From Conchocele bisecta (Eukaryota > Mollusca > Bivalvia > Lucinida > Thyasiridae): a stretch of 64,000 nt of DNA. How positions within the stretch are numbered: the stretch's first letter is position 1; every line of letters starts with the position of its first letter. The DNA is taken from contig CM055275.1 of the NCBI GenBank assembly GCA_029237695.1, positions 3,722,160-3,786,159 on the forward strand, given 5' to 3'. The translations under genes were made by a program, and so were the position numbers. Below, in pieces: positions 1 to 64,000 of the stretch. Under the pieces are notes generated by a model. The model was not told where the DNA came from, did not search any database, and saw nothing but the letters and a program-made list of their open reading frames with translations.

Positions 1-269
1 CACATAAACGCACACATCCTTCACAAATTAATTGGCACAATATATGTTGACGTACATTAGAAAATAGAAACAGTTTAAAAGTCCATGATCATCCGTCACA
101 CCGACAGGAAACACGGGCACAATTTTATTGCATATATTCGATATGACAATATAATAACACAATTGTTTAGAGCCTGAACCAGTACAGCATGTAATTGGTC
201 AGCGTTTTATTATATATTTGTCGAGCCCGCTTGTGGAAAGCGAGACATAGTGATCACAATGACGTCCGG
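1..269. other. unassigned AT-rich sequence
   Basis: No coding, RNA or repeat signal was recognised here beyond its position next to the CG/TG microsatellite. Confidence 0.4.
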
Positions 270-330
270 ATGTCCGTGCGTGCGCGCGCGCGTGTGTGTG
301 CGTGTGTGCGTGAGTGCGTCCGTCCGTCCG
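270..330. repeat. (GT/GC)n and (CGTC)n microsatellite
   Basis: The stretch alternates GTGC, GCGC, GTGT and ends in three CGTC/GTCC steps. A short ORF crossing it is just the repeat being read through. It directly precedes the 180-bp tandem repeat, as GGAC microsatellites do in the T-family repeats near 43.8 and 63.8 kb. Confidence 0.8.
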
Positions 331-812
331 AAATTTGCGTTATTTTGTTTACATACCTTGTATCTCTGCAGTCATAAGTCACATTGACTTGAAACTTCAT
401 ATGCTTATTAGTCATCATACACATATTCACTGAGTGTCCCACTCATGTGGCCCCTGTGCCCTAAAGTCAAGGTCAAATGACTTAGAAGTTTGCATTAAAG
501 TTGTTGTCCAAATTTGCGTTAAACTTTTCACATACCTACTATCTCTGTAACCGTAAGTCAGAATAGCTTGAAACTTCGTATGCTTATTGGTCATCATCCA
601 CATAGTCATTGTGTGTGTCCCACTCATGCGGCCCCTCTGCGCCAAGGTCAAGGTCAAATGACTTAGAAGTTTACGTTAAAGTTTTTGTCCGAATTTGCGT
701 TAAACTTTTCACATACCTTCTATCTCTTTACCTGTAAGTCAGATATCCTTGAAACTTCGTATTGGTCATCATCTATATATTCATTATGTGTCCCACTCTG
801 TGTCCCACTCAT
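331..812. repeat. ~180-bp tandem repeat, about 2.7 copies
   Basis: Units begin with RAATTTGCGTT at 331, 510 and 691. Each carries 'atctctgtaaccgtaagtca', a TTGAAACTTC block and, in the first two, AAGGTCAAATGACTTAG. Diverged single fragments lie near 12,320, 14,197 (inverted) and 40,190. The last unit stops where an A-family element begins. Confidence 0.85.
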
Positions 813-1187
813 TTCTCTATGGGAATTTAACATGGGGGGAAAAGAGGTAGAGGAGTTGTGGGAGGAGTCAAAAATTTAAAAAAATGGAAAATGTCTCCGA
901 AACCTAGCTAGATAGCTTGCAAATGATCCGTAACTAAGAAAACTAAAGTTAAATTTTAAAAATCGGTCCAGTATTTCTGAAATTCTAAAATATTTCCCCA
1001 TGTTAAATCCCCATAGACATCTTCACGGAGTTTTGTTCGCAATAAAATCACTATTTGACCACATTTCACGAAATAAAAAGAAGGCTCATTCTTAAATTTT
1101 CCTTTAATTTAATATTATTGAAAACGATATTGTTTTTGAATTGTTTATATGGGCGTAAAATTTGGGCAGCTTTCGTGAAACAGACAG
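813..1187 (-). mobile_element. A-family MITE, one end preserved
   Basis: The right end TTTCGTGAAACAGACAG (to 1187) and the interior blocks (CCATGTTAAATCCCCATAG, GAAGGCTCATTCTTAAA) match copies at 56,174-56,528 and 60,685-61,220. The outer left end is missing; the interior starts abruptly after the 180-bp repeat. Non-autonomous, no coding capacity. Confidence 0.75.
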
Positions 1188-1194
1188 TAGTTAA

Positions 1195-1612
1195 CATCAT
1201 GCACAGCAAATGTGCAATTCGTATGAAAATAATTCATATGATGTTCATATGTAAAAAATATGAAAAACATATGAATTGCATATGAATTGCATATGAATTG
1301 CATATGAAAAGAGCCGATATGAAATTCATGAAGACTTTTCATATGCATTTCATATAAATACTTTTGCATATGAACTTCATATGTTACATATGCAATTCAT
1401 ATGAAATTTGTATAGATTCAAAAGCATTGTAGATGAGTCTTCATATGAAATTCATATGATTTGCATATGAGGTTCATATGATTTGCATATGAAATGCATA
1501 TGAAGATTTTGCATATGAATTGCATATCGGCTCACTTTATATCATTTGCAAATGAAATGTTCATATGAAATTCATATGAAAAACATATGAAATTCATATG
1601 CCACACATTTGT
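1195..1612. repeat. CATATG-rich short tandem array
   Basis: CATATGAATTG / CATATGAAATT units of about 11 bp recur in irregular order. CATATG is itself a palindrome, so the array is self-complementary on both strands. Short ORFs on both strands are repeat read-through. Confidence 0.8.
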
Positions 1613-1670
1613 TAGTGTATATTCATTCTCTGTCCCATGCATGCAGCCACGGTGGCCAATGTCTAGGTAA

Positions 1671-2690
1671 ACTGAAAAAAGAAAAACACTTTTAAATGTG
1701 TTGCCTGACAAACAAGGTGAACTTCTAATTGAAAAAAAGAAAAACATTTTTAAATGTGTTGCCTGACAAACAAGGTGAACTTCTAATTGAAAAAAAGAAA
1801 AACATATAAATGTGTTGCCTGCAAACAAGAACTTCTAATTGAAAAAAAGAAAAACATTTTTAAATGTGTTGCCTGACAAACAAGGTGAACTTCTAATTGA
1901 AAAAAAGAAAAACATTTTTAAAAGGTGAACTTCTAACTGAAAAAAAGAAAAACATTTTTAAATGTGTTGCCTGACAAACAAGGTGAACTTCTAATTGAAA
2001 AAAAGAAAAACATTTTTAAATGTGTTGCCTGACAAACAAGGTGAACTTAAAAAAAAATTTAAATGACAAGGTGAACTTCTAATTGAAAAAAAGAAAAACA
2101 TTTTTAAATGTGTTGCCTGACAAACAAGGTGAACTTCTAATTGAAAAAAAGAAAAACATTTTTAAATGTGTTGCCTGACAAACAAGGTGAACTTCTAATT
2201 GAAAAAAAGAAAAACATTTTTAAATGTGTTGCCTGACAAACAAGGTGAACTTCTAATTGAAAAAAGAAAAACACTTTTAAATGTGTTGCCTGACAAACAA
2301 GGTGAACTTCTAACTGAAAAAAGAAAAACACTTTTAAATGTGTTGCCTGACAAACAAGGTGAACTTCTAATGAAAAAAGAAAAACACATTTTAAATGTGT
2401 TGCCTGACAAACAAGGTGAACTTCTAACTGAAAAAAGAAAAACACTTTTAAATGTGTTGCCTGACAAACAAGGTGAACTTCTAATTGAAAAAAAGAAAAA
2501 CACTTTTAAATGTGTTGCCTGACAAACAAGGTGAACTTCTAACTGAAAAAAGAAAAACGCTTTTAAATGTGTTGCCTGACAAACAAGGTGAACTTCTAAC
2601 TGAAAAAAGAAAAACGCTTTTAAATGTGTTGCCTGACAAACAAGGTGAACTTCTAACTGAAAAAAGAAAAACACTTTTAAATGTGTTGCC
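1671..2690. repeat. 57-59 bp minisatellite, ~18 copies
   Basis: The unit runs AACTGAAAAAAGAAAAACAC, TTTTAAATGTGTTGCC, TGACAAACAAGGTGAACTTCT. Left copies carry an extra A (58-59 bp) and include truncated units near 1800, 1920 and 2045. Right copies settle at about 57 bp, so frames stay open on both strands and give spurious 19-residue repeat ORFs. Neighbouring right copies share private variants (CGCTTTT), a sign of local homogenisation. Confidence 0.95.
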
Positions 2691-2960
2691 GAATGACGTC
2701 AGTGTAATGACGCAACGTAAACAAGTCCGCGTTCTGTCCATAGAATACGACGCATCTAATGTCATTTTCGAGCATAAAACGTTACCTGATAAATAGAATA
2801 CCAGGTAAGTGTATTTTGATATCAAGTTTATCAGGCTCGGCTCGGAAACGGTAGGAATTCCTCGGCAAGCCTCGGAATTCCTACGCGTTTCCTAGCCTTG
2901 CCTGATAAACTTGATATCAAAAGACACTAGCCTAGTATTCTCTATACCTTACCCTGAAAA
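2691..2960. mobile_element. E-family fold-back element
   Basis: A long palindrome is centred near 2867. TTTTGATATCAAGTTTATCA is mirrored by TGATAAACTTGATATCAAAA, with GGAATTCC-type arms inside. Flanks (GACGTCAGTGTAATGACGC, ACGTTACCTGATAAATAG) recur inverted at 22,130-22,263 and in diverged form at 61,720-61,850. Confidence 0.75.
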
Positions 2961-2964
2961 CACC

Positions 2965-3100
2965 AGGGGGGCGGTTTCACTAAACTTCTTACGACTAAAA
3001 TGTTCGTAAGTGCAAACCTATGATAGTCTGTAAATTTCACACTAACAATGTTTTCTTGTAAACAATTATTGAATTTATATTTATTGAGCATAGGCTGCAT
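2965..3100. mobile_element. B-family MITE, left half only
   Basis: The sequence matches the left arm of the complete copies at 32,841-33,087 and 34,812-35,056, from the GGGGSCGTTTCACTAAAC end to the apex GCATAGGCTGCAT, then stops. The right arm is replaced by a C-family fragment. Confidence 0.85.
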
Positions 3101-3108
3101 CCATTTTT

Positions 3109-3268
3109 GGCTTTGAGGGAGAAATTTTCAATTTTAGAATAAACGTATTATTTTTTATTATACGGAATTTATTACATTATCACAGCCAAAATGGCTGTGA
3201 TAATGTAATAAATTCCGTATAATAATTATGCATATGTTTAATCATCAAATATATGGAGTAGTTAGTTC
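3109..3268. mobile_element. C-family MITE, truncated at both ends
   Basis: The palindromic core ATTATCACAGCCAAAATGGC and its complement are intact, with one flank to GTTAGTTC. Both terminal CAGTAGCC ends are missing. Confidence 0.85.
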
Positions 3269-3279
3269 ACGATCACTCA

Positions 3280-3557
3280 TTAAAGGTACATGCGCACTCA
3301 GTAGGCACACAATGTTCTTTATATCAGAGACATCATCTGAGACATTTTCTGGCAAAATAAACATTCATTCACCATTACCCCACGTATTGATTGGCATTAT
3401 TATACATTTTATACGTAACTTTCCACACTGATATCAGGGGCGATAACAGTGTTTCCTTAAAATGTTAACGGACATTACTATGTATACTCTGGAATTAATT
3501 TTTGATGCGCAATTATCATACTTTATAATCTGTCGAAAATATGATTTGTTCAGGTGA
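3280..3557 (+). mobile_element. D-family MITE, left part
   Basis: It begins with the D end TTAAAGGTACATGCGCACTC and keeps GAGACATCATCTGAGACAT and GGGGCGATAACAGTGTTTCC. It breaks off after TTTGTTCAGGTGA, where F-family sequence starts; the right end is absent. Confidence 0.85.
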
Positions 3558-3815
3558 GAGTAGAGCCTCGCCCATCCCGTTTCCTGAGCCTTGCGAGATA
3601 TTTTACCCATTCACGGCACTAACCTACTATTCTCTATCTATTTTCCTTATTTCTGAACCAAAGTATATGTTATGACCACTCATTTGAACCGTCTCGGCGA
3701 GACGGTTCAAATGAGTGGTCACAACATATACATCTGATGAGAAATAAAGAAATTCTTCAGCCTTGTCGGATATTTTTTCCCATTCACGGCACTAACCTAC
3801 TATTCTCTATATCGC
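3558..3815. mobile_element. F-family fragment containing a G-family palindrome
   Basis: The segment CCCATTCACGGCACTAACC-TACTATTCTCTAT occurs on both sides of a G palindrome, preceded by GCCTCGCCCATCCCGTTTCC. The same F-G-F arrangement recurs at 36,420-36,640 and 55,830-56,061. Confidence 0.85.
3663..3731. repeat. G-family palindrome
   Basis: TATATGTTATGACCACTC-ATTTGAACCGTCTCG is mirrored nearly perfectly by its complement around a CGGCGAG centre. Related copies lie at 40.47, 40.76, 55.14 and 55.91 kb. Confidence 0.85.
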
Positions 3816-3869
3816 ACCTATACGCCTCTAAGTTAGTCATACCAAATCCTCAGTAAATTCAACTGATGA

Positions 3870-4110
3870 CACTTTATATCGAAAACGTGCGCTTCTCACC
3901 ATTGATCGCGGTTCGATCGTAGGCTGGGGAACTACATGTATATGAGGTGGTATGGTGGTCGCCAGATCGGACAAATGCGTTTCCTCCGGGTACTCCGGTT
4001 TCTCCCATTAATGACCGCCCATACGCCTTCATCTGTGCCAAAGAACTAATTTGTATAAGTGTTCTCGCGCTCGTTTGTAATCGTTGTAAAATAAATAAAG
4101 TTTAAAACAT
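3870..4110 (+). mobile_element. SINE-like element with B-box-like motif
   Basis: GGTTCGATCGT at 3910-3920 resembles a Pol III B box. A body with GTTTCCTCCGGGTACTCCGG and a 3' part ending GTTGTAAAATAAATAAAG follow. I recognise the body as a widespread invertebrate short interspersed repeat. The A box is unclear and the 5' edge is approximate. Confidence 0.5.
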
Positions 4111-4774
4111 AAAACGAAAACGCCGTTTGAAATGGTATACTCGTTCGAAATCGTGCTGGAAATGTGCAAAGATATTTGACATTTGTTTGAGACCAATACA
4201 AATCATGATGTTCGTGTGATTTTGTTTACATATGGTTTTCATTATAGGAATGAATAGCCTTTTTGTGGTCATATGGTTTTCTGAGTCTGGTAAATGACTT
4301 AACCTACTTTATTTTGGCGACTTCCTGTTAATAAGCCTGGTTTTTCACAGATAAGGTGTACCGCAATAACAATCATCCTTTATGGTGGTCACGTGCACTT
4401 TATTGCTTCCAGAACGTGTCAACATCATGTCACATGATTAATTAATCTGCAGTGCACCTTTGTCGCGAAAGGCGCAATGATTTGCAAAGTATGTACGAAG
4501 GGCGAGCGAACACAGGGACGACTTTGATCATTCATTGACCGCCGTCATTAAGCGGACATGAAAACGAACTTCAAAAGTAATAGGTACATTGCGTTATAAC
4601 GGTAGGTCATAGTAAATCCTTGACATTTTATTTGTTTTACTTTGCTTTATTACACATGTATTGTTAAAATGCGAAACATTGTTGTATACACCCTCGAGGA
4701 TATGCTGCGTGTGTTTATGTGGTAGTCTCGTGTTATTGTTTGTCAAGGTGACCAATCAAAACGAGACTGCGGTA
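4111..4774. other. no recognisable feature
   Basis: Nothing coding or repetitive was recognised. Short ORFs here lack any familiar motif. Confidence 0.4.
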
Positions 4775-4895
4775 TTGTATGACGTCATAAAACATTTTAA
4801 AATTCAAATTGTGTGTTTTCTCTATGTACTATATGCATTGTTGTGCATGTCTGGAATGTGTTCAATCTTTATTTTGACTGAAATAAAGTAAACAC
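4775..4895. repeat. diverged repeat shared with 37,217-37,400
   Basis: GACGTCATRWAAACWTTTTRAA, GTGCATGTYTGGAATGTG, TTCAATC and TTTTTGACTG-(n)-AAAGTAAACA appear in the same order at both loci. The 76-codon ORF spanning 4661-4891 overlaps this repeat and is not supported as a gene. Confidence 0.6.
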
Positions 4896-4900
4896 TACAA

Positions 4901-5005
4901 TGTGGTTGCGACCGGAGAAATGAGGTGTATGGGTTTTGCGACCAGTGTAGACATAAATCAGCCTGTTCATCCGTACAGGATGATCAGGATCTGCACTGCT
5001 CACCA
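4901..5005. repeat. W-like fold-back fragment
   Basis: GTTGCGACCGGAGAAATG, TTTTGCGACCAGTGTAG and CAGGATCTGCACTG resemble the repeat at 39,720-39,903, where a palindrome on AGATCCTGACCAGACTGTGC is complete. Here the palindrome is degraded. Confidence 0.5.
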
Positions 5006-5027
5006 ATCCATCAATGAAACATATAAT

Positions 5028-5323
5028 TGTAGCATATTTCACCAAATTAGTAAAGCATACTTAAATAGCAAAGTGTACATTGAGGAAGAAATCACTTATT
5101 TTTCCCGAAATTCATTATTTCATATAGAACTAATGACTGCATATATTTGATGATTAAAAGTGTGCATAATTATTATTATGAATTTATTACATTTTGGCTG
5201 TGATACTGTAATAAATTTCAGAATAATAAAAATTAATAAATGTATCCTTAAATTGGAAATTTCTCCTTCTAAGTGTACTTAGAAAGATAAATATACTTTG
5301 CAATTTGGTGAAATAGGCTACTG
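5028..5323. mobile_element. C-family MITE, diverged full copy
   Basis: Both ends are present (TGTAGCATATTTCACC and GGTGAAATAGGCTACTG). The centre keeps only part of the usual palindrome (ACATTTTGGCTGTGATACTG), so one arm has lost about 15 bp. About 295 bp long. Confidence 0.85.
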
Positions 5324-5611
5324 GCCAATTCGTTCGCATTTCAATTATTTATCATTTTGGTCAATTTGCTCTCATTGCGGTTTTCAAATTGGTCAATTCG
5401 CACTCATTTGTATTTCCATCGTATTTTTTAATATACAAGCGGGTATGCAGTTCGACACCATAGCACAGGCCAGCGATCCAGCATAGGCCTGTATTTAATT
5501 TATTTTGTTGAGTGTAGTTTGTTTGTTTATTGGGGGGTAACGGCCTATGAAAAGCTAAGGTCATTTAAGGCCAGGTCAATGGGTTTAGTACTAAATCCCA
5601 TATATTACCTG

Positions 5612-5664
5612 TTCAAGTACATGTACATGTTCAAGTACATGTACATGTTCAAGTACATGTACAC
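5612..5664. repeat. 18-bp tandem repeat x3
   Basis: TTCAAGTACATGTACATG is repeated three times, the last copy truncated. GTACATGTAC is palindromic. Confidence 0.9.
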
Positions 5665-6310
5665 ATAGGGGGAAACTCCCAAAATCAGAACAGAATATTT
5701 ACAATAAACAAACTATATATTCAGCCCTGAAATCAGAATAATCCTGATCTGATGCCATGTCGTCGCCAAACCAGAATCACTTGGCCCCCTCCCAAAAGCA
5801 GTGGGATCACCAATAATCTTACTACTTTTATAATGGGCAATAACCCAATTCAACTCCCAGGTAACAAAGATAAAAACGTACGTCATTGCAAAACCAGGCA
5901 AATCGTGATTCATATAAGGAGGAAGCCCTACCGTTAATTTACGTCGTCGCGTTCGCCCAACCAACCACCCACACATGTTGCATGTATATCCTGATCAGAG
6001 TAAATCGTGAAACGGAAGGCAGGCGGTGTGATTCTCCGTAATAAAATAAACACACTTTTTGCATTTGTTTACCATTGTTTTAGCATGATCTACACTGTTT
6101 ACCATGATCTACACTGGTCACAAATATCAGAAGCACCGTTTCTCAAATCACAGCGACAAAATTTGTATAACAGTTCGCGGTTTCCTAGACGCACACCTCG
6201 AGCGAGAAAGCTCGTGAACGAATGCGAGTGTTCTCGTCACTGAGTCCATCCACGGCGGGAAGTTGATCACGGGCTTTCTGTCTATGCACATTGTACCATT
6301 TAGGCCACAC
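5665..6310. other. no recognisable feature
   Basis: Overlapping short ORFs on both strands were inspected. None shows a conserved motif or a family resemblance. Confidence 0.4.
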
Positions 6311-6402
6311 TTAGATCACAGTTCGTCCGCATGTACGAGGAGATAATCCGCGAGCTTTAGCGAGTGGATTATCGATCGTACATGCGGACGAACGTGATCT
6401 AA
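6311..6402. repeat. H-family palindrome
   Basis: TTAGATCACAGTTCGTCCGC and its complement flank a GATAATCCGC stem. The same structure lies at 28,219-28,300. The sequence downstream of both (RTCGCATCCTCATG, GCTGTGTWAATACAGAAAC) is also shared, so each is the visible end of a longer repeat running to about 6,490 and 28,400. Confidence 0.8.
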
Positions 6403-6614
6403 CCGTGTTATCACATCCTCATGTCAATACATTGCCCATGTGCTGTGTAAATACAGAAACATTATCAAATATGTGATAATCGATGTTTGAAACAAACACG
6501 ATACAACAAATTCTTGTTTTCAAATGTCATTGATTTCAAAATATGTAAACCTTCCGTAAATTCATAATATAATGAAAGCGCCCATTCAAAACATTGCGTT
6601 AAAACGTCATTAAT

Positions 6615-6840
6615 ATCAACGACGTTTTGAGGCGGTATTAGGTTTTATTAGGTTGCTAGTAGGTTTCCACTACGTTTTCCACGGTTTTAATACGTATCGC
6701 CCCGTCTGACAAGTGACAGGTCGGGTATCAAGCGGCTCATTGTCACGATTTCACTAGGGATTAGTAAGTTTTACTAGGTGTCGGCCATTGTTGCTACGTT
6801 TTACTACGATTCAGTACGTTTATACGGTCCCGTTTATACT
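6615..6840. repeat. TACTAGG/TACGTTTTACTA-rich repeat, left of an I insertion
   Basis: Short motifs TTACTAGG, CTACGTTTTACTACG and TAGGTTTTATTAGG recur irregularly. Similar motifs continue right of the inserted I element (7246-7330), so the insertion split one low-complexity segment. Confidence 0.45.
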
Positions 6841-7245
6841 ACAAGGTGCATGATCACGTGGTTATACATGTAACAACAACAACAGTGGCTGAAGTGTTGA
6901 AATCTTGAAAGTATTATTTGATATTTTCCTTAATATGAAACGGATTGTTATGAAATATGGCGCAGCAAATGCGTCTTCATGAGCTGCATTTGGTGGTCCA
7001 TGGAGTTCGGCACAGACTTATGTCGTTTTTGCGAAGTATCAATTTCCGTGTCGAAATCGATTCTTCGCAAAACCGACGAGACCACCAAATGCAGCTTAAC
7101 AAGCCGCGTTTGATGCGCCATATTTCATCAAAATCCGTTACGTAATAAGGACAATATAAAGGAATAGGTACTTTTAATCGGATGGATTCTGGAAGTTTCT
7201 GTACTTGTTGTTGTTGTTGTTAGTACCACGTGATCATACACCTTG
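6841..7245. mobile_element. I-family fold-back MITE, copy 1
   Basis: The ends ACAAGGTGCATGATCACGTG and its complement (with TGTTGTTGTTGTT next to the right end) are flanked by direct repeats TACT. Interior arms GAGCTGCATTTGGTGGTC and GACCACCAAATGCAGC form the stem. The 62-codon ORF inside is stem sequence, not a gene. Confidence 0.9.
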
Positions 7246-7543
7246 TACTAGGGATTGCTAGGGAGTGTCAGGGATTATGTCTCAGTCACACTGTCATGTA
7301 TTAAGGGCTAGATCGTACTACACATTTAAAACCGTATGAAAACGTACTAGATGCTTAGTACGAAACCGCAGGTTAATTTTGCACATGTCCAAAACAAACG
7401 TGGCGGGAGTAATCATCATTATATAGCCATATCAAATACGTTTTATTACGCTGTGCATGTAATACGCATATTGTCGGTTTACTAAATTTTAAATGCGTAT
7501 TAATACATAGCCCTCAATACCTGACAGTGCGACTGGGGCATAC
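7246..7543. other. continuation of TACTAGG repeat, then unassigned
   Basis: CTAGGGATTGCTAGGGAGTG continues the low-complexity repeat interrupted by the I element. From about 7330 nothing further is recognised. Confidence 0.35.
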
Positions 7544-7640
7544 ATAATAAAACCATGGGCTGTTTCGTTTACTGTCATACTGAAAACATTTGGTCTGTCA
7601 TTGGGACTCCACTCATTTAAAACAGACCAAATGCGTTGAA
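7544..7640. mobile_element. M-family fragment
   Basis: ATAATAAAACCATGGGCTGT-TTCGTTTACTG and the stem TTTGGTCTGT / ACAGACCAAATGCG match the M copies at 16.4, 32.6 and 42.9 kb. The right arm stops early. Confidence 0.75.
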
Positions 7641-7648
7641 TAACAAAA

Positions 7649-8444
7649 TTCAGTTTATTACAAAAGAGGAAAGTATAATACTAAATACATTTTATTCACT
7701 CTAAGCCACATATGTGACACACGAGGTTACAATAGATTACATAATACAACGATGGGTACAAATACAAAATGCATATGTATAAGCTCACTAGTCATTATAA
7801 CCATAAAGCATTTCTTATAAAAAATAGCTAAATTTCTTAATTGCTTTCCAGATTTTTTCTCAAATAGCTGTGCGAATTTTAAAATATTTGGTCTTCTAAA
7901 ATAAAATGGCTTGATATACCGTTTTCGCACTTCATTATAGAAGCGGCACTCGAAAAGGAAATGAAACTCGTCACCGAGAGCACCAGCGCCACATTTGTTG
8001 CAGACCCTGCTTGCTCTCGGCACACCTGTCCATCTACCAGTTTCGACCGCCAGTCTATGATTACAAGTTCGAAATCTGGTCAATGTTTTTCTTAACCTTT
8101 CCGTGAGATTAATTAAATATGTTTCTAATCCAAACTCTGTTTTAAAGATTCTATACGTAATTCCACGTGAAGATGAATCGATGCTGGTGAGCCATGACTG
8201 AATAAACTGGTTCTGAAGCTGAGTCATAAGTTTCCTCTTTTGCAGATGCATATTTGCATTTATTTATGCCGTTTTTCTCGTTTTCTGAAACCCTTGGAAA
8301 AAGCTAAAACTCAAACTCTTTGAGTTTTAGCTTTTTCCAAGGGTGTCGGAAAATGTAAAAAAAAACACAACACAAGTAAATGCTATAATATGCATTTGCA
8401 AATGAGGGAACTTAGTAGACTTTCCTCTTTTGCAATAAACCGAA
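7649..8444. mobile_element. L-family element carrying a LINE fragment
   Basis: The outer ends TTCAGTTTATTACAAAAGAG (7649) and CTCTTTTGCAATAAACCGAA (8444) are inverted. The L palindrome TTGGAAAAAGCTAAAACTCA and its complement lies at 8290-8345. Between the left end and the palindrome sits antisense LINE coding sequence absent from the L copies at 31,983 and 63,425. Confidence 0.7.
7727..8251 (-). pseudogene. LINE reverse transcriptase C-terminal fragment
   Basis: This 174-codon minus-strand ORF matches in type the extreme C-terminal part of non-LTR retrotransposon ORF2 proteins common in molluscs. The region RTCNHRLAVETGRWTG (about residues 61-76) leads into a CCHC zinc-knuckle-like motif CNKC-x9-H-x4-C (C84, C87, H97, C102), followed by KRYIKPFYFRRP. 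No endonuclease or RT catalytic core is present, so it is a 5'-truncated insertion and cannot transpose. The first few residues, including the Met, are encoded by L-family MITE sequence rather than LINE, so this start is not a native one. AATAAAATG downstream of the stop (7710-7690) may be the LINE 3' end. The LINE clade is not assigned. Confidence 0.75.
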
Positions 8445-8468
8445 TTCCAAGTAAACGCCCCACGGTAC

Positions 8469-9456
8469 AGGGGCCCGTTTAACTAATCTTCGTACGATAA
8501 AAAGTGTCGTACGAAGATTTTCTGCCATGTTTCACCTACATGTCGGGGTCATTAAATCTGAGCAACTCCAACAAAGATTGCTCAAAATCGGGGACATGGA
8601 TTTTTGTTTAAAACATTTGAAACGATTGAAATGTCACTGCATCTGTTCCTTGTCTGAGTAGAGGGGCAGGTGGAGTGGGAACTTGTGAGGACAGTCCCTA
8701 GAGAAAACATAAAAATCGGCCGTCTTCAATTCATACCTCTCGGAAATTCAAATTCCCAGTGGATTAACAAAACCCTTTAGTAAAAATACATGTATATCCC
8801 GGCTGCACCAACTGATTCTCGCTACTCGCGTGGGTCGCTGGTTGATAAAACAATGTATGTACATTACATGTATGAGTGACCGGTACAGATTATCGCCACC
8901 ATTTGTAGTTATTCGGTCGATATATTGATGAAATTCTGCTAGTCGGTGACAATAATAACTTGAATTGCGACCATGCGACCAACGTATCCCCTAATCAAAT
9001 TACGCAAATGTGTAGACTGATGTGGGCTACGGTCGCCGTCGTAAAAGGTCCCTTTTCTCAGCAGGTATTCAAATCACTTACCAACCTCTGACCAACAATA
9101 TAGTCGATATGTAAGTAATATTACATGTACATGTACCGAGACGCTCGCTGTCAGTATTGATATGATTGTTGTACCATCAATTGTAATCGAGCACATCTGT
9201 CATTTCTATCGATGTCTTCTTTACACTTACTGTCTGCTCCACGTTTTGCTTCCGACGAACTTTTGGCTATTAAGCACATTCAATCTAAAAAATAGTTAAA
9301 AGTAAGTACTTTTTTTATCAATAACAAAAACGTCACCCTCCCCAAAAACAATTATTTGATGAAATTCCATCAAATATTGATTTTATTGCGAAAAAAAGAT
9401 TTTCCTATGGGAATTGAATATTTTAGTCGTACGAAGCTTAGTGATACGGGCCCCTG
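8469..9456. mobile_element. interval bounded by B-family ends
   Basis: AGGGGCCCGTTTAACTAATC at 8469 and GATACGGGCCCCT near 9456 are B-type inverted ends, but 988 bp apart instead of the usual ~245. A small stem CTTCGTACGATAAAAAGTGT-CGTACGAAG follows the left end. The interior is unrelated to the B body and includes part of an A element. It may be a larger relative, or two broken B ends. Confidence 0.5.
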
Positions 9457-10088
9457 GTTCATATATTAAAAACGAAACTTGTTTATCTTTCATTCCTACG
9501 TATCTACATACAACTGTAACGCCTAAGTCGTGGGAGGGGTAACAGTTTATGGCTCGCCATAGTGTCAGGCAACTACTGTCTGTTCCACGTATTGTTGAAA
9601 TTCCATCAAATATTGATTTGATTGCGAAAAAACGATATTGCTATGGGAATTTAACATGGGGATTGAATTTCCAAAATTTCTCGTTTTTTTATCCTGAACC
9701 TGTCGAGATAGCTTGAAAATGATGTAACTAATAAAACAAGTTAGATTTTGAAAATAGGTCCACAAATAAAAAAATATTTAAAAAAAATCTATTTTTAGCC
9801 CCCATGTTAAATTTCCATAGGAAAATCGTTTTTTCGCAATAAAATCAATATTTGATGGAATTTCATAAAATAATTTTTTTGGGGAGGTTGACCTTTTTGT
9901 TATTGATAAAAAAAGTACTTACTTTTAACTATTTTGTAATGTGTTTAATAGCCAAAAGTTCGTCGGCCGCAAAACGTGGAACAGACAGTGAGTGTAAACA
10001 AGACATCGATAGAAATGACAGATTACAATTGATGGTACAACAATTATATCAATACTGACAGCTAGAGTCTCGGTATGTAATATTACAT
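9114..10088. repeat. inverted duplication with ~280-300 bp arms
   Basis: The left arm 9114-9412 and right arm 9812-10088 are reverse complements with small indels. Each holds about 100 bp of flanking DNA (CATTTCTATCGATGTCTTCT) plus the end half of an A element. The ~400-bp spacer holds the rest of the A copy. Confidence 0.8.
9576..9988. mobile_element. A-family MITE, ends of type b
   Basis: It runs from CTGTCTGTTCCACGT to CAAAACGTGGAACAGACAG, with interior CCATGTTAAATTTCCATAGG on one side and its complement on the other. The left end is shortened by a deletion after CCACGTATTG. Confidence 0.8.
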
Positions 10089-10205
10089 ATTTATTACTCA
10101 ATTTATTTCCAGTTCAAAACGGAACATGTACACGTATTAATAGCCTAAAACTAAACTGCATATACATGCACCGCTTATAAGGTGAATACTTAATATACAC
10201 TCCCG

Positions 10206-10445
10206 CCTGCGATTCTCTTACCAAGAATTGCAGTCCAGCGGTCCTTGAATTGCAATTCTTCACCTTTGAAATTTCAGTCTAATTACGGTCCAAACGCGGT
10301 CCCGTTTTTGCGGTCATTCTTTCGCGGTCCAGTTTGTGCGGTCATTCTTTCGCGATACCGTTTGTGCGGTAATTCTTTCGCTATTTGCGGTAAAAACTTA
10401 GCGTTACGCGTACCAAACGCGGTCTCTGCTGCGGTCTAGCGGTCA
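10206..10445. repeat. left subterminal repeat region
   Basis: After the TIR, GCGGTCATTCTTTCGCGGTC-type motifs recur four to five times at about 30-bp spacing (10,290-10,390), plus AATTGCAATTC. Repeated subterminal motifs are typical transposase-binding regions in hAT-like and other DNA transposons; that role here is inference. Confidence 0.7.
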
Positions 10446-10708
10446 AGGTTTCGCCGTACCGATGGATTCCAATAACAGGCTATTTTCGCATATTTTCCTT
10501 TAGTTTATCGACAAAAACAGCCTGATGTAGGTGGAATTTAAATTAAAAAATGTTTACGTCCATGATACCTACATACCGCCGCCTAAATTGGCAGAAAAAA
10601 ACAACAACAAAGTCATGTACGAAATATTCGTTTCATTTCTATTTTCGATGTAAACACTTTACACACCCGGTCTGAAACGAGTGCGCTCCCATTTTCCAAC
10701 AATCCAAC

Positions 10709-10890
10709 ATGGCGTCAACTGGCAGAATGTATTCGTTAGAAATGAAGAATGAAATTATTCATTTCCATGGTCTTGGTCAGAGTGTATCGGAGATATGTAG
10801 AAGTTTGAAGTCCGTTCACGGTTATCAAACAACACGACAGGGTGTGCGGGGCTTCATCAACAGGGTTTTGACGACTGGGATGATTCACAG
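10709..10890 (+). pseudogene. Tc1/IS630-like transposase, putative exon 1 (HTH)
   Basis: The ORF begins MASTGRMYSLEMKNEIIHFH and encodes a helix-turn-helix-type segment (GLGQSVSEICRSLKS, about residues 22-36), as at the N-terminus of Tc1/IS630-like transposases. The ATG lies in AACATGGCG, a good eukaryotic start context. The next exon-like block (from 12,839) continues in the same frame if exon 1 ends at CACAG (10890). The bases there are ATAACT, one change (G to A) from a normal GTAACT donor. Either the donor is mutated or the ORF simply ends at the in-frame stop just after. No other transposase exon was found between the two. Confidence 0.55.
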
Positions 10891-12319
10891 ATAACTTGAA
10901 CTGGCATAAAATTTGGTAAACATGCCATGGTAAATGGTAAAATTTTAATACAAATCTAGAGACCAAGGCAACGTCACATCTCTCTCCACCCTCTCTCCAC
11001 ATCCCCGTCTTCACCACTACTAGACGTTATGTAATTTGCGGTTCTGGTGTCTTTGAGAGGACCTCACCGTTGGCGCTAGACTAGAATTCCATGTCTATTA
11101 ATCGCTGTTAATAGACTAGAGTCGGTCCTACATGTATGCCACATAATAGCGGTTTTCAAAATCGATGTTTATTTACACACTTGTCATAAATGCGCCAATA
11201 AATGCGTACCGGTACATATTTGCGTTAATTTGCGTACAGGGTGATAGACATAATGATTATATACCATTACATGTAATACACAATATTTCATAATTAGTCC
11301 CTATTCTCATGGATCCGTGCCCCTAAGTACATACATTCATATTGTGTGTTATATTCTGATTAATTCCTGAAAATGTATACATCAACATAAAGTTCAAACA
11401 CTTGACTATGAGTGCACATAAGGAATTCACCAAAAGTGTTGTGTATGCAAGTCTGAGTCCCTAGAATTAACCCACCCAAGTCGCCTAATTGATCTTGAAA
11501 CTTCTCATCAGGTTCGTGCCCTACAACTTTCTGCACATTTGAGCGACATTCCTTGATCATTCATACAATAAAGAAGTGTTGCTGCCTAGATGCATCAAAT
11601 GTAAATATGGTGAAGTCCAGATTCATCTAGAAATCAACATATATCACATTGTATGCATCATTTGCGAACAGACCCCCTTCAGATTAAGGGAGTATGAAGA
11701 AAAATCACATAATATGTGGTAAATCACAACTGTATGTAACTGTAGCTTATAAAGCCATGGGAAACAACATGAACAACTGTGTTAAGTTCATTTTCAATTA
11801 ACACTATTCTTAGAATATGCTTATTCACTTGTTTTCTAGGGGCACGAATCAATGAGATTGCACGAATACATGAGAATTGGGGCTACTTAGTCCATAATCA
11901 TATCAGTTACCCATTAATTAATCGTTAAACTTGGGAAACCATGTTGACCTAAATCCGCTCGGACAATTCTACCTTCGACAATAATACGCGACCAATCAAA
12001 TTAAACCATGGACAGGAGGTCATGAACTTGCCACATGTATGCGTGTCAAATGTCACGTGGCGATGTTTACGAAAGCATTTTCATAAATTTTCCACTGGCA
12101 AAAACAGTTGACCGGAACATGTCTTTGTGTCGCCTACCGTTAGCAAACAGTTGTTTATTACAATATATTCCAGCCGTATCGTGATACGTAATCCCATAAC
12201 TCTCACCTCCGGGTTACGTCATTTTGCTTCGGAATACCCAAAATCTCTAAAAAAAACAGTACCGGCGAAAGTTAATTATTTGTTACGGGAATCTTCCGGA
12301 GGAACGTTGGCATACCCAT
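10891..12319. other. putative intron, no recognisable feature
   Basis: No family-level repeat or coding signal was recognised. If the exon model is right this is part of a ~1.95-kb intron reaching 12,838. Confidence 0.35.
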
Positions 12320-12655
12320 AATCTCAGCAACCGTACGTCAGATTGAGTCGAAACTTCATATAGTTATGTTTATTAATCATCAATTATCATCCATATATTC
12401 TAGTTAATAATTACAATTTACAACTGCCATTTATACAGATATAATCATTCAGTAATAATTGATTTACTGACAGTGTCGACGCTGTCTGGATGTAATTATT
12501 ATGCAGGTGATGCAAACTATTTTTACATTGTTTATATATATTAAATGCATCATGTGCATTGCCAAAATCTGCATTTTTATCCACATCTCATTACCGTAAG
12601 TATGATCATTGCACAACAAAAAATATGTTCACAGAATAAACATGATAAATAGTTT
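12320..12655. repeat. 180-bp-repeat fragment plus diverged D fragment
   Basis: 12,320-12,400 has ATAATCTCAGCAACCGTACG and TCGAAACTTCATAT as in the 331-812 repeat. 12,430-12,640 (CAGATATAATCATTCAGTAA, AGTATGATCATTGCACA) matches the interior of D in the orientation seen at 47,930-48,130. Both lack ends. Confidence 0.55.
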
Positions 12656-12838
12656 TCAAGAAATACGTTAACATTTGAGTTGGTACATTCCAGAATAGTT
12701 GTATCTTCTTGGAAATGATTCACATGGGAAAATAGTAAGCAGGCATTTCAGAATGTGGTTAATAATCTGCCAATCACTCCACACTGTCGGGAAGAAATTG
12801 ATATAATAGTAACACATTTCTATTTGATTTCTTGACAG

Positions 12839-13237
12839 ACAACGTAAGAGTGACATGCCAGCCCAGCAAAAGGTCACAGACGTACACCTCCAGTTCTTGG
12901 ACATGTGGATGGAGGACAACCCAGAGCCCTCCAGAAACGCTTTGACACTACCTTCCGGCTGCACATCTCCATCAGCAGGTTGAAGTACTTCCGGAAATCG
13001 TTGGGCTGGCAGTCACGACGGATGAAGTATTGCCAGCTCATTTCCCACGTCAACAAGCGTTTCCGACTGAACTGGTGCCTGGAGGCCTTACTTCGGAGGG
13101 AGACCTTTGCCAACGTCATATTCACAGATGAGACATCGATTGAGCTGTCCTCCTCTGGGCGGCTCTTCTTCTACAAGCATCAATCAGCACTGCAGAACTT
13201 GCCTCGGAAGGCTCCAAAGCCCAAACATGCATACAAG
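12839..13237 (+). pseudogene. Tc1/IS630-like transposase, putative exon 2 (DDE)
   Basis: A pyrimidine-rich acceptor, TTTGATTTCTTGACAG, precedes 12,839. The frame continuing from exon 1 reads QRKSDMPAQQKVTDVHLQFL and on to about 12,930. There the frame shifts (net loss of one base or gain of two) into ALQKRFDTTFRLHISISRLK, then KSLGWQSRRMKYCQLISHVN. The stretch VIFTDETSIEL holds the first catalytic Asp (FTD) of the DDE domain. The exon ends at KHAYK with a canonical donor AAG|GTAAAT at 13,237/13,238. The remaining catalytic Asp and Asp/Glu were not found downstream, so the domain is incomplete. The frameshift and missing 3' part argue for a decayed copy. Whether it was autonomous or domesticated cannot be told. 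Confidence 0.65.
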
Positions 13238-13526
13238 GTAAATGTACTTAAAGATAGTGGCCCACTGGCTTGGATAATCATAGCTGCATTACCGTTTCGG
13301 ATCTCTACTGATTTTCATAATGGTCGCTCTACCATTATTATCTACAATTCTGATTATATGTGTCATTTAATAATTCATGGTATCATTGTGTATCGTTCTT
13401 GCCACAACCGGTTGATGGGAGTGTGATTTGCAAAATAAAATAGTTTCCTGATTTACATGGTTTGGCCCTCATGTACTATTTTGGCTCGATGTTATTGATT
13501 CAATTCAACTGCTGCATACTATCATA
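13238..13526. other. putative intron remnant
   Basis: It starts with the donor GTAAATGT and has no further coding resemblance. Confidence 0.35.
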
Positions 13527-13961
13527 AGCAGAGTTACGAATCCTTCCATAGGCTTCCCTAGCAGAGTAGCGAATCAAATCTGATTCGCACTTTGGCTGTT
13601 AATTACAGCATATTGTCTAGAATTTTCAACAGAGATAAATGTTAGCATTAATTTATAAAAGCAAAACAAACTGGTCTAAATTCTTAAACAATTGTTATCA
13701 TTGTGGTAGGTCTAGAAGATTAAATATAGCATTTTCAGTAACTGGACCCCAATATATATTTTACATTTAGATTTCGGTTGCCACTGACCGGGTCATTTTA
13801 AGATGCTAAGTTAATTTTACACACAATGCCATCTATATCTTTAAATTTATTACAAAACTGTTGTAATATGGTCCTAATTAACATAATACTGACCTTAAGT
13901 TTTGTGGAAACATATATAACATATGCTGTAATTATCCTATGGAAGGATTCGTAACTCTGCT
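13527..13961. mobile_element. MITE with 26-bp perfect TIRs and TA duplication
   Basis: The ends start AGCAGAGTTACGAATCCTTC and are identical over 26 bp (13527-13552 and 13936-13961). TA lies immediately outside on both sides, as expected for Tc1/mariner-type insertion. It is 435 bp, non-coding, and inserted inside the 5.1-kb element. Confidence 0.85.
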
Positions 13962-14028
13962 TAGAGCAGTTACGTGTTCGCAACTAATGTATCATATGTA
14001 TAAATATTGAGCAATTGGCAAAACTGTT

Positions 14029-14080
14029 ATCCGGGTATGGAAGGTCTTCGAGCCAATTCCCACCCTTAAATATAAGCTTC
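14029..14080. repeat. short repeat shared with 20,622-20,680
   Basis: CGGGTATGGAAG-RT-(n)-GAGCCAATTCCCACCCTT-AATATAAGC occurs at both loci, otherwise in different contexts. Confidence 0.6.
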
Positions 14081-14196
14081 ATCAGCAAAACTGTTGAGAA
14101 GTTACTGTAGAGTACTAACGCAAATTTCTAAATGATTTGACCTGGACGATCAAGGCCGCATTGGTGTGCTATATAATGAAAATATGGATGATGATG

Positions 14197-14310
14197 ATAC
14201 ATGAAGTTTCAAGTCAATCTGACTTAAATTATGGATGCAGAGATACAATGTAATCATAATGGGTACCCCGAAAACTTTACCCAAATGGGACGGACGGAAT
14301 GCAACAAAAA
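14197..14310 (-). repeat. inverted fragment of the 180-bp repeat
   Basis: ATGAAGTTTCAAGTCAATCT and GCAGAGATACAATG correspond in reverse complement to the first unit at 360-390. GGGACGGACGGAATGC follows. Confidence 0.6.
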
Positions 14311-15044
14311 TATATATAAATCTCGGCATACTTTGTATGTCTAGCTAGAAATGGACCAAAAAATGTACTTATTACAACATGCTTGGAGTTTATCACTTAA
14401 AATGGTGTGTTTGAACTTTGGTTGATATATTTCATCAACAGTCATACATTGGAAATGCCGGAGGTCCTCAAATGGCACCAGCACCTTTTCATGCATCAGG
14501 TGGGGAGCTTGTTTGCATACATATACGATTCATTTAATTACGTGCATACCATAGTAAGGTCTGGCGCTTCTTTCTTCCTCCTTTGTCGAAATTAAAGACC
14601 ATCCGGTTATTGGTCTAATTTCATAAACAATGTTAACTGCCATGAACACACATAAAGCGGATATAACAATTTGAGTTCAAGCAACGTAACATGATTCTAG
14701 TCATGCTACGGGTTATTTCATTAAATCAGATAGAGTATATTCAAAAATGGTTGAAATTATACCAAACTCAAATGCAAAAAAAATTCCCAATAGGCGGCTA
14801 TTACGTTGCCTTGATACGCAAGAGGGCAAACTTGATTAAGCTAAAATTGCGTTTGGAAAGACTCGTCCGGGACATCCCTGATTACGATAAACAAAATGTT
14901 AATAATATGTGAAATATATACACCTAATTCTACTATTTATGTATATTTTATTGGATTTTAAATGGCTAAATACAGATAGGAAAATATATCTTTTCGTCAG
15001 AAAAAAACAACTATTTCGATTTTATTGCCGCATTGGTCAAGCAG

Positions 15045-15302
15045 AGCGGTCCGCTGGTTTGACCGCAGAGCGCAGCGTAAAGCGGTCATTCTTTCGCAGT
15101 TTAAAGAAAAAAGGTGCGTAAACTGCAATTAAAATCGGAGCGCAGCGCTAACTGCGCTATAAGTATTGCAATTCCGCAACCAACTCTTTGGACCGCAGTC
15201 ACATGATTGCAGTCCGATTGCGGTCCAATTGCAATTAATGGGAACGCGAATTGCAATCCTGCGCTCCAGGAATTGCAATTCGCATGGTAAGAGAATCGCA
15301 GG
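15045..15302. repeat. right subterminal repeat region of the 5.1-kb element
   Basis: GCGGTC, GACCGCAG, AAGCGGTCATTCTTTCGC and AATTGCAATTC motifs mirror the left end. The array is longer and more degenerate than on the left. It ends with the 18-bp TIR. Confidence 0.7.
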
Positions 15303-15603
15303 CCACTCTGTAGATACAGGGCATAATGCAATAGTACGGACGTAAAAAAAACAATTTGTTCCCAATTGTTATAAGTACATCGTCGAATCAGGTGAGACGG
15401 GCTGAAATAGATGCAAACTTTGAAACGTTTATAACATACATACGTATAACATTATTGCATTAATATGCTATAGTCCTTTAAGTCATACATTAATAATGAT
15501 GTTAAAAGTATTTGCTAAGACAATGGTGATACTTTATGACATAATATTTACACTGCCTTATATTCATAATGGAATCTCCCATATAACGCAAATCATAAAT
15601 TGT
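15303..15603. other. no recognisable feature
   Basis: AT-rich, with no repeat family or coding signal seen. Confidence 0.35.
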
Positions 15604-15788
15604 AGGAATGAATGGCCTTTTTGTGGAATTTATCGGGGTATAAACTTGGAAAAACCACTTTCGCAATTGGCGATAAAAATAAACAATTGGCATAAAAAAT
15701 ACAATTTTCGAAAAATATATTTTTTTTTTTTTTCGAAAATTGTAATTTTTTATCACCAATTGTTTATTTTTATCCCATTGGCTAATAT
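15604..15788. mobile_element. K-family fold-back inside a Z-family copy
   Basis: GGAATGAATGGCCTTTTTGT-GGAATTTATCGGGG (Z) runs to TTGGAAAAA, then CCACTTTCGCAATTGGCGAT (K) and a palindrome around a poly-T centre ending TCCCATTGGC. Z restarts at 15,789. K is complete at 38,797-38,949. Confidence 0.65.
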
Positions 15789-16129
15789 AGGAATGAATGG
15801 CCTTTTTGTGGAATTTATCGGGGTATAAACTTGGAAAAGTCGCGGGAATACTGGACGAAGGCCGGAAGGCCTCGTCCAGTATTCCCGCGACTTTTCCAAG
15901 TTTATATCCCCGATCAATTCAACAAAAAGGCCACTCATTCCTTATAATTCCAGCATTTGAAATAAATTCATCAAGAAAATGTGTTTATTTTCCGTTTTCT
16001 TAAGAATTATTTTAACTGCTCCTCACGGTTACGGAACGTAGTTCGGCGTGGGAGTTTACTGGGATATAACTTTTGGACAGAGACTTACTACGGGCCAATC
16101 AAATGTTAGGGAATTGTGTAAATATGTTT

Positions 16130-16550
16130 GTGCTGGAATTATATCACAGTACATCACAGTAGCCCCACGTGCGGTCGCGCGATGTTGTTGATTCGTTAAA
16201 GTTTGTTTGACGTCGTTAAAATGCATGACCTTCATCGTCGTTATCCATAACGTCACGCTATTGACCGGCAACGTCGCTGTTCCATGAATTGTGGATAAAC
16301 GACGTCAAACAATACGATTCCTATTTTTACGCCGTATTTGGATATTTACATCTTTGAAACTCTCAGAAAATGCAGTGTAAATATAAGTAATAAAACAATG
16401 GGCAGTTGCGTTTACTGTAGTATGAAAAACATTGGTCTGTTTAAAGATTGCGTGGAGTCATTCGGACTCCACGCACTTAAAACAGACCAAATGTGTTTCA
16501 TACTCCAGTAAATGCAACTGCCCATAGTGTTATTCCTTAAATACGTGTTC
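16130..16550. mobile_element. M-family repeat, long copy
   Basis: The upstream block CACGTGCGGTCGCGCGATG-TTGTTGATT is shared with 32,470-32,530. The fold-back GGGCAGTTGCGTTTACTG with stem AACATTGGTCTGTTTAAAG / CTTAAAACAGACCAAATG closes the element. Confidence 0.7.
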
Positions 16551-16788
16551 TACAACGTAAAAACAGGCTGCGTACCAGCAAATACATGTCAGTGTCACTA
16601 ACTATGTATTTACATGCGCATCATTTCCTTTATGTTAACTAGGAAACGAGAAGTGATCTCATATCATCGCAATGCTCCATAAACAAAAAGTCAAAACAAT
16701 AAAACAATAAAACAATTTAATTCACTTATTAACATCGTGACACACATGGTGTACATGGTGTACAATCCGAATATGCAGTACGTATGTA

Positions 16789-17156
16789 CAGTCGAACCTC
16801 CCCGAACGGTCACCTCTCTACAACAACACCCTCTCTATAACAGCCACTATTTTATATCCCAAATGGATGATTTCCTCTGTATCTAACCATTAGATTGCTG
16901 AGCACGAAACTTGTTGTCTGCTGTTACTTTTGCCATATTCTCAATAAAAACATGTTTTGACAGCATTTGAGAATCATTTCCATTGGAAATGATTCTAAAA
17001 TATTGCCAAAGCATGTTATTGATGAGAATTATTGAAAAATAATTAACAGCGGACGACAACATTTAGTTCAGCATTAACCTCCCTACAACAGCCACCTCTC
17101 TACAACAGCCAGTTTTGTATGTTCCCATGGGTGGCTGTTGTAGAGAGGTTGCACTG
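16789..17156. mobile_element. P-family pogo-like MITE, intact
   Basis: The ends are CAGTCGAACCTCC and GGTTGCACTG, with TA outside both (16,787-16,788 and 17,157-17,158). CAGT termini with a TA duplication fit the Tc1/mariner/pogo group; the assignment rests on ends only. Internal stem AGAATCATTTCCATTGGAAA. It is 368 bp with no coding capacity. Confidence 0.8.
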
Positions 17157-17639
17157 TACTAATAAACGACATATCATGAATATTTGCCAATAATTCCAGC
17201 ACAAAAATATTTACACAATTCTCTAACATTTGATTGGTCCGTAGCACGTCTCTGTCCAAAATCTATATCCCAGTAAACTCCCATGCCGAACTACTTTCCG
17301 TAACCGTCAAGCGCAGTTAAAATAATTCTTAAGAAAACGGAAAATAAACACATTTTCTTGATGAATTTATTTCAAATGCTGGAATTATAAGGATTGAATG
17401 GCATTTTTGTTGAATTTATCGGGGATATAAACTTGGAAGAGTCCTTCCGGATTTGTCCAGTATTCCCGCGACTTTTCCAAGTTTATACCCCATAAATTCC
17501 ACAAAAAGGCCATTCATTCCTATAGTAAACAATTCAAGTACGTGTGTCATGTGGTGTGCATGTAGACTTTGAGGAACGGCTGTGTTTGCTCAGTAAAGGT
17601 CAGTGACACCTGAAATGTCAACTCATAATCCATACTGAT

Positions 17640-18083
17640 CATGGGCGGATTCATGAGGGGGGGGCGGACCCGGCGCGCGCCCCCCCCCCAAAAAAAAAAA
17701 ATTCGCCGAGTAAATATTTTTTACAAGTTACAAGGCACGTTTCATGCCAAGTGCCATGTGTTCCATGCATTATTCGGTCGTTTTCTTATTGTTTCAAAAT
17801 TTAAACGTTTTCAATCAAAAATCATGTCTAAACATACTGTGACAGTGTCAATATTTGTGCTCCAAAATGCGCCAGAACGCAGGAAATGCGATGTAGATTT
17901 CCAAAATCTTCCGGGAGGAAAATGCCCCCGGACCCCCCTAGCGCTATCCCGAGCTCTGCTCAGTCGAATATTTTGCAATATTTGACTATATTATCGAACG
18001 AGCATAGCTCGTTCGATAATATAGTCAAGTATTGCAAAATAGTTACGCCCCCGCCCCCAACCCGAAATCCTAGATCCGCGCCT
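17640..18083. mobile_element. R-family G-rich-ended element
   Basis: The left end CATGGGCGGATTCATGAGG and right end (complement) CAGGCGCGGATCTAGGATTT are followed by G-tracts. A 72-bp palindrome, TATTTTGCAATATTTGACTA and complement, lies at 17,970-18,041. The 114-codon ORF across it reads low-complexity ends (GGRTRRAPPPQKKK) and is not supported as a gene. Confidence 0.65.
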
Positions 18084-18207
18084 GCTGATTGCAGGCACTT
18101 GAAACGATTAAACGATGCGCAGAAAGGTATATTATCAGTAAGTAAATAACCCGAGTTGTGTGACTGTCAAGACGCCCTGTGTGACAGCCAGATAATTCGG
18201 GTTAGTA

Positions 18208-18517
18208 CCAGTAACGTATTTCACCAACATTGCAAAGTATACTTATCTAGCTTAGTATACTTTGAGGGAGTAATAATTTATTTTTCCCGAAATGCATTAT
18301 TTCATATAGAACTAACGACTGCATATATTTGATGATTAAAAGTATGCAGAATTATTATATCGAATTTATTATATTATCACAGCCAAAATGGCTGTGATAA
18401 TGTAATAAATTCCGCATAATAAAAATTAATAAATTCATCCTTAAATTGAAAATTTCTTCCTCAAAGTGTACTTAGCAAGAAAATTATACTTTGCAATGTT
18501 GGTGAAATAGGCTACTG
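18208..18517. mobile_element. C-family MITE, full copy
   Basis: It runs from CCAGTAACGTATTTCACC to GGTGAAATAGGCTACTG, with the intact palindrome CACAGCCAAAATGGCTGTG at the centre. About 310 bp. Confidence 0.9.
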
Positions 18518-18828
18518 ATAAGATGATAAGAAATTTCTGTACGCGACCTTGCCACTGATGTATCGAATACATGTACCAGGTTTTTTATATCAAATATACT
18601 CTGCATTTTTTTTGTGAAAGAGGCTACTGATTATCACAAACCGTAGCCTTGGCATTTAACGTGATGAGGAGATCCAAGAAAATCGTCCTTAGGCTTGCTT
18701 TCTATGCAACTTCCTTGTTTTGATAGTTTATGAATAATTTAATGAGTTATTTCATTAGCTGTTAACTTGCCATTGTTTCGTGCCTGTGACACACATTTTA
18801 AGAATTTACGGGGTTTGAATTATCGCAC
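18518..18828. other. no recognisable feature
   Basis: No repeat or coding signal recognised. Confidence 0.35.
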
Positions 18829-19263
18829 TTAAAGGTACATTCCCACTCAGTAGACATAAACTGTTCTTTATAGGAATTAAATGTACAGTCCCACTCAGTA
18901 GACATAAACTGTTATGTATAGGAATTAAATGTACAGTCCCACTCAGTAGGCACAACATGTTGTTTATGTCAGAGACATCATCTGAGACATTTTCTGGCAA
19001 AATAAACATTCATTCACCATTACCCCACGTATTGATTGACATTATTATACATTTTATATCAGACGTAACCTTCCACACTGATATCAGGTGCCATAACCGT
19101 GTTTCCTTAAAATGTTAACGGAAATTACTATGTATACTCCCTATTTATTTGTTGATGTGCAATTATAATACTTTATAATTTGTCGAAAATATATATTAAT
19201 TATACACTTATTTAATTCATATAAAGAACAGTTTGTGCCTACTGAGTGGGCCTGTACCTTTAA
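18829..19263 (+). mobile_element. D-family MITE with triplicated left end
   Basis: The left end is present three times in 48-bp steps (18,829, 18,877, 18,925: TTAAAKGTACA-CCCACTCAGTAGRCA). The right end GCCTACTGAGTGGGCCTGTA-CCTTTAA closes at 19,263. The body matches other D copies. Confidence 0.9.
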
Positions 19264-19379
19264 ATACCCATATCGATGTTCGTTCACGATATACTGGCAC
19301 GAGTGTCTTAAGATATCATTAAAAAGGTGTTCTTCATTATTTTACATACAAATATATCTCGGATCGATGGAATTTACTG

Positions 19380-19441
19380 CTAGTAACATAAGGTCGTAAC
19401 TGCTATGCTTTAGCATAGCAGTTACGACCTTATGTTACTAG
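19380..19441. repeat. J-family perfect palindrome, variant copy
   Basis: It is 62 bp and complementary except for the central base pair. The stem reads CTAGTAACATAAGGTCGTAA then C, where the other two copies have G; the opposite arm carries the matching change. Confidence 0.95.
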
Positions 19442-19739
19442 CTGTGTGGCCAATATGAAGAACACTTCTATTTTTATATTTGCAAAATGCAAGGAATTCC
19501 TCTCTGGATTTCATGAGGTACGTACGTGAGGGATTGTTGCTAGGGAAAACGTGAGGGATGGTAACCTGGTAACAGGGTAACATAAAACTAACATTTTCAA
19601 ATTTAAATGGATCAATAGCAAACACGTTTTCAAAATAGCTGTTGACAATACGTAATTACCCGCATATACAAGGCCCTTATACACATGTGACCAGTGCATA
19701 TCCCGGATGATTATAACTTAGACTATACACTGAAGTAAC
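19442..19739. other. no recognisable feature
   Basis: AGAAGAACACTTC near 19,460 weakly mirrors AGGTGTTCTTC near 19,328, so the J palindrome may sit inside a longer decayed fold-back. Confidence 0.3.
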
Positions 19740-19740
19740 T

Positions 19741-20192
19741 ATGGAAGCGTCCTGGTGCCAATGCTAAAATATATTTATATTCTAATTAGGGGATACTGAC
19801 ACGTAATTATGAGATACTAAGTCCTAATTCGGAGATAGTAACTCCTAATTAGGATATAATATCTCCAAATTAGGAATTACTATCTCCTAATTAGGACACA
19901 GTAGCTACTCATTAGAACTTAGTATCGCCTAATTAGGAGTTAGCATCTCATAATTAGGAGTCAGTATCTCCTAATTAGGCGTTAGCATCTCCTAATTAGG
20001 ACATAAAACATTTGTAGCTTTGACACAGATAGTAAGTCCTAATTAGGAGATAGTAAATCCTAATTAGGAGATAGTAACTCCTAATAGTAAGTCCTAATTA
20101 GGAGATAGTAAGTCCTAATTAGGAGATAGTAGGTCCTAATTAGGAGATAATAACAAATAAATATTGTAGCATTGGCACATGGATGCTTCCAT
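19741..20192. mobile_element. TIR element with internal CCTAATTAGG array
   Basis: The ends ATGGAAGCGTCCTGGTGCCA and (complement) ATGGAAGCATCCATGTGCCA stay similar for about 35 bp. ACT flanks both sides. The interior (about 19,790-20,150) is a ~20-bp array of TCCTAATTAGGAGATAGTAA in which each unit holds the palindrome CCTAATTAGG. Confidence 0.8.
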
Positions 20193-20267
20193 ACTAAACT
20201 GACATAGGGGCATATCTGGATCTGTTTTGAAAAAAATAAATAAACAATCAAAAAAGTGGTTTTCATC

Positions 20268-20384
20268 ATGGCCCTGTGGAAAGTGGTTTAATAACAAGTA
20301 CTGAAACTTCCAGAAGCCTGAAATAAGCCAGCAGTCCTAGTATCATCACATATCTTCAATTAAACCACTTTACACAGGGCCATG
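20268..20384. mobile_element. small fold-back element, 117 bp
   Basis: CATGGCCCTGTGGAAAGTGG and its near-complement CCACTTTACACAGGGCCATG are separated by about 64 bp. A single arm of the same family occurs at 54,940-54,980. Confidence 0.8.
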
Positions 20385-20621
20385 ACTTTTTCATCGATGT
20401 GACGAAATTTGGTAATGATCCGACTAACGAATCGGGAGATATTCAAAATTTGGACACAATAGTTGACTACATTGTATAACGATATGACCTGTTCCTCAGA
20501 TTTTAAATCCAGTATTACTGAGTGCATAATAATATTTAGAAAAGCACACATCAACGGGGACCAGTTCTATCTGGTAATTCGGATGCAATAGCATTACATG
20601 TAAATGTCATCCGTAGAGGCT

Positions 20622-20830
20622 AATTCCCGGGTATGGAAGATGTTAGAGCCAATTCCCACCCTTCAATATAAGCCGAATCGAATCGGCTGTCTAATCAGTG
20701 TACAAATTGCTAGCTTAGCGGTATACATGTACACTCAGGTTGGGGTTGGTTGTAAGGTTGGACCCACGCCGGCTCGCCTTGGGGCGTCGTTTGATAGTCT
20801 GGACACGGTTGCTAACCCGGAACTCTGAGA
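20622..20830. repeat. repeat shared with 14,029-14,080, then unassigned
   Basis: The first ~55 bp match the other locus. The rest (GTTGGACCCACGCCGGCTCG) is unassigned. A 74-codon ORF crosses it without recognisable motif. Confidence 0.4.
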
Positions 20831-20961
20831 ATTAGGTTAATTCCCATTAAATCCACTATACGATCGATTGAGTGTTAATGAAAGTATGATTGCAGAACTA
20901 CTCCGTTGTTCGTTTTAGAGAGGTTCCAGAAGGGGCAACTCAGATTGTGATCACAATAATA

Positions 20962-21398
20962 CGGAGCCCCGCAGGGGGCGTAGAATTTTTTTTTTTTATT
21001 AATTCGTTCCGACGAAATAACAATTCGTTCCCTCAATTTAACAATTCGTTCACACGAATTAAAAATTCGTTCCCTCAATGTAACGTCCCCACGAATTAAC
21101 AATTCGTTTCCATGAAATAACAATTCGTTCCCACGGGAACGAATTGTTAATTCGTGGGAACTAATTGTTATATCGTGGGAACGAATTGTTAATTCGAGGG
21201 AACGAATTGTTAAATTGATGGAACGAATTGTCAATTCGAGGGAACGAATTGTTAATTCGAGGGAAGGAATTGTTAAACTGAGGGAACGAATTGTCATTTC
21301 GTGGGAACGAATTTTTAATTTGAGAGAACGAATTGTTAAATTGATGGAACGAATTTTTATTTCGTGGGAACGAATTAATAAAAAAAATCCATGTCTCC
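20962..21398. mobile_element. N-family element with internal AACGAATTGTT array
   Basis: The left end CGGAGCCCCGCAGGGGGCG precedes a poly-T tract; the right end is degraded to AAAAATCCATGTCTCC. The interior is a 20-21 bp array of GGGAACGAATTGTTAATTCG, inverted about its middle near 21,138. A 181-codon minus ORF reads this array (IRSLELTIRS repeats) and is rejected as a gene. Confidence 0.85.
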
Positions 21399-21440
21399 TT
21401 ACAATAACAACGTTAAACAACGAAGAATTTTGAATTTTGA

Positions 21441-21568
21441 ATTATTGGATTTACATTTATTAAGCTATGCTTCATAAATGTAAATCCATCAATTGAAATT
21501 TCCAGACGATCTTACATTTTCACTTACGAACATTTTAGTCGTACAAAATTTAGTGAAACGGGCCTCTG
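21441..21568. mobile_element. B-family MITE, right half
   Basis: It starts at the apex (GGATTTACATTTATTAAGC) and runs to AATTTAGTGAAACGGGCC. The left arm is missing, the mirror of the 2965 fragment. Confidence 0.85.
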
Positions 21569-22018
21569 GTATCCATTCGTGCAATCTAATGTGAACTGCA
21601 TTCCATTAACATTTGTATCATTATCATTTTAAAAGTATTGAACACTTAAAATAGATCAACGTTTTATTTGCTACAACACAATTTCAGTTTTGCATTGACA
21701 TCTATGTCAGTTGAAAACCTTTTCCATGTATACTGGCGGCAACTGTCTTAAGGTCTCTTTTGTCAGCCGTCGGCCCAGCGTATATTACTCACGTAAGTCG
21801 CGAATAATTAACCTGGATTGAAAATACTTTGATCCCAACATTAATGTAATTGAAGACCAGACAATTAATGTTCAATAGCCATTTATCGGATGTTAGGCGC
21901 AATTTGATTGGACAGGTGAAGATTTATGGCGGCCGTAAAATACATGTTAGTCCACATGTTACATGTGTAAATACGCGCAGATTTGTGGCTGTGTATTGCT
22001 GACTGTGGTCGGTGTGGT
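21569..22018. other. no recognisable feature
   Basis: No repeat family or coding signal recognised. Confidence 0.35.
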
Positions 22019-22263
22019 ATATAGAGAATACCAGGCTAGTGAAGTTCATCAGGCAAGGCTAGGAAACGCGTAGGAATTCGAGGCTTGCCGAGGAATTCCT
22101 ACCGTTTCCGAGCCGAGCATGATATTCTATGTATCAGGTAACGTTTGAGGCTACGTAATGAGCATTATAACGTTGTTGATTGTTGAAAAGAACTCGAACT
22201 TGCTTCCGTGACGTCATTCCACTGATGTCATTCGGTAGCGTCATGTGACGCCGTTCGACCAAT
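22019..22263. mobile_element. E-family element, inverted and shortened
   Basis: ATAGAGAATACCAGGCTAGT, the GGAATTC palindrome arms and CTATGTATCAGGTAACGTTT are in the opposite order to 2691-2960. The TTTTGATATCAA outer stems are lost. Confidence 0.75.
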
Positions 22264-22430
22264 GAAACGTAATTTTTTCAATTTCTTGTAACCCGGATAT
22301 TCGTATGAGGTCAATGACTGATACAGCAATACGTTATCAGTCAGTACGTATTCGGCCAAAACAATTCTCATTACCAGTCTAGCTCCAAATCTGTTAGCAC
22401 TCCGCAGCATTACAGGATCTACCCAACCGC

Positions 22431-22543
22431 TTGCGTTGCCAGGCATTCGGCGTGTTTCGGCTTTCATCGGTATTACATACATATTCATATCATATGTAGT
22501 TATACCGATGAAATCCGAAATTCGCCGAATGCCATTGCTTGCG
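22431..22543. repeat. imperfect 113-bp palindrome
   Basis: CAGGCATTCGGCGTGTTTCGG and CCGAAATTCGCCGAATGCC, and inside them TTTCATCGGTAT and ATACCGATGAAA, pair around CATATTCATATCATATG. Single copy in the window. A 116-codon minus ORF crosses it and is not supported. Confidence 0.75.
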
Positions 22544-22577
22544 TTAATCGTGTGCGTATTATCAACGTGTCTGAACA

Positions 22578-22635
22578 TCTAATTGCAATGCCAACTCGCA
22601 ATCGAGTAATTTGATTGTCTGAGCCTGAGCTGTGC
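22578..22635. repeat. O-family half palindrome
   Basis: CAACTCGCAATCGAGTAATTT and TGAGCCTGAGCTGTG match the left arm of the O palindrome at 34,013-34,120. Confidence 0.65.
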
Positions 22636-22769
22636 TATAGATGTGATATGTACATGTTGATATGGGTGTAGGCTCGGTGAATACGTCGTAAGGGCCCTCA
22701 TCTCAACATTGGGTCCAATTTCAAATATAATTGACAGCGAATGCTGCGTATCTCAGCTCAGACACAGCT

Positions 22770-23011
22770 TTGATTTAACGACGGCTCGATGACCTTGCAA
22801 AAATGTAAATGTAAATGCTTGGATTTAACGACGGCACTGGCTCGATGACCTTGCATGTCGGGACCGACTATTTAAGTCCACGTCCAATAGGACTAGGCTA
22901 GCACGAAGTTGTCTTGCCCAAGGACACGCCGAATCGATCATTCGCAGCGGCAGAGGTGGGAATCGAACCCGGGGTGTGCCGATCTACTGAGCTGATCCGG
23001 CTGCTTTATGT
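22770..23011 (-). mobile_element. tRNA-derived SINE
   Basis: On the minus strand, GCCGGATCAGCTCAGTAGAT (A-box-like, near 23,000) is followed about 25 nt later by GGTTCGATTCC (B box, near 22,968). The tRNA-unrelated body GTGTCCTTGGGCAAGACA comes next, a motif common in metazoan SINEs. A short internal duplication (GATTTAACGACGGC, near 22,770 and 22,822) marks the 3' part. Confidence 0.75.
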
Positions 23012-23017
23012 CAAGTA

Positions 23018-23884
23018 CAGGCTGTCCATTATCTATAAATTCCTATAAATTCTTATAAATTTGGCAATCCCTATATTTTCCCTATATTTTCCCAAAATCC
23101 CTATAAATCCCTATATTTTTCAAAAATCAGTAACTAATTTTTGTAAAATGCTTAAAATCAAGTCTGATATTCAACTTACTGGTTTATTCTAAACACAGTG
23201 CAAGGTTAGAGATGCTTTTGACTAAATTATGATCGTATTTACCAGTTTTCTTTGTTTGGATCATTTTTTATCTCATTGTAAGATGTGTAATTCTGTATTT
23301 TCAGCAAACATTTAAAAAATTTGCCATCCTTAGTTTACCGGTAGCTGATTGAGATGATGTAACATTGTGTTTTAAGTCTGTGAGTTGTCTTTGGAACCTG
23401 GTAACAGGAAACATTACTTTTTTTACCTGAAAGGACCGTCCTGAGCATGACGTTAAACTGCTCCTCGTCGGTGAAATATTAAAACATTGTAACTACACAG
23501 GTGTCACCAAAGCACTTTTTGGTATCTACTATGTTTCAGTTTCTAGTTCCTAGTCAACCTGTGTTAAAAGATTATATTGTTAATTAATCAAGTTAATAAT
23601 TGTAAACCATTTAAAAAACAGAGGAGAGGATACGGAATGGCTATAAGGGGAGGAGGAGGCCATTAATCTAGATTTTTAACTCGAAAAAATCCTTTACGTA
23701 CACACATACATGCCGTAAAATTGGAAAATATTGAGTTTTGTCCCTATAAATCCCTATTTTTTTTGTAAAAATCCCTATAAATCCCTATTTTTGTTTGCAA
23801 AAATCCCTATATTTATCCCTATATTTTTGGAAAAAAATCCCTATATTCCTATATATTTGGAACCGAAAGTGAATGGACAGCCTG
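23018..23884. mobile_element. 867-bp TIR element with CCCTATAAAT subterminal repeats
   Basis: The 13-bp perfect TIRs CAGGCTGTCCATT are flanked on both sides by CAAGTA. Subterminal arrays of CCCTATAAATCCCTATTTTT (left 23,040-23,125, right 23,740-23,860) face each other. The middle holds GAGCATGACGTTAAACTGCT (near 23,450), resembling a SINE tail. No transposase found. Confidence 0.8.
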
Positions 23885-23890
23885 CAAGTA

Positions 23891-24120
23891 CAATCTTCAA
23901 GTATTTTGAAATAAAGAAACTGAATGAATAAAGTGGAGTGTACCATGCTGTCATGTACACTCCAGTGACTACACGTGTATATATTTCCTATTATGTAACA
24001 TGTATGTTTGTGACTAAAAAGAAAATAAATATAAATATAACTGTGAAGAAAAACAAATTGACAAATACTGACAAGATTGAAAGTAATGGTGGATGTTTCA
24101 GAGAGTTGATGTTAAACCAT
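23891..24120. other. no recognisable feature
   Basis: AT-rich, with a short unsupported ORF (23,938-24,144). GTGGAGTGTACC and TGTACACTCCAG form a weak inverted pair near 23,932-23,965. Confidence 0.3.
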
Positions 24121-24227
24121 TTTGTTTTTGCATTGTGTATATAGCCGTAGTATTTGGGCATGTTTCGTGAATCAGACAGTAAATCGCCTTTCTATTGCAA
24201 GAGTCGTAATTTATGTAATACAGTGGA
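24121..24227. mobile_element. A-family right end plus flank, duplicated at 27,945
   Basis: ATTTGGGCATGTTTCGTGAA-TCAGACAG followed by TCGCCTTTCTATTGCAAGAG and TAATTTATGTAATACA recurs directly at 27,945-28,022. Confidence 0.75.
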
Positions 24228-24457
24228 CATAAATTTCCAAGCTATCTAGCCAGGTTTCGGAGTCAATTTCCAAAATATAAATAATTGTTCGACTCCTCCT
24301 CCAGCTCCTCTAACTGCATTCACCCCATGTTAAATTCCCATAGAAAAATAAAAGCAATGTTTGACCAAATTTCAGGACATAAAAAAAGAAGGGTTGATAA
24401 AATTTAATATTATCGCAATCATATTATTTTTGCATTGTGTACATGCCTTAATATTTG
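24228..24457. mobile_element. A-family MITE interior, interrupted by satellite element
   Basis: TTTCCAAGCTATCTAGCCAG through CTTAATATTTG is A-family body. It resumes at 27,951 (GGCAGGTTTCGTGAAACAGA) after the 3.48-kb insertion. Removing the insertion and one copy of the duplicated TAATATTTG restores a normal A end. Confidence 0.8.
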
Positions 24458-27400
24458 ATCGGTAGGAAGTTAGCAGTGAACAGTGAGTAGCAGTGAGATA
24501 TACTTCACTGCTGGCAGTGAGCGGCAGTGAGTAGTGAGATGTGTTTCACTGCTGATAGTCAGCAGCAGTGTACAGTGAGATGTGTTTCACTACTGACAGT
24601 GAGCAGCAGTGGGCAGTGAGATGTGCTTCACTACTGACAGTGAGCAGCAGTGGGCAGTGAGATGTGTTTCACTACTGACAGTGAGCAGCAGTGCACAGTG
24701 AGATGTGTTTCACTACTGACAGTGAGCAGCAGTGGGCAGTGAGATGTGTTTCACTGCTGATAGTGAGCATCAGTGGGCAGTGAGATGTGTTTCACTGCTG
24801 ATAGTGAGCAGCAGTGGGCAGTGAGATGTGTTTCACTGCTGCAAAGTGAGCCCTAGTGGGCATGTGATGTTGCATAGTGGCAGTGCAGATAGTGTGCGAA
24901 GTGCAGTAGTGGTTTTCACTGATGCAGTGAGCACAGTGTGCAGTGAGAATGTGTTACTTGTCAAGTAAGCAGTTGGGCAGTAAATTGTTCACTGCTGGAC
25001 AGTAGAGCTGTAGTGAGTAGCTGTTTCTACAGCAGGGCAGTGAGCAGCAGTGTGCAGTGAGATGTGTTTCACTGCTGACAGTCAGCGCAGTGGGCAGTGA
25101 GATGTGTTTCACTTGCTGACAGTAAGAGCAGCAGTGGCATGAGCTGTGTCCCACTGCTGACAGTGACAGCAGTGGGCAGTGAGATGTGTATTTCACTGCT
25201 GATAGTGAGCCATCAAGTGGGCAGTGAGATGTGTTTCACGCTGAGTGACAGTGAGCAGCAGTGGGCATGAGTGATGTGTTTCACTGCTGACAGTGAGCAG
25301 CAGTGGGCAGTGAGATGTGTCTGGCAGTGATCATAGAGCATAAGCAGTGCATAGATAGTGAGCGCAGTGCTAGTGATGTGTTTCATGCTGCAGTGAGTGC
25401 TGTGAGATTTGTACTGCGTGGGCATTGAGACAGTAGCAGCAATAGAGCATTACCTCACTTGCAGTCAGTGAGCGGTAGTGAGTAGCTGTTTTCACTGCTG
25501 GCAGTGAGCAGCAGTGGCGTGATGTGTCACTGCTGACAATCAGCCGCAGTGGGCAGTGAGATGTGTTTCACTGCTGACAGTGAGCAGCAGTGGGCAGTGA
25601 GATGTGTTTCACTGCTGACAGTGAGCATCAGTGGGCAGTGAGATGTGTTTCACTGCTGACAGTGAGCATCAGTGGGCAGTGAGATGTGTTTCACTGCTGA
25701 TAGTGAGCATCAGTGGGCATTAAGATGTGTTTCACTGCTGATAGTGAGCAGCAGTGGGCAGTGAGATGTGTTTCACTGATGACAGTGAGCATCAGTGGGC
25801 AGTGAGATGTGTCTGGCAGTTAGCAGTGAGCAGTAAGCAGCAATTAGATATACCTCACTGCTGGCAGTGAGCGGTAGTGAGTAGCTGTTTCACTGCTGGC
25901 AGTGAGCAGCAGTGTGCAGTGAGATGTGTTTCACTGCTGACAGTCAGCCGCAATGGGCAGTGATATATGTTTCACTGCTGACAGTGAGCAGCAGTGGGCA
26001 GTGAGATGTGTTTCACTGCTGACAGTGAGCAGCAGTGGGCAGTGAGATGTGTTTCACTGCTGATAGTGAGCATCAGTGGGCAGTGAGATGTGTTTCACTG
26101 CTGATAGTGAGCAGCAGTGGGCAGTGAGATGTGTTTCACTGCTGACAGTGAGCAGCAGTGGGCAGTGAGATGTGTTTCACTGCTTGTGTTTCACTGCTGA
26201 TAGTGAGCATCAGTGGGCAGTGAGATGTGTTTCACTGCTGATAGTGAGCAGCAGTGGGCAGTGAGATGTGTTTCACTGCTGACAGTGAGCATCAGTGGGC
26301 AGTGAGATGTGTCTGGCAGTTAGCAGTGAGCAGTAAGCAGCAATTAGATACACCTCACTGCTGGCAGTGAGCGGTAGTGAGTAGCTGTTTCACTGCTGGC
26401 AGTGAGCAGCAGTGTGCAGTGAGATGTGTTTCACTGCTGACAGTCAGCCGCAGTGGGCAGTGAGATGTGTTTCACTGCTGACAGTGAGCAGCAGTGGGCA
26501 GTGAGATGTGTTTCACTGCTGACAGTGAGCATCAGTGGGCAGTGAGATGTGTTTCACTGCTGACAGTGAGCATCAGTTGGCAGTGAGATGTGTTTCACTG
26601 CTGATAGTGAGCATCAGTGGGCAGTGAGATGTGTTTCACTGCTGATAGTGAGCAGCAGTGGGCAGTGAGATGTGTTTCACTGCTGACAGTGAGCATCAGT
26701 GGGCAGTGAGATGTGTCTGGCAGTTAGCAGTGAGCAGTAAGCAGCAATTAGATATACCTCACTGCTGGCAGTGAGCGTAGTGGAGCTTTAGTCGGCGTTT
26801 TCAGCTGCTGGATTTCGTTAGTGAGCAGCAGTGTGCAGTGAGATGTGTTTCACTGCTGACAGTCAGCTCCGCAGTTGGGGCAGTGGGAGATGTGTTTCAC
26901 TGCTGACAGTGAGCAGTCAGTGGGCAGTGAGATGTGATTTCACTGGGCCTGATCAGTGAGCATTCAGTGCATGAGAATGTGTTTCACTGCTGATGTGAGA
27001 GCATCAGTGGGCAGTGTGATGAGTGTGTTTCACTGCTGACAGTGTGCTAGCAGTGGGCAGTGAGATGTTTCACTGCTGATAGTGAGCAGCATGGGCATGA
27101 GATGTTTTTCACTCTGACCAGTGAGCAGCAGTGGGCAGTGAGATGTGTTTCACTGCTGTGTTTTCACTGCTGCATAGTGAGCATCATGGGCAGTGAGATG
27201 TGTTTCATGCTGATAATGAGCAGCAGTGGGCATGAGATGTGTTTCTTTTCACTGACAGTGAGCACAGTGCAGTGAGATGTGTCACTGGCTGATGTGAGCA
27301 TTCAGTGGGCAGTGAGATGTGTTTCATGCTGATAGTGAGCAGCCTGCAGTGAGATGTGTTTCACTGCTGACAGTGAGCAGCAGTGTGCAGTGAGATGTGT

Positions 27401-27941
27401 CTGGCAGTTACAGTGAGCAGAAGCAGCAATGAGATATACCTCACTGTTGGCAGTGAGCGGCAGTGAGTAGCTGTTTCACTGCTGGCAGTGAGCAGCAGTG
27501 TACAGTGAGCAGCAGTGGGTAGTGAGATGTGTTTCACTGCTGACTGTGAGCAGCAGTGGGCAGCAAGATGTTTATGGAAGTTAGCAGTGAGCAGTAAGCA
27601 GCAATGAGATATACCTCACTGCTGGCAGTGAGCGGCAGTGAGTAGTGAGATGTGTTTCACTGCTGACAGTGAGCAGCAGTGGGCAGTGAGATGTGCTTCA
27701 CTGCTGACAGTGAGAAGCAGTGAGTAGTGAGATGTGTTTCACTGCTGCCAGTGAGCAGCAGCGTACAGTGAGATGTGTTTCACTGCTGACAGTGAGCGGC
27801 AGTGGGCAGTGAGATGTGTTTCACTGCTGACAATGAGCAGCAGTGGGAACTGACATGTGTCTGGTAGTTAGCAGTGAGCAGTAAGCAGCAGTGAGATATA
27901 TCTCACTGCTGCTTACTGCTCACTGCTAACTTCAAATCGAT
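24458..27941. mobile_element. 3.48-kb TIR element filled with a ~41-bp satellite
   Basis: The ends ATCGGTAGGAAGTTAGCAGT and (complement) ATCGATTTGAAGTTAGCAGT are inverted, with 9-bp TAATATTTG direct repeats outside (24,449-24,457 and 27,942-27,950). The interior is ~80 units of ~41 bp: GCAGTGAGATGTGTTTCACT then GCTGACAGTGAGCAGCAGTGG. Each unit holds a short stem, GCAGTGA / TCACTGC, also found in the terminal sequence. A 64-bp perfect palindrome closes the right end (27,867-27,930). Blocks at 24,840-25,450 and 26,760-27,360 are full of 1-2 base indels. No coding capacity. A 9-bp duplication fits Mutator-like or fold-back elements; class assignment is inference. Confidence 0.85.
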
Positions 27942-28114
27942 TAATATTTGGGCAGGTTTCGTGAAACAGACAGCGAGTCGCGTTTCTCTTGCGAGAGCAG
28001 CCATAATTTATGTAATACATCATCATTGCGCAGGTGTACAAATGCACCATAATACAGTTATGTGTACGTGTACAATGTAAATCTCAGGTACTGGAGACAC
28101 AGAGCAACTAATTA

Positions 28115-28185
28115 CTGTCTGTTTCACGAAAGCTGCCCAAATTGTACGGCTATATCATTTTGTTCTGAATGTAATTCTATCAAAG
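28115..28185. mobile_element. A-family left end fragment
   Basis: CTGTCTGTTTCACGAAAGCT-GCCCAAATTGTACGGCTATAT starts a copy that stops within 70 bp. Confidence 0.75.
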
Positions 28186-28218
28186 CATTTATTACTAATC
28201 AAGCAGTGTATGTATAAG

Positions 28219-28300
28219 TTAGATCACGTTTGTCCGCATGTGCTTCCGCTTGCTAAAGCGAGCGGATTATCGCCCGTACATGCGGACAAACGTGATCTAA
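28219..28300. repeat. H-family palindrome, copy 2
   Basis: TTAGATCACGTTTGTCCGCA pairs with TGCGGACAAACGTGATCTAA around a CGCTTGCTAAAGCGAGCGG centre. Confidence 0.85.
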
Positions 28301-28792
28301 ATTATGTATCGCATCCTCATGCACATACCTTGCACACGAGCTGTGTTAATACAGAAACAACACCCGGAAATGTGTTAAAGATGTGATACTTGTGTATTAT
28401 TAATAATAACGTTTGTATGCGTGTTATACACTAGTGTTACATTTGAGACACCGGCGGACAAATAGCTATTCGCATATGTCGCATCGTTTACAATATATTG
28501 TTTATATTTATATTATAAATCTAAATCACCATACATAGTTTAGTGTCGCAGGTAATGCATAAATTACACCACTCGGCAGCAGTAGTTTACACCACTCTTG
28601 TGCTTACCATATATGGCTAAATGACGTTAGTAACGTCGCAATGACGTGTTTCATTCCGCCAACCAAATGCTGTTCTCAGACACATACCCTGAATCGCGAC
28701 ACAGTCGCCTTCACTACACCCCACTTCAAGAAATTAATTTACACACCTCCTGGCCATATATTATGATTGATTCGCTTGTTTCTATAACAAGG
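28301..28792. other. H-repeat tail, then unassigned
   Basis: The first ~100 bp match 6,403-6,490. The rest shows no recognised feature. Confidence 0.4.
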
Positions 28793-28796
28793 TGTT

Positions 28797-29137
28797 TGAT
28801 CACGTGGTACTAACAACAACAACAAGTACTGAAACTTCCAGAACACAGTACGTATTATTTTATATTGTCCTTATTACGTAATGGATTTTCATGAATTATG
28901 GCTCATCAAACGCGTCATGTTAAGCTGCATTTGGTGGTCTCTGTATTTTCGCCCAAACTTCTGTCGTTTTTGCGAAGAATCGATTTCAGTGCTGGACCAC
29001 CAAATGCAGCTCTTGAAGACGCGTTTGATGCGCCATATTTCATCAAATTTCGTTGCATATTAAGGAAAATATCAAATAATACTTACTTTGGAGTGGGCGA
29101 CGTTGTTGTTGTTGTGACCACGTGATCGTGCACCTTG
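28797..29137. mobile_element. I-family fold-back MITE, copy 2
   Basis: It runs from ACAAGGTGTTTGATCACGTG to CACGTGATCGTGCACCTTG, flanked by TATA on both sides. The centre of the stem is shortened compared with copies 1 and 3. Overlapping short ORFs are stem sequence. Confidence 0.9.
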
Positions 29138-29173
29138 TATAAAGTGTCATATGGCTGATGAAATGTAAGAAAA

Positions 29174-29283
29174 CGTTTATTTAACCAGGTGAGCTAACAT
29201 GTATGTCTCACTCGTTTGTTTCGCGTAAGGACAAAATCACTCGTGCATTAGTTCGCGATAATCAGCTCTCCTGGTTAAATAAG
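29174..29283. repeat. fold-back at the start of the 160-bp array
   Basis: TTTATTTAACCAGGTGAGCT pairs with AGCTCTCCTGGTTAAATAAG about 70 bp on. The right arm is the start of the first tandem unit. Confidence 0.65.
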
Positions 29284-30071
29284 CGACATGGCGTTACATG
29301 TACCATTTGACAAAATGCACTTTACGGTATGTGTTGCACACGCGCAGTCCAATGAGTAGTCCACACTGTTCGTCATACAACGGTTGATGCGGGCTACAAG
29401 TCATCAGCAAAGGGACATCACGATAATCAGCTCTCCTGGTTAAATAAGCGACATGGCGTTACCATTTGACAAAATGCACCTTACGGTATGTGTTGCACAC
29501 GCGCAGTCCAATGAGTAGTCCACACTGTTCGTCATACAACGGTTGATGCGGGCTACAAGTCATCAGCAAAGGGACATCACGATAATCAGCTCTCCTGGTT
29601 AAATAAGCGACATGGCGTTACATGTACCATTTGACAAAATGCACCTTACGGTATGTGTTGCACACGCGCGGTCCAATGAGTAGTCACACTGTTCGTCATA
29701 CAACGGTTGATGCGGGCTACAAGTCATCAGCAAAGGGACATTACGATAATCAGCTCTCCTGGTTAAATAAGCGACATGGCGTTACATGTACCATTTAACA
29801 AAATGCACGTTACGGTATGTGTTGCACACGCACAGTCCAAAGTCCAATGATTAGTCACACTGTTCGTCATGCAACGGTTGATTCGGGCTACAAGTCATCA
29901 GCAAAGGGACATCACGATAATCAGCTCTCCTGGTTAAATAAGCGACATGGCGTTACCATTTGACAAAATGCACCTTACGGTATGTGTTGCACACGCGCAG
30001 TCCAATGAGTAGTCCACACTGTTCGTCATACAACGGTTGATGCGGGCTACAAGTCATCGGCAAAGGGACGT
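29256..30071. repeat. five ~160-170 bp tandem units
   Basis: Units start with CGATAATCAGCTCTCCTGGT at 29,256, 29,421, 29,580, 29,744 and 29,915. Units 1, 3 and 4 have TACATG inserted after GGCGT; units 2 and 5 lack it. Unit 4 carries a 6-7 bp duplication (AGTCCAAAGTCC). Confidence 0.95.
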
Positions 30072-30138
30072 GGTATGATAATCATTCGTCGACAATGAAT
30101 ATGGAGGAGGGACAAATTTCTGATATTCTCAATTAAGC

Positions 30139-30222
30139 ATATCGATGGTCTAGTAACATAAGGTCGTAAGTGCTATGCTAAAGCATAGCACTTACGACCT
30201 TATGTTACTAGACCATCGATAT
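30139..30222. repeat. J-family palindrome, longest copy
   Basis: It is an 84-bp palindrome from ATATCGATGGTCTAGTAACA to its complement, mismatched only at the central pair. Confidence 0.95.
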
Positions 30223-30242
30223 ATATAGAATACACGTTCCTA

Positions 30243-30549
30243 CAGAGCCCCGCAAGGGACATGGATTTTTTTTATAATTCGTTCCCACGAAATAACAATT
30301 TGTTCCTTCAATTTAACAAATCGTTCCCTCGAATTAACAATTTGTTCCCACGATATAACAATTCGTTCAAATCATTCGTTCTCACGATATAACAATTCGT
30401 TCCCACGAATTAACAATTCGTTCCCGTGTTGTTAATTCCTGGGAACGAATTGTTAAATTGAGGGAACGAATTGTTATTTCGCGGGAACGAATTGTTATTT
30501 CGTGGTAACGAATTAATAAAAAATAATTCTACGTCCCCTGCGGGGCTCC
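30243..30549. mobile_element. N-family element, both ends present
   Basis: The left end AGAGCCCCGCAAGGGACATG precedes poly-T; the right end is CGTCCCCTGCGGGGCTC. The interior is an AACGAATTGTT/AACAATTCGTT array inverted about its middle. Confidence 0.9.
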
Positions 30550-30639
30550 GTACATTCCTGCTCAACCGACTGGAATGAAATTAATGTAAATTGAATTGAT
30601 AGCATTCATCATTTTCTTTTGTTAACCCTTACACCGCTA

Positions 30640-30905
30640 TCTTAATTTTGTCTCGTCTGCTGTTTATTTTCTATTTTATATTTTGATCATCAAAAACATT
30701 CTTTGACAGCACTTTAGAATAATTTACAAAATGCTTTGACAGCACTTTAGAATAATTTACAAAATGCTTAGACAGCCCTTCAGAATCATTTCCATTGGAA
30801 ATGATTCTGAAGTGCTGTCAAACCATGTTTTTTATTGAGAAATAATGCAAGATATAAAAGCAACAGCAGACGACAATTGTTGTGTCTAGCGATCTAAGGG
30901 TTAAC
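30640..30905. mobile_element. P-type core without pogo-like ends
   Basis: GTCTGCTGTTTATTTTCTAT, the stem AGAATCATTTCCATTGGAAA and CAGCAGACGACAATTGTTGT-GTCTAGC match the interior of P. A 37-bp piece (TTTGACAGCACTTTAGAATA) is locally duplicated at 30,703-30,775. Confidence 0.75.
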
Positions 30906-30973
30906 TATATTAATACAATGTTGAAGTAAAATCTCATAATTATGTCCAGTTACCAAATACGTTTCCCGTTGGA

Positions 30974-31195
30974 CTGTCTGTTCCACGTTTTTTTCGGCCG
31001 ACAAACATTTGGCCATTAAACACATTAAATGGAAGCTAACAAATATTTAATTTTATTAAGTACTTTTCCATCAATAACAAAAAAGTCACCCTCCCATAAC
31101 TTTTTTATTTGATGAAATTCCATTAAATATTAATTTAATCAGGTTTTTTTCATATGGTAATTTATTATGGGGAAACAAGGAACTGGAGACCGACC
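30974..31195. mobile_element. A-family element, left part (type b end)
   Basis: CTGTCTGTTCCACGTTTTTT-TCGGCCGAC through GATGAAATTCCATTAAATAT is A sequence. It is cut by two C insertions, and A-like sequence continues at 31,767-31,915. Confidence 0.75.
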
Positions 31196-31502
31196 TGTAG
31201 CCTGTTTCACCAAAATTGCAAATCATACTTATCTAGCAAAGTATACTTTGAGGGAGTAATCATTTATTTTCCCCGAAATGCATTATTTCATATAGAACTA
31301 ACGACTGCATATATTTGATGATTAAACATATGCAGAATTATTATACTGAATTTATTATATTATCACAGCCAAAATGGCTGTGATAATGTAATAAATTCAG
31401 TATAATAAAAATTAATAAATTTAGCCTTAAATTTAAAATTTCTCCCACAAAGTATACTTTGCTAGAAAATTATACTTTGCAATGTTGGTGAAATCGGCTA
31501 CT
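31196..31502. mobile_element. C-family MITE, full copy
   Basis: It runs from CTGTAGCCTGTTTCACC to GGTGAAATCGGCTACT, with the intact central palindrome. It is the first of two C copies within an A element. Confidence 0.9.
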
Positions 31503-31523
31503 CGTATGGACCCGGTATTTTTT

Positions 31524-31766
31524 TTCAATTTTAAGATAAATTTATTAATTTTTATTATACTGAATTTATTAAATTATCACAGCCAAAATGGCTGTGATAA
31601 TTTAATAAATTCAGTATAATAATTCTGCATACTTTTAATCATCAAATATATGCAGTGGTTAGTTCTATATGAAATAATGCTTTTCGGGGAAAATAAATGA
31701 TTTCTCCCTCAAAGTATACTTTGCTAGACAAGTTTACTTTGCAATGTTGGTGAAATAGGTTACTGG
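31524..31766. mobile_element. C-family MITE, left end missing
   Basis: It begins inside the left arm (TTCAATTTTAAGATAAATTT) and runs to GGTGAAATAGGTTACTG. It lies in opposite orientation to the preceding copy, judged by the GCATATATTTGATGATTAAA side. Confidence 0.85.
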
Positions 31767-31915
31767 AGGTTCGAAAAGTGAAAATAATTGGATATTGACT
31801 CCGAAACCTGGCTAGATAGCTGGAAACGATTTAAAATAAAATAAAAGTTTGATTTTGAGAATCGGTCCGCAAATTCCAAAAGTAGTATTTATAAAAAAAA
31901 ACACTATGATTAGCC
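31767..31915. mobile_element. A-family element, continuation
   Basis: GACTCCGAAACCTGGCTAGA-TAGCTGGAAA and GAGAATCGGTCCGCAAATTC are A body. The far end is not found. Confidence 0.65.
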
Positions 31916-31982
31916 CTTCTGAAATGGTCTTGACAAGGGTACATGTAGCTGGGTATTGTCGAGAAATAGATGGGACCTAATA

Positions 31983-32127
31983 TTCAGTATATTGTCTACT
32001 AAGCTTCCTCTATGCATATTTACATTTACTTGTGCCGTGTTTTTTTTTACATTTTCCTGACACCCTAGGAAAAAGTTAAAACTCATGAGTTAGAGTTTTA
32101 GCTTTTTCCAAGAGTGTCGGAAAACGT
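31983..32127. mobile_element. L-family MITE, left arm and apex
   Basis: TTGTCTACTAAGCTTCCTC, ATGCATATTTACATTTACTT and the stem AGGAAAAAGTTAAAACTCAT / AGTTTTAGCTTTTTCC are present. It breaks off at GGAAAACG, where an O-like piece (TTGATTGACTGCGCTTGAGC) follows. Confidence 0.8.
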
Positions 32128-32210
32128 TGATTGACTGCGCTTGAGCTGTGCTGCAATATTTTTTCTTGTAAGTTGATATTACCAGTATATATTCAAAACC
32201 GTTGACATCT

Positions 32211-32360
32211 GGGCCCAGTTGTTCAAAACATCCGTTAGCTTAACGGACTGTTAAATCCTTAACTGAATGGTTAAAATCTCTGTTTTAACAGAGATTTTAA
32301 CCATTCAGTTAAGGATTTAACAGTCCGTTAAGCTAACTGATGTTTTGAACAACCGGGCCC
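32211..32360. mobile_element. 150-bp near-perfect fold-back
   Basis: GGGCCCAGTTGTTCAAAACA pairs with TGTTTTGAACAACCGGGCCC, and the inner stem AACTGAATGGTTAAAATCTC pairs to its apex. Only scattered mismatches. It is one of the best preserved hairpins in the window. Confidence 0.9.
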
Positions 32361-32399
32361 TGGCTATTAACGCAGGCGATGGTATAACATACTGGTTAA

Positions 32400-32780
32400 T
32401 ATTTACACCTTCTATAAATTCATAATGCAACCGCCCATTCTGCGTATTGCGTTTACATCCCAATACAATACACGTGACGTCGCGCGATGTTGTTGATTGG
32501 TTAAAGTTCGCAATGTCGATGTTCCAGGAATTGTGACAAAATGACGTAAAACAAGTCTGAGTATTGATAGTTTGAACGCCACGTTATTTACATTGTTGAC
32601 AATAGACTGGGGAAATGTAGTGTCAATATAAGTAATAAAACCCTGGGCTGTTGCGTTTACTGGCTTACATAATACATTATTCTGTTTAAAGTGCGAGTCC
32701 TTCGGACGCCCTTTAAACAGACCAAACGTAATGTAACCCCAGTAAGTGCAACAGCCCATGAGTGTATTCCTTAAAGCCAC
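32400..32780. mobile_element. M-family repeat, long copy
   Basis: CACGTGACGTCGCGCGATGT-TGTTGATT is followed by GGGCTGTTGCGTTTACTG. The stem TCTGTTTAAAG / CTTTAAACAGACC leads to GTGCAACAGCCCATG. A 126-codon minus ORF across it is repeat-derived. Confidence 0.75.
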
Positions 32781-32840
32781 TATACGGCTCAAGTTGCCGA
32801 ATTTGGCCTCCTATTGGGTTTTCCCACACATACATCCAAC

Positions 32841-33087
32841 AGGGGCCCGTTTCACTAAGCTTCCTACGACTAAAATGTTCGTAAGTCCAAAATTATGATA
32901 GTCTGTAAATTTCACATTAACACTGTTTTCTTGTAAATAATTGTTGGATTTACATTTATTGAGCATAGGCTGCATATGCAGCCTATGCTCAATAAATGTA
33001 AATCTATCAATTCAAATTTGCAGACGGTTCTAAATTTGCGCTTACGAACATTTTAATCGTAAGAAGTTTGGTGAAACGGCCCCCAGG
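32841..33087. mobile_element. B-family MITE, intact
   Basis: It runs from AGGGGCCCGTTTCACTAAGC to TTTGGTGAAACGGCCCCC. The apex is GCATAGGCTGCATATGCAGC-CTATGC. 247 bp. Confidence 0.95.
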
Positions 33088-34012
33088 TTTCTATTTGCAC
33101 AAACTTTGAAACTGTTTGCATTCATTTTGGTACAAAAATGAGTTTGTAGTCGATGAAAATATCAATAGTTGTTGATAGACAAACAGCAGGTGCGTGTTTC
33201 AAAGCCCGATCGATTTTCCGATAGACGCTCGGGTCAACTCCTCAACTAGTACCCGATTCGCGGTTGATGAATTCCGATAGCCGGAGTTTATCGACTCGCT
33301 TCCGAGCCGAAGCCGTTGGGTTACGGAAATGAAATTGTCAATATTGACATTTTGCACTGAGTGGTGCACAAAACAAGTTTTGTTGTCTTCACATTGCGAT
33401 TAAGATGTAAATCTCAAGACTTGAGATGTATTTATTAGGCAGTATATGTTAGTTTTGTGTACTAAATCAGTTGCCAAACATGTTTTTGTGTTTGAAAAAA
33501 TCGGAAAATTGTAATACTGAGCCGTTCAGGGCCTTTAAATAAATGATGTTTAAAGTAAACAACAGAGTACGGTAAACATTCAAGAACCAATAATAGACGA
33601 ATTGCACATTCTAGACGCATGCGCATGTAAAAACAAGTATGGAAAACATTCATAATTTACTATGATGTATTATAATAAGAACTTTATGATTGTATATGAT
33701 AAACATAATACACTTATATAAGTGTACAATGTCATGCGGTCCGCGGTATATTACACTTGTCAATTTACGTCCTGTGGCTGCCATTTTTAGTTTGCGGTTG
33801 ATATAATGGTCAATTAATGTGACACGTTCTTGACAGGCAACTGTCACACGGCTGTCCGTTTTTCTGAGAGGTCTTCCTCATGTCGGTTAACGTAGGCGTC
33901 GCCAGAGGAGGTTCAAGAGGTGCAATCGAATAACCTTTTCTATAAGCTGTGTTTGAACTGGTTACTTCACCGCCTGCGTTAATATCAGATCAGAACATTT
34001 CAGAACATTTTG
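33088..34012. other. no recognisable feature
   Basis: Short ORFs on both strands have no recognisable motif. CGCCTGCGTTAAT at 33,971 mirrors ATTAACGCAGGCG at 32,366, a possible 1.6-kb TIR interval. Confidence 0.35.
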
Positions 34013-34120
34013 TTTGGCAATATCAACTCGCAATCAAGCAGTTTCATTGACTGTGCCTGAGCTGTATCACAGCTCAGGCTCAGTCAAAGAAGCTGCTTGA
34101 TTTCAAGCACAATATTGATA
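34013..34120. mobile_element. O-family palindrome
   Basis: GCAATCAAGCAGTTTCATTG-ACTGTGCCTGAGCTG pairs with CAGCTCAGGCTCAGTCAAAG-AAGCTGCTTGATT. Half copies lie at 22,578 and 32,128. Confidence 0.8.
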
Positions 34121-34121
34121 A

Positions 34122-34217
34122 TTCTATATAATATTTAAATATTAATTAATAATATTTAAATAGTAAGTAATAATATATAATATTTAAATAGTAAGTAACA
34201 ATATATAATATTTAAAT
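34122..34217. repeat. AT-only tandem repeat, ~37-bp unit
   Basis: AATATTTAAATAGTAAGTAA-YAATATAT is repeated about 2.5 times. Confidence 0.85.
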
Positions 34218-34364
34218 GTCCCTCCAGGGCTTCCGTAAATATGTGATAGGTAATATATACATTGATAACTATTGGCTAGATTGGCACAGGCGGTGGTGTA
34301 AGTGTCGTTGTAGGACGCAGTGTTCTCACAATTGCATCCAAACTTCCATTCCTTGTTCTGTCAG

Positions 34365-34794
34365 GGTGTGGGATCACGTGGTTTCCGAACCCGATTTTCC
34401 GACGTGACGTAATCTGTGACGTCATTTCTACAGTAGATTTTCTTTAAAACAAACGTACGGATTTTGATGATATGTAGCGCACCAAATACGATGGCATATG
34501 TGTTTGATGGATGCTCTGAAAGTTATTTACAATCACAAAGAATCGAGTACCGTTTAGTTCTTATATACTCGTACTCTAGTTTTTATTTAAATTCACGGTA
34601 ACCGATTTTTCGTCAAAACGACAGAATTATGAGATTAAAGCCGCCTATACAATAAAAAGCAATGCGTACCGCATTTGCAGCGGTATATTTCATAAAAAAT
34701 ATGTCGTTCCATTAGAAAGATATTATAGGAAATCTACTGTAAACACATCTAAAAACATGACGTCATGCCGTTCGGAAACACGTGATCCCACACC
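34365..34794. mobile_element. S-family TIR element, 430 bp
   Basis: The ends GGTGTGGGATCACGTGGTTT and (complement) GGTGTGGGATCACGTGTTTC both continue into CCGAAC. Inner arms TACAGTAGATTT / AAATCTACTGTA extend the pairing. No ORF of note. A half copy lies at 61,380-61,550. Confidence 0.85.
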
Positions 34795-34811
34795 GTGTAC
34801 TATACCATAAT

Positions 34812-35056
34812 AGGGGGCCGTTTCACTAAACTTCCTACTACTAAAATGTTCGTAAGTGCAAAATTATGATAGTCTGTAAATTTCACATTAACAATGTTTT
34901 CTTGTAAATGATTGTTGGATTTACATTTATTGAGCATAGGCTGCATATGCAGCCTATGCTCAATAAATGTAAATCCATCAATTTAAATTTTCAGACGATT
35001 CGAAATTTCCGCTTACGAACATGTTAGTCGTAAGAAGTTTAGTGATACGGGCCCTG
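34812..35056. mobile_element. B-family MITE, intact
   Basis: It runs from AGGGGGCCGTTTCACTAAAC to GTTTAGTGATACGGGCCC, with the same apex as the 32,841 copy. Confidence 0.95.
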
Positions 35057-35117
35057 GCAGATGACCAATGTGTCCGAGTGGATTAGTATATAATACGTCA
35101 GTACAGTTGGAAATCTA

Positions 35118-35323
35118 CGGAGACCCACGAAATAACAATTGGTTCCCTCAATTTAACAATAACAATTCGTTCCCACGGGAACGAATTGCTAATTCGTGGG
35201 AACGAATTGCTATATCGTGCGAACGAATTGTTATTTCGAGGGAACAAATTGTTAAATTTAGGGAACAAATTGTTATTTAGTGGGAACGAATTAATAAAAA
35301 ATAAACATGTCCCCTGCGGGGCT
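35118..35323. mobile_element. N-family element, left end lost
   Basis: The AACAATTGGTT / GGGAACGAATTGCTAATTCG array ends with CATGTCCCCTGCGGGGCT. The GAGCCCCGC left end is replaced by GGAGACCC. Confidence 0.85.
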
Positions 35324-35488
35324 AATGCAATAATAAATAATGCAATAACCAATGTGCAATAGTCGAAAAATCATGCAGTACTAACGACAGTGATATATAC
35401 TTAGTATAATAGGTTGATACACATTTGTATATGTTATGGTTTGGCGGCCATTTTGATTAGATCGGCCATTTTGGTTTTGAGAATTATA

Positions 35489-35932
35489 TTAAAGGTACAT
35501 GCCCACTCAGTAGGCACAAAATGTTCTTACATCAGAGACATGATCTGAGACATTTTCTGGCAAAATAAACATTCTGTTACCTTAAACCCACGTATTAATT
35601 GGCATTATTATATATTTTATATCAGACGTAAATTTCCACACTATGTCTGTATATATTTTATAATATTTCGAAAATATAAGTTTTTTTAGGTGACGCTAAA
35701 TATTTAATTAGTATACATAATTGAAAAATATCAGGCCTCATTTGCATAAGAAAATAGCCTGATACCACCGCGAGTCACTATCAGTAAAATAAATATTACT
35801 GAATGCATATATTATATATGTATAGCGTGCAGCTGTAAATTTTAGAACTGGTGGAATAGTGACACAATTATAAACTTATTTAATTCATATAAAGAACAGT
35901 TTGTTGCTACTGAGTGGGCATGTACCTTTAAA
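35489..35932 (+). mobile_element. D-family MITE, both ends
   Basis: It runs from TTAAAGGTACATGCCCACTC to GAGTGGGCATGTACCTTTAA with typical D interior. About 444 bp. Confidence 0.9.
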
Positions 35933-36247
35933 CTGCACAATACACATAACCTTTTGTAACTAAGAAAGCGTCTACTGGCAGTCCTATAGATGCACATTGT
36001 TAATGAATTCGACATGTCAATACTATAACATCAATCTTGTGAATACAATGTGTTCACTGATAATCGAAAATGACTGTCGACAAGAATAGAACTATTTGCT
36101 TTAATTATAATCACATTAACATGCAGTTCATACATTGTCAATCAAAAAACACTTCTTTAGTTAATTAACTGAGCTGGAAATCGGTTTTCGGTAAACAAAA
36201 ATTGGTCGCATGTTCTTTTTTTCAGACATATGTATGAGAAGCAGAGT
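35933..36247. other. no recognisable feature
   Basis: Nothing recognised. Confidence 0.35.
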
Positions 36248-36640
36248 TTATCCCGTCAACACAGTGCGTATGTGCCGTGAAACACGGTGCCGTGAAACAT
36301 TTTTCATATCCAGTCAATACAATTTTTGCATTTTACAGCCATTTGTAGGTGTTGACGGGATAAATAGAATAGTAGGTTAGTGCCGTGAATGGAAACAAAT
36401 ATCTGGCGCAGCACGGAAACGGGATGTGCTCGGCAGAGCCTCGCCCATCCCGTTTCCTAAGCCTTGCCAGATATGTGTTCCCATTCACGGCACTAACCTA
36501 CTATTCTCTATCTATTTTCCTTATTTCTCAACCAAAGTATATGTTGTGACCACTCATTTGAACCGTCTCGCCGATGAGAAATAAAGAAATTCATGAGCCT
36601 TGCCGGATATGTTTTCCCATTCACGGCACTAACCTACTAT
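36248..36640. mobile_element. F-family double fold-back with decayed G
   Basis: The first fold-back is TTTATCCCGTCAACAC to GTGTTGACGGGATAAA. The second is AGAATAGTAGGTTAGTGCCG to CGGCACTAACCTACTATTCT. A G copy follows with one arm deleted (GAACCGTCTCGCCGATGAG), then the duplicated F tail. Confidence 0.85.
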
Positions 36641-36914
36641 AAATATAGCAACATTGTATCAATACATACATATACATAGCATACACGTTGAACCGTCAAA
36701 TAATAAAGCTGGCGACGCACACGTACATTGTATTAACGCTTTAAGTGGTTTACATTTAAAGCTGGTTACAATCCGGCACTTTTGGTCCCGTAAGCTGAGT
36801 CCGTTAACTTGTCCTTTACCATTGCGACCTCGTGTGAAATCACGCTAACATTTGCTGTTATATTTTGGTGTACATGTAATTCCCAATTAGATAATGTACT
36901 GAAGAAAACAAGTT
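36641..36914. other. no recognisable feature
   Basis: Nothing recognised. Confidence 0.35.
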
Positions 36915-37087
36915 ATAGAGGATCCGATATTCCATTGTACATTTTGAATAGAGGAACTAATACACGAGTGTGCGTCGGCTTCCGCGTAAGCAACGAGTGA
37001 GCGTAGTGAACGAGTTGCTTGCACGGACGCCGACGGACACGAGTGTATTATTTCCGTTATTCAAACATGTACGATGGAATATCCTAT
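36915..37087. mobile_element. X-family fold-back
   Basis: ATACACGAGTGTGCGTCGGC and its near-complement, with outer arms ATATTCCATTGTACATTTTG-AATA and TATTCAAACATGTACGATGG-AATAT. Second copy at 48,521-48,692. Confidence 0.85.
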
Positions 37088-37216
37088 TTATTACACTTCC
37101 ACGGCGGATACATATGCATATTTAGTCTATTTTTGAGATTATAATCAATGAATTGTGATGTGCGCATGAATCGTTATACAATGACGTGTTTTCCAGCGCT
37201 TTAACGTTACGTTGTG

Positions 37217-37410
37217 TGACGTCAAATGTGACGTCATGTAAACTTTTTGAAATCCAAATTACGCAGCTGCTTCTATGAGTCAGATATATTTGAGTGCATG
37301 TTTGGAATGTGTTCAATCACATTGGCGTTCTAGATTAGTCGAGACTCTTTTCAAATTTTTAAATAACTTTTTTTTGACTGTAACAAAAAGTAAACATTTT
37401 GCATGGTAGC
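37217..37410. repeat. diverged repeat shared with 4,775-4,895
   Basis: The same ordered blocks as at 4.8 kb, with a ~70-bp extra segment. Confidence 0.55.
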
Positions 37411-37599
37411 TCGTGGTTTCCAAGAAAACAAGCGCGCAATTACGGGTGTTCTCTTCACTTTGCATTATTTGTAAGGAGTTGATTACGTGTTTTCTCTCTC
37501 AGCGAAACCCGTGCAAATAATTTGCAAGAGTGTAATAAAAATGTATATTCACCAAAATCGCATTATCTATGAAATGCTCATTAAAATGCACGTTGTCTG

Positions 37600-37905
37600 T
37601 TAAAGGTACATGCCCACTCAGTAGGCATAAAATGTTCTTTATATCAGAGACATCATCTGAGATATTTTCTGGCAAAATAAACATTCATTCACCATTACAC
37701 CACGTATTGACTGGCATTTTTATACATTTTATATCAGACGTAAATTTTCACACTGATATCAGGGGCGATAACCGTGTTTCCTAAAAATGTTAACGCACAT
37801 GACTATTTATTTTATTATTATGTATTTATTTGTTGATATGCAATGATCATACTTTATAATCTGTCGAAAATATTATTTTGTTCAGGCTACGCATTTAATT
37901 AGTAT
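37600..37905 (+). mobile_element. D-family MITE, left part
   Basis: It runs from TTAAAGGTACATGCCCACTC to CGACAGATTATAAAG-type interior (as complement), then is replaced by inverted M sequence. Confidence 0.85.
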
Positions 37906-37929
37906 AAATACTGCGAGGTGTATTTGCAT

Positions 37930-38133
37930 TGCATTTTCGGATAGTTTCAAAAATGTAAATAACCAAATACGGCGTTAAAATTATGAAATCGTATTGCTTT
38001 ACTTTATTTTGTCGCAATTCATAGAATAGCGACGTTGCCGGTAACTAGCGTGACGTTATTGACAACGACGATCGTTACATATTTTAATGACGTGAATCAA
38101 ACTTGGACGAATCGCGACGTCACGTGGTGCTAA
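37930..38133. mobile_element. M-family upstream block, inverted
   Basis: GTAAATAACCAAATACGGCG-TTAAAATTATG and GCGTGACGTTATTGACAACG-ACG are the reverse complement of 16,215-16,345. The fold-back end is missing. Confidence 0.65.
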
Positions 38134-38440
38134 TTTATCCCGTCAACACAGTGCGTATGTGTCGTGAAACACCGTGCCGTGAAACATTTTTTATATCCTG
38201 TCAATACGACCTAATCACTGTGTATGAATATGTGCGGTGGCTAGGATTATTTTTTTTGCATTTTAAAGCCATTAGTAGGTGTTGACGGGATACATAGAAT
38301 AGTAGGTTAGTGCCGTGAATGGGAAAACTATCTGGCGCGGCACAGAAACGGGATGTGCTCGGCAGAGCCTCGCCCATCCAGTTTCCTGAGCCTTGCCAGA
38401 TATTTTGTCCCATTCATGGCACTAGCCTACTATTCTATTT
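38134..38440. mobile_element. F-family double fold-back without G
   Basis: TTTATCCCGTCAACAC through TTGACGGGATA, then GTAGGTTAGTGCCGTGAATG through CATGGCACTAGCCTACTATT. This is the uninterrupted form. Confidence 0.85.
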
Positions 38441-38678
38441 ATAGCGTGCTGGGATATAAACGCAGTGCGCTGAAATGCGTTTCAATTATGAATGTATGGA
38501 CAGTGTAAATAAATTTGATGTGTGCCTAAATTTATAATTCGCCCTACTTTCTAAGCCAATCGCTGGCCAGTATCGCGCTACACTTAGTTCACATATTGAA
38601 ACATTTAACCACAATGTGTTACATTATTACTCGATTTAATGACTACCTGTTTGACATAAATGGAACATGAATTCCTGT

Positions 38679-38732
38679 TTAAGGAACTAAATGCTGCGGT
38701 CGCCATCGCTCTCTCGCATTTAATTCCTTAAA
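38679..38732. repeat. hairpin AAGGAACTAAATGCTGCGG
   Basis: TTTAAGGAACTAAATGCTGC pairs with GCATTTAATTCCTTAAA around CGCCATCGCTCTC. A relative lies at 57,288-57,347. Confidence 0.75.
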
Positions 38733-38742
38733 ACTATATTAT

Positions 38743-38798
38743 GTGAATAATAAAGTATACATATACAATCATAGTATATGTATACTCTATTATTCACA
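38743..38798. repeat. 56-bp hairpin abutting K
   Basis: GTGAATAATAAAGTATACAT pairs with ATGTATACTCTATTATTCAC. Confidence 0.8.
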
Positions 38799-38949
38799 GG
38801 GATTCCGCTGGGAAAAAAAAAAATCGCCACTTCAAACAAAAAAAAATAATCTTATTTTTGGATCTTTTTTCGAAAACTGTAATTTTTTATCGCCAATTGT
38901 TTATTTATATCGCCAATTGCGAAAGTGGCGATCGCCAGCGGAATCCCTG
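38797..38949. mobile_element. K-family fold-back, intact
   Basis: CAGGGATTCCGCTGG and its complement, with AATTGGCGATATAAATAAAC-AATTGGCGATAAAA in the right arm. Oligo-A/T tracts expand the left arm. Confidence 0.8.
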
Positions 38950-39840
38950 ACTATGGGTGCATTTTTAAAGTCGGTCACCGCATATAAATAAGTACATATA
39001 CAAGCGTCGGAATCCAATGTCCAGTGACTGATTTATCGATGTAATTGTAATCGAGAACCGATCTATAGTCGATCGATTAATGAATATCATTCATGTTACA
39101 ATACACACGACGTTTGTTATCGTTCGAAATACATGCACCATGTGGTAATCGTCATCTTAAAGGCATTGTCTCTCAGATTATGTCACAATAACGACGTCCA
39201 ATACTTTTGACAAAACTATTATTGTTTAACAAAATATTTATAATTTTGCATTATACTCGGGTTTAAGTGTCAAACCATGTTTTTTTGGAAATCGTTACAT
39301 CGTGATCTGCATTGATAGTTACTGGTACTTACAAATTGCACAATAATTCCTCAAACCCGGGATTGAGATTCCAAACCAGGGTTTGAGGATTTTACACACC
39401 AATAGCTCAAACTCAAACCCTAGTTTGAGGAGTTCGAACCGTCCAGGGTCTGTACCTCAACCCCGGGCTCTAGAAAGTAGTATGCATTTGGCGTGCAACA
39501 GAACAGACAGTTGCGCTAATTTCCACCGAATACGTCGAACGTAAATTATCCCAATTTCCCATTATATAAAAGGGAAATAACTCCATATGCCGCTATCTGA
39601 TTTCTAACCTGTGTTATCGTTACTGATAAACCTCTGAATAAGGAGTCGGCACGTACTTTGGAATACGGCGCTAGAAATCCGAGCTAGATTATGCAATACA
39701 TGTCCATATGTGGATGTGAGTGGAGAAATGGGGCGTATGGGATTTTTGACCGGTGTAGCTTCTGATCAAATAGCACTAGCCAGATAACGATATATATTTC
39801 ATTGTTCGAAGCATGACGGGTGTTTCATTGGTGGAATGTC
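38950..39840. other. mostly unassigned; CTCAAACCC motif cluster
   Basis: 39,340-39,480 holds CCTCAAACCCGGGATTGAG, CCAGGGTTTGAGG and CTCAAACCCTAGTTTGAGG, short complementary motifs that look like a decayed fold-back cluster. Otherwise nothing recognised. Confidence 0.4.
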
Positions 39841-39903
39841 GACCAGTACAGATCCTGACCAGACTGTGCATCTGCACAGTCTGGTCTGGAGCTACACTGG
39901 TCG
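39841..39903. repeat. W-like palindrome
   Basis: ACCAGTACAGATCCTGACCA-GACTGTGCA pairs with TGCACAGTCTGGTCTGGAGC-TACACTGGT. Confidence 0.75.
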
Positions 39904-40465
39904 CAAGCCCCAATAAGCCCCAATGTTTCAGTCACAGACACATATGAGCCGGATTCCGATAGTACCTCCCTTATCGCCGGTAGTGATATCGAAAAAAAAT
40001 GCAATATTTTCCGTGAAACACCTCATGTGAAACACGTTATTTGCGCAAAATATGACTGATTTTCGTAATCAATATCGGTGAAATGGCAAGTAACGCAAGT
40101 AACTGGAGAATAATTCATATGAGGTTTTATAAAGCGTGTTTTCAAATCATATTGAATTGACGATATTCAAGAGGGGATTTAGCGTCAATGTACGTATGTA
40201 CTTCGTTCAATAACTCATGAACCGCTTCGCCGATTTTGATAATATTTGCCCACACTGTCTGTCTATGGATGTTGCTTCCCTTTGCATACGACCCACATAC
40301 GCTCAAGGTCAATGTCACTGAGGACTTATGTTCGCGTTGTTTCTAAGGCAAACATGTTTTTGTATCATTATCAAGGCTGCCAGTAAGGGGATTAGCTTAG
40401 TGATAACGATGCCCTTGTTTGTCTTGCATTAATAATATGTAACTATGCTTGACTGTACATTGCAA
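39904..40465. other. unassigned, with a 180-bp-repeat-like piece
   Basis: 40,190-40,345 has AATAACTCATGAACCGCTTC-GCCGATTTTGATAAT and CTCAAGGTCAATGTCACTGA, resembling the 331-812 family. The rest is unassigned. Confidence 0.4.
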
Positions 40466-40545
40466 ACAAAGTGTATGTTGTTACCACTCAGTTGAACCGT
40501 CTCGTTGAGACGGTTCAACTGAGTGCTAACAACACATACTTTTTA
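40466..40545. mobile_element. G-family palindrome
   Basis: GTGTATGTTGTTACCACTCA-GTTGAACCGTCTCG mirrored with one mismatch cluster. Confidence 0.85.
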
Positions 40546-40760
40546 TGGGAAATAATAATAAAACAAAATTCTAAACAGAAAAAAGTTTATTTTCGTCATG
40601 GGTCCTGGTGTTGTCAGATTCAGCCTCAGTCGTATTTTGCTTGTCCTGTATTGACAGGCTCGAACCAGATCAGAAACGAGCATCTACAGAGAACGACAGT
40701 TCCCACAGACCTATATATATATTTAAGCGATTTTTTATAATTTCTTGATTTCTCCATTAA

Positions 40761-40831
40761 ACTATATGTTGTTACCACTCATTTGAACAGTCTCGACGAG
40801 ACGGTTCAACTGAATGGTAACAACACATACT
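40761..40831. mobile_element. G-family palindrome, second copy
   Basis: ACTATATGTTGTTACCACTC-ATTTGAACAGTCTCG with complement. Both it and the previous copy are followed by a GAAATAATAA-AACAAA-TTCTAA tail, so the ~290-bp unit seems duplicated. Confidence 0.85.
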
Positions 40832-40879
40832 TTTAATGGGAAATAATAAAAACAAATATTCTAACCGGAAAAAAGTGTT

Positions 40880-40945
40880 CAGATCCACAACGAGACGGTT
40901 CAACTGAGTGGTAAGAACATAAATCTTTGGTGAGAAATGAGAAAA
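40880..40945. mobile_element. G-family right arm only
   Basis: ACAACGAGACGGTTCAACTG-AGTGGTAAGAACATAAA with no left arm. Confidence 0.75.
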
Positions 40946-41089
40946 ATAGCAGAATATGTTTATGTCAATCATTATTTAATTCAATTCGGGAGCATGGGTC
41001 ATATATTACATCTACATGCATTCTTGTACGTGACTTTGCAGTGGCATGGAACTTGAACGAGGTATGCTCGTTCGTCGACTGAGCGGAGC

Positions 41090-41275
41090 GACGGAGTTGG
41101 CTAGGGGGGTCCGTTTGGGCATGCCCCCCCCCCCCCCGGAAATTTTTTGAATTTGGCAAGCCATTTTCTGCATTCTACTGCATTTTTTTCATAGCACTTG
41201 CTCAATATTTCGTAACAAAGAAAAAATCAAAAAAAAAATCGGGATTTCTGAATCCGCCTCTGCTTTGTATAATAT
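41090..41275. mobile_element. R-family fragment
   Basis: GGAGTTGGCTAGGGGGGTCC, a long C tract, and the end CGGGATTTCTGAATCCGCCT-CTG match the R type of element at 17,640. The interior is deleted. Confidence 0.55.
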
Positions 41276-41447
41276 TCACATACACTTGCTGCAAGTCATT
41301 ATCACCATCATAACGATAGCAATCGATCAGAAAAGATAGACTATATGTGTTTATGTGGCATGTCGTGTGAATTTGTACCCAAGGACATGTGCGCTTTTTT
41401 ATGAAACATATTTACAGAAACTGTGATACTTTCTGCCGTGCAAATGA

Positions 41448-41520
41448 CGTCGAACGATGATGAAATGTTCATAGCAAATGCGATTCCGCATTTGCTATGA
41501 ACATTTCGTCATCTTTCGAA
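41448..41520. repeat. 73-bp palindrome
   Basis: TCGAACGATGATGAAATGTT-CATAGCAAATGCG pairs with its near-complement around ATTC. Confidence 0.9.
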
Positions 41521-41689
41521 GTAATTTTCAGAAAATATCGTAAACTTTGTAAATAGTTTTCATCAGATACCACACATGTTCTTCATCAAAAATCACTTGG
41601 CGTGTCTCAATATTATGTGGGACGTCGGTATAAAAAAATACCTTACTATCCATTTCTTACGGTGTCATTGACGACGATTTACTTTATGG

Positions 41690-42037
41690 CGAAAAGTTTT
41701 ATTTCGTGAAATGTGGTCGAATATTGATTTTATTATGAAAAAATACGAAAGAGTTTCTATGGGATTTAACATGGGGGAAAATTTCAAAAATAGTTTTATC
41801 TAAATTAAAAAATTAACTTTTGTTTTCTTAGAATATAGTCAATTTCCAATTTGTTCTTCAGTTTTTGACTCCTCCTGCAGTTCCTTCAGCTCCCTGTCAC
41901 CCACACAAGAGAGTTTCGTTTTCATAATACGAGCAAAATCAATATTTGACCACTTTCACAAAATAAAAAGAAGGCTCATTCTTTAAATTTATAAATATTA
42001 ATATTATCGAAACACGTATTTTGTTTTAAGAAGCAGA
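41690..42037. mobile_element. A-family MITE, diverged
   Basis: TTTCGTGAAATGTGGTCGAA-TATTGATTTTATTATG, GACTCCTCCTGCAG and GAAGGCTCATTCTTTAAATT lead to a decayed end AGAAGCAGACAGGC. Confidence 0.7.
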
Positions 42038-42057
42038 CAGGCAAACCGGAAGTCAAC

Positions 42058-42603
42058 GGTACAGATACATGCCTACTCAGTAGTGACACAATGCCAGCTT
42101 ATAATATAGGGAGACATATAGTTTTGTATATTCTGTAGATATGACATATTCTGGCAAAACAAACATTCAGTCATCATTACCCCACATATTGATTGGCAGT
42201 ATTATACATATTATGTCAGACGTAACTTTCCACACTAATATGAGGGGCGATAACCGTGTTTCCTTAACATGTTAACGGACATTGCTATTTATGCTCTGTA
42301 CGTATGTTTTATGAGCAATGATCATACTTTTTTACTATAGTAATCTGTCGAAAATATTATTTTATGCAAGGGACGCATTTAATTCAGTGTATAAATAATT
42401 AAAACATATCATGCCTCATTTGCATATGAAAATAGCCTGTTACCACCGCGCGTCGCTATCAGTAAAATAAACATTACTAAATGATTATATCTGTATAGCG
42501 TGCACTCGTATTTTTTAGATCTGGTGGAATAGTAACACAATTATACACTTATTTAATTCCTATAAAGAACATTGTGTGCTTATTGAGTGGGCATGTACTT
42601 TTA
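42058..42603 (+). mobile_element. D-family MITE, longest copy
   Basis: It runs from GGTACAGATACATGCCTACTC to TGAGTGGGCATGTACTTTTAA. It keeps the D right half (CATGCCTCATTTGCATATGA-AAATAGCC), missing from the truncated copies. About 546 bp. Confidence 0.85.
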
Positions 42604-42680
42604 AGTTTTCATCAATCTAAGGAAAAATAAACAATTAAACGGGTCTAGTAAGCGAATTATGTGTTATATGTGTTACTAGC

Positions 42681-42727
42681 ATGTATGTATGTATGTATGT
42701 ATGTATGTATGTATGTATGTATGTGTG

Positions 42728-42800
<73 letters not shown>

Positions 42801-42819
42801 ATGTATATGTATGTATGTA
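42681..42819. repeat. compound (GTAT)n(GT)n(GC)n microsatellite
   Basis: ATGT units run into GT, then GCGT, GT and ATGT again. ORFs on both strands (CVCV and THTH runs) are microsatellite read-through. Confidence 0.97.
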
Positions 42820-42859
42820 AGAATTGCTCTGCATTGTATAATATTTACAATTTAACGCC

Positions 42860-43078
42860 ATATGTGCCTATTTACATTTTTGAATGTATCAGAAAATGCA
42901 GTGTAAATATTAGTAATAAAACCATGGGCTGCTGCGTTTACTGGGGAGAACAATACATTTGGTATGTTTACAGTTTGCGAGGAGTCCTTCGGATTTCACG
43001 CACTTTAACTTGAACATACCAAATGTATTGCGGACGCCAGTAAACGCAACAGCCCATGGCTTTATTCTTTAACTACGT
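42860..43078. mobile_element. M-family repeat
   Basis: GCAGTGTAAATATTAGTAAT-AAAACCATGGGCTG through CAACAGCCCATGGC. The stem ACATTTGGTATGTT / AACATACCAAATG is changed on both arms relative to other copies. Confidence 0.75.
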
Positions 43079-43109
43079 AATATTTGGGCAAATCTCGTGA
43101 AACAGATAG
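43079..43109. mobile_element. A-family right end fragment
   Basis: AATATTTGGGCAAATCTCGT-GAAACAGATAG. Confidence 0.65.
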
Positions 43110-43424
43110 TAGCTATACGTAATGTGTAACTAGTCAACAGGTCAAGAACGTGATTACCAATCTGCTCATACACGATCAGGCACATGCGCCAAGTCCGATT
43201 GACGGAATGGCGATTAGCGTAGACCCTGATAAGGGTGTGCAGGCTGGTCAGGGACTATGCTTGTAGCAACCATCGTAAGGTACCTTTTCGCAGGCGCCGA
43301 CCCATGTGTGACAGTCCACAGCAAGTGGGACATGTTGAGCCTTTGACCAGCCGAGCTTCGGACCACGTACCACACTATGGTGGATAGTAATCGCTTTGTT
43401 CCTTCGTTCCGTGGGATGGGTCGT
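43110..43424. other. no recognisable feature
   Basis: A faint W-like piece (CGTAGACCCTGATAAGGG, 43,218) is the only hint. Confidence 0.35.
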
Positions 43425-43612
43425 GATCTAGGGGATATGGCATTGGACTTCCATACCGGATGTTGTGAGTTCAATCCTGACACTAGGCATGAAAGAAACA
43501 TACATGCATTGCTATCCTACCGGTCTGTCGGATGAGGCTGTAAGCTATGGTCTCGTCTATATATGACATCAGCTTTTGGCGGGACGTTAAACCCATTAGC
43601 TTTCACTTCTTT
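43425..43612 (+). mobile_element. tRNA-derived SINE
   Basis: GATCTAGGGGATATGGCATT (A-box region) is followed by GAGTTCAATCC (B box, 43,468-43,478) with tRNA-like spacing. The body holds GGCGGGACGTTAAACCC, a tail block seen in mollusc SINEs. No poly-A tail or target duplication was identified. Confidence 0.65.
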
Positions 43613-43689
43613 CCTTCGTTCCGTAGAAACAAAATGAAGACTCTTACCCTTCATTCCTTCGTCGTTTGTACGCCTCATAGAGAAGACAG

Positions 43690-43990
43690 CTGAGACTATT
43701 TAAGTTCTGAGCCATTTAGAGACGAGTATTAACAACCTTAAAAGTATTGCTTGAAAAAGAAAATTCTCAATGTTTACGTGTAATGTTCGTCTCCATGCGA
43801 CGAGTGTAGAAGGAACTAGAAAATGTGGTCTGTCGACGCAATTAGGGCCCCTATAGGTAATTTGAGAAACTCTTACAAACACGGACGGAGAGACAGACAG
43901 ACAGACAGAATGACATACAGGGCGAAACATATAGGGCACACCGCCGTACTCGCGGAGACCTAATTAAAATTAATGTAAATTTTCGTCACT
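43690..43990. repeat. T-family repeat with GACA/GACGGA microsatellite
   Basis: GTGGTCTGTCGACGCAATTA-GGGCCC, TTTGAGAAACTCTTACAAAC, (AGAC)n and CGCGGAGACC are in the same order as 63,765-63,935. Confidence 0.65.
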
Positions 43991-44339
43991 ATTCGATTTA
44001 AAACGAATGGCCTCGACAGAATATTTGATAGATGCGTCAGCTAAATGTATGCTTCCAAAAACTCAGGTTTGAAGAGCGGTGGCCCGTATCTAGTGCTATA
44101 CTCATCACAAACTGAAATAAAACAGGTTCGCCGTTGTGGAGCACCTAGTACAATGTTACATATACCGATGCATACATCATACTTGTGAACAGAGGTATTC
44201 ATTAAACATGTACATGCCAGGCCCGTGCGTATGTATTCATTTAATTGAGGGTGGGGGTGGGTGGGGGTGCATTATCGACGGGGCGAAGAGCCACCAAATT
44301 TTATTTTGCACATACACGGACATATCTCGACAGATTACC

Positions 44340-44600
44340 CTTTCAACCCTAATTAACTGGATTTGATTTTGATATGTTACATTTGCAACCAATCCAATCA
44401 TCAAATGTATTTTTGTTCTCAAAATTATGAAAATCACTTGCAAAAAGTGCAGATCCTGAGGAGACGGCTCGTCACGAGCCGCCTCATCTGGATCTACACT
44501 TTTTGCCAATACCACAATACAGGCCTGTGGTGTTGAAATGGTTAAGAGGGGTGCGTACGCACCCGTCGCACCCCCTCTGCGTACGTTCCTGCGTGCACTC
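44340..44600. mobile_element. W-family repeat with palindrome
   Basis: AACCAATCCAATCATC, GTTCTCAAAATTATGAAAAT, then the palindrome GTGCAGATCCTGAGGAGACG-GCTCG (44,440-44,507), then ACAGGCCTGTGGTGTTGAAA and the inverted piece GTGCGTACGCACCCGTCGCA. Confidence 0.75.
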
Positions 44601-44707
44601 TATAACATTCACGAAACTTGTTGATAGTTCACACACGCAATTCACTAATGATATACATTTGTGCACATGTATTTGTCTAGCGGTCTTTTATCACGCTGTG
44701 ATAAATC

Positions 44708-45175
44708 CATGACAAATGCTAGCGTCTTTTGATATCAACTTTATCAGGCTTGATCCGGAAACGGTAGACTTATGGCGGGTACGCATGAAGACCATAGCCT
44801 ACACACATTGCAAAAGCCGTAAGTCTCATTAATATGATTAATATGTTCTTCCAGCTACAGGAACATCTTGTTGGCAGATTCCATTATGATAGTGCCAGCG
44901 ATAATTTAAATACGAATATATCAGGAATATTTATATTGAAATGGTTTCATTGCGAAAATAAAGATTTAAGAATTTAAGATAGGGCTAAAACATGACAAAT
45001 GCTAGCCTCTTTTGATATCAACTTTATCAGGCTTGACCTGGAAACGGTAGACTTATGGCGGGTACGCATGAAGACCTTAGCCTACACATATAGCAAAACC
45101 CGTAAGTCTCATTAATAACTTATGTTAGCTACAGGGAAATCTTGTTGCCAGATTCCATCCAGTGCAAGCGTATCA
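44708..45175. repeat. direct duplication, ~180-bp units 284 bp apart
   Basis: TGACAAATGCTAGCSTCTTT-TGATATCAACTTTATCAGGC (E-like start), GGTAGACTTATGGCGGGTAC-GCATGAAGACC and CCGTAAGTCTCATTAAT occur at 44,711 and 44,995. Confidence 0.85.
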
Positions 45176-45239
45176 TTTCGATATAAATAGAAAGGTACAA
45201 CTAACATATGTCATATTCATATTACACCTATATATATCG

Positions 45240-45545
45240 AAGATCTTACACGAGTGATGATTTAATATGATATTTATTAAACTAGTTTACTGATTCAGTT
45301 TCATGAGAAACGAGGCGTTTCTTATGATATCAGTCAACGAGTTTAATAAACCTCATATTAAATATACACAAATGTTAGATTATATTGATTGCATAAGCAC
45401 ATCGTCGTGCCTTGAATATGTAGTGTTCAGCAAACTTGTTTTCGGTAACTCGCTAATTTGCATATTTATTGAACTAGACTAGTGTAACATGATTTTTACT
45501 ACACCGTGTTAATACACTGCGAGTGCCCAGTTTATGCAATAAATA
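45240..45545. mobile_element. U-family fold-back element
   Basis: TTACACGAGTGATGATTTAA through CACCGTGTTAATACACTGCG-AGTGCCC. Inner fold-back: TAAACTAGTTTACTGATTC / ATCAGTCAACGAGTTTAATA. Confidence 0.75.
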
Positions 45546-45721
45546 CATTTATCACATTTAAACCTTGTTATCACGTGCTGTAGTCCATCTCATAAATGTT
45601 AATATATGACACACGTGTAATAACACATGAAATCGTTCGAATGTGCTCCTGTTTGGTAAAATGAAGCGGTTACAAATAACAGGAACCTATTATATAACAT
45701 ACATATTTATAATAATTTTCT

Positions 45722-45975
45722 TGCAGGGATTAAAACTATTTTTCTCTGTGGAGATTTTTTAACTAGGTGCGAAAATAGTCAATGGCGTCTGCTCACTGAA
45801 ACCTATTTGATATCTCCACGTTGGCTGCTGCCCAGTTTGATAGTGAAGTCATGTGATAAAACAGAATCTCAAACTCGAGATTTATGAAACTCGTCCGCAG
45901 TTTTATGAACCTCGCCAGACTCGTTTCATATCATATCAAATGGAAACTCGTTTTGAGATGCTCTATATATAGAGG
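45722..45975. mobile_element. V-family repeat, copy 1
   Basis: GCAGGGATTAAAACTATTTT, AATAGTCAATGGCGTCTG, TTTGATATCTCCACG and AACTCGTTTTGAGATGCTCT match 62,952-63,185 in order. Confidence 0.8.
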
Positions 45976-45998
45976 ATATTCATATTTGTTTTATTTTT

Positions 45999-46086
45999 TC
46001 ATCGAGTGGTGCGAAATGTCCATATTTCACTCGTGCCATCAGGCACGAGTGAAATATGGACATTTCACACCACTCGATGAACATAT
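45999..46086. repeat. 88-bp palindrome
   Basis: TTCATCGAGTGGTGCGAAAT-GTCCATATTTCACTCGTGCC pairs almost perfectly with its mirror. A 133-codon ORF (45,884-46,285) runs through it and is rejected. Confidence 0.9.
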
Positions 46087-46381
46087 ATGTCATATTCGTT
46101 GCAAAAATAAGAATATTCTATTTATTATATACCGCTCCATGGAAATTAGCAGTTTTTTTAGACTGTATACGGTAATGAACGTGTATTTTCAGCCTATTTG
46201 CAGTCCGGCACTGCAGGTGCGCGTTATGAATATAGATAGCGGAAGTAGTCGTATTTTCACCGGAAGATGTTTATTTCATCGATGAGAACATATGACTTTT
46301 ATTTACATCGTATAACTATGTATTTCATGGGTAGGTATATAATAAATATTCGTATTTAAGTAATTGTATTACATACATGTG

Positions 46382-47074
46382 CAGTGCAACCTCTCTACAA
46401 CAGCCACCCACGAGAAGACGCAAAACTGGCTGTTGTAGAGAGGTGGCTGTTGTAGGGAGGTTAACGCTGAATTAAATTTTGTCGTCCGCTGTTTATTTAT
46501 TTTCTTCGATAAGTATCATCAAAAACATGCTTTGTCAACATTTTAGAATCATTTCCAATGGAAATGATTCTAAAATGCTGTCAAAACATGTTTATATTGA
46601 TAAAGAAGGCAAAGCAACAGCAGGTGACAAGTGTTGTGCTCAGCAGTCTAAGGGTTAGGTACAGAGGAAATCATCAGTGTACCAAGCAGCTTCAGTACTG
46701 AAGATATAGGATCTTACACGAGTGATGATTTCATATGATCTTTATTAAACGAGTTTAATGATTTCATAAGAAACTCGGGAAATGCCGAGTTTTTATGAAA
46801 TTAGTCAACGAGTTTAATAAATACCATAGTATATCATCACAAATGTTAGATTTTATTTATTGCATAAGCACATCGTCATACATTGAATCTGTACTGGGGT
46901 CACCAAACCTGTTTTCTGTAATGCGCTAATTTGCATATATTTATTACACTAGTGTAATATGAGTTTATTACACCGTGTTAGTACACTGCGAGCACCCAAT
47001 TTGGGATATAAAATAGCGGCTGTTATAGAGAGGGTGTTGTTGTAGAGAGGTGCCCGTTCGGACAGGTTCCACTG
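46382..47074. mobile_element. P-family pogo-like MITE split by a U insertion
   Basis: CAGTGCAACCTCTCTACAAC to GGTTCCACTG. Body 46,382-46,675 and 46,997-47,074 join to the same sequence as 16,789-17,156 in reverse. TA follows the right end; the left flank reads TG, a probable mutation. Confidence 0.85.
46676..46996. mobile_element. U-family element nested in P
   Basis: TCTTACACGAGTGATGATTT through CACCGTGTTAGTACACTGCG-AGCACCC, as at 45,240-45,545. Confidence 0.85.
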
Positions 47075-47255
47075 TATATGTAGTTTGAATGCTATTAATT
47101 TGCAGTATATAATGCGAAAAATTATAGTTATAAACGGTCCGACTCGACGCCTTCATAATGATGTAACTTCCTGTGGTTGAAATAGGAGGCCTACAGATCA
47201 ACTTTTCAATTCATCATATTTCTCGAATTTAGCAAAGTCAGTGATTTAGATTGTA

Positions 47256-47410
47256 CATCAGGCCCGTACGCAGAGGGTGTGCGACGGGTGCGTACGAACC
47301 CCTCTTAACCCTTTCACTCTTAACCAGCAGGCATGTATAGTGGTATTGGCAAACAGTGTAGATCCAGAGGAGCCGGCTCGTAACCGTGGGTCCGAAACGG
47401 CTCGGTGCGA
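47256..47410. mobile_element. W-family fragment, inverted
   Basis: CAGGCCCGTACGCAGAGGGT, GGCAAACAGTGTAGATCCAG-AGGAGCCGGCTCG. The palindrome's second arm is disrupted (TAACCGTGGGTCC). Confidence 0.65.
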
Positions 47411-47890
47411 TTTGGCCTTGAAACATTTATTATTTGTTTTTGGATAAGTAGCTTTTCGTTCTTTTTCTATCATGATATATTTTCGCATTCATTCCTATCT
47501 GCTCTGTATTGTACATTGTGTAACAGTCTGAAAATGATATTGGAGGAATGCATCGTATCGTCTGCTTACTTCACACAACAGATTATTGAAAAACTCTATA
47601 GGGGCCTCAAATTATGCGCATGTGCAGTGAGAGATACAAGCCCCGCGCGACGTTTGACGTTGTAAACAACTTGTGGACATAGTTGGGGGGAATGTTTTCA
47701 GCAAATTTTACTAAAATGTTTACCTTGGCGATATACATGTATTATGCACACTGGCATGGAAACAGCAAGCACCTGAGTGACTTAGATGTGTTCTTTGCAA
47801 AATCGGATCAAATGAATGCGTTTAATTAACAGCTATTTTCATTTGTCCGATAAATTGATTGTCCGGATACTTGGTATGACCCCTGTATAC
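47411..47890. other. no recognisable feature
   Basis: An 86-codon ORF (47,405-47,665) has no recognisable motif. Confidence 0.35.
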
Positions 47891-48340
47891 TTGTGTCACT
47901 ATTCCACTAGTTCTAAAAATTACGAGTGCCCGCTATGCAGATATAATCATTTAGTAATATTTATTTACTGATAGTGACTCGCAGTGGTACATGTATCAGG
48001 CTATTTTCATATGCAAATGAGGCATGCTATTTAATAATTATTTACACTAAATAAAATGTAAATGCGTCACCCGAAAAGAAAATATTTTCGACAGATTATA
48101 AAGTATGATCATTGCACATCAAACAATAAATACAGAGCACAAATAGTAAAGTCCGTTATCTTTTTAAGGAAACATTGTTTTCGCCCTGATAGCAGTGTGG
48201 AAATTTACGTCTGATGTAAAAAAAAAAGATAATGCCATTCAATACGTGGGGTAATGGTGAATGAATGTTTATTCTTCCAGAAAATGTCTCAGATTATGTC
48301 TCTGATATGTTGTGCCTACTGAGTGTGCATGTACCTTTAT
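47891..48340 (-). mobile_element. D-family MITE, reverse orientation
   Basis: The interior TGGCATTATC... runs in complement and ends GTGCCTACTGAGTGTGCATG-TACCTTTA. The distal end near 47,891 is truncated. Confidence 0.8.
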
Positions 48341-48520
48341 GGTTCGAGTCTGTATCTAGTCCAATATAAAACAACACTGCAATATATACTTTATATCAAT
48401 ACACTGGCAGCACATACAAACTCCATAGAAATTTCCACCGCATATTATACTGTCAATTATTTATTGGTAACATAATTAGTTAACGATTGCTTTAGTGCAT
48501 GTAAAGACATATGACGAAAT

Positions 48521-48692
48521 AGAGGATATTCCACCGTACATGCTTGAATAGCGTGAAATAATACACGAGTGTACGTCGGCTTCCGCGCAAACAACGAGTA
48601 AGCGAAGCGAACGAGTTGTTTACGCGGAAGCCGACGTACACTCGTGTATTATTTCAAGCTATTCAAACATGTACGATGGAATATCCTATTTA
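48521..48692. mobile_element. X-family fold-back, well preserved
   Basis: AATACACGAGTGTACGTCGG-CTTCCGCG is mirrored exactly. Outer arms GGATATTCCACCGTACATGC and complement. Confidence 0.9.
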
Positions 48693-48852
48693 TAACTTTT
48701 CTGGACGGCATTTTTGTGTAACAAAACTGCATTTTATCATGTTCCATCTGCGTATGAATGTTGTGGGTGGTGATTATTTTATAACACATACTAGTATAGT
48801 TCACGTAATCATACGACGTCATATGAAACGTAAGATGAGACGTAAATAAACT

Positions 48853-50612
48853 ATAAGGTTCGACAATGTCCAGGCGTGGATAAACGTTTGCCGTGACACT
48901 CGGGAACTGTTTGAACCCCAAGGCCGTAGGCAATGCATGTGTTAGCACAATATAAGGTTCGACAGCATCCAGCCGTGGGTAAACGTTTGCCGGGGAACAA
49001 CCCCAAGGCCTGGCAAGCTGTGTTGCACATAAGGTTCGACAGCATCCCGCCGGGGTAAATTTTGCCGTACACCGGGAACTGTTGAACCCCAAGGCCGTAG
49101 CAATGCATGTTAGCCAATATAAGGTTGACAGCACCAGCCTGGGTAAACGTTTGCCGACACTCGGGAATTTGAACCCCAACCGTAGGCAATGCATGTGGTT
49201 AGCCAAATATAAGTTCGGACAGACCAGCCGTGGGTAAACGTTTGCCGTACACCTCGGAATTCTGGTTTGAACCCGCCGGGCGAGGCCGTAGGGCATTGCC
49301 CCAATGGTGTTTTTAGCACAATAAAAGGTTCTACCAAAGCCAACAGGGCCGTTTGGGTAAACGTTTGCCGGTTGACACTCGGAACTGTTTGAACCCCTTT
49401 AAGGCCGTAAGCATTTGCAATGGTTGTAGCCAACAATAATTTAGGTCCGAACAGCAATCCCGCCGAGGGTTAAACGTTTGCCGTGACACTCGGGAACTTT
49501 GTGGAACAGGCCGTTAGGCCAAATGCATGTGTTTTATGCAACAAGATAAGGTTCGACAGCAACCACCGTGGGTAAACGTTTTTGCCTGACAACTCGGGAA
49601 CTGTTTGAAACCCCAAGGCCCGTAGCAATGCATTGTGGTTTTAGCACCAATAAAGAGTTCACAAGCCCCAATCCAGCAGTGGGTAACAACGTTTGCCGTG
49701 AAACATCTCGGGAACTGTTTGAACCCCAAGGCCGTAGGCAATGCAAGTGTTTAAGCACAATATAAAGGTTTCCACAGGCATCCCCAAGCCCGTGGGTAAA
49801 ACGTTTGGCCGAGACCAAAACCTATTCGGGAACTGTTTGGAAACCCCAAGGCCGTAGGCAATCCTGTTGTTAGCACAAAATTATTAAAAGGGTTCGCCAC
49901 ATCAACCCCAAGGCCGTGGGTAAACGTTTGCCCGGTTGACCAAAACCTTTCCTGGAAACTGGTTTGATTTCCCCAAGGGCCGTAGGCAAATGCATGGGTG
50001 TTAAAGCACAATATAAAGGTTTCGACCGGCATTCCAAGGCCGTGGGTTTAAACTTTGCCGTCCAGGCCAAAACTTTTCCGGGTAACTGGGAATTTTGAAC
50101 CCCCAAGGCCGTAGGCAATGCATGTGTTAGCACAATTAAGGTTTCGACAGCTTCCAGCCGAGTGGGTAAACGTTTGCCGTTGACACTCGGAACTGTTTGG
50201 AACCCCCAAGGCCGTTTAGGCAATTGCCCATGTTTGTTAAGCCCCAACCAATAAATAAGTTCGACCAAGCAACCCAGCCGTGGGTTAAACGTTTGCCGTG
50301 ACAAACACCTGGGAACTGTTTTTGAACCCCAAGGCCGTAGGCAATGCATGTGTTAGCACAATATAAGGTTCGACAGCATCCAGCCGTGGGTAAACGTTTG
50401 CCGTGACACTCGGGAACTGTTTGAACCCCAAGGCCGTAGGCAATGCATGTGTTAGCACAATATAAGGTTCGACAGCATCCAGCCGTGGGTAAACGTTTGC
50501 CGTGGCACTCGGGAACTGTTTGAACCCCAAGGTCGTAGGCCGCGGGTTCAAACAGTTCCTGAGTGCTACGGCAGACGTTTACCCACGACAGGACGTGGTC
50601 AAACATTATTGT
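48853..50612. mobile_element. Y-family 99-bp array with inverted terminal unit
   Basis: About 17 units of AAGGTTCGACAGCATCCAGC, CGTGGGTAAACGTTTGCCGT, GACACTCGGGAACTGTTTGA, ACCCCAAGGCCGTAGGCAAT. The last unit is inverted (50,541-50,612), so the array ends are complementary over ~45 bp. Edge units are clean; middle units (about 49,000-50,320) are full of single-base indels. Numerous minus-strand ORFs are array read-through. Confidence 0.9.
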
Positions 50613-51180
50613 TACATTTCAGTCGGAAATATCGTGTAATTTGAGCATGTATGCAGTTTCGGTACTTTGATAATCTGCTCCATTCAAACAGCTGATTCAC
50701 ACAAGGTGCATGATCACGTGGTTACAACAACAACAACGTCGCCCACTCCAAAGTAAGTATTATTTGATATTTTCCTTAATATGCAACGGATTTTGATGAA
50801 ATATGGCGCAGCAAACGCATCTTCATGAGCTGCATTTGGTGGTCCAGGGAGTTTGGCACAGACTTATGTCGTTTTTGCGAAGAATCGATTTCCGTGTCGG
50901 AGACACGGAAATCGATTCTTCGCAAAAACGACAGAAGTTTGGGCGAAAATACAGAGACCACCAAATGCAGCTTAACAAGATGCGTTTGATGAGCCATATT
51001 TCATCAAAATATGTTACGTAATAAGGACACTATAACAGAATACGTACTTTGAATCGGTACTTGTTGTTGTTGTTAGTACCACGTGATCATACACCTTGTT
51101 CACATATACATGTTCCGAGGCCGCAATCAATTTCAAAATTTCATTGCGACCAGCGTATGACTCTATGAATTATAATGAGT
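50601..51180. repeat. Y-flank repeat interrupted by I
   Basis: GTACTTTGATAATCTGCTCC-ATTCAAACAGCTGATT before and GGCCGCAATCAATTTCAAAA after the I element match uninterrupted sequence at 62,030-62,180. Confidence 0.8.
50701..51098. mobile_element. I-family fold-back MITE, copy 3
   Basis: It runs from ACAAGGTGCATGATCACGTG to CACGTGATCATACACCTTG, flanked by TTCAC on both sides. The apex TTTCCGTGTCGGAGACACGG-AAA is the most complete of the three copies. ORFs of 72-73 codons on both strands are stem sequence. Confidence 0.95.
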
Positions 51181-51687
51181 ATTTTAATCAGCGAGGTGCA
51201 CTTAATTCTTAATTGAAGTCACCTACATTATGACAGTGAATTGTCAGATGCATATTAACTAGGCCTCAACCTGATTACCATATATTTAGTATGTGTGTGA
51301 GCCTTGTGTAGAACATGATCGGTATTACACTTATGCTGTCAACAGACAGGTTGAAACCGATTTTATTGTTTGCCCTAGTTTCTCGACCAATGAAAGCACA
51401 GCATTTCGTCTCAATTAATCACATATTGCGACGCTTTCGTCAATTTCTATTAAATTAATCATGAACTATTGCACTACTTGCAAAGCTATATTTAGAACAA
51501 GAGGGTCCGCCTTGTTGACGTAACTTCCTATGACGCGCATCATGTCATTGCGTGTACATGATCGATTCGTTGTAAAACCGCCAATCATGCAATGATATCG
51601 GGATTTGCAAGCGTGTTAGGGGCGGAGCTACGGTCAAACGTAACATGAGTGTCACATAGGGCGTGGCAAACAAAAATTTAGTTATAG
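51181..51687. other. no recognisable feature
   Basis: Nothing recognised. Confidence 0.35.
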
Positions 51688-51772
51688 TTCACATATTTAA
51701 TTTTTATTAAATTAATTTCTCGCTCGCTACCGCTCGCAACGAAATTAATTTATTAAAAATTAAATATGTGAA
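51688..51772. repeat. 85-bp palindrome
   Basis: TTCACATATTTAATTTTTAT-TAAATTAATTTC pairs with its complement around CTCGCTCGCTACCGCTCGCA. Confidence 0.9.
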
Positions 51773-51894
51773 TTATCTAACTATTACGTTCAAGGCATTG
51801 ATATAAGTGGCATAATGTTGACAGAACAGCAATACGCCTTGACCTTTATCAGAATTAAGTCTCAAGCTACATGTAGTTATCTTATTGCATCAAA

Positions 51895-52150
51895 TGGGCG
51901 TTCGCAGTGTATTAAAACAGTGTAATAAAATGTATTATGCACTAATGTAATAAATATACAAATGAGCCCACCGGGAAAAGTGTAGTCAGTACAGCTTCAA
52001 GTCATGATGATGTGTTTATGCAATAATAAAATATAACATTTGTGTTGATTTAATATGATATTTAGTAAACTCGTTGACTGATATCAAAAGAAACGAGGCA
52101 TAGCCTCGTTTGCTATGAAATCAGTAAACTCTTCAATAATGTAAGCTCCT
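51895..52150. mobile_element. U-family element, inverted
   Basis: GGGCGTTCGCAGTGTATTAA, ATTTAATATGATATTTAGTA-AACTCG and the fold-back GAAACGAGGCATAGCCTCGT-TT. Confidence 0.75.
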
Positions 52151-52524
52151 ATATTTATGAGTTAGTTGTTTAAGGATGGGAACTGGCTGAACAACCTTTA
52201 CTTCCCATATCTCCAAAGCCATCGAGCGTCCTGTATAGTTTGTTTGCACTGTCACGATTAGCGGTAGCTATGCGACAAGGGACGCAATAAAGAAATAAAA
52301 CAACAGTGGTTATCGTTGCCACTGATTGTTTTAACCAGGATACGCGCTGTGGCAACGGCAACTGCAATGGTGTATTGCTTTGTTTGCGCTTTACTTTTAC
52401 GAGGTTACGAGAAGTGCAAATCGAAACCAATCTAATCATTATGCTTCTGTATTAAGGAAACGTTTTATACCTGATCATCTTTTGATTCAAACAATTTCAA
52501 AATTGATTCTTAGATGCGATGGCA

Positions 52525-53640
52525 TATATGTATATGAATATATGTATGACATATATGTGAACACTGCCTCGTTACTGTATCCTATACGACAAAAGGAGTG
52601 GCCAACTCGGTCAACTTTGTGTATTCCTGCCATCAGCCAATTTCACTTCTTCTGACGTTTGACAATAAACTGACAATGCGAAGTAGCATCTACTTCGCAT
52701 TGTCAGTTTATTGTCAAACTCCAGTAGCCTATTTCATCAACATTGCAAAGTATACTTTAGTAGCAAAGTATACTTTGAGGGAGAAATTTTCAATTTTATT
52801 ATAAATTTATTAATTTTTATTATACTGAATTTATTACATTATCACAGCCAATTTGGCTGTGATAATGTAATAAATTCAGTATAATAAGTCTGCATACTTT
52901 TAATCATGAAATATATGCATTTGTTAGTTCTATATGAAATAATGCATTTCAGGAAAAATAAATGATTACTCCCTCAAAGTATACTTTGCTAGTAAAGTAT
53001 ACTTTGCAATGTTGATGAGGTCAGAAGAGGTGAAACGGTGAGGCTGGATAACAAAGATGGACCGAGTTGGCCACTACTGGTTAGGATACAGTAACGAGGC
53101 AATCAGGATACAGTAAACGCATTGTCAGTTTATTGTCAAACTCAGAAGAGATGAAATGGCTGATGGCTGGAATACAAAGATGACGATTGGCCATACATGT
53201 GTGTATAGGATACATAACGAGGCAATCATGGATACATCGCAATTGTCGTATTGTCACCGAAGAGGTGAAATGGCTGATGGCTGAATACAAAGATGACCGT
53301 TGGCCACTACATGTGCCGTATAGGTTACAGTATCGAGGCCAACTCATGAAGATACAGTCACGCATTGTCATTTATTGTCAAACTCCAGAAGAGGTGAAAC
53401 AGGCTGATGGCTGGAATAACAAAGATGACCGAGTTGGCCACTACATCGTATGGAAACATAAACGAGGCAATCATAGGATACAGTAACGCATTGTCAGTTT
53501 ATTGTCAAACTCCAGAAGAGATGAAACTGGCTGATGGCTGGAATACACAAAGATGACCGTGTTGCCACTCCATGTGTCGTATAGGATACAGTAACGAGGC
53601 AGTGTTGACATATATGTTATACATATATTCCATCATATTT
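52525..53640. mobile_element. fold-back with tandemly repeated right arm
   Basis: The left arm 52,525-52,690 (ACACTGCCTCGTTACTGTAT, GAGTGGCCAACTCGGTC, AATTTCACTTCTTCTG) is mirrored on the right. There ~four irregular copies of AGGATACAGTAACGAGGCA to GGCTGATGGCTGGAATACA follow to 53,600. The apex is GCGAAGTAGCATCTACTTCG-C. Right copies contain many 1-2 base indels. Confidence 0.75.
52722..53018. mobile_element. C-family MITE inserted beside the apex
   Basis: CAGTAGCCTATTTCATC through TTTGCAATGTTGATGA. Its centre has TTTGGCTG in place of AATGGCTG (CAGCCAATTTGGCTG). The final GGCTACTG is missing. Confidence 0.85.
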
Positions 53641-54256
53641 AGGAATCAATTATATTATTTTGAAACAATAGACAATCAGGTATGAAACGGGTCCTTAATA
53701 CGACATTTAGAATTTTAGAAATTACGTACATGTATACATTGGCACGTGATGCATTAGGTGCATCAAAACAATTAATTGTGAATGCATCTGTTATAATTTA
53801 TATTTTATGATAACCTAATCATATTTAAATTTGATTTTAACTGCAGTTTGATTTATATGCTGCTAGTTTTGACGATGGGACGCGTGGCTGTTTTGCATGT
53901 TTAATTGTGTTGGCGTGCACATCAATAATCGCTTTGTTTTTATTCATTACCATATTCAATGTGAATGTAATAACGTCATGCACTGACGTCATACGTAATC
54001 AGACATAATTAAGAAAACGGTTAACATAATTAACTGAATTACGCTGACTAAAGAGTGACATCATGCCAGCCGGGTTTGGTCAATCTTGGAAGAAGTCCGA
54101 AGAAAGCCGGTTTGTTGACAATCACTTATCATTGAACACTGGAACATAGAATTATATATTATATATTTAGCAATCATCATGCTGTCCATACGTGTACGTC
54201 ACACCATATGTTTGCATACATGCTGTATTTTATCTCATATACGTTATGGCCGGGCC
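53641..54256. other. no recognisable feature
   Basis: Nothing recognised. Confidence 0.35.
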
Positions 54257-54501
54257 AGGGGGCCGTTTCACTAAACTTCGTACGACTAAAATGTCCGTAA
54301 ATGCAAAATTATGATAGTCTGTAAATTTCACATTAAGATTGTTTTCTTGTAAACAATTATTGGATTTACATTCATTGAGCATAGGCTGCATATGCAGCCT
54401 ATGCTCAATAAATGTAAATCCATCAATTTAAATTTTCAGACGATCCTAAATTTGCACATACGAACATTTTATTTGCATGAAGTTTAGTGAAACGGGCCCC
54501 T
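54257..54501. mobile_element. B-family MITE, intact
   Basis: AGGGGGCCGTTTCACTAAAC to TTTAGTGAAACGGGCCCCT, with the standard apex. Confidence 0.95.
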
Positions 54502-54529
54502 GCTGAGAAGTACTTAATAAATAAATAAA

Positions 54530-54760
54530 GGTATGTTCTGTGCTGTTCTGACAATAACTTTATTACAATGCACTCTCACAATAACCGGACACCGCTGGAC
54601 GTCCCCGATGTAAATTTCGTCTGCTGTTATTTCATATTTTTGTCTTTTTTTTTGTAATTTAAACATAGTTTTGCAGCACGTTAGAATCATTTCCGTCGGA
54701 AATGATTCTAACGTGCTGCCAAACGATGTTTTTGTTGATAATAATTGAAAACAAAACATA
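54530..54760. mobile_element. P-type core, variant
   Basis: CAGCACGTTAGAATCATTTC-CG pairs with CGGAAATGATTCTAACGTGC-TG. Preceded by CAATAACCGGACACCGCTGG. Compared with the other P stems it carries changes on both arms. Confidence 0.7.
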
Positions 54761-54840
54761 ATCTAACTTTTGTTTTCTTATTTACATTATTCCCAAGCTG
54801 TCTCGCCAGGTTTCGGAATCAATTTCCAATATCTTTCGAT
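54761..54840. mobile_element. A-family interior fragment
   Basis: AACTTTTGTTTTCTTATTTA and GCTGTCTCGCCAGGTTTCGG-AATC. Confidence 0.6.
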
Positions 54841-54855
54841 ATCGGTACTTAAGTA

Positions 54856-54899
54856 TCAGATTTACTATCTTGTTGAACGCAACAAGATAGGAAATCTGA
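54856..54899. repeat. 44-bp hairpin
   Basis: CAGATTTACTATCTTGTTG pairs with CAACAAGATAGGAAATCTG. Confidence 0.85.
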
Positions 54900-54939
54900 T
54901 GTTTATGTACATATATGGGTGAATATATAGTATCGTCAT

Positions 54940-54980
54940 ATATCTTCAATTGAACCACATTACACAGGGCCATGATGAAA
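54940..54980. mobile_element. single arm of the 20,268 fold-back
   Basis: ATATCTTCAATTGAACCACA-TTACACAGGGCCATGATG. Confidence 0.65.
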
Positions 54981-55137
54981 ACACGTTTTTATATTTTATA
55001 GTATTGTTTAAAAGAATACTGATATGCCCCTTTAAGTGCTGTTCCCCGATGCATAAGAAACAGATCTACTGCAATCGCGAAATAACAATTTGTAGGTGGG
55101 CAGGGTGACCACACCTCCCCAACACCAAAAATATTTG

Positions 55138-55225
55138 TTACATGTATTACCACTCAGTTGAACCGTCTCGTTGAGACGGTTCAACTACGTGGTAACAACA
55201 TAAACATTTGATGAGAAAAAATGCA
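55138..55225. mobile_element. G-family palindrome
   Basis: TACCACTCAGTTGAACCGTC-TCG mirrored; the outer arms are shortened on the left. Confidence 0.8.
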
Positions 55226-55273
55226 GAAAAATATTTAAAATATGGTGCATCTGCTGATGTATCAAACTAGACA

Positions 55274-55571
55274 CAGTGAAACCTCTCCAAACCGGACACC
55301 CTGGGAGGTCCCCAGGGTGTCCGGTTTAGAGAGGTTTCACTGTAAATCAGGCATTTGATCATTCTGAGCCACAGTTGTGTGGTATGGAGGTCCCCAGGGT
55401 GTCCGGTTTAGAGAGGTTTCACTGTAAATCAGGCATTTGATCATTCTGAGCCACAGTTTCGTGGTATGCGATCATGAACAGACATTATCACCCGAGATAA
55501 ATTACCGAGAATCTCATCCAAATTAAGATCATAGATATTGTCTTGGTGTCCTGTTTAAAGAGGTTCCACTG
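55274..55571. mobile_element. Q-family element with internal 82-bp duplication
   Basis: CAGTGAAACCTCTCCAAACC to GTTTAAAGAGGTTCCACTG, with a palindrome over GGACACCCTGGGAGGTCCCC. 55,304-55,385 is directly repeated at 55,386-55,467. The ends resemble pogo-like CAGT...ACTG termini. Confidence 0.8.
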
Positions 55572-55648
55572 TACATGTGTACAGTAGCCGACACGAAAAA
55601 CAAAACCGAAATTGCATGTTCAAATCCCGGCAGTCGCTGTACATGCTT

Positions 55649-56061
55649 GTATTCCGTCAACACAGTGCGTATGTGCCGTGAAACACGGTGCCGTGAAACA
55701 TTTTTGATATCCAGTCAATACAATTTTTGCATTTTACAGCCATTTGAAGGTGTTGACGGGATAAATAGAATAGTAGGTTAGTGCCGTGAATGGATAAAAA
55801 TATCTGGGGCGACACGGAAACGGGATGTGCTCGGCAGAGCTTTGCCAGATATTTGTTCCCATTCACGGCACTAACCTACTATTCTCTACCTATTTTCCTT
55901 ATTTCTCAACCAAAGTATACGTTGTGACCACTCATTTGAACCGTCTCGGCGAGACGGTTCAAATGAGTGGTCACAACATATACTTCTGATGAGAAATAAA
56001 GAAATTCATGAGCCTTGCCGGATATTTTTCCCATTCACGGCACTAACCTACTATTCTCTAT
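55649..56061. mobile_element. F-family double fold-back with intact G
   Basis: CCGTCAACACAGTGCG to GTTGACGGGATAAA; then the second fold-back with a shortened centre (GGCAGAGCTTTGCCAG); then G (about 55,913-55,985), then the duplicated F tail. Confidence 0.9.
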
Positions 56062-56173
56062 GACCTGTTCCTTCGCCATAAGCAGCCATACTGCCAACGT
56101 GTATAATTGATGTGAATGCGTAGGAATATTAATATACATCAAGGGCATATTCATTAGTAAAAAAAAACAAGAA

Positions 56174-56528
56174 CTATTGTCTGTTTCACGAAAGCTGTTC
56201 AAATATTACGGCTATATAAACAATTCAAAAACAATATTGTTTTTTCGATAATATTAAATTAAAGGAATATTTAAGAATGAGCCTTCTTTTTATTTCGTGT
56301 AATTTGGTCAAATATTGATATTATTGCGAAAAAACAATTTCCCCATGTTAAATCCCCATAGACATCTTCATAGAGTGGAGATGTTTATGGGGATTTAACA
56401 TTTCACGAAAAAAAAAAGAATGCTCATTCTTAAATTTTCTTTTAATTTAATACTATCGAAAAGAATATTGTTTTTGAATTGTTTATACCGCCGTAAAATT
56501 TGGGCAGCTTTCGTGAAACAGACAGTAG
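56174..56528. mobile_element. A-family MITE, both ends type a
   Basis: CTATTGTCTGTTTCACGAAA to TTTCGTGAAACAGACAGTAG. It folds back over its whole 355 bp, apex at CTTCATAGAGTGGAGATG. Confidence 0.9.
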
Positions 56529-56639
56529 TAACAATGCACATACGCTCCGGATACAATTGATCAATGAAGTTTTAAATGACGTGCTGCGTGCAAAATGCAA
56601 ATTCGTCCGATCGTGACAAGGTTAACAAGCACCCATTAA

Positions 56640-56840
56640 CCCTTTCACTGGAATTATGGATTTTGATACTTTATTTTTCCGACCAATCCAATCGTCACAA
56701 CATGATTATCAGACTCGTTAATTTATAAACAGTGGGTGTTTTTGTTCTCAAAAATATGAAAATTACTTGCAAAAAGTGCAGATCCTGATGAGACGGCTCG
56801 TCACGAGCCGGCTCATCTCGATCTACACTATTTGCCAATA
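56640..56840. mobile_element. W-family repeat with palindrome
   Basis: GACCAATCCAATCGTC, GTTCTCAAAAATATGAAAAT and the palindrome GTGCAGATCCTGATGAGACG-GCTCG, as at 44,340-44,507. Confidence 0.8.
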
Positions 56841-57190
56841 TCACTATAGAGGTATGTGGTGTTGAAAGAGGTAACATCGTAACATTTGATGGCTCATCTG
56901 GATCTACACTATTTGCCAATATCACTTTACAGGCATATGGTGTTGAAAGTGGTAACAGCGTAAAATTTGATGGCTCATCTCGATCTACACTATTTGCCAA
57001 TATCACTATACAGGCCTGTGGTGTTGAAAGGGGTAATATCGTATCATTTGATGGCTCACCTGGATCTACACTATTTGCCAATATCACTTTACAGGCATGT
57101 GGTGTTGAAAGTGGTAATAGCGTAACATTTGATGGTTCATCTGGATCTACACTATTTGCCAATATCACTATAGAGGCCTGTGGTGTTGAA
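56800..57190. repeat. 81-bp tandem array, five copies
   Basis: Unit: GCTCATCTGGATCTACACTA, TTTGCCAATATCACTTTACA, GGCATGTGGTGTTGAAAGTG, GTAATAGCGTAACATTTGAT. 81 is a multiple of three, so a minus-strand frame (56,695-57,168) stays open and reads ILANSVDPDEPSN-type 27-residue repeats. Such NSVDPDE peptides are known to me as products of an interspersed repeat, not a protein family, so no gene is called. Confidence 0.9.
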
Positions 57191-57239
57191 AGGGGTAATA
57201 GCGTGACCTTTGATTCACGTGCGTGGGAGCTACAGGAAA

Positions 57240-57370
57240 TCGTGATACCGTGTTACAAGTATAAGTTATTGTTCACACATTGGATTGTTAAGGAATTAAA
57301 TGCTACGGAGAGCTAGCGACCGCAGCATTTAGTTCCTGAAAAATTAAATATGCGAACAATAACATACCTA
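57240..57370. repeat. hairpin related to 38,679
   Basis: TTAAGGAATTAAATGCTACG and CGCAGCATTTAGTTCCTG, with outer arms GTTATTGTTCACAC / GCGAACAATAAC. Confidence 0.75.
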
Positions 57371-57547
57371 TAGTTCAGCCAAGGGGAGAATGCAATGTCC
57401 CATCCGTGTAAAAAAATCTAAAAATATTGTAATGGAACCATCAGTTCCATTTCAGTAGATTCGGCCATCATGGTCAGACACAGATATTCACTATTTACAC
57501 AACAGGCTCCAGCATGTCAAATATGCATATATCCTTTATTATTAGTA
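57371..57547. other. no recognisable feature
   Basis: GGAACCATCAGTTCC at 57,434 is a minor palindrome only. Confidence 0.35.
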
Positions 57548-58451
57548 CACGGTAGTGTTGTAAAGGATCATAGTTGTAGTGTGCCATCCCGGAGACTGTA
57601 TGAACCAGTGGACGGCCGCATATTATTATGAGTGTTGCCGACTATTGGTCATCACGAGTACTGGTACTGTATATCAAATTGACACCAGACATTTCGACAT
57701 TGAAGCAGATATCTTTCTTGTGTCTGACAATGACTGCCTTAATCTTATATCATATTGTTGCTTATTCATTTCTGATGCTGGAAAGTAATGGCTTGCACGC
57801 TATTTGTTCGTATTGGTGTACTAGATACGAGTTTGGGGAGCTGGGTGTTATGATTTTCCACAGAATTCACTGCGTATTTTCGTACCTATTTTCGTGCGAG
57901 CAGCCTATTGTAAGGGGTTTCAACCAATAATTTATGTATCACTACAATAGTCTGATCCATAGCGATCGGCCACATTAGCGCCCGCACCGATTATCTGGTC
58001 ACTAGTCTAGGGGACATGTTTATTTGTGTGATTTTGATGGCTGTATTTTGTTTCTTTGAGATGGCAGACATTTTTCATTTAGCGTCTCTAGTTACCGAGC
58101 GCTGATTGGTTAAAGATATATTTGCAGCGGGAAATTTGATTGGGGCTCGCACGGCTGCTGCTCGCATCTCGTCTATATAAAGGAGGCGAGCTGCACAAAT
58201 CATTAACTAACTTGTCAGTCGACTGACCCACTCATATTGTCAGTAACCGCTAGTGACCTATTGTCGACTCGGATAACCAGTTAGTTCCCATCACGCTGAA
58301 TAACTTAGTACTCTGTCACATAGTAGTATTAGTTAAGTTCATTTGTGCCATCCTAACACGAGGCTAGCTCTTGCATTAATAAATAAGTATGAGTTCAGAC
58401 GCTCGTTGTTGTTAACTTGAAATCAAGATAGACAGTAATAACACTACCGTG
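57548..58451. mobile_element. 0.9-kb segment with inverted ends, LTR- or TIR-like
   Basis: CACGGTAGTGTT (57,548) and AACACTACCGTG (58,451) are perfect 12-bp inverted ends. Inside, CTATATAAAGGAGGCGAG (58,173) looks like a TATA box. AATAAATAAG (58,378) looks like a polyadenylation signal about 200 bp downstream, an LTR-like order. No primer-binding site, no second LTR and no target duplication were found. ORFs of 69 and 100 codons inside show no motif. It could be a TIR element, a solo LTR with coincidental ends, or other. Confidence 0.45.
58174..58182 (+). promoter_or_regulatory. TATA-box-like motif
   Basis: TATATAAAG lies in a locally GC-rich segment (CTCGTC before, GAGGCGAG after), unlike the AT-rich surroundings. 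Function is inference. Confidence 0.4.
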
Positions 58452-58723
58452 CTGCCAACCAGGGCCGGGTGTTGGTTGCAATATTTAACTATAAGTACGT
58501 TTTTACTAATAACAAATTGGGCTTAAACGTTGCAATATGTGAAATAAGTGGAGCACAATGCTGCCCAGTGATTGGCTTAGGAAGTATGCTGAACTATAAT
58601 GTCATTTCGTACTCTCTAAATGTGTGTTTGCTAGCTTTCGTATCGCCTTCAAAACAATCAACGTATTGAGGTATATTTAAATCAGACCTGTGTGCCCATT
58701 GTTGCAACAGGCGCGAACACATA

Positions 58724-59028
58724 GTTATCCCGTCAACACAGTGCGTATGTGCCGTGAAACACGGTGCCGTGAAACATTTTTGATATCCTGTGATATTCTA
58801 CTCACTGCGTATGAATATGTGCGGTTGCTGGGGTTATTTATTTGCATTTTAAAGCCATTTGTAGGTGTTGACGGATAAATAGAATAGTAGGTTAGTGCCG
58901 TGAATGGAAACAAATATCTGGCGCGGCACGGAAACTGGATGTGCTCGGCAGAGCCTCGCCCATCCAGTTTCCTGAGCCTTGCCAGATATTGTTTTCCCAT
59001 TCACGGCACTAACCTACTATTCTCTATA
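58724..59028. mobile_element. F-family double fold-back without G
   Basis: GTTATCCCGTCAACACAGTG to GTGTTGACGGATAAATAG, then GGTTAGTGCCGTGAATGG to CCATTCACGGCACTAACC. One base is lost in the first right arm. Confidence 0.9.
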
Positions 59029-59171
59029 TATCCATACTATACATAATTGTTAACGATATGTATATGACCTTTGAAAGTTTCTGCCGAAGCTGCAGTTACA
59101 CTCCTATCAAATTATCAGTAAAGCGGGTAGCTATGTATAGTCACTTGGATCATGCAAAGTGCAGTTCTAAT

Positions 59172-59255
59172 ATATCGATGGTCTAATAACATAAGGTCGT
59201 AAGTGCTATGCTAAAGCATAGCACTTACGACCTTATGTTACTAGACAATCGATAT
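59172..59255. repeat. J-family palindrome, copy 3
   Basis: 84 bp, same as 30,139-30,222 except a few unpaired changes (CTAATAAC opposite GTTACTAG; CCAT opposite CAAT... end). Confidence 0.95.
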
Positions 59256-59762
59256 GTTAAGTGAATAGAAAATAGAAGCTACAAATGTACAGTCTAAGCA
59301 TTATAATACTCACATGTATTCAAACAAATACGTATGTACATAGTAACATATCATTACATTCAGAAACACTACTTCATACGGCAGAGTTCCAGATAAGCTG
59401 TGTGTCTAAAGAGTATTGTACAAATGAAATGCGTATTTTGTTTTTACAAACTAAATATTGATTTTCTTCATTATTAAATAGGAAACAAATGATCAAAACA
59501 AATTTAAACATTCACTTATTTGAGTGAATTATTACTTATTCACTTATTTATACTGTAATGCAGTTGAACATTTACTTAGTTGAGCTGCAAAAAACAAGCC
59601 GTGTTTGCTAGTGTTTGCTTTTTGCAGCTGAACTAAGTCTCAATTTAAAAATCAATGCGTATTTTCACATTGTTCTGAGTATTTTGTGCTCCCACTGTTG
59701 ATAATCAATGCGTATTCAGCTAAAATAAGTGTGTAAAATACGACGCCAATAACGCACCTTAT
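59256..59762. other. mostly unassigned, one hairpin
   Basis: 59,573-59,640 is a hairpin: ACTTAGTTGAGCTGCAAAAA pairs with TTTTTGCAGCTGAACTAAGT. Confidence 0.6.
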
Positions 59763-60072
59763 CTGTAGCCTATTTCATCAACATTGCAAAGTATACTTTT
59801 CTACCAAAGTATACTTTGAGGGAGTAATAATTTATTTTTCCTGAAATGCATTATTTTATATAGAACTAACCACTGCATATATTTGATGATTACAAGTATG
59901 CAGAATTATTATACTGAATTTATTACATTATCACAGCCAAAATGGCTGTGATAATGTAATAAATTCAGTATAATAAAAGTTAATAAATTTATCATAAAAT
60001 TGAAAATTTCTCCCTCAAAGTATACTTTGCTGCTAAAGTATACTTTGCAATTTTGATGAAATCGGCTACTGG
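59763..60072. mobile_element. C-family MITE, full copy
   Basis: CTGTAGCCTATTTCATC to GATGAAATCGGCTACTGG, with the intact centre. 310 bp. Confidence 0.95.
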
Positions 60073-60119
60073 AGCTCTGATACGTACCAGTACATGAACA
60101 GTAGCACTTTTCTGCTCCT

Positions 60120-60538
60120 TACCTATTTGTATATACTAATATCGTATACATATCGTAATCGTATAGTATTGGTATATTTAATGAGCATATCGTATGATCA
60201 TATAATATTGGTATGTTTCTACCGTTTCATCGTATAGTACAAACGTACTATACGAATATTATACAAACATACAATATCCGTTCGTATATACGATATATCC
60301 GTACGGATATGGTATGAATATACTATAATCTGGTATGTTTGTACGATACAAACGTACCAGAATTATACAAATGTATACAATTCGTATAAACGTACGATGT
60401 GAATGGTATATCTATACGATATTGGTTGGTATGTAGGGTACAAACATACGGTACGTTTATATTATATGCATATCGTATAGAAAACATATCGTATTGGTAT
60501 AGTATACGTATAGTATTGGTATAGTACGTATAGTTGAC
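60120..60538. repeat. irregular CGTATA/TATACG motif block
   Basis: Over 400 bp, ATCGTATA, GTATAGTATTGGTAT, ACAAACGTAC and their complements alternate without fixed period, making many small overlapping palindromes. Confidence 0.75.
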
Positions 60539-60651
60539 CTGCATAAAAGCGCTACTAGTAGTCTAGTGTAGCGCCCATTGTCATGCATCTACACACTTAC
60601 GAACTGCCCTTGAAATGTCAATTATGTACATTTACTTATCAATATGAAAAC

Positions 60652-61321
60652 TACTGTGGAAACACTCTATACCGGACACCCTATAGTCTGTTTCACGAAA
60701 CCTGCCCAAATTTTACGGCTATATAAACAATACAAAAACAATATTTGTTTCGATAATATTAAATTAAAGCAAAATTTAAGAATGAGCCTTTTTTTTATTT
60801 CGTGAAATTTGGTCAAATATTGATTTTATTGCGAAATCAAAATTTCCCCATGTTAAATCCACATAGACATCTTCACGGAGTTTCAGAAATACTAGACCGA
60901 TTTTTAAAATTTAACTTTTGTTTTCTTAGTTAGATCATTTCCAAGCTATCTAGCTAGGTTTCGGAGTCAATTTCCAAAGTTGTTCGTCTTTTGACTCCTC
61001 CCACAACTCCTCTACCTTTATCCCCTATGTTAAATTCCCATAGACAAATCAATTTTTGGCGGGAGACATACTTGGAAATTGAATCCCCATGTTAAATTCC
61101 AATAGGAAAATAGCTTTTCGCAATAAAATCAATATTTGATGGAATTTCATCGAATACATTTTTAGATTTAATGTGCTGAATGGCCAAATGTTCGTCGGCA
61201 GCAAAACGTGGAACAGACAGCATGTCCCAGAATGGTTATATGCCTGATTATACCGTGGAATATCTCGAAACCGTACACCCTGGGAACCTCCCAGTGTTTC
61301 CGGTTTAGAGAGGTTCCACTG
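60652..61321. mobile_element. Q-family pieces flanking an A insertion
   Basis: The left piece CTGTGGAAACACTCTATACC-GGACACCCTA stops at the A element. Right of A, CCGTGGAATATCTCGAAACC to GGTTTAGAGAGGTTCCACTG is another Q fold-back. They may be one Q copy split by A or two neighbours. Confidence 0.6.
60685..61220. mobile_element. A-family MITE with unlike ends (a and b)
   Basis: The left end AGTCTGTTTCACGAAACCTG is type a; the right end GCAGCAAAACGTGGAACAGA-CAG is type b. The interior carries both half-bodies. 536 bp. Confidence 0.9.
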
Positions 61322-61379
61322 TAAAACAAACGATCCTCGATTTTTTTAAATGTTATAAGTTTACTTATTGTAAAGAACT

Positions 61380-61550
61380 TTTACCCATAAAACACATAAA
61401 TCATTGATGCGCTATATATATAATCAAAATCCGTCCGTTTCTTAGGGCGATATTAAAGAAAATTTGGTGTAAAATATGCCACATATTAAGTCACATCGGA
61501 AAATCCGGTTCAGAAACGTTCTGAAACCACGTGATCCCATATCTTGTATA
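61380..61550. mobile_element. S-family half element, inverted
   Basis: GATGCGCTATATATATAATC-AAAATCCGTCCG and GAAACCACGTGATCCCATA correspond to one arm of 34,365-34,794. Confidence 0.65.
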
Positions 61551-61619
61551 GTGTAGTTTTCATTGAAAAGCAGGCGTGTTTGTTTATATGTTGTCATTAC
61601 ACTGAATAGTCTGGAAATT

Positions 61620-61945
61620 CGTATGGACCGATTCATTATTAGCAGGTGTATCCTGCATTGACGAGATCACAACTATACTTTATCTGACGTTCCATTGGTT
61701 GAACGTCATCACATGGTCTTATAGAATGCCGTCAGTATCATGACGCAATGATAACACACCCGCGTTCTTTTCAATGAATCCAGATAATATTTTCCTCATC
61801 CTCTACCATAAAACATTACCGGATACATAGTATACCATGAAAACATGTCTTGGCATTTCATTAGAATTGTCTCTTTGGAGACAATTCTAATGAAATACCA
61901 AGAAATGTATGTCTTTATATCAAGTTTTTATATTTTTCCGCCTCG
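61620..61945. mobile_element. E-related repeat with hairpin
   Basis: GCCGTCAGTATCATGACGCA and AAAACATTACCGGATACATA-G match E flanks. The hairpin CTTGGCATTTCATTAGAATT-GTCTC with complement (61,852-61,905) replaces the usual E centre. Confidence 0.65.
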
Positions 61946-61954
61946 GAATTATTA

Positions 61955-62190
61955 TCAGGTCACCATGTTCAGCCGTGGGTAGACGTTTGCTGTCGCGGGG
62001 CACAGCAAACGTTTACAAAATGCTGGACATGGTCGAACGTTACTGATACATTTACGTACGTTCGGTACTTTCATAATCTGCTCCAGTCAAACAGCTGATT
62101 TATATATAGCATACATATTCCGGGGTCACAGTACATGTCACGTGACGCAGCCGCATCAATTTCAAAATGTCAGTGCAACCGTTGTGAACT
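61955..62190. mobile_element. single-copy relative of the Y element
   Basis: TCAGCCGTGGGTAGACGTTT-GCTGTCGCGG pairs with CAGCAAACGTTTACAAAATG-CTGGACATGG. The downstream flank equals that at 50,601-50,700 plus 51,104-51,160. This is the unexpanded, uninterrupted form. Confidence 0.75.
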
Positions 62191-62339
62191 GGAATGGTGA
62201 CGTAATTGCGCGTTCGAGTAACGTCATGAGACACATGCATTACGTAGGTGTGGGCTTGGCCCCGGAATGAGCATTGTCTACAGCCATTGTCTAACAGCAA
62301 GGCTGTGAGCGGCGTCAAACAACTGCAGTAATCTTTCTT

Positions 62340-62560
62340 AGCCTACCTGATAAACTTGTAAACAAACACATGGTATTCTCTACATCCGTGGCAATGTCTC
62401 ATACATAATTGTGTTAATGTATATTGTTCACACATATTACATCCATAGCAAGACGTGTTGCCAGATAAATAGAATACATGGCTACCGTATATTGCTACAA
62501 AGTTCACCAGGGACGGTTAGGAAGATGTAGCTGCCTCGTCTGATAAACATTTAATATAAA
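62340..62560. repeat. E-like fragments
   Basis: GCCTACCTGATAAACTTGTA and CCAGATAAATAGAATACATG-GCTA resemble E outer arms. The centre is degraded. Confidence 0.45.
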
Positions 62561-62951
62561 GTTACGAAATTAAATGTGATATTCTCCATTCTGCCGTGTC
62601 TCTTGAACATTGTACAGCAGTATTCATCACCTGAAAACAAAACAAACTATTCTTATTTGTATGATCAAAACATTATCCTGTAAAACATAAAGATAAACCA
62701 GTACAAATGGGTGAAATAATCATATGACAACATTGTTATTCCGTATGCATTATGTATTCGTATTTTGCGCCAAAGATATGTCAAATTAATAAAATGGAGA
62801 CGTTCCAAGTGGCGTCCGTAATGGCGCGACAAAGCAATGCTATTTTTAAGTTGGCTGCATCATGTTTAAACGTCATTAGAAGCGTCAGTAACTCGTTAAC
62901 ATTACTGAAATTGTTCTCCCGTGTGGTAATATGAAATGTTTACAATTTTAT
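62561..62951. other. no recognisable feature
   Basis: A 60-codon ORF has no recognisable motif. Confidence 0.35.
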
Positions 62952-63185
62952 TGCAGGGATTAAAACTATTTTGCTCTGTGAAATGTGAAAATAGTCAATG
63001 GCGTCTGGTCACTGAAACGTATTTGATATCTCCACGCTGGCTGCTCTTTGGAGATTCACGTCATGTGATGAACATAATGTAAAACTCGTTTCCATTTGAT
63101 TGAGATTCACGAAACTCGACGGACTCGGTGCATAAAATGTGCGCGATTCGTTTCATAAATCTCATATCAAATGGGAACTCGTTTT
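62952..63185. mobile_element. V-family repeat, copy 2
   Basis: The same order as 45,722-45,975. The fold-back AACTCGTTTCCATTTGAT and ATCAAATGGGAACTCGTT is clear here. Confidence 0.8.
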
Positions 63186-63424
63186 ACATCCTCTATTTAT
63201 GTAGATTTACACTGCTGGTAATTCGTATACTTCATTACCTGGTTAATATTTACAATTTCGGATAAGGCTAGGAACATGCACATATTACTTTACAATACTA
63301 TTTTACCGCTACAGACTGGAACGTCTTTGCCTAACAATGTACACGAATATAAAGAATAGTGACTAGAATTCAGTTTATATTTAGTTTCAGTCTAGTAAGT
63401 TTACTCTGTTACAGAATTCTATGC

Positions 63425-63625
63425 AATTTGCAACACCGTGTTTTCCTAGACCCGTTTTTGTACGTTTTCAGACACCCTTGGGAAAAAGCTAAATCTCAAT
63501 TTTGAGTTTTAGCTTTTTCCCAAGGGTGTCTGAAGACGTAAAAAAAAACGGCATAAATAAATGCAAATATGTATCTGAAAGGAGGACACTTGGTAGACTT
63601 TCCTCTTTTTCAATCCACTGAATTG
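63425..63625. mobile_element. L-family MITE, right arm and apex
   Basis: Stem CAGACACCCTTGGGAAAAAG-CTAAATCTC mirrored, then CGGCATAAATAAATGCAAAT and TGGTAGACTTTCCTCTTTTT-CAATCCACTGAA. The left arm is short. Confidence 0.8.
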
Positions 63626-63764
63626 TAAATGAAAATACTCACAGACACACTTTAATATGATATATTATCTTCTTCACTGGTACTCATACGACGACAACTG
63701 AAGCATAAAGTAGATGATTTTAATATCAGTTTAATTATACAAATTGATTTGATGAATAATATTT

Positions 63765-63935
63765 AGAAAACAAGAAATGCGTCTGTCGAACGCGGATGCC
63801 ACCTGCAGCATATTTGAGAAACTGTGACAAAGTGGTTAACCGAAAAGTGTGATGGACGGACGGACGGACAGACGGACGGTCCAAACACTATATGCCACCC
63901 GTTTCTTCGAAACCCGGTGGCATAATAACTCGTTA
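63765..63935. repeat. T-family repeat, copy 2
   Basis: CAAGAAATGCGTCTGTCGAA-CGCGG, TTTGAGAAACTGTGACAAA, (GGAC)n and CGAAACCCGGTGGCATAATA. Confidence 0.7.
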
Positions 63936-64000
63936 TGAAATACACGTTATGAAAATGCAATAATTCTGTAATATCTACACTGTCCATAAATTCACAATGA

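Follow-up and report, generated by a model that had tools for sequence, protein, structure and literature searches.

What is known of transposons that turn into satellites? The closest precedent that we found is Tetris of Drosophila virilis, a fold-back element that seeded a satellite. As described in the parts of the report used here, Tetris is non-autonomous, has target duplications of 8-10 bp, and carries, within its inverted ends, tandem repeats related in sequence to the outer end domain; these repeats grew in place into a satellite with arrays of up to 66 copies, a transposase was not found, and Mutator was suggested as its affiliation (Dias et al., 2014, PMC4079207). The Tm1 elements of root-knot nematodes, according to the relevant sections of their description, have composite ends in which the number of short tandem repeats varies, target duplications that are mostly of 9 bp, and short members that resemble MITEs, and one member codes for a Phantom-type Mutator transposase; the same source cites the FB elements of Drosophila, whose inverted ends are built of repeats (Gross and Williamson, 2011, PMC3169594). 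In Xenopus, the internal repeat number of the MITEs miDNA4 and Xstir varies and can grow into satellite arrays, miDNA4 being a Tc1/mariner MITE whose repeat was presumably acquired by capture (PMC12628747), and among bivalves the Cg_HINE Helentrons of the oyster are non-autonomous elements with central satellite-like arrays (PMC7492417).

The birth of a satellite is difficult to study, as in most cases neither the ends nor the landing scar survive. We describe a copy of a transposon-like element from the bivalve Conchocele bisecta in which both remain. It lies in the window, the whole stretch of 64,000 nucleotides that was analysed, and we consider it likely that a short fold-back member with terminal inverted repeats (TIRs) inserted into a MITE and that its interior then grew in place. 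Insertion followed by the filling of an element with self-derived repeats is a known route from transposon to satellite.

A bounded insertion in a MITE

The insert measures 3,484 bp (24458-27941) and is made almost wholly of 41-bp repeats; coordinates of the element and its host are given on the + strand, the two copies of the target duplication being assigned to neither strand. It opens with a left tip and sub-terminal sequence (ATCGGTAGGAAGTTAGCAGTGA..., 24458..24502) and closes with a right end consisting of junction, direct arm, axis, inverted arm and tip (27855..27941), which contains a perfect 31-bp stem. With one end inverted, 39 of the outermost 45 bp are identical between the two. Both borders carry TAATATTTG, as a left (24449..24457) and a right (27942..27950) copy of the target duplication that match at 9/9, a given match of this quality having a chance probability of p ~6e-6 at the base composition of the window. 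The host MITE enters the empty-site alignment with a left part (24331..24457) and a right part (27951..27974): when the insert and one TAATATTTG are removed, the flanks rejoin with no gap at the insertion point in alignments to 3/3 MITE paralogues, which were chosen within the window and lie at ~60.7, 1.1 and 56.2 kb. By its inverted ends, its 9-bp duplication and the gap-free empty-site alignment, the insert is thus a bounded insertion and no free satellite. The first-pass annotation had described the array as bounded by inverted ends, with a perfect 9-bp duplication outside them and a surrounding MITE that rejoins cleanly on removal, and is borne out on all three points.

Within the insert, the array proper (24490..27860) comprises ~81 copies of the monomer as scored by TRF (period 41, 72% matches, 11% indels). 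Its monomer resembles the tip-proximal 42 bp, about a quarter of the places differing between the two. This tip-adjacent stretch aligns to the 41-mer with a score of 20, the maximum among 2,000 dinucleotide shuffles being 12, and since it outscores the shuffles by so much, we read the 41-mer as a duplicated, diverged end unit.

The quality of the array is uneven. Counted against the 41-mer in 200-bp bins, indels amount to 6.9-19.2% over 24887-25486 and to 7.7-12.9% over 26687-27486; the remaining bins of the array contain 0-3.4%, with the exception of one at 7.0%, explained by a clean 14-bp duplication that it contains. The two indel-rich patches of ~600 bp, whose limits we set by eye at 24840..25440 and 26790..27390, are probably unpolished long-read sequence, so that the monomer count and the array length are insecure rather than exact. 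Elsewhere in the window, an unrelated 99-bp tandem array (48914-50273) has very many single-base insertions and deletions and few substitutions, resembling raw long-read sequence that remained in the assembly. The noise there is stronger, with 104 insertions and 14 substitutions in the 565 bp of 49709-50273, and the last copies of that array (50274-50540) are nearly clean.

The tip family in the genome

In the 1.89-Gb assembly, a 22-bp tip pattern is found without mismatch at 158 places (81 forward and 77 reverse), and its reversed control at 0. Target duplications were scored in 15 paired copies, namely the window copy, L036 (169 bp), L043 (212 bp), L044 (284 bp), L052 (1,616 bp) and ten convergent tip pairs 4.4-37.5 kb apart. 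Not in this sample are L045 (sister of L044, sharing its duplication), L053 (left tip degraded) and the convergent pair L047/L048, which is 72.7 kb apart and has mismatched flanks. The duplication matches at 9/9 in 11 of the 15 copies and at 8/9 in two (L043 and C5:49.1 Mb), and two have none (L039 and C3:118.8 Mb). At a further locus, L046 (C2:62504589-62504645), two tips of the family stand 35 bp apart in the same direction, one of each tip subtype.

In the larger copies for which both ends are visible, the order from the tip inwards is a short 41-mer array, a 45-mer array and the interior, followed by the same order inverted. The succession of 41-mer and 45-mer arrays is inverted at the two ends of L039, L040 and L041/L042, and the interiors of L040 and L039 contain further repeats of ~371 bp, which in L040 occur in both directions. 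The window copy has no 45-mer and keeps the tips, the 41-mer array and the palindromic right end. Long inverted ends of tandem repeats in several domains, as in FB-like elements, are thus found in this family together with target-site duplications, and its architecture is of the fold-back type. The first-pass annotation had read the element as a TIR element with an array derived from its own end and had likened it to fold-back elements. The 158 tips, the 9-bp duplications and the similarity of tip and monomer support the former, and the repeat-built inverted ends with their several domains support the latter. It had named ends occurring only at this site as one outcome that would overturn its view, which is not what the genome contains, and the other copies that it had proposed to look for exist: 9-bp duplications accompany short as well as long copies, and copies of 212 and 284 bp lie elsewhere.

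How far has the array of the window copy grown beyond that of its relatives? Outside the window, 41-mers stand beside the tip in 47 of 56 tips, and the tip together with its 41-mer run measures 47-559 bp there, a value of 47 bp (9 rows) meaning that no run was found; the median over all 58 distinct tips is 150 bp. The window copy, with ~3.4 kb, is the most expanded copy seen, its own two tips scoring 402 and 2,452 bp owing to interruptions of the array by noise.

Target duplications around 9 bp long are one of the traits by which the Mutator superfamily (MULE, including Phantom) is recognized, and those of the present family, in combination with its fold-back ends, point to Mutator as the candidate affiliation. 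The link to Mutator-like elements that the first-pass annotation had drawn therefore holds for the duplications; identity with Mutator is still a matter of inference, no transposase having been found inside any copy examined. A six-frame search of the interiors of L041 and L040 returned no MULE-type transposase domain. When 148 of the 150 scored MULE places, out of 503 MULE candidates, were compared with 120 listed end places, the listing covering 100 of the 158 tips, the nearest in these incomplete lists lay 12 kb away, and the tip was present in 0 of ten fetched MULE loci. One open MULE gene at L053/L059 (C9:65.81 Mb), with a 455-codon frame, PF10551 and, by eye, a SWIM-like motif, is absent from the scored MULE list and lies ~1.1 kb outside a 1.5-kb copy of the tip family. 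We rejected it as the autonomous partner, as it stops at L053:884, short of the copy at ~L053:2012-3500; homology searching with a portion of this gene found four relatives, none of them named. Helitrons and Helentrons are not known to make target duplications, nor to have paired inverted tips. Inverted tips and 9-bp duplications being present here, an identity with either was rejected.

Some tip pairs enclose long stretches. Among the seven convergent pairs with fetched flanks, four span 21.8-37.5 kb, and their duplications match at 9/9 in three cases and at 8/9 in one. The pairs at C7:67.28-67.30, C2:106.48-106.50 and C5:49.15-49.19 Mb, separated by 21.8, 23.0 and 37.5 kb, have duplications of 9/9, 9/9 and 8/9, respectively. 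The fourth, a tip-bounded stretch of 31.4 kb, contains virus-like genes at C3:40.27-40.28 Mb, in L087:2167-2769 (-) and L088:5238-6170 (+), with a Pox_A32-type packaging ATPase (PF04665, E 4.2e-6) and a viral-type DNA polymerase B (PF03175, E 3.5e-6). Among the 120 matches listed for the ATPase, four relatives belong to bins assigned the name Candidatus Thiodiazotropha, a group of lucinid clam symbionts. In the part of this stretch that was opened, virus-like genes extend to ~L088:6852 and a 45-mer array begins at L088:7068, which matches the arm of L040 at 91%, the match starting in mid-array. This match makes a virus-like element nested in a fold-back copy the simpler reading, with one boundary seen, and the reading as a giant transposon was rejected on this opened part; the genes presumably belong to a nested Polinton-like element.

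Body units, recombinant junctions and the history of the array

In the subgroup of the window copy, the right end is a palindrome, which folds into a 31-bp stem closed by a 4-base loop (z = -13.2, 0/200 shuffles as good). Its junction recurs inside the array and divides it into a first stretch of 1,349 bp and subsequent body units of 500 bp (25807..26306), 404 bp (26307..26710), 686 bp (26711..27396, largely within a noisy patch), 173 bp (27397..27569) and 285 bp (27570..27854). All five internal junctions outside the first noisy patch (25807, 26307, 26711, 27397 and 27570) are recombinant, being of right-end type before the axis and of left-end type after it. The diagnostic base before the axis distinguishes AAGCAGC in 3/3 right ends from a T in 7/7 left ends, and the sequence after the axis is that of left ends (ATAYACCTCACTGYTGGCAGTGAGCG). 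The switch falls within an interval of 14 bp that includes the axis when the left ends of the subgroup (window, L043 and L044) serve as reference; the left ends of L040, L041 and L052 are without the second diagnostic base, and against them the interval is wider. The junction at 27570 has two mismatches, with left-like bases at its start, and that at 27397 has small indels and is found by a looser match only. A further junction near 25315 is discernible by eye within the noisy patch, where noise precludes scoring.

In the genome, the diagnostic junction (<=2 mismatches) occurs at nine places. Five are in the window element, namely four internal junctions and the right end's own, the pattern search having missed that at 27397; L043, L044, L045 and L086 (C6:8.19 Mb), the last a locus where no left tip was found, have one each. 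The junction is thus multiplied in the window copy only. The five internal junctions probably stem from one first duplication from which bodies were copied, and not from five events. The monomers present a similar picture: 46 of the 52 gap-free window monomers have their nearest neighbour within the window (159 compared, the noisy window monomers having dropped out and the 107 outside monomers including some loci in duplicate). One monomer type is found in identical form in the window and in outside copies.

How could such an array have arisen? A short non-autonomous TIR member of the fold-back type, comparable to the copies of 212 and 284 bp, would have inserted into the MITE by means of a transposase that leaves 9-bp duplications. 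Growth would then have proceeded at two levels, the gain of 41-bp monomers inside the inserted element and the tandem duplication of the whole element body. For the latter, the perfect palindrome of the right end would have supplied a direct copy of left-end sequence. If the real left end and this direct arm underwent unequal exchange or template switching near the palindrome axis, the body would be duplicated, and both tips and the target duplication would be spared. Such exchange or switching is the simplest account of the junctions; the order of the events, the mechanism of exchange and the kind of transposase are what we infer.

Between the two options that the first-pass annotation had left side by side, movement as an array and expansion in place, the comparison favours the second, because the junction is multiplied only in the window copy and the window monomers are closest to one another. 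An array that grew elsewhere and reached this site as a whole 3.5-kb element, by cut and paste and with no donor left, appears unlikely to us. Its tips and 9-bp duplication are intact and would make the full-length element a possible substrate, and duplication-bearing tip pairs up to tens of kb apart indicate that length is no clear bar, but in the one such pair that was opened, the tips seem to have been moved apart by a nested insertion of later date. Moreover, more than one junction is present in no other copy, and a run above 559 bp at none of the 56 other tips. That much of the array is an assembly artefact, in which noisy or misjoined reads were laid over a much shorter element, is suggested by its two indel-rich patches and by the plainly noisy array elsewhere in the window; however, 25487-26686 is mostly clean and includes junctions and the complete bodies of 500 and 404 bp, which renders this explanation quite improbable. 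Finally, a satellite that merely seems bounded, or that pre-existed and was captured by the MITE, has in its favour that a monomer which departs from the tip-proximal stretch at roughly one place in four could have a separate origin, but it is hardly credible in view of the 41-mers beside 47 of 56 outside tips, and a free satellite was rejected on the 158 tip matches, the target duplication and the empty site.

In addition to the growth in place that we favour for the window copy, a second array was found at another copy of the family. L044 (C11:6414300-6415000) and L045 (C11:6546300-6549000) contain the same element with the duplication CGATATAGC and appear to be sister loci that share this insertion. 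The wider locus L005 has stretches that match L045 on both sides, one at 87% and the other at 75%. The end is present in single copy in L044 and is part of 17.0 copies of a 72-bp unit in L045. This unit consists of ~24-26 bp of flank, including the duplication, and 46-48 bp of tip and palindrome arm, and it ends 3-5 bp past the axis, two bases fitting both sides. L045 also contains an array of a 21-bp repeat (AATTCGTTCCCACGAAATAAC and its complement; L045:2152-2478), which forms further arrays in the window at 21001-21376, 30276-30514 and 35177-35292, its blocks facing opposite ways at some places.

With breakpoints near the axis in two cases, the window and L045, a role of the axis, where a hairpin would turn, is suggestive. 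We tentatively entertain the possibility that palindromic transposon ends seed satellites, with switching or exchange at the axis duplicating whatever lies between direct copies of the arm, which would be the body in the window and flank plus arm in L045. If the axis were a recurrent breakpoint, fold-back ends would be a testable source of new satellites.

Comparison with known systems

A literature search of partial coverage found no description of the present tip family. With Tetris it has in common the fold-back ends, the tandem repeats related to the ends, the in-place growth into a satellite that we favour here, and a transposase that was not found (PMC4079207). This likeness is one of description. 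The Tetris repeat has ~220 bp compared with 41 bp here, and in the parts of the Tetris account used here there is neither a body-level unit recombinant between the ends nor an empty site at an expanded copy (PMC4079207). The repeat-built composite ends, the 9-bp duplications and the MITE-like short members resemble those of Tm1, which, unlike the present family, has a coding member and whose account, in the sections considered, is without satellite expansion; the FB elements of Drosophila resemble the family, by description, in their repeat-built inverted ends (PMC3169594). Growth of a MITE-internal repeat into a satellite is shared with miDNA4 and Xstir, the difference from miDNA4, as far as it is described in the portion used, being the 9-bp duplications and a repeat that resembles the element's own end (PMC12628747). 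The Cg_HINE elements are likewise non-autonomous mobile elements with central satellite-like arrays, whereas the present family has paired inverted tips and 9-bp target duplications (PMC7492417).

Thus, as far as these sources were covered, both the transition of fold-back end repeats to a satellite (Tetris, PMC4079207) and expansion inside a MITE (PMC12628747) were known before. The present locus adds intact ends with an empty-site comparison, a body unit recombinant between the two ends, and a pair of sister loci with and without a second array. Because short relatives, an expanded copy with its ends and empty site, and the sister pair are all found in a single genome, the breakpoints become readable.
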